From assembly GCA_017882335.1 (NCBI GenBank), contig JADGPR010000005.1, forward strand, positions 1-64,000: a DNA stretch of 64,000 nt. The letters are read 5' to 3'. Positions 1 to 64,000 of this stretch are shown in pieces. A program made the position numbers and the translations under genes. A model generated the notes under the pieces. That model searched no databases. It worked only from the letters and a program-made list of their open reading frames with translations, and had not been told where the DNA came from. Source of the DNA: Bacteroidales bacterium (GTDB lineage Bacteria; Bacteroidota; Bacteroidia; Bacteroidales; FEN-979). How positions within the stretch are numbered: the stretch's first letter is position 1; every line of letters starts with the position of its first letter.

Positions 1-106
1 TCTTATGAAACAAAAGAGAAACAATCAAGAACAAATAATAACTTTGAAAACCGTTACAAAAATCTCTTAAAAACGGTCAACACTATTCAGGCATAGTCAT
101 TCAAGA

Positions 107-148
107 ACCCAGAACCTAAAACCCACTACCCAATACCCAAAACCTGAA
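107..148. repeat. 7-bp tandem repeat (ACCCANN), 6 in-register units
   Basis: acccaga|acctaaa|acccact|acccaat|acccaaa|acctgaa. Confidence 0.75.
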
Positions 149-151
149 AAA

Positions 152-949
152 ATGAAATCCATTTTATACAATGACAAAAAGATCTTCTTTGCCGAATCAG
201 GCAAAGGAAAAACAATCGTTCTTCTTCACGGGTTTACCGAGACTTCGAAGATCTGGGATTCCTTCCGGGATCAGCTGTCGGAATCTTTCCGGGTGATCGT
301 GATCGACCTTGCCGGCCATGGAAAAAGCGAATCTTTGGAACCAGTCCATTCTATGGAGTTGCAGGCGGATGTCGTATATGAGGTCTTGAAACAGCGAAAA
401 GTAAAAAAATGCCTGATGATCGGGCATTCCATGGGTGGGTATGTGACACTTGCCTTTACATCAAAATACCCAGAAATGCTTAAGGGGCTCTGCCTCTTCC
501 ATTCACATCCTTTTCCGGATTCCCCGGAGGACCGGAAAAACCGTAACCGTACCATTAAAGTGGTAGAACAGGATAAGTTCGGTTTTGTGGTCCGCTTCAT
601 TACTTCCCTCTTTCCGGAAGGGTCGCGGAGAAAATTCGGAAAAGAGATCAAAATTCTCGTGAAACACGCTAAAGAGATTCCAAAAGAAGGGATCATTGCG
701 GCCCTGGAAGGCATGAAGATCCGTAAAAACCAGTCGGCACTACTAAAATCGATCAATGTTCCTGTCCTGTTTATCCTCGGACTGAAAGATTCCAAAGCTC
801 CCCTTGACCGGTTATGGAAGATGATTTCCCTGCCACAGCGCTCGGAATGCCTGATCCTGCGGAATGTCGGTCATATGGGCTATATCGAAGCCCCTGAAGA
901 GACGTTGAGGATGATCAAGGGATTTGCAAGGAAGGTGTTTAAAAAGTGA
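152..949 (+). CDS. alpha/beta hydrolase
   Basis: 265 aa; LLHGFTET oxyanion region, GHSMGG nucleophile elbow, C-terminal GHMGYIEAPE His region. Confidence 0.92.
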   Translation: MKSILYNDKKIFFAESGKGKTIVLLHGFTETSKIWDSFRDQLSESFRVIVIDLAGHGKSESLEPVHSMELQADVVYEVLKQRKVKKCLMIGHSMGGYVTLAFTSKYPEMLKGLCLFHSHPFPDSPEDRKNRNRTIKVVEQDKFGFVVRFITSLFPEGSRRKFGKEIKILVKHAKEIPKEGIIAALEGMKIRKNQSALLKSINVPVLFILGLKDSKAPLDRLWKMISLPQRSECLILRNVGHMGYIEAPEETLRMIKGFARKVFKK

Positions 950-954
950 CAAAG

Positions 955-1542
955 TCACTTCTCATAGAAATGCATCTCCGTAAGATATTTCCATACCTTT
1001 TCAGGAAGAAATTGACGCAGGTTCATTCCCTCTTTGATGCCTTGGCGTATAAAGCTGGATGAAACTTCGATCAGCGGGGCCTGTGTGAAATGTATGTGGG
1101 GGTGACTGTCAAACGGGCTGGGTTCAGTTTTCTGACGGGGATAGATGTAAAGATGATAGCAGGTCAGAAGCTCTTCGTAATTTTTCCATTTTGAAAACGA
1201 CGGAAGATTATCGCTGCCACAGATCAGTACAAATTCTTTCTCCGGGTATTTCTCTGCCAGGTAGGTCAGCGTATCAATGGTATAGGAAGGTTGTGGAAGG
1301 TGAAATTCAATGTTGGATGCCCTGAACCTGGGGTCATCTTCCACCGCAATATTTGCCATGGCCAACCTGTGATGATCGGCCAGCAGGGAAGTTTTTTCTT
1401 TCAGGGGATTGTGGGGCGAGACGATGAACCAGACCTGGCCGATATCGGTAAACTCAACCATGTAATTTGCAATCATCAGGTGCCCCTGGTGAATAGGGTT
1501 GAAAGATCCGAAAAAGAGGCCGGTTTTATTTTTAAGCACCAT
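955..1542 (-). CDS. nadD: nicotinate-nucleotide adenylyltransferase
   Basis: GLFFGSFNPIHQGHLMIA nucleotidyltransferase motif, ISSSFIRQ-like C-terminal motif (SSSFIRQGIKEG). Confidence 0.95.
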   Translation of the reverse strand: MVLKNKTGLFFGSFNPIHQGHLMIANYMVEFTDIGQVWFIVSPHNPLKEKTSLLADHHRLAMANIAVEDDPRFRASNIEFHLPQPSYTIDTLTYLAEKYPEKEFVLICGSDNLPSFSKWKNYEELLTCYHLYIYPRQKTEPSPFDSHPHIHFTQAPLIEVSSSFIRQGIKEGMNLRQFLPEKVWKYLTEMHFYEK

Positions 1543-1565
1543 CGGAAGATTATACGATTAGTTGG

Positions 1566-2144
1566 TTACTTTTTTATATCTGAATCCAGGAATTCTGTTA
1601 CCAGTTCCGTCGCTTTGCTGCTCGCAGAGGAAAATTCATCATTGACAATGATCCGGTCGAATTTGCCGGAAAAAGTCAGTTCCTTTTCTACTTTGTTCAG
1701 CCGGGTCTGAATGTTCTCTTCGTTCTCTGTTCCCCTGTGCCGCAGACGGTTTTCGAGTTCCTGTAATGAAGGTGGTTGAATGAAGATTGCAAGCGCCGTA
1801 TCCCCGAAATACTTCTTCAGGTTGATCCCCCCGGAGACATCCACATCAAAGATCGGAGTTTTCCCTTCCGACCAGATCCGGTTCATTTCAGATTTCAGGG
1901 TGCCATAATAACTACCCGGGTATACCTCCTGCCACTCGATAAATTCATCCCTGGAAATCTTGTCCCGGAACTGATCTGTCGTAATGAAATAATAATCTTT
2001 CCCCTCCGCTTCTTTTCCACGTTTTGTCCGGCTACAGGCAGAAATGGAGAATTCCAGTCCCGGAAATTCAGACAACAGGTGTCTCACAATGGTGGTCTTT
2101 CCGGCACCGGAAGGAGCAGATATTATAATAGCTTTATTAACCAT
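1566..2144 (-). CDS. gmk: guanylate kinase
   Basis: P-loop SAPSGAGKTT, EFIEWQEVYPGSYYGT; start set at MVNKAI rather than the longer ORF start at 2183. Confidence 0.95.
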   Translation of the reverse strand: MVNKAIIISAPSGAGKTTIVRHLLSEFPGLEFSISACSRTKRGKEAEGKDYYFITTDQFRDKISRDEFIEWQEVYPGSYYGTLKSEMNRIWSEGKTPIFDVDVSGGINLKKYFGDTALAIFIQPPSLQELENRLRHRGTENEENIQTRLNKVEKELTFSGKFDRIIVNDEFSSASSKATELVTEFLDSDIKK

Positions 2145-2195
2145 AGGAAAACTATTCACACCAACACTCACACCCAAACCCACACCTACTTCGGG

Positions 2196-3083
2196 TTATA
2201 GTATATTCAATAATTGTTCCTTGATTTTTTCCAATTCGTCTTTCATCTGTACCACGATCTTTTGGATTCCTGCATCATTGGCTTTGGAACCGATGGTGTT
2301 GATTTCCCGCCCCATCTCCTGACTGACAAATCCGAGTTTCTTTCCCTGGGAATTGGCATCGTTCAGGGTCTGGTTAAAATAATCGCAATGCTTTTTCAGC
2401 CGTACTTTTTCTTCTGTGATATCCAGTCGTTCGATATAATAGATCAGTTCCTGCTCAAACCGGTTTTCGTCAGGTTTGGTTTGCAGCAGATCGGATTTTG
2501 TGATATTCTGGAATCCCGTCCGGATCCGCTCCCGGATATCGTTGAGGCGATTGTTCTCTAAGGGCTCAATCGAATTGAACAGATTAAGGATTAGTTGAAC
2601 CCGGGCCCTCATATCGGTTTCAAGGATACTGCCTTCTGCTGAGCGGAATTTTTCGACAGACTGCAGGGCACTTTCAATCCCTTCCGCAATAAGGGCCCAG
2701 TCTGTTTCCTCGAATTCTGCTTTTTCGCTTTGCAAAACATCCGGGATCTTCATGATAACAGGCAGCAATCCATCACTGTTTTCTTCCTTCAATTCCGATA
2801 AAAGCGATTTCAGTTCCTGGTAATATTGAAGGAAAAGCGGCTTATTGATGGAATATCCAGCAGTATCAACCGACCTTTCCGCTGATATATAAAGTTCGAC
2901 TTTCCCTCTTTCCAGCCGCTGCGAAATCAAGGCCCTGATCTCCATTTCTTTTTCCCGGAAAGCCCCAGGCAGCTTGACCGACAGGTCAAGTCCCTTGCTG
3001 TTCAATGATTTGATCTCGATGACCAGTTTTTTTCCGGGAAGTTCTGCTATGGCTTTTCCATAGCCTGTCATGGAAATGATCAT
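2196..3083 (-). CDS. YicC family endoribonuclease-like protein
   Basis: MTGYGKA N-terminus; C-terminal GKKLGFVSQEMGREINTIGSKAND, typical of YicC. Confidence 0.93.
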   Translation of the reverse strand: MIISMTGYGKAIAELPGKKLVIEIKSLNSKGLDLSVKLPGAFREKEMEIRALISQRLERGKVELYISAERSVDTAGYSINKPLFLQYYQELKSLLSELKEENSDGLLPVIMKIPDVLQSEKAEFEETDWALIAEGIESALQSVEKFRSAEGSILETDMRARVQLILNLFNSIEPLENNRLNDIRERIRTGFQNITKSDLLQTKPDENRFEQELIYYIERLDITEEKVRLKKHCDYFNQTLNDANSQGKKLGFVSQEMGREINTIGSKANDAGIQKIVVQMKDELEKIKEQLLNIL

Positions 3084-3129
3084 ACATCATTTTTTGCAAA
3101 CTTACACAAAAAAATTATAATTTTACCTT

Positions 3130-4194
3130 ATGGAATTTTTGGTACTCGACGATCCTCTGAAGTTTTACAATGTCATGCTCAGCGACATTGCCCGGGCACG
3201 GAATTTCGTTTACCTGGAAACCTATAAATTCGCCAACGACCACATGGGGGTAAAATTCCGTGATGCACTCACACGCAAGGCGCACGCAGGAGTACAGGTA
3301 AAACTGATGATTGATTCCTGGGGCAGGGGACCGGTTTCCGATTCGTTTTTTGAAGAATTGATAAAATACGGGGGAGAGGTTAAGTTCTTTGAAAAAATAA
3401 AGCTGAACACCGATATCTTCACCCGCGGCCACCGCCGCGATCACCGGAAAATAATCGTCATCGACGATGAGATTAGCTATATCGGTTCGATGAACATTAC
3501 CGGCTACAATCTGAACTGGAGGGAACTCGCATTGAGGATCAAGGGAGAATTGAGCCTGTTATTCAGGAAAGTCTTCCTTCAGAATTATGAATCCATCAAC
3601 CCTTATCTTATTCCGAACAAACTGGCATTCACCCGGACCGTGAAAATGGGCGATTGGGAGATCATACGCGATGTTCCTTCCATCCCGGTGCAGCGGATGA
3701 AAAAGAAATATGTTCAGCTGCTCCGCAATGCACAATCTTCCGTCATCATTGAAACGCCCTATTTCCTGCCGGGATTTTTATTGAGAAAAGCCTTGATGGA
3801 TGCCGCGAAACGGGGTGTCGATGTCAACGTGATCATGCCCAAACATTCGGATGTCAGGATGATAGATATTCTGCGAAACCGTTATCTCGGCATGCTTTCC
3901 AAGAACAATGTGAAGATGATGTTTTTTATCCCAAATAACCTGCACGCCAAGCTGATGGTTATAGATAACAGGGTTTTCTCAATCACTTCCGCAAATTTTG
4001 ATTACCGGAGTTTCCGTTACCAATATGAGATCGCATTGATCGGGAAGGAACCGGAAGTGTTGAGGCAGCTTAATGAGCACCTAAATGAAACCCTGAACAA
4101 TTCGGAAGCCTTCGATTATCAAACATGGGCAGACAGGCCGTTGATTGAAAAGATATTCGAAGCGATCCTCATTCCTTTCCGGCACCTGCTTTAA
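3130..4194 (+). CDS. phospholipase D-like / cardiolipin synthase family protein
   Basis: Two HKD-like motifs: RGHRRDHRKIIVID and LHAKLMVIDNRV; ends 26 bp inside the convergent gene. Confidence 0.9.
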   Translation: MEFLVLDDPLKFYNVMLSDIARARNFVYLETYKFANDHMGVKFRDALTRKAHAGVQVKLMIDSWGRGPVSDSFFEELIKYGGEVKFFEKIKLNTDIFTRGHRRDHRKIIVIDDEISYIGSMNITGYNLNWRELALRIKGELSLLFRKVFLQNYESINPYLIPNKLAFTRTVKMGDWEIIRDVPSIPVQRMKKKYVQLLRNAQSSVIIETPYFLPGFLLRKALMDAAKRGVDVNVIMPKHSDVRMIDILRNRYLGMLSKNNVKMMFFIPNNLHAKLMVIDNRVFSITSANFDYRSFRYQYEIALIGKEPEVLRQLNEHLNETLNNSEAFDYQTWADRPLIEKIFEAILIPFRHLL

Positions 4195-5089
4195 TCTGCA
4201 AGGAAGAAGTTTTCTTCACCCGGCTTACCAGGAAAACACCTCCGAAAATCAGCATGGCAGCGATGATCTTCGGAACCGTGATGGCTTCCGTTCCCAATGA
4301 AACTGACATGAACGATGCAATGACCGGTTGCAGGTAGGTATAAAAACTCGCCATGCTCGCTTCCACCGTTCTCAAGGCATAATTGATCAGCAGATAGGCG
4401 ATAAAGGTATTGAAAACAACAATATATCCAACGCCCAGCCATGCAATAACCGGTATGGTCTGCAGGTGTAACTCCGGAATTCCTTTTACACAGAAAGGCA
4501 GGATGAAGACAAATCCGAAAAAGGAGACCCATTTTAAAATCGTCATCGTGTGATATTTTGCCACCATGGGTTTGATAAGAACGAGGTAAATGGCATAACA
4601 CAGCATATTGAGCATCACCAGGATGTTGCCTGCAAATGAGTTTGTGCTCATGTTCACCATTTTCCCGTAAAGGATCAGGATCAAAGCCCCTCCGGCCCCG
4701 AGCGCGATCCCAATGACTTTGACAAAGGTCACCTTTTCGTGGATGAGAATGCTTGCAAAAACCAGGACAAACACGGGATTCAATACATGTATGATAGATG
4801 CATCCACCGGTGTTGTCAGGTTCAGACCTACATAAAACAAGGCATGGTTGGCGGCGAATCCCAATAGCCCACACAAAGCAAGCATCAAAAGATCTTTCCG
4901 TGCAACTTTTTCCCGGATAAACCATCGTTGGAAGATCCAGAAAAGAAGAACGGCACCCAGGGATCGGAGAAATAATAATTGCAATGGTTGAAATGGAACA
5001 GGCATCAGGCTTTTCCCGATCATGTAATGTATCCCGAAAATGATTGCGATAAGAAGCAGCGCCAGGTGGGCCTTGATATTCCGATTCAT
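4169..5089 (-). CDS. DMT family (EamA) transporter
   Basis: 10-TM pattern with two EamA halves; 306 aa. Confidence 0.9.
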   Translation of the reverse strand: MNRNIKAHLALLLIAIIFGIHYMIGKSLMPVPFQPLQLLFLRSLGAVLLFWIFQRWFIREKVARKDLLMLALCGLLGFAANHALFYVGLNLTTPVDASIIHVLNPVFVLVFASILIHEKVTFVKVIGIALGAGGALILILYGKMVNMSTNSFAGNILVMLNMLCYAIYLVLIKPMVAKYHTMTILKWVSFFGFVFILPFCVKGIPELHLQTIPVIAWLGVGYIVVFNTFIAYLLINYALRTVEASMASFYTYLQPVIASFMSVSLGTEAITVPKIIAAMLIFGGVFLVSRVKKTSSLQIKAGAGKE

Positions 5090-5114
5090 GATTGAAAGTT
5101 GGGACGGTAAAAGT

Positions 5115-5150
5115 AAAAAAAAAGAGGCTATCCCGGAAGCCTCTTTTTCA
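5115..5150 (-). terminator. rho-independent terminator downstream of the Hsp20 gene
   Basis: AAGAGGCT...AGCCTCTT stem flanked by A-run on + strand (U-run on minus transcript). Confidence 0.75.
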
Positions 5151-5163
5151 CCTTAGCAGAAGA

Positions 5164-5589
5164 TCATGAGATTTTAATTTCTTTTTTGATATCTACTCGT
5201 GAATCCTCTTTTTTGGGAAGCATGACTTTCAGGATGCCACTTTCATAGTCGGCATTGATCTTGTCGAGATCAACGGTGCGGGGAAGTGTAAACGACCGGC
5301 TGAAAGAACTGTAGTGGAATTCTTTCCGGGTGTAATTCTTTGTTTCCTCTTCCTCCTCATCCCTGACATCAGAAGAAATTGTCAGGACGTTATTTTCCAG
5401 GTGGATTTTAAAGTCATCTTTTTTTAACCCGGGAGCGGCAAGATCCAGCTCAAAGGAATCAGGATGTTCAAGGATGTTGGATAAAGGATCCATTCCCTTG
5501 CGGTTGAAAAAATCAACATAATCGTTGTCAAAAAAATTCTGAAAAACATCTGCTATTGCGTTCGGTCTGTGAAATCTGATGATACTCAT
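5164..5589 (-). CDS. Hsp20/alpha-crystallin small heat shock protein
   Basis: LDLAAPGLKKDDFKIHLENNVLTIS, NADYESGILKVMLPK. Confidence 0.93.
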   Translation of the reverse strand: MSIIRFHRPNAIADVFQNFFDNDYVDFFNRKGMDPLSNILEHPDSFELDLAAPGLKKDDFKIHLENNVLTISSDVRDEEEEETKNYTRKEFHYSSFSRSFTLPRTVDLDKINADYESGILKVMLPKKEDSRVDIKKEIKIS

Positions 5590-5806
5590 AATTCAATCCT
5601 CCATACATTAAATTAAACATTTGAATTGTGATCACAACCCATCAATTTTTATACCACCGGATTTCTCACTTTTTAATCAGATAAAATGTCACAATTCAGC
5701 GAAGTTTTTGCGACAATATGTCATAAAAAACTCACACCCACTCATCCAGCATCCAGCATCCTGAATCTACTTCTCAACTCGTCAGTTCGCCAGCTTATAT
5801 CACATC

Positions 5807-7999
5807 TTATCTAACAAACAATAGTTCCCTGTACTTCGGCAATGACCATATTTCATCATCGACCAGGAGTTCCAGTTTATTGGTATGATAGCGGATCTTT
5901 TCGAAATAGGGGAAAACCTTTTCACAGTATGCAAAGGCTTTGTCTTCGGCGTCATTCAGCTTATTGGCCGATTTTCTTATTTCAAGCATTTCACTTAAAA
6001 GCGATTTTACTTGAGCGATATGTTCGGAGATCTCCGTAATGGTTTCGATCTGGTTCCCTGAAACTTTCGAAAAGGTATGGCGGTCGAGGACTTCATTCAG
6101 TCTTTGTACACATTCACAAAGTGTGTTCAGGTATTTGATGGCTCCCGGGATGATATGGTTGGTTGCCAGGTCGGCAAGTACCCGCGATTCGATCTGCAGT
6201 TTCTTTATATAATCTTCCAGGTGGATCTCATGCCGTGCTTTCAGCTCACGGCCGGTCAGTACTTTATTCTCTTCAAAAAGTTTGATGGTCTTTCTCGAAA
6301 CCAGTGCTTTGATCGCCTTTGGTGTAGTGGCATGGTTGGATAATTTTCTCCGTGAAGCTTCTTCGATCCATTCCTTGCTGTAATTATTTCCTTCGAAAAG
6401 GATGGACCGGGATTCCAGGATGTATTTCCGGAGGACATTGAAAATCGCGTCATCTTTGCTGACCTTGCTTTTGATATACTGATCTACCTCTTTTTTGAAT
6501 TTCTGCAGTTGGGCAGCAAGGATAAGGTTGAGCACTATCATGGCTGGTGCACAGGTCTGGGAACTTCCGACCGCGCGAAATTCAAATTTATTACCGGTAA
6601 AGGCAAAGGGAGAAGTTCGGTTACGGTCGGTTTCATCGACCAGGATTTCCGGGATCCGCGGGAGGTTTTTAAACAGGTTGGCTTTTCCTTTCTGAGCTGA
6701 AAGAGAGATTTTTTTATCGTTTTTTTCGATCATATTGATCATCGCCGAAAGATGGGTGCCGAGAAAAATGGAAATGATCGCCGGCGGGGCTTCGTTGGCG
6801 CCAAGCCGATGATCGTTGCCCGGCGTTGCAATGATGGAACGGATCAGGTCTGCATGGTCATGTACCGCCTTAATAATATTGACAAGAAAAGTAAGGAACC
6901 GCTGGTTTTTTTCCGGAGTCTTACCCGGCGAAAGCAGGTTCTCTTTGGTGTTTGTCGCCAGCGACCAGTTGTTGTGCTTGCCGGACCCGTTCACGCCACT
7001 ATATGGTTTCTCGTGAAAGAGAACAGTAAAATCATGCCGGCTGGCAATCATTTCCATCAGGTGCATGATGAGCTGGTTATGATCCACCGAAAGATTAGCT
7101 TCCTCGAAAACCGGTGCACATTCATACTGGTTGGGGGCAACTTCATTATGCCTCGTTTTGATTGGGATCCCCAGACGGTGGGCTTCAATTTCCAGCTCCT
7201 GCATGAAGGCGATTACACGCTGGGGAATGGCGCCCAGATAATGATCTTCCAGCTGCTGGTCTTTGGCGGAAGCATTCCCAAAAAGCGTACGGCCGGTCAG
7301 GACCAGATCGGGACGGGCAGCGTAAAGTGCACTGTCGACCAGGAAATATTCCTGCTCCCAACCAAGGGTTGCATTGACCTTTGTTACATTGGTGTCAAAA
7401 TAACGGCACACATCCACGGCGGCCTTATCAATGGCAGCCAGTGACTTCAGCAGCGGGGTCTTATAATCCAGTGCTTCGCCGGTATAGGAAACAAACAAGG
7501 TCGGAATGCACAAAGTTTTATCGATGATAAAAGCAGGGGATGTGGGGTCCCAGGCTGTATATCCGCGGGCTTCGAAGGTCGAACGCATGCCTCCGCTGGG
7601 GAAACTTGATGCATCTGGCTCATGCTGCGAAAGCTGGCTCCCGCTGAAATTTTCTATGGCTTTTCCCCCTTCGACCGGATCCAGGAAAGAATCGTGCTTC
7701 TCCGCAGTCAGACCGGTAAGTGGAAAAAACCAGTGGGTGTAATTGGTTGCTCCCTTGGCCAGCGCCCAGGCTTTCATCCCGGCTGCAATCTGGTCGGCGG
7801 TTTTCCGGTCGATCTTTTCTCCTTTTTCGATGGAATTGATCACCTGTCGAAATCCCTCCGCCGTGAGGTACTCTTTCATGGCAGAATGATTGAACGTCAA
7901 TTCCCCGAAATATTCCGAGGCTTTTCCTTCCGGGAATATTACAGGCTTGCGCTTATGCTGGATAGAAATCTCCAACGCTTTGAAACGAATATTTTCCAT
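5807..7999 (-). CDS. glnN: glutamine synthetase type III
   Basis: 730 aa; GSIII signatures GGMRSTFEARGYTAWDPTSP, NEVAPNQYECAPVFEEAN, HEKPYSGVNGSGKHNNWSL. Confidence 0.96.
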   Translation of the reverse strand: MENIRFKALEISIQHKRKPVIFPEGKASEYFGELTFNHSAMKEYLTAEGFRQVINSIEKGEKIDRKTADQIAAGMKAWALAKGATNYTHWFFPLTGLTAEKHDSFLDPVEGGKAIENFSGSQLSQHEPDASSFPSGGMRSTFEARGYTAWDPTSPAFIIDKTLCIPTLFVSYTGEALDYKTPLLKSLAAIDKAAVDVCRYFDTNVTKVNATLGWEQEYFLVDSALYAARPDLVLTGRTLFGNASAKDQQLEDHYLGAIPQRVIAFMQELEIEAHRLGIPIKTRHNEVAPNQYECAPVFEEANLSVDHNQLIMHLMEMIASRHDFTVLFHEKPYSGVNGSGKHNNWSLATNTKENLLSPGKTPEKNQRFLTFLVNIIKAVHDHADLIRSIIATPGNDHRLGANEAPPAIISIFLGTHLSAMINMIEKNDKKISLSAQKGKANLFKNLPRIPEILVDETDRNRTSPFAFTGNKFEFRAVGSSQTCAPAMIVLNLILAAQLQKFKKEVDQYIKSKVSKDDAIFNVLRKYILESRSILFEGNNYSKEWIEEASRRKLSNHATTPKAIKALVSRKTIKLFEENKVLTGRELKARHEIHLEDYIKKLQIESRVLADLATNHIIPGAIKYLNTLCECVQRLNEVLDRHTFSKVSGNQIETITEISEHIAQVKSLLSEMLEIRKSANKLNDAEDKAFAYCEKVFPYFEKIRYHTNKLELLVDDEIWSLPKYRELLFVR

Positions 8000-8042
8000 C
8001 TTCAGTGATTAAAATAAAAAAATAAAAAAATGCATACTTGAT

Positions 8043-9548
8043 TTATCCGCAATGCTGGTAAGTTTTGACAAGCTTCAGAACCTCTTTTTCATTGTCCTGG
8101 ATGCTTGCACGAAGCTGCTCATCATTATAACTCCTCAGTTTTGTGATGATGCCGTCGAGGATCTGGTGAGGGAAGACATTGAATTTTTCATAAACCGACC
8201 GTTGCTTTTCAAGGCAGTCGGCTGAGTGCCAGCAGGAATCGGGCAGTTGCTTCAGATGCGTGGTACGGCTTTTATGTTTTTCTTCGAAGATATTTACATC
8301 TACATAGGAATCTCTTGCAATGCTCAATGCGTTATTCATGGTTAGGCCATGCCTTGCTGCTACGGTCAGTCCTGCGAGCAGCAGGTAAATGTCGGCCGAT
8401 CCATCCGGGCACCGGAATTCAACCGTTTGCCGGCGGCTAAAATCCTGTTCACCATCTTTTTCATTGGGATTGCAATCGGAGATCATGCTGTTCTTTGAAT
8501 TCCAGCCCAGGGGAACCCTCACCAGAACAGACCGGTTCCGGTCCCCCCAGCAGATGTTGGTGGGCGCTTCCTGGTTGGGAACCAGCCTGAAATAACTCGT
8601 TGGGATGGTATTCCCGAATGCAGTCAGCGATTGTGCAAGGTCAACATAACCGGCAATGGCTTTTTTTGCCGTATTGGAAAGAACGCCATTTTCCACCATC
8701 GCATTTTTGTTGTCCTTCATCAGCTTTGTATGGATGTGAAGGCCGCTGCCGGCTTTACCGGTCGTGATCTTGGGTGCGAAAGTGGCCGTTAAGCCATATT
8801 TGTATGCCAGGCAACGTAACACCCATTTTGCGATGAGGAGGTGATCGGCTGCTTCTTCCAATTTTACCGGGAGAAATTCGATTTCGCTTTGTTCAAAGCT
8901 AAAGCCCCCTTCCGAAAAATTGCCCACTTCCGAATGTCCGTACTTGATGTTTCCTCCGCATTTGGCGATGGCCCGCATGGCTTCCATACGAAGGTTTCCC
9001 CATTTTGTGAAAGGAGGTGATTCATGATAACCGCGCTGGTCCATTGCTTCATAAGCAGAATCCTTGTCGCTGATGATGTAATATTCAAGTTCTCCCATCA
9101 CTTCAAAGTGCATCCCGGTTTGCTCCTGCAATACCTGGTGCGATTTCTTGAGGATGTATTCGGGTGAATTGGCAAAGGGCAAGCCGTCCTTGTCATAATA
9201 CGAACAAAGAACATCGAGTGTCGGAACCTCCGAAAAAGGGTTGACAAAAGCAGTACGGTAGCGTGGGATCACATAAAGATCGCTGGAACCGGGCTCTATG
9301 TAATGCGGAAAAAGACTAGAACCATCAACCCGTTCTCCTGCACTGAGCAAACTGTCGAGGTGCCGCTTGTTGTTGATGATGAAGTTAAGCGTTTTTAACC
9401 TTCCGTCTGCCCCGGCATACCGAAAATTGATCATTTCAATTCCATTGGATTCAATGAAACGAAGGAGGTCGTACCTGGTGAAATCCTGACTTGGCTTTTC
9501 GAGAAATCGGATGAGCGGGTTCGGGTTCAGCGCTAAAGTATCTTTCAT
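8043..9548 (-). CDS. glutamine synthetase family protein (type I-like)
   Basis: 501 aa; beta-grasp N-terminus, GERVDGSSLFPHYIEPGSSDLYVIP, GSGLHIHTKL, NRSVLVRVPL, VEFRCPDGSADIYLLLAGL. Confidence 0.9.
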   Translation of the reverse strand: MKDTLALNPNPLIRFLEKPSQDFTRYDLLRFIESNGIEMINFRYAGADGRLKTLNFIINNKRHLDSLLSAGERVDGSSLFPHYIEPGSSDLYVIPRYRTAFVNPFSEVPTLDVLCSYYDKDGLPFANSPEYILKKSHQVLQEQTGMHFEVMGELEYYIISDKDSAYEAMDQRGYHESPPFTKWGNLRMEAMRAIAKCGGNIKYGHSEVGNFSEGGFSFEQSEIEFLPVKLEEAADHLLIAKWVLRCLAYKYGLTATFAPKITTGKAGSGLHIHTKLMKDNKNAMVENGVLSNTAKKAIAGYVDLAQSLTAFGNTIPTSYFRLVPNQEAPTNICWGDRNRSVLVRVPLGWNSKNSMISDCNPNEKDGEQDFSRRQTVEFRCPDGSADIYLLLAGLTVAARHGLTMNNALSIARDSYVDVNIFEEKHKSRTTHLKQLPDSCWHSADCLEKQRSVYEKFNVFPHQILDGIITKLRSYNDEQLRASIQDNEKEVLKLVKTYQHCG

Positions 9549-9639
9549 AAATATTCGTTACTTGGCAGTGGAAGATTGGCAAAATTAATAAATTTTCCTA
9601 ATTTTGACTCTTTACCTTCATTTCTAACAAACGCAAAAA

Positions 9640-10692
9640 ATGCTTACCGGAACGCATGAAATAGTTGTCTTTACCGGCTTTCTCCTATTCATCATCCTGA
9701 TGCTCAGCCTGGATCTCGGGATTATTAATAAAAAAAGCCATGCGTTTACTTTCCGTGAAGCATTGTTGTGGACCATCTTCTGGGTCGGGCTGGCCATCGG
9801 GTTTTACCTGCTGATCCGGTTCTTCGGGAACGAAATGCACGGGATTCGCAACAAGGCGGATATCCAGTTGCTGGTCGATCATTACCATCATCCCATCAAC
9901 ATTATCAATTCCGATCTTCCCAAAGCCATTGCGGATTACAACCGCAACCTTTCACTCGAATACCTCACCGGTTACCTGATCGAGTATTCGCTTTCGGTGG
10001 ATAACATCTTTGTGATCATTATGATCTTTCTTTCCTTTAATATTGAGCACCGATATTATCACCGGGTATTATTTTGGGGGATCCTCGGCGCCATCGTCAT
10101 GCGGTTCCTCTTCATCTTCGTGGCTAGCGCCCTGATCGAAAGGTTTGAATGGATCCTGATGGTGTTTGGCGTCATCCTGGTTTACCTCGGAGTCAAACTG
10201 GGATGGGAATTCTTTTCAGGTAAAACAGCGGAGAAGATCGATACGCATCATCATCCTGTGGTGAAATTCATTTCCAGGTTTTTTTCCGTTACCCGTGAAA
10301 AGACCGGCCAACGCTTCTGGATCCGGGAAAAAGGAAAAATTTTTATTACCCCCCTGCTTATCGTGCTGATCATCATTGAATTCTCCGATGTGCTTTTCGC
10401 TGTGGATTCAGTTCCGGCAGTGTTTTCCGTCACCCGGGATCCTCTGATTGTTTTCTTTTCAAACATTTCTGCCGTCCTCGGACTGCGTGCGCTTTTCTTC
10501 CTGGTCATGAATGTCATGAACAGGTTCCGCTTTCTTAAGCTCGGGCTTGCATGCCTGTTATCATTTATCGGGGTGAAAATGGTATTTCAGCTTAACATCT
10601 CTACAAACCACTCGCTCGGTATCATCATCGGGATCCTGTCGGTATTCGTATTGCTTTCGATGATCTTTCCGGATAAAAAGTCTGAGGTCTGA
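9640..10692 (+). CDS. TerC/Alx family integral membrane protein
   Basis: EYSLSVDNIFVI, EFSDVLFAVDSVPAVFSVTRDP conserved acidic motifs. Confidence 0.93.
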   Translation: MLTGTHEIVVFTGFLLFIILMLSLDLGIINKKSHAFTFREALLWTIFWVGLAIGFYLLIRFFGNEMHGIRNKADIQLLVDHYHHPINIINSDLPKAIADYNRNLSLEYLTGYLIEYSLSVDNIFVIIMIFLSFNIEHRYYHRVLFWGILGAIVMRFLFIFVASALIERFEWILMVFGVILVYLGVKLGWEFFSGKTAEKIDTHHHPVVKFISRFFSVTREKTGQRFWIREKGKIFITPLLIVLIIIEFSDVLFAVDSVPAVFSVTRDPLIVFFSNISAVLGLRALFFLVMNVMNRFRFLKLGLACLLSFIGVKMVFQLNISTNHSLGIIIGILSVFVLLSMIFPDKKSEV

Positions 10693-10834
10693 AGTCTGAA
10701 GTCCTTTGTGCGCCTTGGTGATGCACTTTGCGTGCCTTCGTGGTAAAAAAATAATCTAACCACCAAGGCGCATGAAGTAAAACGCGAAGTACCACAAAAA
10801 AATAGTAGGATTTATAAATACGATAAAAATATTG

Positions 10835-10842
10835 TATATTTG
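10835..10842 (+). promoter_or_regulatory. Bacteroidota-type -7 promoter element (TATATTTG)
   Basis: Matches TAnnTTTG upstream of the T9SS protein gene; no clear -33 element. Confidence 0.45.
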
Positions 10843-10916
10843 TTTTATCTTTATATCGTCAGGTTATTGTAATGAAACCTTTTCTTACCCGGATAAAGCT
10901 AAAAAAAGGAGGTTTT

Positions 10917-12392
10917 ATGAAAAATCAATTTCTACTGATTATTGGTGCGATTTTATTGACCTGTAATTTACAGGCCCAGTTTCAGAAAAGCTATCATGAA
11001 TTTCCAGGTATTACAAATCGGTATTTTCCGGATCCCGTTAAAGATCAAAATAACTTAAAAAAGGATTTGCCTTTTTATCCGGTAAAACGGAATCTTTTTA
11101 CCCCCGACTCGATGGTATGGCATTGGGACACAATCGTTTGTTACGATCTAAATAATGTCATATACAGAATCTCTGAAACATTTAATGGTTATGGCGGGGT
11201 ATTAGAGACTCTGACGGAGGCATGGTTGAACAATACCTGGAAAAATTATTCGCGTAAAACCCATACATATGATGCAAATGGTAATGATCTGGTCTATCTG
11301 GAAGAATCCTGGAACAATAACAGCTGGGAAGGGAAAAACCGGCATTCATTTTCTTATGATTCAAACGGGAACATGGTGCTTATGGAATGGGAAATCGGGC
11401 AGTCGAACACGTGGCAGAAAATCTCGCAATATTCAATGATCTTTGATACAAATGGAAATATAGATTCCATGTATGTTAACAAAGGGGAGAACAACATATG
11501 GGTCAATAATATCCGGGTTGCATACTCTTGTGACATCAATGGAAATATACTGACAGATCAACGAGAAACATGGTCAGATACTTGTTGGATCCTTTCTTAC
11601 AAGGACACATATACTTATGATGGGAATGGGAATCAAACAATATCGCTAATTGAAATTTGGCAAAACAATAATTGGGAAAATTTCTCCATGGGAACGATGA
11701 CCTATGATACAAATGGGAATTATCTCACTTCTCTCAATGAATTATGGCAAAATAATGCATGGAACAATTCTTCCATAGTCACCTGGACGTATGATGGTAA
11801 TAATTATTTAGCCAGTCTACTCGATCAAGAATGGGTTAACAATACATGGAATAACTTCAATAGCATTTTGTATTTGAATGATTCAAGCGGAAATATGCTT
11901 GTGAAAGTATGGCGGGATTGGCAATCCGGGTGGTTAAATAATTATAAGCTAACATACACTTACGATCTTTTTGGAAATTCGATCACTGGAAAATACGAAT
12001 CCTGGGAAAGCCCGGGAATCTGGATGCCAGGAATTGGCAATCTGGTAGTTTTTTCAAACCATCAGTATGATTTCGGTATTGATATTGAGTTAAACCGATA
12101 TACCGCAATTATTAATTCCATTGTACTTGACGTTAGTCCGAAAGAGCCAGCTTCGCGATTCGTTGTGTTTCCTAATCCTGCACATTCTCAGATCAGGATT
12201 AAGACGGATAAGAATACAATTGGAAGCAATATGTGCATCTCAATTTTTACTTTGGAAGGACGACTTTTGACAATGAGACCACTAACAGACATGAGTCGTG
12301 AAATCGACATTAGCAACCTGCCAAACGGTATTTACATCGTAAAACTAACCAATAACGAAAAAACTGTCGTAGCAAAATTGGTAAAAGAATAA
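10917..12392 (+). CDS. repeat-containing secreted protein with T9SS type A sorting domain
   Basis: Signal peptide MKNQFLLIIGAILLTCNLQAQ; repeats of TYDxNGNxxxxxxExWxNNxW; C-terminal VFPNPAHSQIRIK...GIYIVKLTNNEKTVVAKLVKE. Confidence 0.85.
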   Translation: MKNQFLLIIGAILLTCNLQAQFQKSYHEFPGITNRYFPDPVKDQNNLKKDLPFYPVKRNLFTPDSMVWHWDTIVCYDLNNVIYRISETFNGYGGVLETLTEAWLNNTWKNYSRKTHTYDANGNDLVYLEESWNNNSWEGKNRHSFSYDSNGNMVLMEWEIGQSNTWQKISQYSMIFDTNGNIDSMYVNKGENNIWVNNIRVAYSCDINGNILTDQRETWSDTCWILSYKDTYTYDGNGNQTISLIEIWQNNNWENFSMGTMTYDTNGNYLTSLNELWQNNAWNNSSIVTWTYDGNNYLASLLDQEWVNNTWNNFNSILYLNDSSGNMLVKVWRDWQSGWLNNYKLTYTYDLFGNSITGKYESWESPGIWMPGIGNLVVFSNHQYDFGIDIELNRYTAIINSIVLDVSPKEPASRFVVFPNPAHSQIRIKTDKNTIGSNMCISIFTLEGRLLTMRPLTDMSREIDISNLPNGIYIVKLTNNEKTVVAKLVKE

Positions 12393-12500
12393 TTTCTGGC
12401 TATGTTTGAAAATTTGAGGCAGAGGTCAGAAATCTGAAATTTCATCTCATCCTCCGACACTTTCTCCTGAAAGAGAAGGGGAGTGATAAAGTGGATTTCC

Positions 12501-12536
12501 CTCTCCTTCAGGAGAGCCTGCCTGCCGGCAGGCAGG
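12501..12536. repeat. adjacent palindromes
   Basis: CTCTCCTTCAGGAGAG followed by perfect 20-bp palindrome CCTGCCTGCCGGCAGGCAGG. Confidence 0.7.
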
Positions 12537-12565
12537 GGTTAGGGTGAGGTGGGGAAACTTTCCCC

Positions 12566-13708
12566 TTATTTTCCGGAGAAATATTTTTCCAACAATTCCT
12601 TTGCTGCTGAATAAGGACTGATCTTCCCTGCAATGACATCCGTTTCCATTTTTTTCAGTTGGTGAGCGATATCCTTTCGGGAATAGAAGCTGCTCTTTAT
12701 TGATTCGTCAATAGCGTCGAACAGGACCTGGAGATTCTGTTCCATACGGCGACGGATAAAAAATCCTTTTGCTGAAGTAAAGGTGCAAAAATCGCAGATG
12801 GTTTCCCACACATGCGGGATCCCTTCACGGGTTTGCGCCGAGCAGGTTTCCACAATCGGAATCCATCCAGATTCGGGAGGTGGAAAAAGATGAAGGGCAT
12901 TGAAATATTCGGCTTTGGCCAGATTGGCTTTTGCAATGTTATCCCCATCGGCTTTATTGATGAAGATGGCATCAGCCATCTCGATGATCCCGCGTTTGAT
13001 TCCCTGCAGTTCGTCGCCGGCACCGGCAAGTAGGAGCAGGAGGAAGAAATCCACCATGGAATGAACCGCAGTTTCTGACTGGCCTACACCGACCGTTTCC
13101 ACCAGGATTACATCAAAACCAGCAGCTTCGCAAAGAATGATCGTTTCCCTTGTTTTACGGGCAACGCCACCAAGGGAACCGGCAGAGGGCGAAGGGCGGA
13201 TAAATGCATTCGGATCGTTGGCCAATTCTTCCATTCGGGTTTTATCGCCGAGAATACTACCTTTTGAACGGCTGCTGCTCGGATCAATCGCCAAAACCGC
13301 CAGTCTATGCCCGTGTGCTGTAAGATATCTGCCAAGGGCTTCGATGAAGGTGCTTTTTCCAACCCCGGGAACTCCGGTGATGCCGATACGGATACTTCCA
13401 TTCGACTGCGGACCGCGGACCGCGGTCTGTTGACTGCCGACTGCTGACTGCCGACTGCTTTTCAGACATTCCGCAATGATCTCCTGGGCTTTATCCTGGT
13501 GTGTGTGCAGTGAACTTTCAATAAGGGTAATGGCTTTGCTGAGGATCGTCCGGTTGCCCTCCCTGATACCCTTCACAAAATCCCCGACACTTAATGGCTT
13601 GTGTTTTCTCGATTTCAGTTTCCTGATCGCCTCTTCGTTGATCTGTGAAGGTTGTTCGATCCCCTCCATGACGTTTAATGCGCTTTTATGTTCTTTGCCA
13701 TCAGCCAT
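12566..13708 (-). CDS. meaB: methylmalonyl-CoA mutase-associated GTPase MeaB
   Basis: GITGVPGVGKSTFIE P-loop, AIDPSSSRSKGSILGDKTRM, ETVGVGQSE, NKADGDN; start placed at MADGKEHK, not the ORF start at 13849. Confidence 0.93.
   Translation of the reverse strand: MADGKEHKSALNVMEGIEQPSQINEEAIRKLKSRKHKPLSVGDFVKGIREGNRTILSKAITLIESSLHTHQDKAQEIIAECLKSSRQSAVGSQQTAVRGPQSNGSIRIGITGVPGVGKSTFIEALGRYLTAHGHRLAVLAIDPSSSRSKGSILGDKTRMEELANDPNAFIRPSPSAGSLGGVARKTRETIILCEAAGFDVILVETVGVGQSETAVHSMVDFFLLLLLAGAGDELQGIKRGIIEMADAIFINKADGDNIAKANLAKAEYFNALHLFPPPESGWIPIVETCSAQTREGIPHVWETICDFCTFTSAKGFFIRRRMEQNLQVLFDAIDESIKSSFYSRKDIAHQLKKMETDVIAGKISPYSAAKELLEKYFSGK
13404..13459. repeat. 7-bp tandem repeat inside meaB (GACTGCN), 8 units
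   Basis: gactgcg gaccgcg gaccgcg gtctgtt gactgcc gactgct gactgcc gactgct. Confidence 0.85.
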
Positions 13709-13709
13709 C

Positions 13710-14300
13710 TCAATTCTTTTGAAATACAATTTCCCATGCATGGTCGTTTTCGTAAAGATCAGCAGGCCGGATGATTTTTCCATCACATAAATGGTTGAAT
13801 TCACTCGGTTCGTCATGGCTCTTCCTGTCCCAGCCACAGGTTTTTGCATATACTTTCAGCACCAGTTCAGAACAATAAAAGGAGTCGTCGGAGTTATTGA
13901 AATCAAAGCTATATGGTGTGCCGACAATTTCCGATGCATGACTGCAGGCTTTTTCCATCTCCTGTTTACCGCAGAACCTGGGCTTCAAAATCACGAAATC
14001 ATCGGTTTTCAGAAAGAATTCCTGCAATTCATTAATGATCACTCCTGCTGCAGTGGCTTCAATGATCTTTTCTCTGGGCATGATCATTGCTGTATGGGTC
14101 CAGTAGCCGTCTATAAAGAAATTTGATATCTGGAATTCCCTTCTTGACAGTAAGATCATACCCGGCATCACCACTTTTCTGATATTATCCAGGTTAAGGT
14201 CTGAACACCTGAATTTGCGCCCAAATCTCCAGGTTATATATTTTGAAACCCAGATCAAAGGTATACAGTAATATAGGAATTTCGGATTCCAGGGGATCAT
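13710..14300 (-). CDS. YiiX/permuted papain-like (NlpC/P60 superfamily) enzyme
   Basis: HTAMIMPREKIIEAT, FYCSELVLKVY: His and Cys motifs of permuted papain-fold enzymes. Confidence 0.7.
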   Translation of the reverse strand: MIPWNPKFLYYCIPLIWVSKYITWRFGRKFRCSDLNLDNIRKVVMPGMILLSRREFQISNFFIDGYWTHTAMIMPREKIIEATAAGVIINELQEFFLKTDDFVILKPRFCGKQEMEKACSHASEIVGTPYSFDFNNSDDSFYCSELVLKVYAKTCGWDRKSHDEPSEFNHLCDGKIIRPADLYENDHAWEIVFQKN

Positions 14301-14460
14301 TGGGCAATTAATTAAATAGCGAAATAGCGAAGTAGCGAAATTACTAAATTATTGGTGACTTTTTATAGGGCACCTGATATCCGATTTTTAAATATTACTG
14401 TGAGTTGCAGTTTTACTGTTGATAAATTTCAAAGAATTTATACCTTTGCACCCCTAAATC

Positions 14461-14533
14461 CTCTCCGTAGCTCAGTTGGTAGAGCAATTGACTCTTAATC
14501 AATGGGTCGCAGGTTCGAGCCCTGCCGGGGAGA
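14461..14533 (+). tRNA. tRNA-Lys (anticodon CTT)
   Basis: Cloverleaf read by eye: acceptor CTCTCCG/CGGGGAG, D-arm GCTCAGTTGGTAGAGC, anticodon loop CTCTTAA, T-arm GCAGGTTCGAGCCCTGC, discriminator A. Confidence 0.95.
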
Positions 14534-14543
14534 CAGGAAAATC

Positions 14544-14580
14544 AACCACTTACGAGTAAAATTGTAAGTGGTTTTTATTT
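14544..14580 (+). terminator. rho-independent terminator after tRNA-Lys
   Basis: AACCACTTAC...GTAAGTGGTT perfect 10-bp stem followed by T-rich tract. Confidence 0.85.
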
Positions 14581-14726
14581 TACGCAAGATTCACGCCAGA
14601 ATTTGATGAAATTTTCGGGGTTTTTAGTTCCTCTATCATACAGGAAATGGAAAATCTTAGGGGTCAAAATCAACATAAATTCATTTTTAGAAGTGTCAGG
14701 TTTTTTTGGGGGGGTGACAGAAGAAA

Positions 14727-14757
14727 GAGGCTGCCTCTCAATTTTGAGACAGCCCCC
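14727..14757 (-). terminator. bulged inverted repeat, probable terminator of the OmpA-family gene
   Basis: GGCTG-cc-TCTCAA-TT-TTGAGA-CAGCC, followed on the minus strand by TCTTTCTTCT. Confidence 0.5.
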
Positions 14758-14802
14758 AGACATTAAAACAAAATTCAATCCAAGCCTGACCTTAATTTTT
14801 CA

Positions 14803-16257
14803 TCAATAAGATGTTTTTAATTCAACTCTTCTGTTTTTCGCGCGGCCGGCAGCAGTATTATTGTCGGCAATCGGTCTGGATTCGCCATAACCTATCGCGG
14901 TCAATCGTGATTCCATGATACCCTTTCCCATCAAATAATTTTTTACCGCTTCGGTACGCTTTTGTGACAGGGTGAGGTTGTATTCATCCGTGCCCTGGCT
15001 ATCGGCATGTCCTTCGATAAGTAACTTGGCTGCTTCATACCTTTTGAGTATTCCTACCAGTTCGTCCAGTTGAGCAAGGGATGCTACTTTAAGGATATCC
15101 TTGTTGGTTTCGAAGAAAATTTTACTTGCTATGTTCGTAATCCTTACCAGGTCTTCTTTTGCAATTTCAGGACAACCTTTATTTTCAATTGTTCCCTTGA
15201 TATTCGGACAGAGATCATCAATATCCGCCACGCCATCGCCGTCTGTATCAGGACAACCTTTCAGGCTTTCCGGACCGGCAGCATCCGGACAACGGTCCAT
15301 TTCATTGACGATTCCGTCATTGTCATTATCCATCGGGCATCCATTTGAATTCACCTTGTATCCTGCCTTCGTATCAGGGCAATTATCATCTATGTCAGGA
15401 ACGCCATCGCCATCTGTATCCGGGCATCCTTTGAAATTTGCCGGACCAGCCATATCCGGGCAACGGTCGTCTTTATCTGCAATACCGTCACCATCTTTAT
15501 CGGGGCAACCATTTAATTCCTTGAGACCTGCAATATCAGGACATTTATCCAAATAATCAGGTACGCCATCCTTATCCACATCAAATGGGCATCCGGTTAT
15601 ATCAACGGGAATACCGACAGGTGTGTTGGGACATTTGTCGTTACGGTCAGATACACCGTCATTATCGGCATCTTTTTTCTTGCCAAAATTAAAAGTAACT
15701 CCGACTGTGTGAAGGAGGAAAAAGTCATTTTCTCTTGCCACAACTCCATCCCTTTTATCTGATGTGGAATAAATAAAAGTTTCCTGTAAATTAAGATTAA
15801 CGGTACTACCCAACCTGAAATTTATTCCCCCTCCAAATGAAGGGATTGCCCAATCTATTTTAGATGGACTGATTTCCAGATCTTTATCAAATATCAATAT
15901 GCCACCACCGACAAATAAAAATGGATTTACAACGGCCCGGGATGATAAGAAATTAAACCTGAAATTGAGAAGCGCTGAAGAAAAACCGGTGTTAAAGTAA
16001 TCGCTGTTGCGGTCATACCCCATCGTTCCTTTGGTAATTAGCAGATTTATATCAAAATGTTTTACGATATATCTTGATACAGATAAGCCGCCAAAGCCAT
16101 ACCACGCCTGGTCGAATTTATAGAAGTCTGTACCCAGATCACCTGAATACTGGGTTATACCTCCATGTAAACCGATGTTCCATTTTTTGTCTTCTGTTTG
16201 AGCATATGTGATTAATGTAAATGCAAAGCAAATACATAATAGTAGTAGTTTTTTCAT
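14803..16257 (-). CDS. OmpA family protein with thrombospondin type 3 repeats
   Basis: Signal peptide, beta-barrel N-terminus, repeated DxDGDGVxDxxDxCP motifs, C-terminal OmpA domain IEGHADSQGTDEYNLTLSQKRTEAVKNYL. Confidence 0.93.
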   Translation of the reverse strand: MKKLLLLCICFAFTLITYAQTEDKKWNIGLHGGITQYSGDLGTDFYKFDQAWYGFGGLSVSRYIVKHFDINLLITKGTMGYDRNSDYFNTGFSSALLNFRFNFLSSRAVVNPFLFVGGGILIFDKDLEISPSKIDWAIPSFGGGINFRLGSTVNLNLQETFIYSTSDKRDGVVARENDFFLLHTVGVTFNFGKKKDADNDGVSDRNDKCPNTPVGIPVDITGCPFDVDKDGVPDYLDKCPDIAGLKELNGCPDKDGDGIADKDDRCPDMAGPANFKGCPDTDGDGVPDIDDNCPDTKAGYKVNSNGCPMDNDNDGIVNEMDRCPDAAGPESLKGCPDTDGDGVADIDDLCPNIKGTIENKGCPEIAKEDLVRITNIASKIFFETNKDILKVASLAQLDELVGILKRYEAAKLLIEGHADSQGTDEYNLTLSQKRTEAVKNYLMGKGIMESRLTAIGYGESRPIADNNTAAGRAKNRRVELKTSY

Positions 16258-16359
16258 GGCTCTTTATTTTTAACTACGCTAATGTAGGTTATCATATAGA
16301 GGTATGTGTTACACAACTCTTGAAAAGAGTTACATGATTCACATATTTTTTATACGGGA

Positions 16360-16500
16360 TGGTGCGTTACTGGACACGCCACTCAAATTGACCACTCACT
16401 CGGGCGATTTAAATTGACCAGAACTAGGTTTGGGGACAATAGTGGAAAAAACGCTCGCTTTGACGAGTCTTCGCCGGAACAAAATGACCACCTCACCTTG
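16360..16500. mobile_element. candidate IS21-family terminal region remnant
   Basis: Repeated (minus strand) TGGTCAATTTGAGTGGCGTGTCC / TGGTCAATTTAAATCGCCC / TGGTCATTTTGTTCCGGCG, resembling multiple transposase-binding repeats at IS21 ends; no istA/istB present. Confidence 0.4.
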
Positions 16501-16555
16501 TTGATTGTTAAGAAGATATTGTGGTCAACAAAAATCGGCAGAGGATGGTCAGAAA

Positions 16556-16729
16556 CTCCGGTTTTTCCAAGAATGTGACGAAACGCAGTTCTGGCTGGAC
16601 TATCTTCTGAGGATTGGATTACTGACAGAATCTGAAACAAGGCAAATCGTGTCGGAAGTGGTACAATTATTGAAACTCTTCACCTCAATTAAAAAGAAGA
16701 TAAAAGACAAAATTGAGAGCAAAATTTGA
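16556..16729 (+). pseudogene. 3' fragment of a four-helix-bundle (S23 / 23S rRNA IVP-like) protein gene
   Basis: ETQFWLDYLLRIGLLTESETRQIVSEVVQLLKLFTSIKKKIK matches the C-terminal half of four-helix-bundle proteins; N-terminal half missing beside the IS-like sequence. Confidence 0.6.
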
Positions 16730-16779
16730 ATTGGTATAATTGTATTCCGGTCGAATTCAAAATTCTTTTCATTTTTCCC

Positions 16780-16809
16780 TTGACTTTTAAAAATTGTGTA
16801 TTATATTTG
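16780..16809 (+). promoter_or_regulatory. Bacteroidota promoter (TTG ... TATATTTG)
   Basis: TTGAC at 16780-16784 and TATATTTG at 16802-16809, immediately upstream of the ABC operon. Confidence 0.6.
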
Positions 16810-16811
16810 CA

Positions 16812-16825
16812 GTGTACTAATACAC
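16812..16825. promoter_or_regulatory. candidate GntR (YtrA-subfamily) operator
   Basis: GTGTACTAATACAC, inverted repeat GTGTA-N4-TACAC just downstream of the -7 element. Confidence 0.5.
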
Positions 16826-16839
16826 TAATACATGATAAA

Positions 16840-17547
16840 ATGATTACTATAAAAGATTTAACTTTCTGGTATTCAAAACAAAACAAAATATTTGAAAAAC
16901 TGAACCTGGAGCTGGAAGCCGGCCATATTTACGGTTTATTGGGAAAAAACGGTGCTGGGAAGACCACCCTTTTAAAGCTGATCTGCGGTCTCTCCTTCCC
17001 GAAATCCGGGACCGTTGCCATGGATGGACTGATCCCTGCGAGACGCGAAACGGGCTTCCTGAAGGATATTTTCCTCGTTCCGGAGGAAATTTCCCTTCCT
17101 TCCCTGACTCCGGAAAAATTCGCTGATCTCTATGGGGGCTTTTACCCCGCATTTGATCTTGCTCAATTCAGGGAAATCCTGGGAAAACTTGAGGTTGAAA
17201 CAGTTCAGAAATTCACGGGAATGTCACATGGCCAAAAAAGGAAGGCGATGATTGCCTTCGCCCTGGCCGCCAACACCCGTTACTTGTTTCTTGATGAACC
17301 TACTAACGGAATGGACATCCCCTCCAAGGCCGCCTTCCGGAGGATGCTTGCCGCATCTTTTTTTGAGGAGAAAACGATCATCCTGTCCACCCACATGGTA
17401 CGCGATCTTGAAAGCATGATCGACAGCGTTATCATTCTCGAAAATCACAGGATCATTCTGAACCAGTCAGTGGATCAGAATCTTGAAACCTTTTTCAATG
17501 CCTCCATTAACATCCCTGATAAATTATCTTCCTATTCCGAACATTAA
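16840..17547 (+). CDS. ABC transporter ATP-binding protein
   Basis: GLLGKNGAGKTTLLKL Walker A, SHGQKRK signature, YLFLDEPTNGMD Walker B; start at MITIKDLTF. Confidence 0.93.
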   Translation: MITIKDLTFWYSKQNKIFEKLNLELEAGHIYGLLGKNGAGKTTLLKLICGLSFPKSGTVAMDGLIPARRETGFLKDIFLVPEEISLPSLTPEKFADLYGGFYPAFDLAQFREILGKLEVETVQKFTGMSHGQKRKAMIAFALAANTRYLFLDEPTNGMDIPSKAAFRRMLAASFFEEKTIILSTHMVRDLESMIDSVIILENHRIILNQSVDQNLETFFNASINIPDKLSSYSEH

Positions 17548-17559
17548 AAATATCGAATC

Positions 17560-18375
17560 ATGAACGATACCTTCAACATAAACCGATTCTGGCTGCTGGT
17601 CAGGCGGCAATGGACAGAAAATAAAAAAGTATATCTCCTTCTGTGGGGAGTGATCTCAATTTCCGTCATGGTCCTGCAATTCTTCCCCTCGATTAATGAA
17701 CCTTACATTTTATATATCCTGCTGTTTTGTTTTGGCGGGTGTGCAATATCTACAACCCTTTTCAGCCGCTGGTCCGATTACAGCCGGTCCTCGTTTTACC
17801 TTCTCATCCCCGCATCTGTAACCGAAAAATTTCTATGCGGGTTGTTTTATGGTATCCTTCTGTTTATTCCTGTTTACTGTGTGAATTATTTTATTTTCAG
17901 GTATATTATTACATACCTGGTAATCATACTTTTTGACAATAATCTTCCTTCATTTTCAGCATTTATTAATGGAGCAATACATGAAATTATCACTACTCCA
18001 TTCCCTACTTACATGGTAATTTTCCTTTCATTTCTATTCACACAGTCAATATTTATGACCATTTTCATCCGATTTAAAAAATATCAGGTTTTGATCTTCC
18101 TGATAACGATCATGGCAATTCTTCTGATTTATAATATTGGAATGAATGTCCTGGTGACTAAACTCGTTGATGTTCAGGTCGGATCCATCAGGGCACCCGG
18201 AGTATTTCTCACGTTCTATTCCCCTGATTTTGGATATCAGTCATTTAAATCAATACCTGATGAACACTTTTCTTTTATTAAACTGATCTGGGGCCTCAAT
18301 AACCTTGTCTGGTTCGTGGTTTTTGCCATCTTGTATATTACGGCCAGGTTTAAACTTAAGGAACGCGAAATCTAA
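17560..18375 (+). CDS. ABC-2-like membrane permease
   Basis: Multi-TM protein between ABC ATPase and GntR regulator. Confidence 0.7.
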   Translation: MNDTFNINRFWLLVRRQWTENKKVYLLLWGVISISVMVLQFFPSINEPYILYILLFCFGGCAISTTLFSRWSDYSRSSFYLLIPASVTEKFLCGLFYGILLFIPVYCVNYFIFRYIITYLVIILFDNNLPSFSAFINGAIHEIITTPFPTYMVIFLSFLFTQSIFMTIFIRFKKYQVLIFLITIMAILLIYNIGMNVLVTKLVDVQVGSIRAPGVFLTFYSPDFGYQSFKSIPDEHFSFIKLIWGLNNLVWFVVFAILYITARFKLKEREI

Positions 18376-18387
18376 AAAGCCAGCGAA

Positions 18388-18762
18388 ATGAATTTTACCG
18401 GAAATCAATCCATTTACCTGCAGATCACCGAATTTGTGAAAGAACAGATCCTTTTGAATAAATGGCAGAAGGAGGAGAAAATTCCATCGGTGCGTGACCT
18501 GGCTGCCGAACTCCAGGTGAATCCCAATACCGTAATGCGTGCATATGATTCCCTGCAAATGCAGGGTATCATTTACAATCGCCGGGGCATCGGGAACCAC
18601 GTTTCACCCGATGCAGGGAAGAAGATTCTTGCAGCAAGCAAGGAGAAGTTCCTGCAAACAGAGCTCCCGGCAATTTTCAAAAACATGCTTTTACTGGAGA
18701 TCGGATTTGATGAACTGGAACAACTTTATAAAAGTTTTGTAATTGAACATCGTAAGAAATAA
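18388..18762 (+). CDS. GntR family transcriptional regulator (YtrA subfamily)
   Basis: IYLQITEFVKEQIL...EEKIPSVRDLAAELQVNPNTVMRAYDSLQMQGIIYNRRGIG; short effector domain. Confidence 0.92.
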   Translation: MNFTGNQSIYLQITEFVKEQILLNKWQKEEKIPSVRDLAAELQVNPNTVMRAYDSLQMQGIIYNRRGIGNHVSPDAGKKILAASKEKFLQTELPAIFKNMLLLEIGFDELEQLYKSFVIEHRKK

Positions 18763-18767
18763 AGAGT

Positions 18768-19487
18768 ATGAAAAAGAGCAATATTTTTCTCCTTAGTGCA
18801 TTTTGCCTGGCATTCATATGGATCATCCTAATCGGATGGTTTGCAGCCTCTGCAATCAACAATTATCGCAAAGGAAAAGATCCTTATTTTGCCCGGTCCT
18901 ATAGTCAGATTCTTCAGAGCAGGAAAAAAACATTTCCCGCGCCCACAAGTGAACTGCTTATTTCAGGCGATGGTACTACGGTACTCACCATCCTGCCGGG
19001 CAAAGAGCTATCAGTTTTATGTCGCCCACGGTTATGTCGCTGTTCTTATATTAACTTCAAAAACGGGAGATCAATGATCAGTTTAATAAAACTGCAGGAC
19101 TACGATGAGCCTGTTACAATAACACTTCCGGAGATTCCTTCCCTTTCTCTTACTAATTTTTCTTCTGTATACATAAACGGATTGATTCAAAAGGGGATTA
19201 ATCTCCAATGTAACCGGGTCTCCTTTTTTTCTTCCGGTAATTGCAAAATTGGTTCACTGCGCCTGGATTTTTCGGGGAAGAATGATCAGCAGTCAATATT
19301 TATTGAAAAATCCAACCAGATAGATACCTTCATAGCTTCTGTTAAGGGATTTGGCAACATCAGGTTAGAGACAGCAGGTAATAGGAAGAATCAGATTTCA
19401 TTATCGGAATCAATTAAACTTGAAGCGACAATGGATTTGATGAAGAAACTTGCCATCGGGCCAGAATCCCGTGTTCTGAATAAATAG
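18768..19487 (+). CDS. hypothetical protein with N-terminal TM, last gene of ABC/GntR operon
   Basis: 239 aa, one N-terminal TM then beta-rich region; 5 bp after the GntR gene. Confidence 0.6.
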   Translation: MKKSNIFLLSAFCLAFIWIILIGWFAASAINNYRKGKDPYFARSYSQILQSRKKTFPAPTSELLISGDGTTVLTILPGKELSVLCRPRLCRCSYINFKNGRSMISLIKLQDYDEPVTITLPEIPSLSLTNFSSVYINGLIQKGINLQCNRVSFFSSGNCKIGSLRLDFSGKNDQQSIFIEKSNQIDTFIASVKGFGNIRLETAGNRKNQISLSESIKLEATMDLMKKLAIGPESRVLNK

Positions 19488-20043
19488 ATGTCCTGATGAG
19501 CGTACCATTCAAATCCGCTTTCATTCGTTTTTCCATGTGTTAAATTTATCTTGGGGTTCCGTTCAATTACCTCTCGAATTCTCCTTTCCAAAGTCGTGTA
19601 TTTAACATCTTAATCTGATTAAACTTTTTTTATCGCCTTGACCCATAGAGGTGTAATGATACCAAAGGAAAAATTGTCTCGGAATTGTCTCATAAAACAG
19701 TCAAAAATATCCGGTTTCATTTAGTTGAATAGGGTTTTGGAAGGAAGGTGAATCGGTTGGAGTCGGTTTAATTCTGTTCAACCAAGGGTGATTTCAAAAT
19801 GATATGGATTAACCCCGCATAGAACTTGCCACTTAAAATTTCATTGAAGAACTCCGTGGTCTACGAAACAAACAAATAGGAATATTAACTTTTTCAGAAT
19901 GAAGGTACAAAAGTTCTTACATTATTGCCAAAATAATTGTACATTACACAATCTTTTTGAAAAATACTTGATGCGTTCTTGATACTTTTCAGAAATACAA
20001 TTAAAAAATGAATTTTTAGAACGCACCTTAAATATAAAACACA

Positions 20044-22161
20044 ATGAAAAGAAAATTTTTATTAACAGTTGTTCTCGCCTGTGTGCTCTTGATGTTGCAT
20101 ATAAGCCCACTTAACGCCCAATGGACCCAAACCAATGGACCCAACGGCGGTGAAGTAATTTGTTTAGCCGCAAGCGGCACGAATCTTTATGCCGGGACCA
20201 GGTTCGGTTTATATCTTTCCACCAACAACGGCACGACCTGGACGGCAATTAATTCCGGTCTGGCAAGTACCTATATTCTTTCCATTGCTGTTTCGGGCTC
20301 GAATATCTTCGTCGGAACCTGGGGCTTCGGTGTCTTTCTTTCCACCAACAACGGCACCAGCTGGACAGCGGTTAATTCCGGTCTAAATAATCCCTTTGTT
20401 TACTCCTTAGCGGTTTCAGGCACGAATATCTTCGCCGGGACATCCGCAACAAGCGGCGGCGTCTTTCTTTCCACCAACAACGGCACAAACTGGACGCTCA
20501 CCAACCTGGTCGATGTGAATGTTAATACAATAGCTGTCTCGGGTACAAATATCTTCGCCGGAACTCTTTTTCATGGTATCTTTCTTTCCACCAACAACGG
20601 CACAAGCTGGACTGAAGTCAATTCCGGTTTGATATCTATGGATATTTATTCTCTTGCAGTTCTGGGCACGCATATCATCGCCGGTACTCATGGCGACGGA
20701 GTCTTTCTTTCCACCAACAATGGCACAAGCTGGGCGCAGGTCAATTCCGGCCTGACGAATCATAACGTGGAGTCTTTAGCCGTCAGCGGCACGAATCTCT
20801 TTGCGGGAACTCACAGCATGGCAGGAGGCTCCGTCGGCGGTGTCTTTCTTTCCACCAACAACGGCACAAACTGGACAGAGGTCAGTTCCGGCCTGACGAG
20901 CACGAATGTTCCGGCTCTTGCTGTCTTGGGTACAAATCTCTTCGCCGGGACTGAAGGCGGCGGTGTCTTTTTTTCCACCAACAATGGCACAAGCTGGACT
21001 GCAGTCAATTCCGGGTTTCCGAATACCCGGGTTTATGCCTTAGCGGTATCGGGAACAAATCTATTCGCCGGGACTTATGGTGGGGGTGTGTTTCTTTCCA
21101 CCAACAACACAGAATGGGCGGCAATCAATTCCGGCTTGCCGGATCCGAATATTGTTGTTTATGCCTTTGCGGTATCAGGCATACATATCTTCGCCGGGAT
21201 TTATGACAAGGGCGTTTATCGTTCCACCGATAACGGTACAACTTGGGATTCACTCAATACCGGCTTAACGAACAAATACATCCAATGTCTTGCGATCTCG
21301 GACACGAATCTCTTCGTCGGGACTTTTTCAGGTGGCATCTTTCGTTCCTCCATCAACGGAACAAGCTGGACAAAGGTCAGTTCCGGCTTGCCCGACTGGG
21401 CATTTGTTAATGCCATTGCGGTTTCTGGCACAAATCTCTTTGCGGGAACTTCCTACGACGGCGTTTTTCTTTCCACAGATAACGGCACAAACTGGACGGC
21501 GGTCAATTCCGGCTTGACAAATACTGATGTTAATTCCCTTGCGGTTTTGGGCACCAATCTCTTTGCCGGGACTTCTTATGGAGGTGTCTTTCTTTCCACC
21601 GACAATGGCACAAACTGGACGGAGGTCAATAATGGCCTGATAGGAATGAATCTTGTTGTTCTTTCCTTTGCAGTCTCGGGTACGAATCTCTTCGCCGGGA
21701 CTGAAGACGGGGTCCTTCTTTCCACCAATAACGGCACAAACTGGACGGAGGTCAGTTCCGGCTTGACCAATACGCGTATTATTGCCCTTGCGGTTTCGGG
21801 CACGAATCTCTTCGCCGGAACATGGGGCAGCGGCACATGGAGTCGACCGTTGTCGGAGATAATTACCTCCATACACAACACTTCCAGCGAACTACCAAGC
21901 GAGTTTCTCCTTCGGCAAAACTACCCTAATCCGTTTAATCCGACAACAACAATAAAGTTTCAAATTACAATTTCAAAGTTTGTTAAGTTATCAGTCTTTG
22001 ATATGCTTGGACATGAAGTTGCAACACTTATGAATGATCAACTAAAACCCGGAATGTATGAAGTGGAGTGGGACGGGACAGGTTGTTCGAGCGGGACTTA
22101 TTATTATAAATTATTTGCAGGGGACTATGTTGAGACAAAGAAGATGATTTTGATGAAATAA
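20044..22161 (+). CDS. beta-propeller (BNR/sortilin-like) repeat protein with T9SS sorting domain
   Basis: Signal peptide; about 13 repeats of FLSTNNGTxWTxVNSGL...LAVSGTNLFAGT; C-terminal LRQNYPNPFNPTTTIKFQI...GTYYYKLFAGDYVETKKMILMK. Confidence 0.92.
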   Translation: MKRKFLLTVVLACVLLMLHISPLNAQWTQTNGPNGGEVICLAASGTNLYAGTRFGLYLSTNNGTTWTAINSGLASTYILSIAVSGSNIFVGTWGFGVFLSTNNGTSWTAVNSGLNNPFVYSLAVSGTNIFAGTSATSGGVFLSTNNGTNWTLTNLVDVNVNTIAVSGTNIFAGTLFHGIFLSTNNGTSWTEVNSGLISMDIYSLAVLGTHIIAGTHGDGVFLSTNNGTSWAQVNSGLTNHNVESLAVSGTNLFAGTHSMAGGSVGGVFLSTNNGTNWTEVSSGLTSTNVPALAVLGTNLFAGTEGGGVFFSTNNGTSWTAVNSGFPNTRVYALAVSGTNLFAGTYGGGVFLSTNNTEWAAINSGLPDPNIVVYAFAVSGIHIFAGIYDKGVYRSTDNGTTWDSLNTGLTNKYIQCLAISDTNLFVGTFSGGIFRSSINGTSWTKVSSGLPDWAFVNAIAVSGTNLFAGTSYDGVFLSTDNGTNWTAVNSGLTNTDVNSLAVLGTNLFAGTSYGGVFLSTDNGTNWTEVNNGLIGMNLVVLSFAVSGTNLFAGTEDGVLLSTNNGTNWTEVSSGLTNTRIIALAVSGTNLFAGTWGSGTWSRPLSEIITSIHNTSSELPSEFLLRQNYPNPFNPTTTIKFQITISKFVKLSVFDMLGHEVATLMNDQLKPGMYEVEWDGTGCSSGTYYYKLFAGDYVETKKMILMK

Positions 22162-22533
22162 TTTTCTAAAATCGTCTTCCTTCTTAAGGATTATTGCCTA
22201 TTGGTTAGAACAGAATTATATTCAGCTAAGCGAATTTAGCTCTTTAGTCAGGGTGCGGCTCAAAGTCGCGCCCTGAATTTCATTTCAAAAATCCCTCCCC
22301 GGACATATTACCTTTTTGCAATTTTCCAGATTAAGGGTAAAATCAACATATGGAAAATCCGGGTAAAGATAATTTCAATGAAATATTGCGCGAATGAACC
22401 ATGACAATTTCAGTCGGGGTTCATTGTCTATTTCAATTCGAAAAGATAATTCAAATCAACACACCTCAGATACTTTTATCAAACTTGTTCCGTTTTTTCC
22501 CGGAGTTTGTTAGTTTATATTTCATTACAGCCC

Positions 22534-22848
22534 ATGAAAAAGATAATGTTTTGTCTGATTGTTTGCTCCGCCCTGATGGGTGCTTGCAGTAAAAGTTCCA
22601 CCAGCCCAAATTTTATTCCTGATTGTAGTGGCGCTATAAAATCTTTTAGCAGGGATGTTTCACCTGTATTCCAAAGTGTTTGTGCAGGTTGCCACACGAA
22701 TTTTTCAAACTATTCACAAATATCAGCAGATAAATCTGCTATCAGAAGTAAAATTGTCGATGGAAGCATGCCGCAGCAAGGCTCTTTGTCGACAGCACAG
22801 AAGAATAATGTTATTTGCTGGATTGATAATGGCGCCCCGAATAATTAA
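22534..22848 (+). CDS. small lipoprotein with a c-type cytochrome motif
   Basis: Lipobox ALMGAC; VFQSVCAGCH; start at MKKIMFCLIVC. Confidence 0.75.
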   Translation: MKKIMFCLIVCSALMGACSKSSTSPNFIPDCSGAIKSFSRDVSPVFQSVCAGCHTNFSNYSQISADKSAIRSKIVDGSMPQQGSLSTAQKNNVICWIDNGAPNN

Positions 22849-23393
22849 TCATCAAAATCTGGTATTGAAATCTTATGCCTGCACGGCATGCAGAGGTGCT
22901 GTTCTTTCTGATCGATGTCTTCAACATAATTGCTGGAGTGCATTACACATGATGGGTTGATGCAGTGCACTAGTCCGAAAGTGTGACCCAGCTCATGGAT
23001 CACCTCCTTGGTAAACCTTTCAAGCAGCAGTTTGTCATCGGGCTCAATGCCGTAACGTTCATTGCTTAAGCGGTAGAGGGAGGCAATGCCGGTGCGCCCA
23101 TTCAACGCGGCCTGCCCGAAAATGTAGGTAAGGATGGGAATAAACAGATCGACGCTGAACAATCCCAGGGTTTTGGCCGCGTCGGAGGAGAACTCTGCAT
23201 CCACCTGTTTCAGCAGTCTGTTCCCATTATATTGCCTGCGTGCGGGATCATAAAACTCACTCAGGTCGAGGCGACCTTCCCTGAATATTACCGGCAATAG
23301 AAACTGATGCTTTACCTCCTCAGCAATCACCTCAAGAATATCTTTCCTGAAATAGCCGAAAGAGATTAAAGTGATTTGTTGCTGAATCATCAA
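22845..23393 (-). CDS. archaemetzincin family zinc metalloprotease
   Basis: EVIHELGHTFGLVHCINPSCVMHSSNYVEDIDQKEQHLCMPC matches the archaemetzincin zinc-binding and Cys-rich motif. Confidence 0.92.
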   Translation of the reverse strand: MMIQQQITLISFGYFRKDILEVIAEEVKHQFLLPVIFREGRLDLSEFYDPARRQYNGNRLLKQVDAEFSSDAAKTLGLFSVDLFIPILTYIFGQAALNGRTGIASLYRLSNERYGIEPDDKLLLERFTKEVIHELGHTFGLVHCINPSCVMHSSNYVEDIDQKEQHLCMPCRHKISIPDFDD

Positions 23394-23404
23394 TAAAGGA
23401 TAGG

Positions 23405-24751
23405 TTATTTGTCCTCCGCAGACTTCAGTTCGTATTTCCTGATCTTGTTATAGAGGGTCACGCGGTCGACTTTCAATGCCTTGGCCGATCGGGTGATGTT
23501 CCAGTCGTATTTGGTGAGGATCTGGAAAATGTGGTTCTTTTCATGGTCGTCGAGACTTTCGGCGGAACTGTCGATGAGGTTCTTCTCCAGCGGAAGGTCC
23601 CGGACCTGGATTTTTTTGCCGTTGCCGATCACGATGGCCCGTTCAACCATGTTTTCGAGCTCTCGCACATTGCCGGGAAAGCTGAACTCCTCGAGCCGCC
23701 GCAGGGCCGCGGAATCAATCTTTATGGGTGGCTTGTTCATTGAGGTGCAGTACTTTTTGATGAAGTACTCCACTAGCAGGGGGATATCCCCCACCCTTTC
23801 ACGAAGGGGCGGTATGTGGATATTTACCACGTTCAACCGGTAAAAGAGATCTTCGCGGAAGGTTCCTTTCTCCACCATGTTTTTCAGGTCCTTGTTGGTG
23901 GCACAGATCACCCTGAAATCGGAGGTGATCTCCTTGTTCCCGCCTACGCGTACAAACCTCTTGGTCTCCAGTACCCGCAGCAGTTCAATCTGCATTTTTG
24001 TGGAGATGGTGGCAATTTCATCGAGAAAGATAGTCCCACTGTCAGCCATTTCAAACCGTCCTTTCCGGTTGTACATGGCTCCTGTAAAAGCTCCCTTTTC
24101 ATGCCCGAAAAGTTCGCTCTCCAGGAGGCTTTCAGTGAGGGCCCCGCAGTGGACGCTGACCAGTGGAAAGAATTTGCGTGGAGAGTTGGAGTGTATGGCT
24201 TTTGCAATCAACTCTTTCCCTGTGCCGCTCTCACCGGTGATGATCACTGAGGAGTTCGACTGTGCCACACTTTCCACCTGGCCGAGGACCTTCTGCATCG
24301 CATCACTCTTACCTACCAGGTCTTCTACATTTTCAAGCATCATAACCTTCTCTTTCAGCACCACATTCTCGTCGGCAAGAGTGATCAGTTTGGCTGCATT
24401 CCGGATGAGGTGTGACAGGTCGTCGGGATCAAAGGGTTTGGTCACATAGTCAAAGGCGCCGTCTTTCAGGGCCTGTACAGCAGTGTCAACAGTGGCAAAA
24501 GCCGTCATCATGATCACGATCGACTCCTTCCGCATGGCCTTGATCCGCCGGAGCATCTCCATCCCGTCCATGCCGGGCATTTTGATATCGGCAAGGATAA
24601 TGTCAAAGCTTTCGGATTCAAGCATCGATAATGCTACTTTGGCGTTTTCAGCACACTCCACGTGGTACCGGTCTTCGATGAACCAGCTGTAAAGAGAATC
24701 CCTTACGGATTCCTCATCGTCAACGATCAGAATGGAAATTTTTTTTGTCAT
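23405..24751 (-). CDS. sigma54-dependent response regulator (AtoC/NtrC type)
   Basis: REC domain (DIILADIKMPGMDG), AAA+ GESGTGKELIAKAIH, GAFTGA loop, C-terminal Fis-like HTH. Confidence 0.97.
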   Translation of the reverse strand: MTKKISILIVDDEESVRDSLYSWFIEDRYHVECAENAKVALSMLESESFDIILADIKMPGMDGMEMLRRIKAMRKESIVIMMTAFATVDTAVQALKDGAFDYVTKPFDPDDLSHLIRNAAKLITLADENVVLKEKVMMLENVEDLVGKSDAMQKVLGQVESVAQSNSSVIITGESGTGKELIAKAIHSNSPRKFFPLVSVHCGALTESLLESELFGHEKGAFTGAMYNRKGRFEMADSGTIFLDEIATISTKMQIELLRVLETKRFVRVGGNKEITSDFRVICATNKDLKNMVEKGTFREDLFYRLNVVNIHIPPLRERVGDIPLLVEYFIKKYCTSMNKPPIKIDSAALRRLEEFSFPGNVRELENMVERAIVIGNGKKIQVRDLPLEKNLIDSSAESLDDHEKNHIFQILTKYDWNITRSAKALKVDRVTLYNKIRKYELKSAEDK

Positions 24752-24754
24752 GGT

Positions 24755-26437
24755 CTATTCTTCTTTATTTCGGATCACGGGCAGGGTGATCGAAATGGTT
24801 GTTCCTTTTCCCGGAGCCGATTTCACATCTACTTTCCCCTTGTGGCTCTGAATGATTCCGTGTACGATCGCCAGACCCAGTCCAATGCCACTGGTACTCT
24901 GCTTCGTCGAAAAGAAGGGTTCGAAAATATGCGGGATGTCTTCTTCTGCAATCCCCACTCCGTTGTCTGAGATTTCCATCACCAGGCTGTCGGGGTCATT
25001 GTTCCTGGTCCGGATGCTGATTTCTCCGTTTTCCTCAACTGCTTCAGAAGCATTCACCAGGAGGGCGATACAGGCCTGTTTGATCTGGTTCGGACTGCAG
25101 AAGATCAGATCCTGTGTTGCACTGAAATCCGTCAGGAAGTTTATGTTTGCGATTTTCATTGGATGGGTCATCAGGTCGTAGGTCTTCCGCAGGATCTCAT
25201 GGAGATTCTTTGCTTCAAAATCCTTCTGGTCTTTTTTCGAGAAATCAAGCAACCCTTTCACGATATCGCCGCATCGTTTTGTCTCGTTCTCAATATGCCT
25301 GAGGTACTTCAACATTGACTCCTTTTTAGTGGGATCCAACTCAAGGTTGTGTAATTGCTTGGATACAAGTTTTGTATAAACCAGGATCCCCGACAGAGGA
25401 TTGTTGATCTCGTGAGCCACCGAAAGCGACAGTTTGCCAAGTGAAGCGATCCGCTCGATATGGATCAGTTCATTCTGTGCTGCACCCAGCTCTTCCGACT
25501 TTTTCAGCACTTTGTACTCAAGCTGCTGCGACCAGTTCTGAAGTTCGTTGTTGGCTGCCTCCAGGTTGTCGAGCATGTTATTGAAGGCCTGTGAAACCAC
25601 CTTCATGTCCTCCAGCTGATTGGGCTTTATCTCCAGGCGGGTGCTCTTGTCGCCATTGGCAACGGCAATGCTGGCTTTTACCAGTTCATTCAATGGTTTT
25701 TTGATCCGTTTTCGTGTGAAGAAAAAGAGAAAACCAACCAGGAAGAGGGTGGTTACAATCGCCAAAAGGAAAAACTCCGTTGAGGATTTCGATTCTGCAG
25801 CATCCAGTTCTGCCAGGGGGATCTTGATGATCAGCGATCCGAGGACCTGTTCGCTTGCTTTATGAGCATGACAGGAGCTTTCGTAGCAGGATTTATCGTT
25901 GCGGATGGGTAACTGGATTAACAGGTGTCGGCTGCTACTGTCATTTTGATTCATTTTGCAGTCGCTAGAGGCGCTGATGATCTTATAATGCTTCCCTTGG
26001 CCCGGGAAAATTGATTTAAGATCATTGTGACAGCTGATGCAGTTGGGGTTGCTATGAAAGTTGTTGGTATCGGAAGGTATGGATGTATAGACCAAATGGT
26101 CCTGGATATCGTACATGTTCACCTCGTCGATCCCGGGCATAGTATTGATGATGTCGAGCGTGTTCTGCAGTGTGCTTTTATCGTTCTCAAGCATCGAATG
26201 ATAAAGGGATCCCTCAACAATGGAACCGATGTTATTGCCATTCTGCCGGATTACCGCATTCAGGTATTCCTCATTGACGGATCGGAAGATGAGGCTGAAG
26301 GAAACGAAGAGAAAGAGGGAGGAGGCCAGGATGACAAAAACCACGCGGCTATATATTGAGGAACGGAATTTCAGATACTTCCTGAAAATGGACTTGCCTG
26401 TGATATTGTTGTTCTTTAGATTACTGAAGAAAATCAT
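24755..26437 (-). CDS. periplasmic heme-motif sensor histidine kinase
   Basis: Two TM helices around a sensor region with NCISCH and CYESSCHAH; HAMP; HisKA (SVAHEINNPLSGILVY); HATPase. Confidence 0.9.
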   Translation of the reverse strand: MIFFSNLKNNNITGKSIFRKYLKFRSSIYSRVVFVILASSLFLFVSFSLIFRSVNEEYLNAVIRQNGNNIGSIVEGSLYHSMLENDKSTLQNTLDIINTMPGIDEVNMYDIQDHLVYTSIPSDTNNFHSNPNCISCHNDLKSIFPGQGKHYKIISASSDCKMNQNDSSSRHLLIQLPIRNDKSCYESSCHAHKASEQVLGSLIIKIPLAELDAAESKSSTEFFLLAIVTTLFLVGFLFFFTRKRIKKPLNELVKASIAVANGDKSTRLEIKPNQLEDMKVVSQAFNNMLDNLEAANNELQNWSQQLEYKVLKKSEELGAAQNELIHIERIASLGKLSLSVAHEINNPLSGILVYTKLVSKQLHNLELDPTKKESMLKYLRHIENETKRCGDIVKGLLDFSKKDQKDFEAKNLHEILRKTYDLMTHPMKIANINFLTDFSATQDLIFCSPNQIKQACIALLVNASEAVEENGEISIRTRNNDPDSLVMEISDNGVGIAEEDIPHIFEPFFSTKQSTSGIGLGLAIVHGIIQSHKGKVDVKSAPGKGTTISITLPVIRNKEE

Positions 26438-26561
26438 ATCCCGTTGAATTTTGAGCAGATCTGAGTGCGAAATGAGTGCAAGGTTTTTTTTACTGCAATA
26501 TAGGAAAAAAATCGATATGCAAAAATGGTTTCGCTCTTGCCAGCAGGCGTGGGAAATATTC

Positions 26562-27275
26562 TCAAGGATTCATGAACTCCTTCTGGAAATCATTCCACAC
26601 TTCACCTGGCAGTTCCGACAGGAGGTTATCGCGCAGTTCGCCGCCATCCTGCAAAGCAAAAATGGTGGTTTCGGGATCGTATTTCGGCATCGTCACCGCC
26701 AGGAAATCCCTGAATCGCTGCAGTTCTTTTTTCGACCATTCGGTGGCTGATTCGGCCAGGTAGTAGGAGTTGGTTTCTCCTTTCCAGTTGTTCGGTTTTA
26801 TTTTATAGAGCCAGCCTGTTCCGTAAGGATCCTCATTCAGCTTGCCGGGATCTTCGGTTAGCAAAAGATTGGTTTCTTCTACCCTCCCGGAGATGGGTGA
26901 ATATATCTTCAGCATTTTTCCGTCATGATAAAGCTCTGTCATCACCTCACCTTTGATGATCGAATCACCTGGTGTTTTCATGTAGTTTAGTCTGACATTG
27001 CCAGTAAAATGGAGCAGGAGATCATCCAGCCCCAAATTGGCGATACCTGATTTGGACAAATGGGCCCACGTATGATTTTTGCAGTAGAAAACTCCTTGGG
27101 GAATTTTCAGAATGCTACTCGTAAGGACACCCAAGGCCTTGCTGAACTGCCGTTTTATTATCACCTTCCTGTTCAGGATGATGGAGAAAGGGATAAGCAG
27201 GGCCAGAAATGAAATAATGATAAGGTATTCCATTCCTTTCGTCTCAAAAATGTTGTAATAACTGAATCCGTCCAT
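26562..27275 (-). CDS. membrane-anchored GcvH-like domain protein with conserved C-terminal extension
   Basis: One N-terminal TM; CKNHTWAHLSKSGIANLGLDDLLLHFTG...IYSPISGRVEETN...NEDPYGTGWLYKIKP; C-terminal ALQDGGELRDNLLSELPGEVWNDFQKEFM; alternative start 27299. Confidence 0.75.
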   Translation of the reverse strand: MDGFSYYNIFETKGMEYLIIISFLALLIPFSIILNRKVIIKRQFSKALGVLTSSILKIPQGVFYCKNHTWAHLSKSGIANLGLDDLLLHFTGNVRLNYMKTPGDSIIKGEVMTELYHDGKMLKIYSPISGRVEETNLLLTEDPGKLNEDPYGTGWLYKIKPNNWKGETNSYYLAESATEWSKKELQRFRDFLAVTMPKYDPETTIFALQDGGELRDNLLSELPGEVWNDFQKEFMNP

Positions 27276-27323
27276 GGCTCTATAATTAAGAATTAACAAT
27301 AATAAATTTTTTTATTTCTTGAT

Positions 27324-28547
27324 TTAATGTTTGCCGGCCCAGGAGGGAGAGTCCCGCAACACGGGCATACGGTTGATGACCCACCTGAAAATCCATATTT
27401 CTGTGAATAGAACAGTAAGTGTTACCACTACCTCCATCCAGGAGGGAATATAGTGGATTGCTGCATCCCACCGGAAGCCGATCACTGTGACGTTCAGCCT
27501 GTTCAGGATGATCCCCAGGATGGTCAGGATGGCGGCCACCCGGACAAGCATGATGTTATTCCGCCTATAGCTGAAATAAAAGAGCATCATGGGAAGGAGG
27601 ACAAAGCCAAACATTTCCAGGAGGTACCAATAACCCATCGGAGTGTTGAGCAGGTCCCAGTGACGGTTATGAATAAAAACGAGTACCTGAAGGAAAAAGT
27701 AAGCAAACATCGTCCCGGCACAAATCTTGGATAACCCAAGGATGATACCGGTCCGGGCTTTGTGATCTTTCTCGCTGATTTGTTTCTGAAAGACGTTATG
27801 GCTGATAGATCCTTCGAAGATGACCATCGAGAGGCCGGCAAAGATGCTGGAGACAAAGAACATGATGGGAATGAATTCAGAGTACCAGAGCGGGTGTATC
27901 TTCTCTTTGGCCATCAGGTAAAGGGCACCGAGCCCCGACTGGTGCAGGGTGGAGAGGGTGATGCCGAAGATGACAGCAGCGATGGTCATACCAGATAGTA
28001 TTTTATGAATACGTTTTGCCCCCAGCCATTCTGCAATGGCAGGCGAGAATTCGATCAGTTGGGCGATCATATAGAGCAGGAAATGCCATGCCACCAGGAA
28101 GAGGACAGAGTTCACTCCGAAGTTGTTCCCGATAATAGGGTTGATCACGTTCCAGGGGCGGCCAAGGTCAAGAAGCAGGGCCCCGGCATAGAAAACATAA
28201 GCCAGGAATCCATTGAGTACGGTTACCCTCACGATGGATTTGTATTTCTTCATGTTCAGAATATACACCATGAAGGTAAGCACATAGGCACCACCGGCAA
28301 AGGCCACGCCGGTTACCACGTCGAAGCCGATCCACAGTCCCCAGGGAACCTCCTGGGTGAGGTTGGTCACAGACCCCAGCCCCTTCCAGAAACGGATGAC
28401 GATCAGCGTCAGCCCCAGCAGGATGATGGGAACCGAGATGACGTTAAACGGAGTAAATATTTTCCCTTTGGGTTTAAGTTCACTCCACAGAAACTTCCAG
28501 ATGGGCTTGCCATCGTTATCGATTGCAATAGGATTGTTTTCGCTCAT
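27324..28547 (-). CDS. NrfD/HybB family membrane quinone-interacting subunit
   Basis: Multi-TM; STLHQSGLGALYLMAKEKIHPLWYS HybB-like motif; start at MSENNPIA (28547), not ORF start 28736. Confidence 0.9.
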   Translation of the reverse strand: MSENNPIAIDNDGKPIWKFLWSELKPKGKIFTPFNVISVPIILLGLTLIVIRFWKGLGSVTNLTQEVPWGLWIGFDVVTGVAFAGGAYVLTFMVYILNMKKYKSIVRVTVLNGFLAYVFYAGALLLDLGRPWNVINPIIGNNFGVNSVLFLVAWHFLLYMIAQLIEFSPAIAEWLGAKRIHKILSGMTIAAVIFGITLSTLHQSGLGALYLMAKEKIHPLWYSEFIPIMFFVSSIFAGLSMVIFEGSISHNVFQKQISEKDHKARTGIILGLSKICAGTMFAYFFLQVLVFIHNRHWDLLNTPMGYWYLLEMFGFVLLPMMLFYFSYRRNNIMLVRVAAILTILGIILNRLNVTVIGFRWDAAIHYIPSWMEVVVTLTVLFTEIWIFRWVINRMPVLRDSPSWAGKH

Positions 28548-28549
28548 GG

Positions 28550-29404
28550 TTATTCCTCCGGGGTTTGGTTGTCTTTTTTCGTTGCCTGATGAATGCCTAA
28601 CAGGAGCGCCGGAAACAGTACAAATATAGAAGGCACGCTGTAGAGAAATCCTTTGGTTAATGCAGGATAGGAAGCTTTCTGGATTTCTTTCATGCCGAGT
28701 TCCTTGAAGGGTACAGGTGAGAGATACATCCAGCAAGTACCACCGGCTTCATGTTCGCCATACAGGTAATCTACATAAAGTTTGGGGTTTTCTACAATCC
28801 TTTTCCGGGCTTCTTTGATCAGTTGGCGGCGAGTACCGTAGAAGAGGGCGTCATTCGGACAATTGGCAACACAGGCAGGAATTTCACCTGTTTTGAGCCG
28901 GTTATAACACATGTCGCATTTCTGGATCTTCGGGTTGGAACTGTGATATTCGAACTTCGGTATGTCAAAGGGACAGGAGATCATGCAATAGCGGCATCCC
29001 ATACATTTTTCACCCCGCCAGATCACTGGCCCGGCTTTGGTTTTGTGCATGGCCTGGGTGAGACAAGCCGAAGCACAGGCAGGTTCGGAGCAATGCATGC
29101 ACTGCATTTTAATGAAGACTGTGCCTTTGGATGTCTTATACTCATTAACCACCGTACGTTTGGTTTCACTTGTGTGTCGTATCGGGGGAATGTCTTTTGC
29201 CGGGCCTGGCAGGGGAAGGCCGTTGGCCTCGGCGCAGTCGTATTCACAGCCACGGCATCCTTTACATCTGGCGGAGTCGTACAATACGCCCCTGAAATCT
29301 ATGTCGCCATTACCTCCGGGCGCCGCTTTCATTTCGCGGCCGATGACCAGGGCAGCCCCGGTTAACCCCAGGACCTTAAAAAATCCACGTCGGTTTATGC
29401 TCAT
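28550..29404 (-). CDS. HybA-like 4Fe-4S ferredoxin-type protein
   Basis: Tat-like N-terminus RRGFFKVLG; Cys clusters CKGCRGCEYDC, CMHCSEPACASAC, CMGCRYCMISC, CDMC...CVANC; C-terminal TM. Confidence 0.92.
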   Translation of the reverse strand: MSINRRGFFKVLGLTGAALVIGREMKAAPGGNGDIDFRGVLYDSARCKGCRGCEYDCAEANGLPLPGPAKDIPPIRHTSETKRTVVNEYKTSKGTVFIKMQCMHCSEPACASACLTQAMHKTKAGPVIWRGEKCMGCRYCMISCPFDIPKFEYHSSNPKIQKCDMCYNRLKTGEIPACVANCPNDALFYGTRRQLIKEARKRIVENPKLYVDYLYGEHEAGGTCWMYLSPVPFKELGMKEIQKASYPALTKGFLYSVPSIFVLFPALLLGIHQATKKDNQTPEE

Positions 29405-29492
29405 ACTATCTTTCTTTTAGTGTTGTGTACTACTTTTATTTTCTCGATGAAAAAAGTATATTCTATTATTATTTTTCTAAGTGAACTTATTT

Positions 29493-31169
29493 TCATTTGG
29501 ATGTGTCCATAAACTTTACCTGGAAATCTTCCCAAACCTCGGGTCCGAAACCAGCAAGGATATTATCCTTCAGGTCCCCTCCATCCTGCAGCACTATGGG
29601 TGCATATCCGGCGGTAATCACTGAAGTGGCAAAGAAATCCTTCAGGCGGATGAACTCTTGTTTCAACCAATCGTTGTATTTCTCGGCCATAAAGAGGAAC
29701 TGGGTTTCGCGCAGCCAGTTTGAAGGTTCGATTGTATAGACCCACCCATCGGCAAACGGAGCGGTATTGAGCACAGAGGACCGGCTGCTGAGGAGACCAT
29801 TCTGTGTGCGGATGGTTCCCGAGACCGGAGAACAGATGTTCAGTTGCTTGCCGCTCTGGACGATTGTGAGGATCACCCCTCCCTTTTGTACCTGCTCACC
29901 GGGGTTTTTCATCTTAACACGCGTTAATGACCCGGTGATATGCTGCAGAAAATCATCGATCCCCACGCGTACCATCCCGTTCTGTTCCATGAAGGCCCAG
30001 GTGTGTGATTTGTCGAACCAGAAACCTTTCGGAACGTTGACAGCAGTTTCGCCAAAAGCGTTTATTCCGGAAGAAACCCCTTTCCCGATGGCCGGCTTTC
30101 TGTTCCTCCGGTAGCCGATCACCCAGGTGATGATTGATCCTGCCAGAATGATGATGACCAGGATGATCATCACGGTTTGCATTGGATGACTGCTTTCGGG
30201 GACACTAGCCAGGGTGATTTTGTTATCCAGCAAGACTGATTTTGCCTTCCGTTCACTGGACCCGAGATCGAAATAACCATTCGGGTTGAGATACTGCTGT
30301 CCGCCGGCAAGCACCCATTTCAGGAAAGCCACCTGGTTTTCATTTTCAGGTTTAACAGAGGCGATAGTATAGATGTTGCGGGTCAGTGCGCCTGGGTATT
30401 TGCCAAGCCATACCCCGCGCAGGAAATCCTGCATACTGCCATAAATATTTTCGAAATTGTCGAGTTCCCCGTTCCTGTTTTTATCGATCGGCAACAGGCC
30501 TATGCCGACGACCAGTCCCTGTTTGTTCAGATCCAGCACATCAGTGAGCCTGCAAAAACCAAGTGCGTTAGGATCTTTCGCGATGGCCGAGGCCAGTTCA
30601 GTCCCGCTGGATATCACAGTCGCGTTCAATGCCCCGACATCCGCATTGAGGAATTTTGCTACTTTCTGCCGGAGAGATTCTTCGTTGAAGAGGTAGCAGT
30701 GAACCGGGGTAGTCTGCCCACTGCCAAGGAGGGTTCCCCATTGCTGTTTGCCGGGATCGCTCATCAGCATGGCTAGCCGTTGCGGATTAATACCCTTCAA
30801 GTTAATTTCACCAATCAGGGGGTTTTTTGTGTTAAACACCAGTACAATAGCATCGCGCCCCACCACCATCTTCCACAGATTGTCGCCCGGGAGTGCAGTA
30901 TAATATTCATCTGTAAGAAAGGTGAGATTCGCACCGGATTTTAAAATATCCGCCTTGTTTTCCCCGGAATATCTGATCAGGTTGATCATCGGGTCAGGAT
31001 GTAGTTTCTGGTATTCAACCACCCACTTTGCAGTTAGATCATATAGTTCGGACGTGGTGACCACAGTAACGATATTCGGGGATTTGGTATTATCTCCAAT
31101 GGCCATTGTGTTCTGAATATTGAAGCACAGGATGGCGATGAGGATGAATAAAAAAATCTTGGTTTTCAT
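29493..31169 (-). CDS. PstS-like substrate-binding domain fused to TM helix and GcvH-like domain
   Basis: Signal peptide; PBP-like region (SGENKADILKSG, GRDAIVLVFNTKNP, GFCRLTDVLD); TM; FDKSHTWAFMEQNGMVRVGIDDFLQHITG...ICSPVSGTI; C-terminal VLQDGGDLKDNILAGFGPEVWEDFQVKFMD. Confidence 0.85.
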   Translation of the reverse strand: MKTKIFLFILIAILCFNIQNTMAIGDNTKSPNIVTVVTTSELYDLTAKWVVEYQKLHPDPMINLIRYSGENKADILKSGANLTFLTDEYYTALPGDNLWKMVVGRDAIVLVFNTKNPLIGEINLKGINPQRLAMLMSDPGKQQWGTLLGSGQTTPVHCYLFNEESLRQKVAKFLNADVGALNATVISSGTELASAIAKDPNALGFCRLTDVLDLNKQGLVVGIGLLPIDKNRNGELDNFENIYGSMQDFLRGVWLGKYPGALTRNIYTIASVKPENENQVAFLKWVLAGGQQYLNPNGYFDLGSSERKAKSVLLDNKITLASVPESSHPMQTVMIILVIIILAGSIITWVIGYRRNRKPAIGKGVSSGINAFGETAVNVPKGFWFDKSHTWAFMEQNGMVRVGIDDFLQHITGSLTRVKMKNPGEQVQKGGVILTIVQSGKQLNICSPVSGTIRTQNGLLSSRSSVLNTAPFADGWVYTIEPSNWLRETQFLFMAEKYNDWLKQEFIRLKDFFATSVITAGYAPIVLQDGGDLKDNILAGFGPEVWEDFQVKFMDTSK

Positions 31170-31236
31170 GGCGCTAAAATTTGTTTCTTTTGCTTTGACT
31201 CGTTTTTGAAATTGGTTTAATTCTGTTCAATACCTA

Positions 31237-31252
31237 TTCAAATATTGAGCCT
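31237..31252 (-). promoter_or_regulatory. candidate sigma54 -24/-12 promoter
   Basis: Minus strand AGGCTCAATATTTGAA vs consensus TGGCACNNNNNTTGCW (conserved GG and TTG; A instead of C at -12). Confidence 0.45.
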
Positions 31253-31329
31253 AAGTCAAAAATGAATTGTAACAAACAGAAAAACAATACGATACAGTAT
31301 GGTCTGCTGAAAAGATAAACAGGATGAAG

Positions 31330-31346
31330 TGTTGAATAAATCAACA
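31330..31346. promoter_or_regulatory. palindromic site 1, candidate enhancer (UAS)
   Basis: TGTTGA-ATAAA-TCAACA, perfect 6-N5-6 palindrome. Confidence 0.6.
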
Positions 31347-31399
31347 GTAAAATTTAAAAAACAACATAACAGGCGGATAATCAGACATTATAACATGAT

Positions 31400-31416
31400 T
31401 GTTGAAATATTCAACG
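31400..31416. promoter_or_regulatory. palindromic site 2, candidate enhancer (UAS)
   Basis: TGTTGA-AATAT-TCAACG, same architecture with one outer mismatch. Confidence 0.55.
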
Positions 31417-31418
31417 GG

Positions 31419-31435
31419 TGTTGAATAAATCAACA
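31419..31435. promoter_or_regulatory. palindromic site 3, candidate enhancer (UAS)
   Basis: TGTTGA-ATAAA-TCAACA, identical to site 1. Confidence 0.6.
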
Positions 31436-31604
31436 AACCTTCTGTAAGTGCCGACAGATGATGAATTGCGGAGGACTTATTTCCCCGATCTGACTTGAAT
31501 TATATTATGTATATATTAAAATAAATATGTAAATTTGAATACTTCTTTGAATTTTTCACCTCTGCTGAACCAATAAATGAGCCATATTCTAATAACCTGA
31601 AATC

Positions 31605-32324
31605 ATGAAAAATAAAACACAAGTTTGGATTTACTCATTAGCTATTATGGAAGTGTTATTGCTGCTTACAAACAGCTGTAGCAAGTCGGGTGACAACAGC
31701 AACCCGACTCCACCACCCATAACAGTAACCGAAACAGTAACCGATATTGACGGCAATGTTTATCACCTGATAACAATTGGTACACAGGTATGGCTGGTTG
31801 AGAACCTGAAAACTACCAGATACAACGATGGGACGCCAATACCCCTGGTAACAGATAGTGCAGCATGGAGTAATTCGACCACTCCCGGATATTGTTGGTA
31901 TAATAATGATGTTGCTAACAAAAGTACTTATGGGGCTTTGTACAACTGGTTTACAGTAAACACCGGAATACTTGCCCCTACCGGTTGTCACGTACCCACC
32001 GATGCCGAATGGACAACGCTGACTACTTATCTGGGAGGCGAAAGTATTGCCGGCGGCAAACTAAAAGAAACAGGTTCAACCCATTGGCGAAGTCCTAATG
32101 CAGGAGCTACAAATGAAAGCGGTTTTACAGCCCTTCCGGGTAGCCACCGTGACATCAATGGTGCATTCAGCGCCATTGGCGACGATGGTTATTGGTGGTC
32201 AGTTACGGAGTACGGCAGTACTGGTAAGGTCTGGTACCGGAATATGAATTACAATTACGCCGGTGTAGTCAGGGTAAGCAACAATAAGATTAATGGTCAT
32301 TCAGTTCGTTGCGTCAAGGATTAA
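31605..32324 (+). CDS. FISUMP domain lipoprotein
   Basis: Lipobox-like TNSCSKSG; TDIDGNVYHLITIGTQVWLVENLKTTRYNDG ... WWSVTEYGSTGKVWYRNMNYN. Confidence 0.9.
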   Translation: MKNKTQVWIYSLAIMEVLLLLTNSCSKSGDNSNPTPPPITVTETVTDIDGNVYHLITIGTQVWLVENLKTTRYNDGTPIPLVTDSAAWSNSTTPGYCWYNNDVANKSTYGALYNWFTVNTGILAPTGCHVPTDAEWTTLTTYLGGESIAGGKLKETGSTHWRSPNAGATNESGFTALPGSHRDINGAFSAIGDDGYWWSVTEYGSTGKVWYRNMNYNYAGVVRVSNNKINGHSVRCVKD

Positions 32325-32368
32325 TATGCGCCATAAACGCGAAGCAATTTTCAGTTAGTATAAAATTC

Positions 32369-32803
32369 TTACAACTGAATAGTGTATTCATACGTCACAG
32401 GATTGCTGTTTTTTTGTTCCGGATCAATACTATGCTTATCCTCCTCATTGGTATATGAAACACTATAGTTAATGCTTACTTTTGGGAGCCGGAAGTTGAT
32501 ATTGGTTTTCGATGTCAGTTTAACGCGTACGCCCCTGTTCTTCACTTTTTCGAAGTGGAGCAGATTGACAACCCGGATGGCCTCTTCATCGCAACCATAA
32601 CCAAGTCCTTTTAATACGCGTGGATTACTCACAGCACCATTGTCGAGAATGTCGTATTCAACAATTACAGAGCCTTCCACCTTTGCCTCAAGTGCAGTTT
32701 CAGGGTAATGCAGGTTTTCTGTAATAAATTCCCTGAAAGCCTTACTCCCGCCAATGTATTTTGGCAGGTTCAGAAAACGCTTTTTATTATGGTGATCAGG
32801 CAT
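32369..32803 (-). CDS. TonB-family energy transducer C-terminal domain protein
   Basis: FREFITENLHYPETALEAKVEGSVIVEYDILDNGAVSNPRVLKGLGYGCDEEAIRVV. Confidence 0.85.
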   Translation of the reverse strand: MPDHHNKKRFLNLPKYIGGSKAFREFITENLHYPETALEAKVEGSVIVEYDILDNGAVSNPRVLKGLGYGCDEEAIRVVNLLHFEKVKNRGVRVKLTSKTNINFRLPKVSINYSVSYTNEEDKHSIDPEQKNSNPVTYEYTIQL

Positions 32804-32848
32804 GGCCGATGTTGCTTATTACCAAACGATCGTGAATGAAATCAGTGA

Positions 32849-33685
32849 TCATTGCATCTGAAACAAATAAAACATATATTTTTTATACCTGGCAAAATTG
32901 GCTCCGCTTCTTTGCCCCTGGAAATGTTTGTTTTCAATTTTAGCTAATTTCTTTTTATATTTCCATTTGAAAAACTTTATTACCAATGGAAATCTGTCTT
33001 CAGCTAATTTAAAAACAACATTCCATATGGGATAGAGTAATTCCATTGTCATTTGGTTAGCCAGGTCTAAAGTGAGTGCGGTTTCCTTTGTGATATCTCT
33101 TTCCTTTAATTGATTAATTTTAAATATTGCTTTCTTTTCTTCCCATTCTTTAAACTTATGTCCACCACCGATGGGACTTTTTCCAGGTTCATCGGTTTGA
33201 AAAAAGTCGCTTACAATAATATAGCCACCGGGTCTTAAAATATCAATAGCACCAGGGATGGAGCTATCCATGGGGATGTATTGAAAACTCTCACAAAACA
33301 TGACTAGGTCATATTTTTTTGTGGTTTTCAAATTTTCAAATTTACAGTTATAAAGTTCTATCCGATCACCAAGCGTATCTTTTACATAATTGGTTAACAA
33401 AGTTCCGGGAGAAACACAATCCACATGATATCCTTTTTCTAACAATGTACGAGCCATTCTGCCGGAACCACAACCAACATCAAGAATGGTTTTAACTCCA
33501 TCAGGAATATTTAAAATTAACAATTCCGCATACTTTTCTTGAGCTTTAGCTAAGTTTTGAATGTCGGCCTCCAGTCCTTCAAAGAAGCCATAATGCAAAT
33601 ATTCACTTTTACAAAAAAACTTAAAAAAATGCAGGCCAACTTCCAAGCCCACTTCCCTTGAATCTACTTTTTTTACTTTACCCAT
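32849..33685 (-). CDS. class I SAM-dependent methyltransferase
   Basis: ILDVGCGSGRMARTLLEKGYHVDCVSP, FQYIPMD, DILRPGGYIIVSD. Confidence 0.9.
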   Translation of the reverse strand: MGKVKKVDSREVGLEVGLHFFKFFCKSEYLHYGFFEGLEADIQNLAKAQEKYAELLILNIPDGVKTILDVGCGSGRMARTLLEKGYHVDCVSPGTLLTNYVKDTLGDRIELYNCKFENLKTTKKYDLVMFCESFQYIPMDSSIPGAIDILRPGGYIIVSDFFQTDEPGKSPIGGGHKFKEWEEKKAIFKINQLKERDITKETALTLDLANQMTMELLYPIWNVVFKLAEDRFPLVIKFFKWKYKKKLAKIENKHFQGQRSGANFARYKKYMFYLFQMQ

Positions 33686-33884
33686 TATAGTTATTGATTT
33701 TTACAATCACAAATTTCGTTCTTCTATTGCCGCCTCTTTCTGTTTCCGTGTCAATTGAATACACTGGTCTAATAGGTCCCTCTCCTTTATTTGTCATCAT
33801 GGATTGAGGAAAACCTCGTGCAACAAAGTAATCATTCACTGCCTTGGTTCTTTTGGTGGATAATTTATTGTTGTAACCAGATGC
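33678..33884 (-). pseudogene. 3' remnant of an OmpA-family gene
   Basis: In-frame ASGYNNKLSTKRTKAVNDYFVARGFPQSMMTNKGEGPIRPVYSIDTETERGGNRRTKFVIVKINNYNG*; preceded by in-frame TGA, no start. Confidence 0.7.
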
Positions 33885-34033
33885 TCATATATGATCTGAA
33901 GGAAACAAAGGTATTTAATAAAAAATTCAAAATCTTCAATATGTTGATTTTTTGGAGTGAGGGAAACGAAAATACAACTTTCTTCAGGTTCGACTTTTTA
34001 CTTCACCGCGGCGGATTTGCTATTTCTTTTTTC

Positions 34034-36382
34034 TCAGAATTCGATCTTATAACTGATCAATGGCAAAATACCGAGCGATTTCTGCGGTTCAATGGTTTTG
34101 TTGTATTCATCATACAGATAGCCTACATCCGGCTGGTGGTTTAGCAAATTCTTTATCTGGACAGCGAGGATTCCTGAAACTTTCCGGTAATTCAGGCGGT
34201 AGGTTAGTGTCAGATCAAGATAGAAAAATGAGGGAAGCCGTGGCACATATGCATTCATTTCATCCAGTACTTCCCGGTGTTGCATTATCGATTTCTGAAG
34301 ATCAATCGGAACATAATGCTCACCCCCCGTAAAGCTGCCTTTCACGTTAAAGCCGAGAATGTTTTTCTTCTTGATGGTCCACTCTTTTCCCACAAGAAGG
34401 TTGATCACGTAATTTGAATTGAACCTGGTATTCCTTTCAATGCCATCTCCGCCGGTGTACTTTGAATCAAATAAGGAGACCGTAACCAGGGAATACAATT
34501 GTTTTGTCAGGAATTTTTCAAAAGTAATATCAAGACCCATATTTCTTCCTTTACCGGAATTTACCAGTGGATCGTTAACATAATCTCCGGTACTGTTGAT
34601 CATTGAAAAATAACTCCCTGGCATCACCGGGATATCATATAAATACTGATAATAGGTTTCAATTTTCAAACGCATATCCGGCCTGATCGAATAATCATAT
34701 CCCAGGACGAAATGGTGAGAACGGTCGAAATTAAGATTCCGGTTGGGTTGCCCGCTGATTCCCTGGTTAACCGGGATTTCAACCAGGTACACACCAATAT
34801 CCTCAAGTTGAGAATGAAGCCCGTACCCGATGTTTATTGCATGTTTCTGGCTAACCTGCCAGTGCACTGCCAGTCGCGGCTCAAAGGCATAACGGTTATT
34901 CAGGGATAAATACTGGAAATAGAGTCCGGCGCTGATAAAAAATTCGTTTGTAACATCGGTCCTTGATTCTATAAAAGCCTGTACAAAATTTGAATTGCCT
35001 TTTCCTTTATTCACCTGTTGAAAAATACCGGTAGTCGGGTTACGTGATTTGATGTCCAGGTTGTAAGATAAATTGTTAACCATAACACCGCTGCGGAGTG
35101 AATACCGTGCCCCGAATTTATGGTTGATGGAAACTGAGACAGTCGTGCGCAAATTCTGATGTTTTAAGCTATCCACGGGCTGTTTCCCGTAAGAGGAGAT
35201 CAGTAGATTTTCATTATGACCGATAAAATTATACGTAGCTGAAACGCAGGAACGCAATAAAGTCGCCTGGTTGAGATTGATCTGGTGAATAAGTGCAATG
35301 GCCCCCATCCTGTTGTTGAGAATCGATTCGGAACGATCGTCAAGTTTATGCCACTGGGTGGAATCCATCAAGACATGAGCTGTTATCTTGGAGAGCCCCC
35401 CGATCCCGACGAGTGAAAATGTCCCTGACCCGGGTGTAGGGAAATTCAGCTTGAAGGAGAGGTCCTGGAATGTGGGAATTTTATTTTTCATCCAGGGATC
35501 AATATACTGAAGAAAGGAAAGGATAGAGTAACGGTAATTAAAGAGATAGGAGGAGGATTGCTTTTTACTGAATGGCCCTTCAGCTGCAACATCCAGCCCT
35601 TGCAACCCTAGCTGGATGGCATATTCATGGCGGAAGTTATTACCATTCCTGAAACGCATATCAAACACACCGGAAAGGGCATTCCCGAACTGTGCGGGGA
35701 AGGCAGCCGTATAGAAATCAGAATTATTGAGAACCTGGCTGCTGATGATGGTAAATCCTCCCCCTGATTGCCCCACAAAGGCAAAATGATTGGGATTGGG
35801 GATGTCAATACCATCTACCCTCCAGAGCAGACCTTTCGGGGAGTTCCCGCGGATCATGATCTGGTTGGAATTTACACCGGCATTGGCAACCACACCGGCA
35901 AAATTCGCGACCATGCGCATCGGGTCATCTATTGCACCGGCATACCGGCGCGATTCTTCCACATTAAACGTGCGGGCACTCACCATAGCCATCGGGTTAA
36001 CGGGTTTGTCCTTATTAACCGTTGCCTTTATTTCGACCTCTCCCGACATCACCACCAGAACCTGGAGTTCAACATTCACGATGCATTCTTTCCCGGAGGT
36101 GACGAGAATTTCCGGGATCATGGCAGGTTTGTATCCAACATAACTGACTTTGAGCGTATGTCTTCCGACCGGTAAATTTTCAATAGTAAAATTCCCCCCT
36201 GTATTACTGGTGGCTCCTTTCAGGGGATCCGAAAACATCAAAACAATATTGGCTCCTGGTAACGTGATTTTCGTTTCAGCGTCAATGATCTTCCCGCGGA
36301 TGATCTGGGTTGGGGTCTGTGAAAACACGAATGACATCCAGGAAACAAATAAAACAACAGAGAAGAGACAGATTTTTCTCAT
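34034..36382 (-). CDS. TonB-dependent receptor with carboxypeptidase regulatory-like domain
   Basis: IIRGKIIDAETKITLPGANIVL N-terminal domain, plug PNPNHFAFVG region, beta-barrel C-terminus. Confidence 0.93.
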   Translation of the reverse strand: MRKICLFSVVLFVSWMSFVFSQTPTQIIRGKIIDAETKITLPGANIVLMFSDPLKGATSNTGGNFTIENLPVGRHTLKVSYVGYKPAMIPEILVTSGKECIVNVELQVLVVMSGEVEIKATVNKDKPVNPMAMVSARTFNVEESRRYAGAIDDPMRMVANFAGVVANAGVNSNQIMIRGNSPKGLLWRVDGIDIPNPNHFAFVGQSGGGFTIISSQVLNNSDFYTAAFPAQFGNALSGVFDMRFRNGNNFRHEYAIQLGLQGLDVAAEGPFSKKQSSSYLFNYRYSILSFLQYIDPWMKNKIPTFQDLSFKLNFPTPGSGTFSLVGIGGLSKITAHVLMDSTQWHKLDDRSESILNNRMGAIALIHQINLNQATLLRSCVSATYNFIGHNENLLISSYGKQPVDSLKHQNLRTTVSVSINHKFGARYSLRSGVMVNNLSYNLDIKSRNPTTGIFQQVNKGKGNSNFVQAFIESRTDVTNEFFISAGLYFQYLSLNNRYAFEPRLAVHWQVSQKHAINIGYGLHSQLEDIGVYLVEIPVNQGISGQPNRNLNFDRSHHFVLGYDYSIRPDMRLKIETYYQYLYDIPVMPGSYFSMINSTGDYVNDPLVNSGKGRNMGLDITFEKFLTKQLYSLVTVSLFDSKYTGGDGIERNTRFNSNYVINLLVGKEWTIKKKNILGFNVKGSFTGGEHYVPIDLQKSIMQHREVLDEMNAYVPRLPSFFYLDLTLTYRLNYRKVSGILAVQIKNLLNHQPDVGYLYDEYNKTIEPQKSLGILPLISYKIEF

Positions 36383-36508
36383 AACCAGGCATCGTAAATC
36401 AAATGCAAGATAGTAAAATGGTAAAATAGTAAAACTAATTTGCCTCCCGAAAAATATCGTGATTGCATTTTACCATTCTACCATTTCAAAAAACCCGACA
36501 AAAAAAAG

Positions 36509-36516
36509 TATATTTG
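36509..36516 (+). promoter_or_regulatory. Bacteroidota-type -7 promoter element (TATATTTG)
   Basis: TATATTTG 36 bp upstream of the DUF4197 gene. Confidence 0.45.
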
Positions 36517-36551
36517 TATAACCGTCTGACAGAAGATAAAATCAAAGTAAA

Positions 36552-37268
36552 ATGAATAAAACACAGTTCCTGTTAATAGCCATTTTCGTTTACATCCTGT
36601 CCTTTGGATCGCAGGCCCAGTTCTTACAGGATGCCATGAAGATCATCGATCAGGGCAAGGGCGGATTAACCGAAAAAGATGCCGTGGAAGGAATCAAAGA
36701 AGCCCTGGTGAAGGGAACCGGTGAGAGTGTGGCCTTAGTTTCAAAACTCAATGGCTATTTTTCAAACCCGGAAATTAAAATCCCGTTCCCCGAAAATGCA
36801 CGGACGATTGAATCTAAACTGAGGGCCATAGGGCTTGGCAACAAGGTGGATGAAGTGATCCTTACCCTTAACCGTGCCGCAGAAGATGCGGCAAAAAGTG
36901 CACAATCCATTTTTGTTTCAGCGATAACCGGCATGAATATTTCCGATGCTTTGCAGATCGTCAGGGGAAATAATAATGCTGCTACGCAATACCTGGCTAA
37001 AACAACTACCCCGGAACTCAAGGCAAAATTCAACCCGGTAATAAAATCTTCACTTGATAAGGTCGATGCCACCCGGCTCTGGGCCGAACTGATCACAGCG
37101 TATAACCAGATCCCGTTTGTCACCAGACAAAATCCGGATTTAACGGGTTATGTTACGGATAAAGCCATCAGTGGTCTGTTTACGATGATTGCCAAAGAAG
37201 AGTTAAAGATACGGCAAAACCCTGCGGCCCGTACCACTGAACTGTTGAAAAAGGTTTTTGGAAAATAG
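36552..37268 (+). CDS. DUF4197 domain-containing protein
   Basis: VEGIKEALVKGTGESVALVSKLNGYFSNPEIKIPFPENA; C-terminal KAISGLFTMIAKEELKIRQNPAARTTELLKKVFG. Confidence 0.9.
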   Translation: MNKTQFLLIAIFVYILSFGSQAQFLQDAMKIIDQGKGGLTEKDAVEGIKEALVKGTGESVALVSKLNGYFSNPEIKIPFPENARTIESKLRAIGLGNKVDEVILTLNRAAEDAAKSAQSIFVSAITGMNISDALQIVRGNNNAATQYLAKTTTPELKAKFNPVIKSSLDKVDATRLWAELITAYNQIPFVTRQNPDLTGYVTDKAISGLFTMIAKEELKIRQNPAARTTELLKKVFGK

Positions 37269-37371
37269 TGGCAAAACAAATACAAAACATGCAGGCAGGT
37301 AGTAAAATGGTAAGGCAAATCGTACCTCGCCTACCTGCCGGCACAGGTAAATTGAATTGGGGAATTTCTTT

Positions 37372-37875
37372 TTACTTTTTTATTTTTTTATAGGTAATCT
37401 TCATGCGTCCGAAAGGGAAACTCTCCGTTACAACCGCACTGGTATCGCTGATATGAAGAATATCAAAGGTCCTTTTCTTACCACTTTCCTTGTTGTTGGT
37501 TAACAAGCGGGTTCCGTGTTTCCTGAGTTTCCATTTCCCATGAACGGATTTTCCGTGATATTCACTAATGGTTGTTTTATCTGCATTTAGGGTCAGCGTA
37601 CTTTTGAGGTCTGCCCCTATCAGCCTTGCATTTTTCCCTTCTATCCGGGAGGACTGCTCGGCTGTATTGGCTGAGGCTATTGTATCCCCTGTACCGGGTT
37701 TGGTTTTTCCCTGTGAACCAGCTGCCGGGATTTGGCGGTTCGGCACATTGTACTTTTCAACTTTTTCGGCTTTCCAGGTTCCGATCAGGTACTTTTTGTT
37801 GCGATTGATTGTTGAACAGGATGAGATCAGAAATGCAATGGCAAAGGCAAAAAACAAAGTCAGGAGTCGTTTCAT
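37372..37875 (-). CDS. hypothetical lipoprotein (lipocalin-like)
   Basis: Lipobox FLISSC; YLIGTWKAEKVEKY and GKWKLRKHGTRL; start at MKRLL. Confidence 0.65.
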   Translation of the reverse strand: MKRLLTLFFAFAIAFLISSCSTINRNKKYLIGTWKAEKVEKYNVPNRQIPAAGSQGKTKPGTGDTIASANTAEQSSRIEGKNARLIGADLKSTLTLNADKTTISEYHGKSVHGKWKLRKHGTRLLTNNKESGKKRTFDILHISDTSAVVTESFPFGRMKITYKKIKK

Positions 37876-37975
37876 ATTTATCTTAATCATTTTAAAAAAA
37901 ACGTAATTTTTCAGGTTTTATTATCTTCTAAGTTCAGCTAATATGTGCAAAAGAGTGTAACCCAAAACCCAACAC

Positions 37976-38473
37976 CTACTTCTCAGGATACACCGCCGGA
38001 TCCAGTGCCTTCACATTCCATTGTTCCAGGAAGGTAACGACTTTTGTGGTATCGTATCCTTTCACTGTAGCATTTTCAAGCAATCCTGAATCCTGGGTAT
38101 GAATCCGTTTGCCTTTCCCATCGAGGACTACGAATACAGGAAATCCAAAACGGTTGGGATATTCCAGTTGTTTCATCACATCCATGTTCTTGTTTTCCTT
38201 ACTGTAATTGATCATAAGGTAAACATAATCGGCCCGGATCAGTGAATCCACTTTCTTTGCACTGGTAGCCATGGCATGAAACCGGAGGCACCAGGAACAC
38301 CAGTTCCCGCCTATCTGGATCAGCACATGTTTATTCTGAACGTTCGCCGCTAAAATGGCTTTCTGAAGGTCGGCCCTTGCATCCGCATTGGGATTATAAG
38401 GTTTTGCCTGTTCCTGGCAGAAAACAAGGATTTGGGAAAGCAGAAAAAAGATTGAAATTATGGTCGTTCTCAT
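37976..38473 (-). CDS. thioredoxin-fold protein
   Basis: Signal peptide from MRTTIISIFF; HVLIQIGGNWCSWCLRFH; FPVFVVLDGKGKRIHTQDSG. Confidence 0.85.
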   Translation of the reverse strand: MRTTIISIFFLLSQILVFCQEQAKPYNPNADARADLQKAILAANVQNKHVLIQIGGNWCSWCLRFHAMATSAKKVDSLIRADYVYLMINYSKENKNMDVMKQLEYPNRFGFPVFVVLDGKGKRIHTQDSGLLENATVKGYDTTKVVTFLEQWNVKALDPAVYPEK

Positions 38474-38579
38474 AAAGTAAGAATTAGGTATATCAGTTAA
38501 TCTAAAAAACGTAAGAAATTGAAAAATATTTCGGTACCTGCCTGCCATTGTAGACAGGCTTCGCCGTTTTCTTTTTTGC

Positions 38580-39461
38580 TCATTTTTCATTGCTCATTCT
38601 TTGCGAAGGTGGTTTCATGGCCGAGGGTGGCGGAGGCGCTCCGGAGGGCGGTTCAAATGAGGCATCCAGGCTGCCGGAGCCGACCCATTCATTGATCAGG
38701 CTGGCAGAAATCCCGATATCCTTTTCCAGCGCCTTACAGACCTCATCCCGTGACAAGTCGCGGCGTTCAATACCATTGACAGTCTTTGAAAAACGGGTAT
38801 TCCCCCAGAGGATGATCAGTTCGCCGGGATAGTTGCGACGGGCATAAAGCCTTTGGTTGAAGATGCTCTTTTCTCTTGATGTCTCATACCGCTCATCAAA
38901 TAATGAAAATTCAACCGGGTTGCCGGTCATCCTGCAGTAAAAATAATCGTTCCCTGGCGGGGTCAGCATCCACACAAGATGCGACTCTCCATCGGGTTCC
39001 GACTCCACCGGGAATATGGGATCATTGTGGATAAAGGTCCTATGATCCAGCGGCAGGATCACATTCAGCAACAGGGAGGCATCTGCCAGGTAATTCAAGC
39101 CATTGATAGATACCTTCACACTGCCATGGTTGATGGTCAGGTCGCGCATGAGACCTGCTACACGACTTGCATGGTATCCCAGCGAAGAGAGCAGTTCGTA
39201 AAACGCATTGGCCATTGGCCAGCATGTGGCGCCTGAACCGTTCTTCAACCAGTTCTCGAAAAATTCTGCTGCGTCCAAACCGGGCAGCACCCGTTTGACC
39301 TTTGACTTCAGCACGATCATTTTCCGTACATTGTCGAAAGGTACATGTATGCACCATGATGTATACAAACGTTGCAGGGCTGCGACATCCGCCGCAGGCG
39401 GTTCCCCAAAATCCAGGCTGTCTAGAACCCGGTTCAGCAGATCTTTGGATAATCCGGTCAT
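38580..39461 (-). CDS. arylamine N-acetyltransferase family protein
   Basis: IHVPFDNVRKMI, GSGATCWPMANAFYELLSSLGY; start at MTGLSK. Confidence 0.85.
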   Translation of the reverse strand: MTGLSKDLLNRVLDSLDFGEPPAADVAALQRLYTSWCIHVPFDNVRKMIVLKSKVKRVLPGLDAAEFFENWLKNGSGATCWPMANAFYELLSSLGYHASRVAGLMRDLTINHGSVKVSINGLNYLADASLLLNVILPLDHRTFIHNDPIFPVESEPDGESHLVWMLTPPGNDYFYCRMTGNPVEFSLFDERYETSREKSIFNQRLYARRNYPGELIILWGNTRFSKTVNGIERRDLSRDEVCKALEKDIGISASLINEWVGSGSLDASFEPPSGAPPPPSAMKPPSQRMSNEK

Positions 39462-39704
39462 AGGGAGCAATATATGGACATATCTGTTTTCCCAGGTCAA
39501 AGGTAGCAATGGTTTAACAATATTAAATTTTAGATTGCATAAAGCTATGTGCGGGTACACCCTTATGCCCGGGACATCATTTTTCATTCTTCATTCAACT
39601 CTTAGTCCCTCCATCTGTAACCTTTAACGAGAGAAGTCGTCATTATATAGAATAAAATTTGTCGTTCCGGATGAATTTTATTTCTTTGATTATTATTATA
39701 CCTG

Positions 39705-42221
39705 ATGAAAGCGGCGACCTCGTACAACAGAATAAAAAGGGCTTATTATATTCAGACTATTCTCGTCTTTTCTTTTCTCTTCTGGATAGTCAGCAGCGGG
39801 GTCGCCCAAAATCAGCAGCCCATCATTGATTCCCTCTTCAAGGTAAAAAAGACCATCCAGGCCATCCGCATTTCCAGTGCGCCCAAAATTGACGCCAACA
39901 TGGATGAGTCCTTTTGGAAGGATTGTCCCGTGGCAAGCAATTTTGTCGAATACGCCCCCCGGAATGGAACGGTCCCGACGGTTGCCACCGAAGTGCGATT
40001 CGCTTACGACGACGAGGCACTTTATGTCTTTGCCGTCATGTTCGACCCGCATCCCGACAGCATCTGCAAAGAGCTGGGAAGAAGAGACCAGGTTGAATCC
40101 CTCACCACCGACTATATTTCATTCGACATACTGCCTTACAACGATGGGTTGAACATGTTCGAATTCAAGGTCACCCCAAGGGGATTGCAGAACGATTGTA
40201 AATATTCGGCCGTAGGCGTCGACATTACCTGGGATGCGGTGTGGGAGTACGCCGCGAAAATAACAGACAAAGGGTGGGTAGCGGAAGTCAAATTCCCTTA
40301 TTCTGCACTTAGATTCCCGAAGATCGAAAACCAGGTCTGGGGATTCAATATGTGGAGGAATTTCCACCGGAAAAACGAATTTTCCACTTGGTCGTGGGTG
40401 GATAATAAGGACAACAACATTTTCAGTTATTACAGTCAACTGGTCGGGATCAATAATATCAAACCTCCCGTGCGGCTTTCCTTTTCGCCTTACATTTCCG
40501 GATACATTGAGCAGACGACGGAGAACAAAAACTGGTCTTACATACTGCGCGGCGGGCTTGACCTGCGTTACGGGATTAACGAAAGCTATACACTTGACAT
40601 GATGTTGATCCCGGATTTCGGCCAGGTGCAATCGGATGACCAGATCCTAAACCTGACCCCGTTCGAGGTGCGGTATGACGAACGCCGGCAGTTCTTTACT
40701 GAAGCCACCGAACTGTTCAATAAATGCGGGATCTTCTATACGAGAAGGGTCGGGAGCATGCCCCGGAATTTTTATGCACCTTACGACAGTCTGAAAGTAA
40801 ACGAGAAGATTTCTAAAAATCCGGAGGAAACGCGGATCATCAATGCGACGAAGATTTCCGGCAGAAATTCGAAAGGGCTCGGCATCGGCTTTTTCAATGC
40901 TATGACCACTAACACATGGGGTAAACTTGAAGATACCATAACCGGTGCATCGCGGAGGATCGCCACCCAACCCTTCACCAATTACAACGTCCTCGTCATT
41001 GACCAAAACCTGAAGCACAATTCGTACGTCACGCTGATCAATACCAATTTCTGGACCCCGGACGACCATTACTCAGCCAATGTTACCGGGGTGGAGACCC
41101 GACTCTACAACAAGAAAAGCACCTGGTCGATCCAAGGCCGGCTGAATGTCAGCCAGAAATATCAAAACAAGATCAAGCCGGATTTCGGGTATGATTATAC
41201 CCTCGTTTTGAGTAAGACCAGCGGGAAGTTCCAGTTACAGGTGGGGCGGGAAGAGATCAATGATCATTATGATCCGAACGACATGGGGTTTCTCACCAAT
41301 AACAATGAAGCAGTCAACCAGGCAAAGATTTACTGGCTCATCTACGATCCTGTTTGGAAGATCCTGAACAATCAATCCGAATTCGTGGTGACCTATAATA
41401 CTTTATACAAGCCATATGCCTTCGAAGGGTTGCGAATCCAGGCCGGCAACACCACGACCTTCACGAATTTCTGGAGCACCTTTGTACAGGCAGGGATCTA
41501 TCCTTATGGCTATCATGATTATTATGAACCCCGTACCTGGGGATTGCTCTATCAGCGGCCTCAATATTATGATTTCGCCTGGAATATGGGTACCAATGCA
41601 CGGAAACCTTTTCGCCTGGTGATAAACACTTTCCTGATGAATTCCCCTTCAGTTAAAAATTTCCAGTATTCCGTATCGCTGACGCCGCGGGTCCGGTTTT
41701 CCGACCGTTTTGCGGTCACCCTGAGCACAAGTTATGAGAAGAACCTGAACAATCAAGGATGGGTGAAGACCAATTTTGATTCACTTTTCAATGTCATTAC
41801 CTTATTCGGGAGGCGGGATGTGAACACAATCAGCAATATTCTAACGGTAAGTTATATCTTCAACACCAAAGCCTCTTTGTCGCTAAGGGCACGACATTAC
41901 TGGTCGATGGCAAAATACCTTGAATTCTATACACTGAATGGCAATGGCACGCTTGACCAGAGCGATTACAAACAAAACCACGATATCAACTTCAATGCCT
42001 TTACGGTCGACCTGCAGTTCGTCTGGTACTTTGCTCCAGGCAGCGAGCTCAGTGTCGTGTGGAAGAATATCATCAGCACCCAGGACCAGGCTGTGGCGGA
42101 TAATTACTGGAACAACCTCGGCAATACTCTCCATTCCCCGCAAACCAACAGTTTCTCCGTCCGGGTGCTGTATTACCTGGATTACCTTAAGCTGAAAAAG
42201 GCATTAAGCAATAGGCATTAG
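39705..42221 (+). CDS. DUF5916 family protein with CBM9-like N-terminal domain
   Basis: IDANMDESFWKDCPVASNFVEYAPRNG, GWVAEVKFPYSALRFPK, RRQFFTEATELFN. Confidence 0.9.
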   Translation: MKAATSYNRIKRAYYIQTILVFSFLFWIVSSGVAQNQQPIIDSLFKVKKTIQAIRISSAPKIDANMDESFWKDCPVASNFVEYAPRNGTVPTVATEVRFAYDDEALYVFAVMFDPHPDSICKELGRRDQVESLTTDYISFDILPYNDGLNMFEFKVTPRGLQNDCKYSAVGVDITWDAVWEYAAKITDKGWVAEVKFPYSALRFPKIENQVWGFNMWRNFHRKNEFSTWSWVDNKDNNIFSYYSQLVGINNIKPPVRLSFSPYISGYIEQTTENKNWSYILRGGLDLRYGINESYTLDMMLIPDFGQVQSDDQILNLTPFEVRYDERRQFFTEATELFNKCGIFYTRRVGSMPRNFYAPYDSLKVNEKISKNPEETRIINATKISGRNSKGLGIGFFNAMTTNTWGKLEDTITGASRRIATQPFTNYNVLVIDQNLKHNSYVTLINTNFWTPDDHYSANVTGVETRLYNKKSTWSIQGRLNVSQKYQNKIKPDFGYDYTLVLSKTSGKFQLQVGREEINDHYDPNDMGFLTNNNEAVNQAKIYWLIYDPVWKILNNQSEFVVTYNTLYKPYAFEGLRIQAGNTTTFTNFWSTFVQAGIYPYGYHDYYEPRTWGLLYQRPQYYDFAWNMGTNARKPFRLVINTFLMNSPSVKNFQYSVSLTPRVRFSDRFAVTLSTSYEKNLNNQGWVKTNFDSLFNVITLFGRRDVNTISNILTVSYIFNTKASLSLRARHYWSMAKYLEFYTLNGNGTLDQSDYKQNHDINFNAFTVDLQFVWYFAPGSELSVVWKNIISTQDQAVADNYWNNLGNTLHSPQTNSFSVRVLYYLDYLKLKKALSNRH

Positions 42222-42289
42222 GCAATAGGAAATTATTTTCCCTGACACGTGCGCTTTTCTCAATTCTTACAACCCCAATACTTCATTTT

Positions 42290-42967
42290 TCATTCTTCAT
42301 TCTTCATTGCTAATTCAGCGATGTCCTTTGCTTCCAGCATCTTTTTATCAGAACCAAAGATCACGCTATTAATCATTGCCAGTCCTACTTCTTTCAGGGT
42401 TCCGAAGGAATTGGGAAACAGCGGATGGACAATAGGGTATAGCCAAGTGACATATTTGTATAAAGAAAGCGTATTCTTTAGCCCCTTCGTTGGCAGTATA
42501 AAAGCCGGCCGGAAAGCATACGCCGCCTTGAACGGCAGTTTCGCCAGGTCGTTTTCCGTTTTGCCTTTCACCCTTGCCCACATCATCCTTCCCTTTTCAG
42601 TGCCATCGGTTCCTGCTCCCGAAATGTAACAAAACGTCATTCCGGGATTCAGTTTGCTCAGAGTCTGTGCCACGTTCATCGTGAGCGTGTATGAGATTTT
42701 AGTATATTCAGATTCCTTCATCCCGATGGATGAAACGCCCAGGCAGAAAAAGCAAGCGTTGTATCCTGAAAGTTGACTCTCGATAGCTGACAAATCAAAA
42801 AAATCACCATGGATAATCTCCTTCAATTTGGGGTGCGATACGCCACACGGTTTCCGGTTGATCACCAAAACCGATTCCACTTGCGGATGCTGCAGGCATT
42901 CATGTAAAACTCCTTCGCCCACCATGCCGGTAGCTCCGGTTACTACTGCTCTGACCTTGATACCCAT
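42290..42967 (-). CDS. NAD(P)H-binding short-chain/epimerase-like protein
   Basis: AVVTGATGMVGEGVLHECL Rossmann motif; FCYISGAGTDGTEKG. Confidence 0.88.
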   Translation of the reverse strand: MGIKVRAVVTGATGMVGEGVLHECLQHPQVESVLVINRKPCGVSHPKLKEIIHGDFFDLSAIESQLSGYNACFFCLGVSSIGMKESEYTKISYTLTMNVAQTLSKLNPGMTFCYISGAGTDGTEKGRMMWARVKGKTENDLAKLPFKAAYAFRPAFILPTKGLKNTLSLYKYVTWLYPIVHPLFPNSFGTLKEVGLAMINSVIFGSDKKMLEAKDIAELAMKNEE

Positions 42968-43010
42968 ATGAAAGTTGTTTTTTGTTCATCAAAGGTACGG
43001 CAATTTAGAA

Positions 43011-43085
43011 GCTGGCGAGCTGGCGAGCTGGTGAGCTGGCGAGTTGGCGAGTTGGCGAGTAATTAAGTAGCGAAATAGCGAAATA
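43011..43085. repeat. 8-bp tandem repeats (GCTGGCGA x6, then AGCGAAAT)
   Basis: gctggcga gctggcga gctggtga gctggcga gttggcga gttggcga gt...agtagcgaaatagcgaaata. Confidence 0.85.
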
Positions 43086-43369
43086 TGTTTCAAATCATTC
43101 TTCATTCTTCATTCTTCATTTTTAATTTTCCCTGTGACTTTCTTCTCAATATATGTAATTTATTAAAATATTGTATTTACTTTTATTGTCAGATCGTTCT
43201 TTTGCTGCTGAGGCCTGACAAGGAAGCCAATGCCCATATTAAGATCAACAACCCCAGGAAAATGCCGATTGGAAGTGTTTTGGGGAAAGAGCAATTGTGG
43301 GTTGCTTAGGAAGGAAGGAAAAACGGGGTAGATTTTGATCAGTGTACCGACAAGTTAACACCAATAATT

Positions 43370-44977
43370 ATGAAGACAATAATATTGACAACATTCGCTT
43401 TCCTGACAACAGGACTTATACTTGCTCAACCAACACCACAATGGAGTTCAAGTATCAACACAAATTTTAATTTGTATATCTACGGCAACCCAAAAATTAA
43501 ATTTGACAATGCGGGCGACTTGATTGTTGTTGGAAATATTGACAATGGTGCAAATGGCAAAGACATTTTAGTATTAAAATACTCCCCTTCCGGGAGTATT
43601 TTATGGCAACAAATATTTAATAGCATATACAACAAAGACGATGAAGCAATTGATTTTGAAGTTGACGTGCAAAACAATATTTTGATAACAGGTAAAAGTA
43701 ACATTGATTCCGTAAACGCTGATATGATCACAATTAAGTACGATTCAAATGGTAATTACAAATGGATTAATAGTTTTAACGGAATTGCAAACAGGGAAGA
43801 TGCTGGGCAGTCAATTACAATTGACCCATCAGGAACATCTTATTTGACAGGTTTCACATCCATAGACACTCTTGGTCATCTTAAAATGGTTACCACTAAA
43901 ATCAATTCTGGCGGCAATACTATCTGGACTCGTATTTATGGAACTGATACCTTGGCAAGTTACGTAGGAGAAAAAATTAAAATCGTTAATAATGAAATTG
44001 TAATTCTGGGGTGGTATGTTGCAAATGCAATCAGTAGATATGTTGCAGTTAAACTTGATACAAGTGGCGCTGTACTTCTCTCAAATGAAGGAGAAATAAC
44101 AAAAGGTATGAGTTCATTCTTTATCGACAATTTAGGTAACTTTTATTTTGGTGCTTGGGTAGCTTTCAAAATAACCAAAATTAATTCTGATGGAACTCTT
44201 GCCTGGTCTGATGCAACTCCTACAAATCTTCCATCCAATACTACAGGTGACGAAGTAAGAGCGATTATTGTTGATTCCTTACAAAATGTTTATATCACAG
44301 GCAGACATTACGGAGATGATTATGGAGGACCGACTTATTCAAACGCTGATATTCTTACTGTAAAATATTCCGCAGATGGTAACAAACTTTGGAGTAAACG
44401 GTATGAATATTTAAGTAACAATGCGGCAGATATTGCAAATGACATAACGCTTGACAATGAATTGAATGTATATGTAGCAGGACAAAGCCAAAGGACTGTT
44501 GCTGGCACAGATTACGACTATGTAGTAGTTAAATACGATTTAAACGGTAATGAAAAAGGAACGATACGTTACAATGATTCTGCAAATGGTGATGATGTAA
44601 TTACATCAATAGTTGTAGCTGACAGTTCAAATATTTATGTGACTGGTTTGACTTTTGACAATATTTTATCATCGACAACTACACAAAAATATGGCGCTGT
44701 AAGTGGAGTCGGAATTTTTGAAATTAATCTTGTTCCGATTTTTCTTAGTGCTTTTCCAAATCCATTTACAAATACTACTTCTATCCATTTCCCAAATACA
44801 GACAATGATGTTTTCAACTTTCAATTATTCGACAATTCAGGAAAAATTATTTTGAATCAAAAAACAAAAGACGACAAGGTGGAAATTTCGGAAGACGATT
44901 TACCGACAGGACTTTATACTTTCATATTGCTTAGTGACAGAAAAAATTATAATGGAAAAATTATCAAGACAAAATAG
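43370..44977 (+). CDS. SBBP/beta-propeller-like repeat protein with T9SS sorting domain
   Basis: Repeats of DILVLKYSPSGSILWQQIF type; C-terminal LSAFPNPFTNTTSIHFP...GLYTFILLSDRKNYNGKIIKTK. Confidence 0.85.
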   Translation: MKTIILTTFAFLTTGLILAQPTPQWSSSINTNFNLYIYGNPKIKFDNAGDLIVVGNIDNGANGKDILVLKYSPSGSILWQQIFNSIYNKDDEAIDFEVDVQNNILITGKSNIDSVNADMITIKYDSNGNYKWINSFNGIANREDAGQSITIDPSGTSYLTGFTSIDTLGHLKMVTTKINSGGNTIWTRIYGTDTLASYVGEKIKIVNNEIVILGWYVANAISRYVAVKLDTSGAVLLSNEGEITKGMSSFFIDNLGNFYFGAWVAFKITKINSDGTLAWSDATPTNLPSNTTGDEVRAIIVDSLQNVYITGRHYGDDYGGPTYSNADILTVKYSADGNKLWSKRYEYLSNNAADIANDITLDNELNVYVAGQSQRTVAGTDYDYVVVKYDLNGNEKGTIRYNDSANGDDVITSIVVADSSNIYVTGLTFDNILSSTTTQKYGAVSGVGIFEINLVPIFLSAFPNPFTNTTSIHFPNTDNDVFNFQLFDNSGKIILNQKTKDDKVEISEDDLPTGLYTFILLSDRKNYNGKIIKTK

Positions 44978-45075
44978 TATTACACTGCAGGCAGGGGTCG
45001 ACTTACAAATTTTTAATCACTTCATTCTGAAAATTTAAGTCTCACAAATAAAAAGAAAACAGAGAACAATAAAAA

Positions 45076-46122
45076 ATGAAAACAGTACAAAAAATGACTT
45101 TATGCATGGTGATATTTTTCACCTTCAGCTTATGCAATGACCTTTACTCCTGCACAAGAGTGGTTTACCAGGGGCCCAATGGTACAATCCTGACAGCTCG
45201 TTCCATGGATTGGAAAGAAGATATGATGACGAATCTCTGGATATTCCCCAGGGGGATGGAACGAAACGGTGAAGTTGGTCCGAATTCGCTGAAATGGAAA
45301 TCAAAATATGGAAGTGTCATTGCTTCCGCTTACGACATTGCCAGCACTGACGGCATGAACGAAAAAGGCTTGGTGGCGAATCTTCTATGGCTGGCCGAAT
45401 CCCAATACCCACAATGGGATCAAACGACGCCAGGCCTAAGTATAGCTGCATGGGTTCAATATGTGCTTGATAATTATGCTACTGTTGAAGAAGCAGTGGG
45501 AGATCTCCGCCAGGAAAAATTCATCGTGATCACTGCCAACAGCCCCGGTACATCGACGCTGGCAACTTTGCACCTATCCATTTCTGACAAAACGGGTGAT
45601 AATGCCATTTTTGAATACATTGGTGGTAAATTGGTGATCCACCATGACAGATCGTATCAGGTTATGACAAACTCGCCTGTATTTGAAAAGCAACTTGCCA
45701 TGAATGAGTATTGGAAAGAGATCGGAGGAACAACCATGTTGCCGGGAACCAACAGGGCAGCAGACCGTTTCGCCAGAGCTTCTTTTTATGTTCATGCGAT
45801 TCCACAAACAGATAATACCCGGATAGCTGTTGCAAGTATGTTCAGTGTTATCAGAAACTGTTCCGTGCCCTTCGGTATTACCACTCCTGATCAACCCAAT
45901 ATTTCTTCAACCAGATGGAGAACAGTATCAGACCATAAAAACAAGGTATATTATTTTGAATCAGCCTTAACCCCCAACACGTTTTGGGTAGATTTCAAAA
46001 ACATTGATTTTTCTGAAAAAGCTACTGTGAAAAAGCTCAGTTTAACCGGTGGGGAAATCTATATAGGCGATGCTGTAAATAATTTCAAAGAGACTACTCC
46101 TTTTAAATTTGCGGGACTGTAA
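45076..46122 (+). CDS. linear amide C-N hydrolase (choloylglycine/penicillin V acylase family)
   Basis: Signal peptide then CTRVVYQGPNGTILTARSMDWKEDM (N-terminal Cys nucleophile); DGMNEKGLVANLLWL. Confidence 0.93.
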   Translation: MKTVQKMTLCMVIFFTFSLCNDLYSCTRVVYQGPNGTILTARSMDWKEDMMTNLWIFPRGMERNGEVGPNSLKWKSKYGSVIASAYDIASTDGMNEKGLVANLLWLAESQYPQWDQTTPGLSIAAWVQYVLDNYATVEEAVGDLRQEKFIVITANSPGTSTLATLHLSISDKTGDNAIFEYIGGKLVIHHDRSYQVMTNSPVFEKQLAMNEYWKEIGGTTMLPGTNRAADRFARASFYVHAIPQTDNTRIAVASMFSVIRNCSVPFGITTPDQPNISSTRWRTVSDHKNKVYYFESALTPNTFWVDFKNIDFSEKATVKKLSLTGGEIYIGDAVNNFKETTPFKFAGL

Positions 46123-46421
46123 AACATAGTTGGCGAGCTGGTGAGTTTTTCTCTGTGCCTTTCTTCCATTATATGTAATTAATCCAAATATTGTATTTAC
46201 TTTTATTGTCTGATCGTCCTGCCCGATACCTGACAAAGAAGCCAAAACCCGTATTAAGATTTATAAACTTCTGGAAGATTCAGGGAGGAGATGTTTCCAG
46301 GAAGGAGCAATTGCGGGTTACTTAAGGAAGAAGGAAAGACGAGGAAGCTTTTGATGAAGTTATATTCATGCCGGCAACCATTTTTGTATAATACCATTTA
46401 ACCCAACTAAAAAAATTAAAG

Positions 46422-47210
46422 ATGAAGAGTTTAACATTATTCGCATTCTTAACATTGATCATATTTGTATCTTCCTGTAAGAAGAACAATGACGGCCCAG
46501 CAACAGTGAATCCTGCCTCTTCTCTTGTAAAAACGATTATCATCTCGGATACAATAGGACAATTTAATGCATCGATGACTTTTCAGTACGATTCGCAGAG
46601 GAAACTAATACAAATGGTGACTTATAACCCCCCATCCAATGATACTCTCATTTACAAATACGAATATTATTCATCGATGGTGATTGAAAAAATCTTTTAC
46701 ACCAACAATGATAAGTACGGCAGAAACCTCTATACCCTTAACTCTGCCGGACTGGCAATTTCAGAAACGGATATGGGATATGGCCAAGGCGCGGATTCTT
46801 CAGTAGCTCAGACCGTGACATATAAATACAATACAGAGGGTTACATGATTGAAAAAAAGTCATACCTGTTTGGTGACACAGCCACATGGTATTCATTGAA
46901 CTGGCAAATACAGAACGGTAACAATGCTTCCATGGCATTTACTCTTTCTACCTGGGGTGGAGTATCTGTTATAGAAAGCTACGAGTATAATCCTAATTCT
47001 GTAAATACTTTTGGGTACTCAAATACGGGAAGATCGTTTTTCGGTAAATCCAATATCAATCTGGTAAAATCCGCATTAACTAATGACACTCCTCCCCAAA
47101 CAGGAATCTATTCTTACACTTTTGATTCAATGAATCGGGTAATTAAAGAATTTATCAGAGGTAGTGGATTGACGTCAAGTCCCTCAAACACAATAATCAC
47201 CTATTATTAA
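46422..47210 (+). CDS. hypothetical lipoprotein
   Basis: MKSLTLFAFLTLIIFVSSCKKN lipobox; Bacteroidota-style SCKKN. Confidence 0.7.
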   Translation: MKSLTLFAFLTLIIFVSSCKKNNDGPATVNPASSLVKTIIISDTIGQFNASMTFQYDSQRKLIQMVTYNPPSNDTLIYKYEYYSSMVIEKIFYTNNDKYGRNLYTLNSAGLAISETDMGYGQGADSSVAQTVTYKYNTEGYMIEKKSYLFGDTATWYSLNWQIQNGNNASMAFTLSTWGGVSVIESYEYNPNSVNTFGYSNTGRSFFGKSNINLVKSALTNDTPPQTGIYSYTFDSMNRVIKEFIRGSGLTSSPSNTIITYY

Positions 47211-47212
47211 AT

Positions 47213-47276
47213 GCTGGCGAGCTGGCGAGCTGGTGAGTTGGTGAGTTGGTGAGCTGGCGAGTTGGCGAGCTGATGA
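47213..47276. repeat. 8-bp tandem repeat (GYTGGYGA), 8 units
   Basis: Eight contiguous in-register 8-mers, followed by a second 8-mer family (TTTGTCAC/TTTGTGAC/TCTGTGAC) to about 47317. Confidence 0.85.
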
Positions 47277-47478
47277 GTTTTTCTTTGTCACTTTGTGACT
47301 CTGTGACTTTGTCACTTTCTTTAACCGCAAAGTCCGCAAAGATTTTTTGCGTTACGATTTCAATTATCAATTCCTTCTGCATTCCTGAATTCCTGCATTC
47401 AGAATTCCTGCATTCTTCTTTGTGACCCCGTTGGCCGTTTCCTCACTACCTTTGCATTCTCAATTCAAACTGATTATC

Positions 47479-47813
47479 ATGGAAATCATACATGTGCCGT
47501 TTACAACGATTGACTGGTCGGAAGTTCCTGAGACCATTCACACGGGAGAAACCGGGCAGGCGATTTGGAAGACTGTCGAAAAAGGGAATATACGGGTCAG
47601 GTTGGTAACCTATTCACCCGGTTACCTGGCTGATCATTGGTGCCCCCGCGGACATGTCATTCACATCCTCAGTGGGGCGATGGTGAGTGAACTGCCAACG
47701 GGGGCACAAAGACGGAAATGAATGCCGGTATGACGTACCTGATGAGTGATGATCCCGAAAATCCTCACCGGTCTTTTACCGATGCCGGCGTTAGCTTGTT
47801 CATTGTCGATTAA
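47479..47813 (+). pseudogene. DHCW-motif cupin fold protein, frameshifted
   Basis: MEIIHVPFTTIDWSEVPE...YLADHWCPRGHVIHILSGAMVSELPTG, then frame change at G-run 47700-47704; rest in another frame: GTKTEMNAGMTYLMSDDPENPHRSFTDAGVSLFIVD*. Confidence 0.7.
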
Positions 47814-47841
47814 AATAGTATTAACAAATAACCGAAACATT

Positions 47842-48276
47842 ATGAAAAAGTATTATCTGATTGGCGGTTTTGTGACATTTGTTGTCATTTTTAACCTTGG
47901 ATATGTTTTCCATGAAATTATCATGGGCAATTTTTTTAAAGAACATATTGGCGTCATTTCACGGGAAACCTATATTATTCCCCTGATTGCATTGGCATTT
48001 GTTATTTATATTGCTTACCAGGCATATTTTCTGCCCATTTATTTTGAATACGCTTCAAAAAAGTATAACTGGGGATTAACCAAAACGGCAATTATTTTCG
48101 GGGCCTTAATGGGTTTTTTCTTTGATGGATTGCAAGGCGGGATCATCGAAGTTGCCACCTTTAAGATGCCGATGATTGTATTTTGGTACGACTCCTCCTA
48201 TCATACCCTGGAAGGCGTTTTAACTGCTTTACTGCTTGCTTTTTTTTACAATAAGTTCGGGTTGAAGAAAACATAA
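47842..48276 (+). CDS. hypothetical multi-TM membrane protein
   Basis: MKKYYLIGGFVTFVVIFNLGYVFHEII; about 4 TM segments. Confidence 0.65.
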   Translation: MKKYYLIGGFVTFVVIFNLGYVFHEIIMGNFFKEHIGVISRETYIIPLIALAFVIYIAYQAYFLPIYFEYASKKYNWGLTKTAIIFGALMGFFFDGLQGGIIEVATFKMPMIVFWYDSSYHTLEGVLTALLLAFFYNKFGLKKT

Positions 48277-48480
48277 GCAAAGTGGCGAAATTCGTGGGTG
48301 ATATCTTCGCATAACGCGTGACGCATCACGATATTCCAATTATCAATTAATTCTTCATTCTTCCATTTTTATCTTCACCACAATAGTCACAATAGTTCAC
48401 ATTATAATGGAAATTGGATTGATATTACTCACCAGTTCATCAGATCACCACTTATTACTCGCCAACTTGCCAACCCTGCT

Positions 48481-48532
48481 GAGCGGCATTTGCAATGCCG
48501 CTCGGAACATTGCAGAATTTGCAATTCTGCAA
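48481..48532. repeat. paired-hairpin REP/BIME-like element
   Basis: GAGCGGCATT-TGC-AATGCCGCTC and TTGCAGAATT-TGC-AATTCTGCAA, two perfect 10-bp stems with identical TGC loops. Confidence 0.65.
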
Positions 48533-48581
48533 AAAAAAAAGAAGATATTATGAAATTCTTCCGGAAATTGATCAGAAAATA

Positions 48582-49019
48582 TTAAAAGGAAAGAGGTAAA
48601 ATTGTTTGGTTACCGGGTTTAGTCCATGCTATTTTCTTAAGTATGTTCTGAATAAAGGAAACATCTTTTCCGGCCCTTTTAAAATCACGAATCGAAACAC
48701 AATTCCGGAAATGGAATATGATGGGAAGAAAAACAAGAAGTGCATTTAACTCAGGATTTAAATTGTTAGAGTAAATCAGGTTCACTAATCGAGAATTCAG
48801 CTTCATTACCACATAACTGATCTCTTTGTTTTTATAACGACTAAGAACTCTACGGCAGATGATAAAAAACCGGAGTTGTGAATAAAGGATGCTGGAATTT
48901 TGATTAGTTCGTCCGTGAAATATTTCCTTAATCACCGAAACAGGATCAGCCTCTGAATATCCAACGATTGCTTGAGCCTCTTCCCGGGTAAGTGAATGTT
49001 TCGATTCCGACATTTTCAT
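48582..49019 (-). CDS. hypothetical protein
   Basis: 145 aa ORF with no recognised motif; abuts the truncated S41 gene. Confidence 0.35.
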   Translation of the reverse strand: MKMSESKHSLTREEAQAIVGYSEADPVSVIKEIFHGRTNQNSSILYSQLRFFIICRRVLSRYKNKEISYVVMKLNSRLVNLIYSNNLNPELNALLVFLPIIFHFRNCVSIRDFKRAGKDVSFIQNILKKIAWTKPGNQTILPLSF

Positions 49020-49021
49020 TT

Positions 49022-49841
49022 CTCCATAACAGATCTAATCCCGGCAGGAGAAATAAAAACACTGTCGTTAATTCATCAATTAACGAAGGAAAAAGAAATA
49101 TACCCTCCGGGGGATCGTGAAATATTCAAATTCAAATGGCTGGATAACAAGATCGCCTATGTGGCATTGAATTCATTTGAGGATCCTAAGATTGATTCCC
49201 TGTTTGTTGATAAATTGCCTGAACTGCATACGGCCAGTGGGTTGATTATTGATGTAAGAAAGAATGGCGGAGGAAGCAGTAATTATGGTGCAGCGATTGC
49301 CCAGTATGTAAGCCCGGATTCCGTGATTTATGCCTCAAAAGTAACGGTAAGGACGAATAATGCATTATACAGAGCCAGGGGATCCAATTACACAATGAAA
49401 GATACCGTAAATAATGCCTGGGCTGCAAAAGCGTATCTCTGTTATCATAATAAGTTGATGGAATACCTTGCAACAGACACTCGGAGTAATGATATAGCAC
49501 TCAAGGATAGGATCATCATTCCCACGGTGGTCCTGATGGGACATGAAACCTGTTCTGCAGCTGAAGAATTTTTACTTTTCCTGGATAAATCAAAACAAAT
49601 CATCCGGATTGGGCAAAACTCAAATGGAAGTAATGGTCAGCCGTATTTTATTAATCTGCCTGGCGGAGGAGGCATGAGAATCATGACGCAGCACTGTACC
49701 TATCCCGATGGCCGTAAATATAACGGATGTGGCGTCAAACCTGATATTGAGGTCAAAGAAACAGTAGAGGATTTCATAAATAACCGGGATGCCGGAATGC
49801 TTGAGGCGGTGAAATATTTAAATAGCGAAATGACGAAGTAG
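49022..49841 (+). pseudogene. S41-family peptidase, 5'-truncated
   Basis: KIAYVALNSFEDP, GLIIDVRKNGGGSSNYG, VLMGHETCSAAEEFL (catalytic Ser region), GCGVKPDIEV; no signal peptide or upstream domain, ORF start at 48996 looks accidental. Confidence 0.65.
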
Positions 49842-49962
49842 CGAAGAAGCGAAATGGTGAGAAGTGAGAAGTGAGTGGAAAATACTTTAATACTCGCCAG
49901 TTCGCCAACTCGACAGCTTACTAATGCCCAGCATCCATATTTTCCGTTACTTTGCATTCACC

Positions 49963-50739
49963 ATGTCACTCTATATCACCTCCCTTAATTCCGGAAGCAA
50001 CGGAAATTGCTATTATGTCGGCAATGACAATGAAGCCGTGTTGATCGATGCCGGCATCTCCTGCAGGGAAACGGAACGACGGATGAGCCGGCTTGGATTG
50101 TCCATGCGAAAAATCAAGGCAATCTTCATCTCCCATGAACATACCGATCATACCCTGGGCACGGAGGTTATCTCACAGAAATACAGGCTACCTGTTTACA
50201 TCACGGCCGGAACCCATCGCAACAGCAGGCTGAGGCTCGAGCCGCAGCTTGCGAAGCCCATTTCAGGCTATGCCCCGGTACACATCGGCGGACTCAGTGT
50301 GAATGCCTTCCCGAAACGGCATGATGCATCCGAACCCCACAGCTTTACGGTAAACGGGAATGGGATCACCGTTGGCATCCTCACCGACATCGGCACTGCC
50401 TGCGAGCATGTGGTGCGCCACCTCAGCCAGTGCCATGCGGCTTTCCTGGAGACAAATTATGATGAAACAATGCTGGAGGAAGGCAATTATCCCCTCTTTC
50501 TGAAAAGACGCATCCGGGGCGACGAAGGGCACCTTTCAAACCTTCAGGCGCTGGAACTCTTCACCACCCACCGGCCTTCCTTCATGAGCCTCCTGGTGCT
50601 TTCGCACCTCTCGGCCCACAATAACTCCCCGCAACTTGTGCATGACCTGTTTAGCAAACATGCAAACGGCACCCGGATTGTCGTGGCATCACGGTATGAG
50701 GAGACGGAAGTGTTTAAAGTTGATGAGCTGATGAGCTGA
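49963..50739 (+). CDS. MBL-fold metallo-hydrolase (YycJ/WalJ-like)
   Basis: SLNSGSNGNCYYVGND, FISHEHTDHTLG, GILTDIGTACEHV, SHLSAHNNSP. Confidence 0.93.
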   Translation: MSLYITSLNSGSNGNCYYVGNDNEAVLIDAGISCRETERRMSRLGLSMRKIKAIFISHEHTDHTLGTEVISQKYRLPVYITAGTHRNSRLRLEPQLAKPISGYAPVHIGGLSVNAFPKRHDASEPHSFTVNGNGITVGILTDIGTACEHVVRHLSQCHAAFLETNYDETMLEEGNYPLFLKRRIRGDEGHLSNLQALELFTTHRPSFMSLLVLSHLSAHNNSPQLVHDLFSKHANGTRIVVASRYEETEVFKVDELMS

Positions 50740-50824
50740 TGAGCTGGCGAGTTTTTTACTTTGTGACTCTGTGACTCTGTCACTTTTAATTATCAATTAT
50801 CCATTTTCAATTGTCAATTGTCTG

Positions 50825-51562
50825 ATGCGTTTCCTTCTTGGATTAATTGCACTCTTCATCATTCCGGGTTCGGCCCTTGCCTTCTGGGACGCATTGCTTG
50901 GCATCTCCCGTGATAAGGATCTCTGGATCCCCCTGATCTGCGGCTTCGGTGTGGGCATCCCGCTATATTTCACCGTGATCAAGAGAATCCCGTATATATC
51001 CACCTTCGAACATGAGCTCACCCATGCCCTGGTAGCATTACTCTTTTTCCGGAGGATCCATAAATTTATTGTGACTTCAAGGCGTGGTGGACAGGTGCAG
51101 TATTCGGGAAACTTCGGGGGCGAATTCGGAACGCTGCTCATCGGACTGGCGCCCTATTACCTCCCCACCTTCACCCTCATCGCCGTCCTGGTAAGGCCCA
51201 TCCTCCCGGCAGAATGGTTCCCATGGTTTGATGGTTTCATCGGGGCAACCCTTGCATTTCATATCTGCTCCACACCGGAAGAAACAAAACAAGCCTGGAC
51301 AAAACAAACCTTCGCCGGCGCCGGTGACAAGCAAAAGACCAAATCTGATATCGGAAAAGTGGGGTATATCTTCGCCTTCCTGGTCATTGCAGGATTCGGG
51401 ATATTCCTCATGGGATTGGCTTTGCAACTGATCGGCTCCGGTTATGCGGGAACCTGGTCGTTCCTGAAACAGGTTGGGATAACTTCCTATCAGATATATG
51501 CTACACTGATCCTGGAAATTTACACCGATCTCGCCCCAATCCTGAAGCAATGGTTTTCGTGA
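50825..51562 (+). CDS. membrane protein with HExxH-like motif
   Basis: STFEHELTHALVALLFFRR in TM context; multi-TM. Confidence 0.6.
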   Translation: MRFLLGLIALFIIPGSALAFWDALLGISRDKDLWIPLICGFGVGIPLYFTVIKRIPYISTFEHELTHALVALLFFRRIHKFIVTSRRGGQVQYSGNFGGEFGTLLIGLAPYYLPTFTLIAVLVRPILPAEWFPWFDGFIGATLAFHICSTPEETKQAWTKQTFAGAGDKQKTKSDIGKVGYIFAFLVIAGFGIFLMGLALQLIGSGYAGTWSFLKQVGITSYQIYATLILEIYTDLAPILKQWFS

Positions 51563-51709
51563 CGCTCTTATATTGAGTGTGTGCGGATTTAATTTGGATG
51601 GTTAATCGAAATTCTAGATGAATTTTAAACAGTCTTTTAATTTTTTTGTTGAGTTTCCTCTTTTTACTCACCAGTTCACACGTTCACTATCCGCCGCCGC
51701 GGACACCAA

Positions 51710-52084
51710 TTACTCTGTCAGTTCCTGCTCAAACAATTCCCGGTCTTTTTTCGACAATGAAGGACAATCGAGCATGGCTTTCCGCAACTCGCGGTTGAAT
51801 TTTTTGGTGAATTTCTGATCCTTGACCTTCTCACCATATTTTTCGTTGAATTCCCTGTACACGATTGTCATTTCATTCTGCAACTGATTGGACTGCGAAC
51901 GGAGGCTCTTCATGGTGACAGAATCCGCGGGATTGGCGGCTCTCATCTTGTTCAGGTTCTCAATGTTCCGGCACATTGCATCACCGATCCTGGCAGCATC
52001 TTTTTTCAATTCTCGGTTTCCGCAACCGGAAAAAAGCAGCACAACGCCAAAAATAGCAGGGAGAAATATGGTTTTAAAGTTCAT
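51710..52084 (-). CDS. hypothetical lipoprotein
   Basis: Lipobox LLFSGCGNREL; helical. Confidence 0.65.
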   Translation of the reverse strand: MNFKTIFLPAIFGVVLLFSGCGNRELKKDAARIGDAMCRNIENLNKMRAANPADSVTMKSLRSQSNQLQNEMTIVYREFNEKYGEKVKDQKFTKKFNRELRKAMLDCPSLSKKDRELFEQELTE

Positions 52085-52167
52085 ATGAAAGTTTATAAAG
52101 TTCTTAAAGTTATAAAGTTCATAAAGTCACAGAGTCACAAATGACTAAATAACTCACCTTTCACTAT

Positions 52168-53931
52168 TCACAACTCACCATTCACTAGTTTTATATTCAA
52201 CTCTTTCAATTGTTCGTCGCTAATCCGGGCAGGTGTATCTATCATCACGTCTCTTCCGGAATTGTTTTTCGGGAAGGCCATAAAATCCCGTATCGATTCG
52301 CCTCCGCCAAAGATGGTACACCAGCGGTCGAAACCGAAAGCAATGCCACCGTGGGGAGGAGCTCCATATTCAAATGCATTCATCAGGAATCCGAATTGTT
52401 CCTGGGCAAGTTCGTCAGTGAAACCAAGCACCTGGAACATTTTCTTCTGCAGGTCGCGGTTATGGATACGGATCGATCCGCCGCCTATCTCCACGCCGTT
52501 AATGACGAGGTCGTATGCATTTGCCCTCACGGCTCCCGGGTTAGTCTCGAGCAAGGGGATATCCTGCGGGACCGGGGAGGTGAACGGATGATGCTTTGCA
52601 TAGAAACGTTTTGACGCCTCATCCCATTCGAGCAACGGGAAATTGACCACCCAGAGGGGCTTGAAAATCGTAAGATCCATCAGGCCAAGCCGTTTTCCCA
52701 TCTCCAACCTCAGCGTTCCGAGGGCAGTCCGGGTTTTTTCCGTCTTTCCGGCCATGATCAGCATCAGGTCACCGGGAATAGCAGAAAATTTTCCGGCAAT
52801 GGTTTTCAGTTCATCCGGAGAATAAAATTTATCGACTGACGATTTCAGTGTACCGTCGGTTCCATAACGGATATAAACCAAACCCGATGCGCCGACCTGC
52901 GGGCGTTTCACCCATTCGGTCAGTTCATCAAGTTGCTTGCGGGAATATTCAGCACATCCTGCAGCATTGATTCCAACAACCAGTTCCGCGTCGTCAAAAA
53001 CCTTGAAGCCATTGCCTTTCATGGTTTCGTTCAGTTCCACGAGTTTCATCCCGAACCGGATATCCGGCTTATCGCTGCCATATTCGCGCATGGCTGCATC
53101 GTATTCGATTCTCGGGAATTCACCGGGGGCAAAGCCTTTCTCCTGCATAAACAGGTATTTGGCAAGTCCCTCGAAGGTGGCGAGAATATCATCTTGCGTC
53201 ACAAACGACATTTCGCAGTCGATCTGTGAAAATTCCGGCTGGCGGTCGGCACGGAGATCCTCGTCGCGGAAACATTTCACGATCTGAAAGTACCGGTCGA
53301 AACCCGCAACCATCAATAATTGTTTGAATGTTTGTGGGGATTGAGGCAGTGCATAAAACTGTCCCGGGTTCATCCTTGAGGGAACGACAAAATCGCGTGC
53401 TCCTTCCGGCGTGGATTTAATGAGGACCGGGGTTTCGATCTCGATGAAACCCTGTTCATTCATGTAATTCCGGGTGAGGATGGCCATGCGGTGGCGCAGT
53501 TCGAGGTTCTTTCTGACCACATTCCGGCGGAGATCAAGGTAACGGTATTTCATACGAAGTTCTTCACCCCCATCGGTATTATCTTCGATAGTGAAAGGAG
53601 GGATCTTTGACTCATTAAGAATTTCCAAAGAGGCTAAGGATTCTATAATAATTTCAATATCGCCTGTAGGTATATTAGGGTTCTTGCTCGAACGTTCAGC
53701 TACAATTCCGGTTGCCGAAATCACAAATTCGCGACCTAAACTATTTACTTCATTAAATTCGTCACGATTCAAAAATCTTCTTATCGTGAGTTGGGTGATT
53801 CCATAACGATCTCTCAAATCGATAAAAATCATTGCACCCATAGTGCGGACCCGCTGAATCCATCCGCATAGGGTCACCTTTTGACCGACATTCTGCATGT
53901 TCAATTCCCCGCAGGTATGTGTGCGTAACAT
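52168..53931 (-). CDS. aspS: aspartate--tRNA ligase
   Basis: [24 protein letters not shown] fold; [27 protein letters not shown] motif 3. Confidence 0.97.
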
Positions 53932-53976
53932 GTTTAGTAGATTTTATTTACTTGCAAATGTAAGAAAAAGATACTG

Positions 53977-54016
53977 CATCCAGTATCCAGTATCCAGCGT
54001 CCAGCATCCAGCATCT
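53977..54016. repeat. 7-bp tandem repeat (CATCCAG/TATCCAG), 6 units
   Basis: catccag tatccag tatccag cgtccag catccag catctg. Confidence 0.85.
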
Positions 54017-54021
54017 GTTTG

Positions 54022-57000
54022 CTATCGTCTAACTTTTACCCTGATTCCTTCAGAATGTGCTCCGAATTCAGGAGCATACATGCATTGTACCGTTGTGATT
54101 CCGTTCGAATATTCACCGGCGGCATTCACCATCAGCGGATATTCAAAAACCCAGGTCCCTTTCGGGAGGTAATCGAAGAAGAAATTATTTGATACATCTG
54201 AAATCGACTGGTAATAACCCAATCCATCCTGGTAGCGGTAACCCGACAACTGCTCAGAGGTCAGTGGTTCAAAGGCCGATGCCCGCATATCTTTCATGTG
54301 AACGAATTCGAGGTTCCTGTCCACCGTCAAGATAATCCTGACAATAATTTTGTCACCCACCTTAAGGCTTTCCCCTAAATGCGTCTGTCCATTCGTAATT
54401 CGTAATTCGTAATTCGTAATTGGTTGAAGCACCTTCCCGGTTGGCGTTACCCTCTCAATGAAGATTTTCTTCTCCAGTTTGAGCGGCGTAGCATGTGGCG
54501 TGATCTTGTCGAGATCTTCAAAATACTGCCAGTACAAAGCCCCCCAGGCCACGCCTTCATTGGTCCGGGTGATGGTTACATTTCCCATTTCCGGCCGGAT
54601 CTCTTTACCATCGCTGTTTATCTGGAAATAGCCGGTTCCGGCTTCCACCTTGGTATCGGTAAGTTTCTGCGGGTCGATGACCTCGTTTCCCAGGTTGATC
54701 TTAACACCGGGATCTTCCGCCAGAAGATCCGTTCCGCGAAGAAGCAATGCATAACAGGCTTCTGCAGTGGCACGGCCGGTTTTCCAGTCCTGTGTCTGTT
54801 TTTGCTTCAGCAGCCAGACCTTCATTTCGTCCACCGGTTTCGGATCAGCTATAATTTCTTCATATGCCTCGATCAGAAGTGCCTGGGTTTCAACGGGTGC
54901 CTGGTACCATTCATAGCCACCTTGCGTCGCCCAGTACATTCCCATCTCCGGTGAATGAAGGGCTTTTTCAGAAAGCGATTTGAGAATGGCGGCAGGAACG
55001 GTTTTATTCCCCAGCCGGTTCAACGCAAGCCCGATCATGCCCTGGCAATAAAGGTCATTTTGCAGCCAGTATCTTTCTGCCTGTTGCTGGAAATACTGGA
55101 AAGCGGTTTTCGTGTCGCCATTGGCTTTCAAAGGAATGTCGGAGAGATAATAGCTCCGGGCATACAGGTACTGGATCTGTGTAGTCCCGAGATGGTTCTC
55201 ATCCATCTTAGCGGGATAATATTTTTTGATGTCGTTGTAATCCTTTACAAGTTCACCATCAAGGCAGGCTATTGCCTTGTTCAGCATATTCCAGGTATCC
55301 TTGTCTTCACGGATATTTTTAATTCCAAGATGATCCATGTGTCCCAGGCCGGTAATGATATCCTGGGTGATGTACCGGTTTTCCGACATTCCGTCAAACC
55401 ACGGCCATCCACCGGAGGACAACTGCATCTTCTGCAGTTTTTTCAGGTTCTGATCAAGCCTTCCGGAAAGGGTATTCAGGTCGAAGAGCATTGCCAACCG
55501 CTGTTTCCGTTGCGATTCATCTTTTGCTTCCAGCACCCAGGGGGTTTCCTGGAGCATGGCTGATTTCAGTTGCTGGTTCTTTTCGAGATTCGACAGCAGT
55601 GCATCGGGCGTAACGTTCTTCCAGCTTTCGAAAACCTTTTTTATCTTCGGATTCGAGTTGGCAATGAACGAAGCGATGCTGTTCGCATAGAAAGAACGAA
55701 AAATATTATCTGCATTCGGATAGGCCGGTTCATCCAGGGCCGAAAGCGCCTGGATCGCATACCATGCCGGGTTCGATGCAAATTCCAGGGTTAGCTTATA
55801 ATTTTTTAAAGTTTTGCCCGTGGAGGAATTGAGCAACTTATCGAATTTGAAATCAAACGAACCCTTTCCTCTTACCGGCAGCGGCAAAGTCTCGGTTACC
55901 AGCATGCGGTTTGTCAGAACCGGAAATGCTTTTTCTTCCCCGTCGCTGAAATTGCCTGCCTTTGCCGTGATACGATACTGAAGAACTGAAAGGGAAGGAT
56001 CGTGCGGAATTGCCAGGCTCCATTGGAATGCGGAACTTTGCCCGGCAGGCAGGCTGAAGACCTGGGTTTGATTGGCTGAGATCACCAGGTTGACCGTCTT
56101 TTGTGTCAATGCATCCGACAGCTCCAACATAACTTCCCCGGTCAATGCCCGTTCACTGAGGTTGACCACCTTTGCACTGAATACGAGCGTATCGCCCTGG
56201 CGAACAAACCGGGGTGAATTCGGGAATACCATCAGGTCTTTATGGGTCAGGATCTCTTTTTCGGTGAACCCGTAATCCAGTTGCTTCGTATAAGCGAACC
56301 CGAGGATCTTCCATTTTGTCAGTGATTCCGGCAAGGTGAATTTCACATCAAGGTTTCCTGCCGAATCGGTTACAAGAGACGGATAGAAGAATACCGTTTC
56401 CCGGAAATCCCTCCGGATCTGCACTCCTGCCTGTTTTTCGACCTTTGGTGCGGCTTTATTCGTTTCTCCCGATCTCCCGTCAAGGGATGCAGTGGGGGGA
56501 GGAGGGGGTGGAATTGTTTCATCTTTGGATACTGCGTCGGCAGCTATCATGGGCGCTATAAATCCTGCAGACTTGGCCATTTGCATACGGGCACCACCAT
56601 ACTCCCGATAACGCCCACCGCCAACCAACCCGAAACCGAACCAGTTCAACTCTTCATAAGTGGGAAAGAAATATTCTCCGCTGGTATAATTCAGTGGATA
56701 GTATAAACCCGACGAAGTCCGGAATCCCCCGCTGACCTCCCAGGGAAGGGACGAATAATAGTCATGCAAAACAGAAAACGACCAACTATTGGGAGCAAAT
56801 ACATCCAGGGAGGCATCATACATGGCCGTGAGATATTCTGCCTTCACACCTTTCTTCGCCGCATCGGTGATCCGGATCTTCCATTCTTCCTGTTGTCCGG
56901 GATATAACTTATTGCGGAACGTTTCGAATTTGATGTCGAGTTTTTTATTTGTATAGGGAACATATACCCACTCGCTATGCTGGAAAGACCTGTTATACCG

Positions 57001-60000
57001 GATAAATACAAAATTCACGGAAAAATTTCCTCTGAACTTTTCCAGGATAGGAATCTCAACTAGCACCTGGTTGTTGCTGAGCTTTAACCATTGCCTCGAG
57101 AATAGCGTATCGTGTAATTGGATTTCATAAAGCACATTTACATTTTCCGCTCTTGAACCTACCAGGAATTTTGCCTTCTCTCCGGGCTCACCGCTTGTTT
57201 TAACAGGTAAAAACCAATCTATTTCCGGCACCGGGACCGTGGTGGATGAAGGATTATAGATCACAAAGGTGGCTTTTTGTTCAACCTCTTCCTCATAAGG
57301 ATCCTTTGCCTTCAACGTCAGCAGGTAAGTGCCCTGAGGCAGTACTGCGCCATCTGCCATCCGCCACTGTCCATCTGCAGACCGTGAGGCAATTTGTGAG
57401 AAACGGAAAAGAGAATCCGTTGCTGTATTGATTTCTTTTTTCAGGATATCTTGTTCAACCGGCCATTTGGCTATGATATTCTCATCTGCATAAACATTAT
57501 TCGGGAAAGTGGAATGAAAATCCTTTTCTGTCATCCCCACGAATTCCGGTTTTGCCCATTGGCGCAACACAAAAAACCGGTCGGGTTGACGCAGGCGCTG
57601 AATGCTCACGGTGACGGTCGTGGGGGTCTTGCGCCCATTCAGGTTGGTCGCAGTCAGGTGAAACAACGTATCCCGGGCAGGATCCAGCTTTTCCGGAACA
57701 TCCATCCCTACCAGCAGCGAAATATAACCGACAGAAACACTTTCATTGGCCGACTGTGTTTCACCGTTGATATCAGTCACATCAGCAAAAATCACATAAT
57801 CGAATACCGGTTTTGAAGATTTATTGATGGAAAGATCCGGAACAGCCTTAAACTTTACATTAAAGCTGCCGTCACCAGTTGTTTTCAAGACACCTTGCAT
57901 GATCTCCGTTTCCGGGATGGAAGGCATGGGAAACCACCATCCTCTTTCCCGGAAAGGAAAACGTGCCGAACGTACCACCCGGTATTTCACGGCCGCGCCA
58001 TCGATATTGTTTCCGGCATAAGCCACGGCTTTCCCGGTAAGCGTCACGCTGTCGTTGAGACGGTAATTTCCTTCAACAGGGACGAAGGAAACTTCAAAGG
58101 TTGGACGTTTATATTCCTCAACGGAAATAGTGGCTGAACCGGAGCCATTCGAAATGGTCATGGTTCCCGGTAACAATCCCTGGGGGATCACAAATGATCC
58201 GTTAAACGAACCGAATTCATTGCTGGTGAAAGTCTGTTCGGCAATCTTCTGGCTGTTTACATCGGTAAATACCGTGGTAGTCTGTAGCCCCGGTTTAATG
58301 CTGAGATTATCGCCCTTCTTTTCAAGCAGGATTCCTTTGAAATAAATTATTTGCCCAGGCCTGTAGATGCCCCGGTCGGTGAAAAAGAATGTTTTCAGGG
58401 TTGTTTTCTCATTGATTTCATTCACGGGATACTGGTAATAATTCCCGGTAATGAAGAGATCGTCCTTCATCCTCAAGCGCAGGAATACATTGTTGTACGA
58501 TAAATTCTGCGGCACTGCCGGCAGGGAAAAGTGTCCGTTTTCGTCGGTCACATACTCTCCGAGTTTCTGATTTTCCCACTTCTTTATTTTTAAGTTATAG
58601 TCTTTGTGAAATACTTCAGCAACGAAGTTTTTCAGGGGAATTCCGGTTTCCCTGTCGAGGATGTAGAATTCCTCTTCACTTTTTTCATTCCGCTGGCTGA
58701 TGTAACTGATCTGCGTGGAAAAGAAAGGCGCCCAAGTGATCACCTGACCGGCATCTTTGAATTCCGGGTCAGAGGAAGCGATCAGGATATAAAATCCCAC
58801 CGCCAATTCGGGAATGAGAATCTCCATGCGGTGTGACTGGAAATCGCCGTCGTTGGGCAGATCCAGCGACCAATTATTCTGAAAAGCCAGACCGGTATAA
58901 TACGAAACCAATTCTTCACGGGAACTGTTCATGGTCTTTTCCTGGTTGACCTCCGAATCTGTTTTTACAAGCCTGAAATAGAGGGTTTTCACGTTCCGGA
59001 ATTCGATCAAAGCCAGGGATGGTTTTAATGGTACAACAGCATATTCGGTCTGGACCTGTAATGCAGGTTTTTCGATCTCACCGGCCAGCAACTTGCAATT
59101 GTTGGCTCCCGTGCTTTGTGGAAAACGGTCAATTGCATGGGTACAATAATCAAACGCTTCCTTCAGGTTCCATTTGTATTTCTGTGATTCGCCCGGGCTG
59201 TATTGTGAACCGTGTTCTTTGAGGAAAGAGGCAATGGAGTATGTAATATCGGTTGAATAAGGAGACGCCATGTGTGTTTGTTCCAGTTTTTTCAATGCGT
59301 CAAGGCAAAGGCTGTCTTTCCCATTGATGATGGAATTGTCTTTCAGGAACTCAAAACGGTGAATTTCTTCGTCGATCAGTGCGCGGGGATCTTTGTCATT
59401 GGAATGGAAGGTTGCAAGATCATGGTATATCTTCAGCGCATAAGCAAGAAATGATGAAGAATCTAAAGGCAATTCCAGCTTCATTGCTGCAAACTCATGT
59501 ACCTGCCGGAAATAGGAAGTCTGATCAAGCGAAAAAGGTTCGGCAGAAACCTTGTCAGGGCTTTCATTTCCTGAAAAGTAATCCAGTGCACGCCAGCACA
59601 AAAAATCATACAGCGTAGGACGGTACCCGGTTTTGTTTTCCCCTGTCATTTTTGCAGCCTTCTTTCCCTGCGATTCCGGTTTTATCATGAGTTCCTCAAA
59701 GTTGCCGATCGGCAGTGACTGCAATAAGACAGGATTCTGGAGGGAAAGGAGATAGGTCCTAACTGTTTTACGCGTAAGGGTTTTTAGGTCCCAGGTCTGG
59801 ATGCTGTCGGAAGTTTTGTTCAGTACCTGTGTCCGGTCCTGGAAACGGTATCGGTTATTCTGGTAATAGGTCTGGTAGATCTCTGCAAGGATGGAATTCA
59901 GGATTTGACGGGCCGGTTCCCGGGATTGTTTGATCTCTGTCCGGATTTCCCTGATGGACGCAGTAACCGCCTCTTCCCTGTAATCTGCTTTCAGTTTCAG

Positions 60001-60273
60001 ACGGAATATAACAGCCTTGATGTATTGCGGATCGTTCTTCTCCTTTTTGGCCTGGTCGTAGATTTTATTAACAATCACAAGGGCGGATTTCGGAAGGCCC
60101 AGGTTTGATAATGAATCGACTTTTTTCCATTGACGATCGTAATAGCTGGCGAGCTGGCGAGTTGGTGAGTTGGCGAGTTGATGTGTCAGGGGTGATGAGT
60201 TTTGGGTTTGAGCGAAAAGTGAAAGGCTGGTGAAAAAAAGCACAAAGCCCAGAATGAAAGGTTTTGTTTTCAT
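54022..60273 (-). CDS. alpha-2-macroglobulin family protein (large, ~2080 aa)
   Basis: MG domains (FFTDRGIYRPGQIIYFKGILLE), A2M domain (VFFYPSLVTDSAGNLDVKFTLPESLTKWKILGFAYTK), terpenoid-cyclase-like C-terminal region; start at MKTKPFILG. Confidence 0.93.
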   Translation of the reverse strand: MKTKPFILGFVLFFTSLSLFAQTQNSSPLTHQLANSPTRQLASYYDRQWKKVDSLSNLGLPKSALVIVNKIYDQAKKEKNDPQYIKAVIFRLKLKADYREEAVTASIREIRTEIKQSREPARQILNSILAEIYQTYYQNNRYRFQDRTQVLNKTSDSIQTWDLKTLTRKTVRTYLLSLQNPVLLQSLPIGNFEELMIKPESQGKKAAKMTGENKTGYRPTLYDFLCWRALDYFSGNESPDKVSAEPFSLDQTSYFRQVHEFAAMKLELPLDSSSFLAYALKIYHDLATFHSNDKDPRALIDEEIHRFEFLKDNSIINGKDSLCLDALKKLEQTHMASPYSTDITYSIASFLKEHGSQYSPGESQKYKWNLKEAFDYCTHAIDRFPQSTGANNCKLLAGEIEKPALQVQTEYAVVPLKPSLALIEFRNVKTLYFRLVKTDSEVNQEKTMNSSREELVSYYTGLAFQNNWSLDLPNDGDFQSHRMEILIPELAVGFYILIASSDPEFKDAGQVITWAPFFSTQISYISQRNEKSEEEFYILDRETGIPLKNFVAEVFHKDYNLKIKKWENQKLGEYVTDENGHFSLPAVPQNLSYNNVFLRLRMKDDLFITGNYYQYPVNEINEKTTLKTFFFTDRGIYRPGQIIYFKGILLEKKGDNLSIKPGLQTTTVFTDVNSQKIAEQTFTSNEFGSFNGSFVIPQGLLPGTMTISNGSGSATISVEEYKRPTFEVSFVPVEGNYRLNDSVTLTGKAVAYAGNNIDGAAVKYRVVRSARFPFRERGWWFPMPSIPETEIMQGVLKTTGDGSFNVKFKAVPDLSINKSSKPVFDYVIFADVTDINGETQSANESVSVGYISLLVGMDVPEKLDPARDTLFHLTATNLNGRKTPTTVTVSIQRLRQPDRFFVLRQWAKPEFVGMTEKDFHSTFPNNVYADENIIAKWPVEQDILKKEINTATDSLFRFSQIASRSADGQWRMADGAVLPQGTYLLTLKAKDPYEEEVEQKATFVIYNPSSTTVPVPEIDWFLPVKTSGEPGEKAKFLVGSRAENVNVLYEIQLHDTLFSRQWLKLSNNQVLVEIPILEKFRGNFSVNFVFIRYNRSFQHSEWVYVPYTNKKLDIKFETFRNKLYPGQQEEWKIRITDAAKKGVKAEYLTAMYDASLDVFAPNSWSFSVLHDYYSSLPWEVSGGFRTSSGLYYPLNYTSGEYFFPTYEELNWFGFGLVGGGRYREYGGARMQMAKSAGFIAPMIAADAVSKDETIPPPPPPTASLDGRSGETNKAAPKVEKQAGVQIRRDFRETVFFYPSLVTDSAGNLDVKFTLPESLTKWKILGFAYTKQLDYGFTEKEILTHKDLMVFPNSPRFVRQGDTLVFSAKVVNLSERALTGEVMLELSDALTQKTVNLVISANQTQVFSLPAGQSSAFQWSLAIPHDPSLSVLQYRITAKAGNFSDGEEKAFPVLTNRMLVTETLPLPVRGKGSFDFKFDKLLNSSTGKTLKNYKLTLEFASNPAWYAIQALSALDEPAYPNADNIFRSFYANSIASFIANSNPKIKKVFESWKNVTPDALLSNLEKNQQLKSAMLQETPWVLEAKDESQRKQRLAMLFDLNTLSGRLDQNLKKLQKMQLSSGGWPWFDGMSENRYITQDIITGLGHMDHLGIKNIREDKDTWNMLNKAIACLDGELVKDYNDIKKYYPAKMDENHLGTTQIQYLYARSYYLSDIPLKANGDTKTAFQYFQQQAERYWLQNDLYCQGMIGLALNRLGNKTVPAAILKSLSEKALHSPEMGMYWATQGGYEWYQAPVETQALLIEAYEEIIADPKPVDEMKVWLLKQKQTQDWKTGRATAEACYALLLRGTDLLAEDPGVKINLGNEVIDPQKLTDTKVEAGTGYFQINSDGKEIRPEMGNVTITRTNEGVAWGALYWQYFEDLDKITPHATPLKLEKKIFIERVTPTGKVLQPITNYELRITNGQTHLGESLKVGDKIIVRIILTVDRNLEFVHMKDMRASAFEPLTSEQLSGYRYQDGLGYYQSISDVSNNFFFDYLPKGTWVFEYPLMVNAAGEYSNGITTVQCMYAPEFGAHSEGIRVKVRR
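54391..54418. repeat. 7-bp tandem repeat (ATTCGTA x4) inside the A2M coding sequence
   Basis: Encodes ITNYELRITN on the minus strand. Confidence 0.85.
60145..60184. repeat. 8-bp tandem repeat (GYTGGYGA) inside the A2M coding sequence, 5 units
   Basis: Encodes THQLANSPTRQLAS just after the signal peptide. Confidence 0.85.
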
Positions 60274-60497
60274 GGGGAAGGGAGTTTGATATGCAATAAT
60301 AAGAGAAACGGCTGAGGTAAGCAAAGATTGTACTATTTAGCTATGCTGCTATTGAAGAACCGAAAAATTCTTTGTGTTTATCTTAATTATTAAAGATTAA
60401 CCATAAAGCAGTGCAAAAAAATTTGGGTATTTCCGTATTACCTTTTTGAATATTCCCGATTAAGTAGAAATTAACATGTCAATCAACCAAAAAAAAG

Positions 60498-60528
60498 TTC
60501 TCGCAGATTTTACGCAAATTTTCGCAGA
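60498..60528 (+). repeat. left inverted repeat flanking GxxExxY gene
   Basis: TTCTCGCAGATTTTACGCAAATTTTCGCAGA; reverse complement near-matches 60913-60942. Confidence 0.7.
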
Positions 60529-60531
60529 AAG

Positions 60532-60912
60532 ATGTATACAGAAAACCAACTTTCTTACCTTATTAGAGGCGCTGCCTTCAAGGTTCATAGCACGTTAGGC
60601 CCGGGATTATTGGAATCAGTTTATGAAACTGCTTTGGAATTTGAACTGAAGGCTTTGAATCTTGAGGTCAAATCACAGATTGGAATATCAATGCATTATC
60701 AGAATATCCTATTTGATGTGGGTTACAGATTGGATTTGTTGATTGAAAATAAAGTGATCGTTGAGATCAAATCGGTTGATTTGTTGATTGATATTCATCA
60801 CAAACAATTACTGACATATATGAAACTCATGGATAAAAAGTTGGGATTGTTGATAAATTTCAATTCAACTTCGCTTAGCAAGTCAATTGTCAGAATTGTT
60901 AACAATCTCTGA
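60532..60912 (+). CDS. GxxExxY family protein
   Basis: VHSTLGPGLLESVYETALEFEL with GLLESVY motif; VIVEIKSVD...IHHKQLLTYMKL PD-(D/E)xK-like. Confidence 0.92.
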   Translation: MYTENQLSYLIRGAAFKVHSTLGPGLLESVYETALEFELKALNLEVKSQIGISMHYQNILFDVGYRLDLLIENKVIVEIKSVDLLIDIHHKQLLTYMKLMDKKLGLLINFNSTSLSKSIVRIVNNL

Positions 60913-60942
60913 TCTGCGAAAATCAGCGTATATCTGCGAGAA
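60913..60942 (-). repeat. right inverted repeat flanking GxxExxY gene
   Basis: TCTGCGAAAATCAGCGTATATCTGCGAGAA, immediately after the stop codon; related sequence again at 60999-61041. Confidence 0.7.
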
Positions 60943-61049
60943 ATTCTTCTTATAAAAAAAGAGTAATCATATTAAGGTCAATTGTCAACAACCAATAATC
61001 TGCGTAAATCAGCGAGAAATCAGCGAAAATCTGCGAGAAATATTAAAAG

Positions 61050-61865
61050 TTATTTCGATGGGCCAATCAGGGAAGTTACCGGGTTTGCCAATCCTTTGTA
61101 ATCGGTCAGTTCAAGTTTTACCGAACCTACGATGACCGCGGATTTTGCCAGGACAGGGATCCGGTTCAGATCGTCGGATATCCAGACATCCATCGGGTAA
61201 GGCTGGCTGAAGACATTTCCTGTTGCCACCTTTGGTTTAAATTTCAGGCAGCGAAACTTACCCAGGTTGGTTATTACTTCTTCGCGCCCGGCAAATTCGA
61301 TAAGGGAGACATACACAGAATCGTCGAGCAAAAAATTCACGGGAAAACGATCGCCTACCTTGAGGTTGGAAAAATCAAGCGCCCGGCAATAATAGAAAGC
61401 GGAAAGGACATCATGGGTGCCGGTTTTCATTTTTTTATTGGCCTTATGGCTGGAAAAGTTACCGGAATATTGGTTGAACCTTACTTCGTCATTCACCGCG
61501 TAACCCCCTTCATTCGTATTACGGATAAAAGACCAGGGCACAAGGTATTCTTCATCCATGTATGATTCGAACCGGTCGTTGACCTTAAAAAATAAGTTAA
61601 ATGCACCCTTCGATTTTCCTTCGCCGATGATGTGATAGGTGCTCCGCCCGTCGATTTTCTTATCCTCGAATTTAACCTCGAGTGTAGCCACGCCGGCCGT
61701 GACTTTTCCCGTAACAAAAGAATCGTAATAGGCCCTGAATTTCAGCTTCTCACCGCGGATGAATGCCCCGTTCCGGACCGGTATCAATGACTGGGCGCTG
61801 ACAATGAAAAATGAAAAATGAAAAATGAAAAATGATAGAAACAGGAACCGGGAAACAGTCTTCAT
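61050..61865 (-). CDS. DUF3108 domain-containing protein
   Basis: RGEKLKFRAYYDSFVTGKVTAGVATLEV, VNDRFESYMDEEYLVPWSF, DVWISDDLNRIPVLAKSAVIVGSVKLELTDYKGL. Confidence 0.9.
   Translation of the reverse strand: MKTVSRFLFLSFFIFHFSFFIVSAQSLIPVRNGAFIRGEKLKFRAYYDSFVTGKVTAGVATLEVKFEDKKIDGRSTYHIIGEGKSKGAFNLFFKVNDRFESYMDEEYLVPWSFIRNTNEGGYAVNDEVRFNQYSGNFSSHKANKKMKTGTHDVLSAFYYCRALDFSNLKVGDRFPVNFLLDDSVYVSLIEFAGREEVITNLGKFRCLKFKPKVATGNVFSQPYPMDVWISDDLNRIPVLAKSAVIVGSVKLELTDYKGLANPVTSLIGPSK
61803..61837. repeat. 7-bp tandem repeat (AATGAAA) encoding the DUF3108 signal peptide core
   Basis: aatgaaa x4 + aatgata; encodes LSFFIFHFSFFIV on the minus strand. Confidence 0.85.
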
Positions 61866-61867
61866 TG

Positions 61868-64000
61868 TTAAATTACGATATTGATTATTTTTTGGGGTAC
61901 TACGATGATCTTCCCTGGAGGCTTACCCTGTAACCATTTTTCAGTTTCCGGGGCCTTCAATACAGCCTGTTCGATCTCGGGAACGGTCAGGGTAAGCGAA
62001 AGTTCAAGCTGGAATCGCATCTTCCCATTAAACGAAACCGGATAATGAAAAGTATTCTCAGCAGTAAATTCTTCATTGAATATGGGGAAAGAAGAATATG
62101 TTATGGTGCCGGCATGTCCGAAATTTTCCCACAACTCCTCTGCCATGTGCGGGGCATACGGTGCGATCAGGATCACAAGAGGTTCAAGGATTGCCTGCTT
62201 GTTGCATTTAAGCTCTGAGAGCTCATTCACACAGATCATAAAATTGGAAACTGCAGTATTGAACGAAAACCGCTCGATGTCATCCTGGATTTTTTTTATG
62301 GTCTTATGCAGGATCTTCAATTCTTCTTTTGTCGGTTTTTTATCGGTCACCGAAAATTCATTTTCCCGGTCGTGGTACAACCTCCAGAACTTTTTGATAA
62401 AACGGGAAACGCCTTCGATGCCATTGGTGTCCCAGGGCTTTGACTGTTCCAGCGGACCGAGGAACATCTCATAAAGCCGCAGTGTATCTGCGCCGTAACG
62501 CGTTATGAGGTCATCAGGGTTGACCACATTGTGAAGCGATTTCGACATTTTTTCCACTTCCATGCCGCAGACATATTTTCCTTCTTCAAGAAGAAATTCT
62601 GCATCCAAAAGATCAGGACGCCAGGCTTTAAAAGCATCCAGGTCGAGCACATCATTTTCCACGATGTTCACATCCACATGCATTTCTGTTGCTTCATAAT
62701 CTTTTTTCAGATTATAAGAGACAAAGGTATTGGTGTTTTTGATCCGGTAAACAAGGCTCGACCTGCCCTGGATCATCCCCTGGTTGATGAGTTTTTTATA
62801 CGGCTCATCCTTACATACCAGCCCTATATCGAAAAGGAACTTATTCCAGAATCTCGAATAAACAAGATGGCCGGTTGCATGTTCAGCGCCGCCGAGGTAA
62901 AGATCCACATCCTGCCAGTATTGATTGGCTTCTTTTGAGAAATATTCGTTGTCGTTGCGCGGATCCATGTAGCGCAGGTAATACCCGCTCGATCCTGCAA
63001 AGCCCGGCATGGTGCTTGTTTCGTAAGAATATCCTTCCTTCGTCTTCCAGTTTTTGGCACGGGCCAGGGGCGGCTCTCCGGTTTCCGTCGGAAGGTATTT
63101 GTCCACTTCCGGAAGCAAAAGAGGAAGTTCGGATTCATCCAGTACATAGGGAATCCCATCTTTGTAATAAACCGGGAAAGGTTCGCCCCAATAGCGCTGG
63201 CGGCTGAAGATGGCATCACGGAGACGGAAATTCACTGTTCCTTTGCCGATCTTCATCTCTTCCACTTTGCGAATTACAGTGGAAACAGCTTCTTTCACCT
63301 TCATTCCATTGATGAATTCCGAATTCACCAGGATCCCGTCTTTGGCATCATAGGAGCTTTCGGAAATATCCCCACCCGAAACCACTTCCACGATCGGCAG
63401 GTTGAAATGCTTTGCAAAATCATAATCCCGGCTGTCGTGTGCCGGAACAGCCATGATGGCGCCGGTTCCATACCCGGCCAGGACATAATCGGCAACCCAT
63501 ACCGGGATTTTTTTTCCGTTCAGGGGATTCAGACAATAAGCGCCGGTAAATTCCCCGGTAACTTTTTTCACTTCCGACATCCGTTCACGTTCCGAACGGT
63601 TCTTTGCCCACTGGAGATATTTTGCTACAGCGGAAATCCGGTCTGGTGTGGCAATGATTTTGGCAAGCTCATGTTCGGGAGCGATGACCATGAAGGTTGC
63701 ACCAAAAATTGTATCGGGACGTGTCGTGAAAATATCCAGTTTGTAATTTGTATTCTTGATGGGGAAAGCAATCTCGGCGCCTTCCGAACGCCCGATCCAG
63801 TTCTTCTGGATCTCTTTTAAGGATTCCGAAAAGTCGATCCGGTCGAGCCCGTCAAGCAGGCGTTGCGCGTAAGCGGTGATGCGCAGGAACCATTGCCGCA
63901 TGAGTTTGCGTTCAACAGGATAACCTCCGCGGACGGAAAAGCCCTCTTTAACCTCATCGTTGGCAAGTACCGTCCCCAGTTCCGGACACCAGTTTACCAT
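61868..64000 (-). CDS. leuS: leucine--tRNA ligase, 5' end beyond window
   Basis: [15 protein letters not shown], editing domain [37 protein letters not shown]-terminal HIGH region not included. Confidence 0.97.

Follow-up and report, generated by a model that had tools for sequence, protein, structure and literature searches.

We asked what role is played by two GcvH-like proteins encoded in the window (the whole 64,000-nucleotide stretch of Bacteroidales DNA analyzed here) and whether they could still be carriers of lipoate. Both domains are present as the preliminary description of this DNA reported, with matches to the Pfam family GCV_H of 71.9 bits (E = 5.5e-20) for a 558-aa fusion protein and 67.7 bits (E = 1.1e-18) for a shorter, 245-aa protein, far above the cut-off of 22.2 bits. 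The two are paralogues: their alignment (E = 9e-52) extends over 226 aa with 38% identity and spans the transmembrane (TM) helix, the GcvH domain, and the C-terminal extension. For the short protein, alternative ATG starts at 27275 or 27233 are possible. AlphaFold models of the short and fused proteins (pLDDT of 89.9 and 83.5) were compared with GcvH structures in Foldseek, giving TMt values of 0.82 to 0.90 for most GcvH entries with the short protein and TM values of ~0.9 with the fused protein. Judged by profiles and predicted structures, both window proteins have a GcvH fold. The longer one has, in addition, a PstS-like domain predicted to be periplasmic and a TM helix. On both, the preliminary description was silent, and the region covered there is only part of a larger operon (Table 1).

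Table 1. Genes of the operon and putative regulatory elements upstream of it, in window positions
Feature	Position	Strand	Basis
Archaemetzincin (M54) metalloprotease, intact HEXXHXXGXXHC...CXM...CXXC	22845..23393	-	NCBIfam archmetzin
NtrC-type response regulator: receiver, sigma54 AAA+, Fis-type HTH	23405..24751	-	Pfam, NCBIfam
Membrane histidine kinase, two covalent-heme motifs in periplasmic domain	24755..26437	-	HAMP, HisKA, HATPase
TM helix, predicted cytoplasmic GcvH-like domain and C-terminal extension, 245 aa from TTG	26562..27299	-	Pfam, AlphaFold, Foldseek
HmcC/NrfD-like membrane protein (quinone-interacting family), start MSENN	27324..28547	-	Pfam NrfD 2.2e-14
Tat-exported ferredoxin, HmcB/HybA-like, 16 conserved Cys	28550..29404	-	NCBIfam HmcB 3.3e-94, below cut-off
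PstS-like predicted periplasmic domain, TM helix, predicted cytoplasmic GcvH-like domain and C-terminal extension, 558 aa	29493..31169	-	Pfam, AlphaFold, Foldseek
Sigma54-like -24/-12 element AGGCTCAATATTTGAA	31237..31252	-	GGC-N7-TTG[AC] enrichment
Proximal dyad TGTTGATTTATTCAACA, 89 bp from distal dyad	31330..31346	.	Pair spacing, paired pattern
Imperfect dyad CGTTGAATATTTCAACA, adjoins distal site	31400..31416	.	Dyad search
Distal dyad TGTTGATTTATTCAACA, candidate upstream activator site	31419..31435	.	Conserved upstream of orthologues

One reading is that both proteins belong to glycine cleavage as ordinary, lipoylated GcvH and that the alignment of the lipoyl hairpin has been misdrawn. 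Their fold and overall sequence similarity favor it, and in HMMER alignments of the fused protein a one-residue gap is chosen that would pair lysine with lysine. The short protein, by contrast, aligns to GcvH crystal-structure sequences with an ungapped hairpin, which places glycine under the lipoyl lysine and lysine at the following (+1) position. The ambiguity in the fused protein is removed when both proteins are aligned together with 16 canonical GcvH sequences of the same phylum: the single all-lysine column of the canonical proteins holds glycine in both window proteins, with lysine at +1. In that alignment, lysine occupies the lipoyl column in 16/16 canonical sequences and in 3/34 other relatives, while glycine occupies it in 32/32 sampled Bacteroidia members. 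The hairpin is equally long in canonical GcvH and the window proteins. The claim of the preliminary description that glycine stands at the lipoyl-lysine spacing, with a lysine offset by one, is thus borne out. Hairpin tallies over 241 distinct relatives gave glycine at the lipoyl position in 84/84 aligned PstS-fused proteins and in 81 of 95 short Bacteroidia proteins; elsewhere among the relatives, this position holds N, G, D, E, or a comparable residue. In a phylogenetic tree, 66/66 sampled noncanonical sequences separate from canonical GcvH, at a node whose support is only 0.59. Both window proteins score below the cut-off of the NCBIfam GcvH equivalog TIGR00527 (58.1 and 55.7 bits against 115.85), both are membrane anchored, and the source genome encodes one canonical GcvH on a separate contig. 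Contradicted by both alignment and context, the glycine-cleavage reading is extremely unlikely, and on the alignments we conclude that the lipoyl lysine is lost from both window proteins.

A second possibility is that the +1 lysine is a shifted site of lipoylation or other acylation and that the proteins are a new kind of carrier. It draws on the conservation of this residue, which is lysine in 84/84 PstS-fused proteins, always as GK, and in 83/95 short Bacteroidia paralogues, and on the presence of a lipoate ligase in the genome. However, in the other 12 of those 95 paralogues, encoded in the same operon, R, N, G, or I takes the place of the lysine, and outside Bacteroidia lysine is present in only 9 of 47 sequences, the other 38 having R, G, N, H, or others; on this column conservation we rejected lipoylation at the +1 lysine. 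A search for a linked LplA/LipB ligase at the operon found none, the single ligase of the genome lying on a third contig. The preliminary description had also considered that the GK lysine might sit exactly at the hairpin tip; the AlphaFold models instead give a strand, a two-residue turn (D126-G127 in the short protein and S439-G440 in the fused one), and a second strand that the lysine opens. The modeled hairpin looks like an [N/D]-G turn rather than the tip of a lipoyl hairpin, and the residues NGK/DGK suit a tight beta-turn of the ordinary kind. To our knowledge, a lipoyl-domain lysine that has been moved out of place escapes modification. Of the two alternatives offered earlier, the nonlipoylated structural descendant is therefore favored by the variability of the +1 lysine, the position of the tip before it, and the lack of a linked ligase, while the shifted modification site is disfavored and, in our view, quite improbable. 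Given the invariance of GK in the PstS-fused paralogue, its lysine probably does something, and some role, even modification, is possible there.

The two proteins were also said to have a C-terminal motif in common, and this motif is real, far beyond chance, and family-wide. The segment consists of a helix with W..E..R..(K/R)DF, a DGG motif, and a terminal helix with W..F...F(L/M). DGG was found in 74/87, 72/95, and 40/47 members of three sets of relatives, and the tail pattern W..F...F[LMIF] in 84/87 and 94/95 Bacteroidia members. The suggestion that this is a paired-use domain did not hold, since it also occurs at loci with one or three GcvH copies. By sequence comparison, the segment characterizes the membrane-anchored family as a whole; it is absent or reduced in GcvH members fused to receiver domains.

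The genes for HmcB and HmcC sit between the two GcvH genes, in a seven-gene order that runs from the PstS-like/TM/GcvH fusion through the HmcB-like, HmcC/NrfD, TM-GcvH, c-heme kinase, and NtrC-type regulator genes to the archaemetzincin gene. Among 80 loci gathered by a search with an HmcC alignment, the order is complete in 52, mostly from Bacteroidales, and most of the other 28 are shortened by contig ends. Exceptions are one locus with kinase, regulator, and protease genes upstream (L132) and two with nonadjacent genes (L159 and L169). Named carriers include Sunxiuqinia, Maribellus, and Tangfeifania, along with many MAGs of Bacteroidales/Prolixibacteraceae; Sunxiuqinia elliptica, Maribellus luteus, and Tangfeifania diversioriginum are carriers from the environment that have been cultured. 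Other families of the phylum have the same gene order without the PstS fusion, and related partial loci occur in MAGs labeled Acidobacteria, Krumholzibacteriia, and Proteobacteria. In the literature searched, no paper names both GcvH and NrfD, and nothing was found on this operon. From these comparisons, we conclude that the operon is widely conserved, being present in much of one phylum and in part beyond it, and so far undescribed.

The partner proteins are those of electron transfer, signaling, and proteolysis. The ferredoxin matches NCBIfam HmcB best (315 bits against a cut-off of 420), and its 16 cysteines, conserved at 0.98 to 1.00 over 121 sequences, are expected to hold four [4Fe-4S] clusters. 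Its membrane partner matches NCBIfam HmcC best (E = 4e-121; 405 bits against a cut-off of 550), and at these scores we regard both proteins as relatives only. Both heme motifs of the kinase, C133xxCH and C184x4CH, are invariant in 97 orthologues (CxxCH in 97/97); its sensor domain had no Pfam match to DUF3365, and one orthologue scores as sCache_4. No HmcA multiheme cytochrome or HmcF-like cytoplasmic subunit is encoded among the seven operon genes, which leaves the kinase as the one heme protein of the operon that could take electrons from HmcB. The archaemetzincin scores 162.4 bits against NCBIfam archmetzin, above the cut-off of 145, and its zinc motif, which corresponds to the M54 definition HEXXHXXGXXHCX4CXM...CXXC (PMC3427221), is conserved at 0.99 over 91 sequences.

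The region upstream of the fusion gene contains dyads of the form TGTTGA-N5-TCAACA. Allowing up to two mismatches, they were found in 81/82 orthologous upstream regions, compared to 32/820 shuffles, and with up to three mismatches the pair spacing is 86 to 90 bp in 79 loci. When 43 genomes of the family were searched for paired dyads, 22 contained them, every position being beside this operon, and the reversed-pattern control was never found in the 43. Some dyad pairs in other classes are ~98 to 101 bp apart, roughly one helical turn more. Single dyads with up to one mismatch occur at 29 sites in the source genome, compared to 7 with the reversed pattern, and two exact sites lie elsewhere. Similarly, GGC-N7-TTG[AC] was found in 51 of 82 upstream regions but in only 7 of 1,640 shuffles. 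The classical sigma54 consensus TGGCAC-N5-TTGC is not enriched upstream of the operon in Bacteroidia (2/83), where the -12 element is TTGA rather than the classical TTGC; in other classes, the TTGC form matches in 4/16 loci. Together with the presence of rpoN in the source genome, the dyads and the sigma54-like element fit an autoregulated sigma54 operon, and by family analogy and synteny we infer that the dyads are sites of the operon's own regulator.

Topology and domain content of the fusion bear on what such an operon might sense. Each protein has one TM helix (aa 329 to 356 in the fused protein), with no or one K/R residue before it (none in the fused protein) and five after it, on the GcvH side; the GcvH domains are accordingly predicted to be cytoplasmic and the PstS-like domain periplasmic. 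The latter has a weak Pfam match to PBP_like_2, and Foldseek matched the fused model to PstS-type proteins as well as to GcvH. One might propose that the operon is mainly a ligand sensor: binding of a ligand by the PstS-like domain would be reported to the kinase by way of the TM helix and GcvH, and HmcBC would be one of the outputs that the system regulates. The PstS-like fold would suit this, as would the conserved Ca-binding-type loop D.N.NG..D, in common with the genome's own PstS, itself in a pstSCAB-like cluster recognized by eye. So would two genomes in which the locus comprises only the PstS-GcvH, kinase, regulator, and protease genes. However, three segments of the PstS from the pstSCAB-like cluster, GAFALYPL, SAGGAGKGM, and TRSDACG, which we take to be its likely phosphate-site segments, are not conserved in 56 fused domains, so that no ligand can be named, and the orthologous loci of other classes have an otherwise identical system with no PstS domain. 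We regard a ligand-sensing operon as improbable. With both the lipoyl lysine and the PstS segments lost, each half of the fusion looks like a module that once served as a carrier or in binding.

The strongest rival to a signaling role is that the GcvH-like proteins have only a structural part, as subunits of an electron-transfer complex of the Hmc type, and that the kinase and regulator only control expression, never touching GcvH. Most of the loci compared have either both HmcBC and the second GcvH or neither, known Hmc complexes have several membrane subunits, and barrel-sandwich domains occur in NqrA and RnfC (weak Pfam matches). Against this, HmcBC and a kinase gene adjoin two receiver-GcvH fusions in a sister arrangement, with receiver and GcvH domains each above the Pfam cut-off. 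Furthermore, in the two genomes just described, PstS-GcvH stays with the kinase, regulator, and protease at a locus without HmcBC or a second GcvH, suggesting that HmcBC may not be obligatory for the signaling part; a genome-wide HmcC search in these genomes was empty, though it had no positive control. We consider the structural reading a serious contender but on balance unlikely.

The reading we prefer, whose chances we judge to be about even, is that the nonlipoylated GcvH folds are membrane-anchored cytoplasmic adaptors of a quinone-linked, heme-sensing, self-regulating signaling complex. The HmcC/NrfD protein would exchange electrons with the quinone pool, and these might pass to the four-cluster HmcB ferredoxin and on to the periplasmic hemes of the kinase. 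Kinase output would then phosphorylate the NtrC-type regulator, which would activate its own operon through the tandem dyads and sigma54. Docked on the cytoplasmic side, the GcvH domains could link the kinase, regulator, or protease to the state of the complex and, in the fusion, also to that of the periplasmic PstS-like domain. More tentatively, and with less conviction than for the adaptor role, we suggest that the operon represents a new class of transmembrane redox-signaling complex, in which electrons of the quinone pool go straight from an NrfD/ferredoxin pair to a heme-bearing sensor kinase, retired GcvH folds serve as cytoplasmic signaling modules, some of them receiver-fused, and archaemetzincin is an output.

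These findings concern a cofactor-carrier fold that appears to have been stripped of its cofactor site and reused beside signaling proteins, to which it is fused in some lineages. They suggest how the redox state of the quinone pool could reach a kinase by direct electron transfer. They also give a firm genomic context to bacterial archaemetzincins, for which we know of no established role. In such genomes, the automatic label "glycine cleavage system protein H" may be wrong.

Compared to GcvH (PF01597, TIGR00527), the window proteins retain the fold, the HxW, GxxD, and PYxxGW scaffold residues, and the length of the lipoyl hairpin. They differ in the missing lipoyl lysine, the membrane anchor, the gene neighborhood, scores below the equivalog cut-off, and the added C-terminal segment, which contains DGG and a terminal helix. 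The lipoate-binding proteins (LbpA) of the Hdr-like sulfur-oxidation pathway have a strictly conserved lysine, mostly two conserved cysteines, and associated ligases (PMC6067878). Like LbpA, the window proteins represent GcvH-like proteins recruited outside glycine cleavage beside electron-transfer genes, but they have no conserved lysine, pair of cysteines, or linked ligase, and Pfam searches found no Hdr domains or genes in the operon. An HmcB/HmcC-like pair is common to this operon and the Hmc complex of sulfate reducers (NF045715, NF045714), at scores below the equivalog cut-offs; here, GcvH-like subunits and a two-component system are present instead of HmcA. A ferredoxin with an NrfD-family membrane protein and no molybdenum subunit is found here, in the Hmc complex, and also in Melioribacter roseus, as an NrfCD-type pair (PMC3534657). 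The features of NtrC-family/sigma54 systems of the AtoSC/ZraSR type are all present, namely, receiver, sigma54 AAA+, and Fis HTH domains, a partner kinase, a genomic sigma54, N5-centered upstream dyads, and a -24/-12-like promoter. Unlike those systems, this one has c-type heme motifs in its kinase and paired sites only at its own operon. A periplasmic sensor with a covalent c-heme motif is also found in sCache_heme domains (DUF3365/Tll0287; PMC12889525), from which the operon kinase differs in having two heme motifs rather than one.

Upstream of the seven-gene operon, TGTTGA-N5-TCAACA dyads stand in tandem together with a sigma54-like element, and this region is almost unvarying among orthologous operons. 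Across the 43 genomes searched, paired dyads were found only at this operon; two further single dyads, both exact matches, occur in the genome of the window.

The PstS-like domain of the fusion protein lacks three segments that are conserved in the genome's own PstS, but a loop of the Ca-binding type is retained. The archaemetzincin, whose active site is intact, is always the final gene of the two-component operon.

At loci from relatives, three proteins that are GcvH-related or encoded by neighboring genes carry an N-terminal Cys motif, CxWM...YKLC...C..C; two of the three had no matches in Pfam. Receiver-GcvH fusion proteins at L050, L051, and L052 adjoin HmcBC, a histidine kinase, and multiheme cytochromes.

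Coordinates of features in the window, its genome (G000), and loci from relatives (L)
Feature	Position
Tandem dyads, sigma54-like element	window 31330-31435
Single dyads	G000:C76:22943; G000:C78:10684
Fusion protein (PstS-like N-terminal half)	window 29493-31169
Archaemetzincin	window 22845-23393
Secreted protein, many repeats, type IX-like C-terminal sorting sequence	window 20044-22161
Protein with Fibrobacter-type major paralogous domain sequence (identified by eye)	window 31605-32324
Cys-motif proteins	L043:10084-10833; L050:4558-5274; L008:2181-3002
Receiver-GcvH fusions	L050:14038-14841; L050:14888-16045
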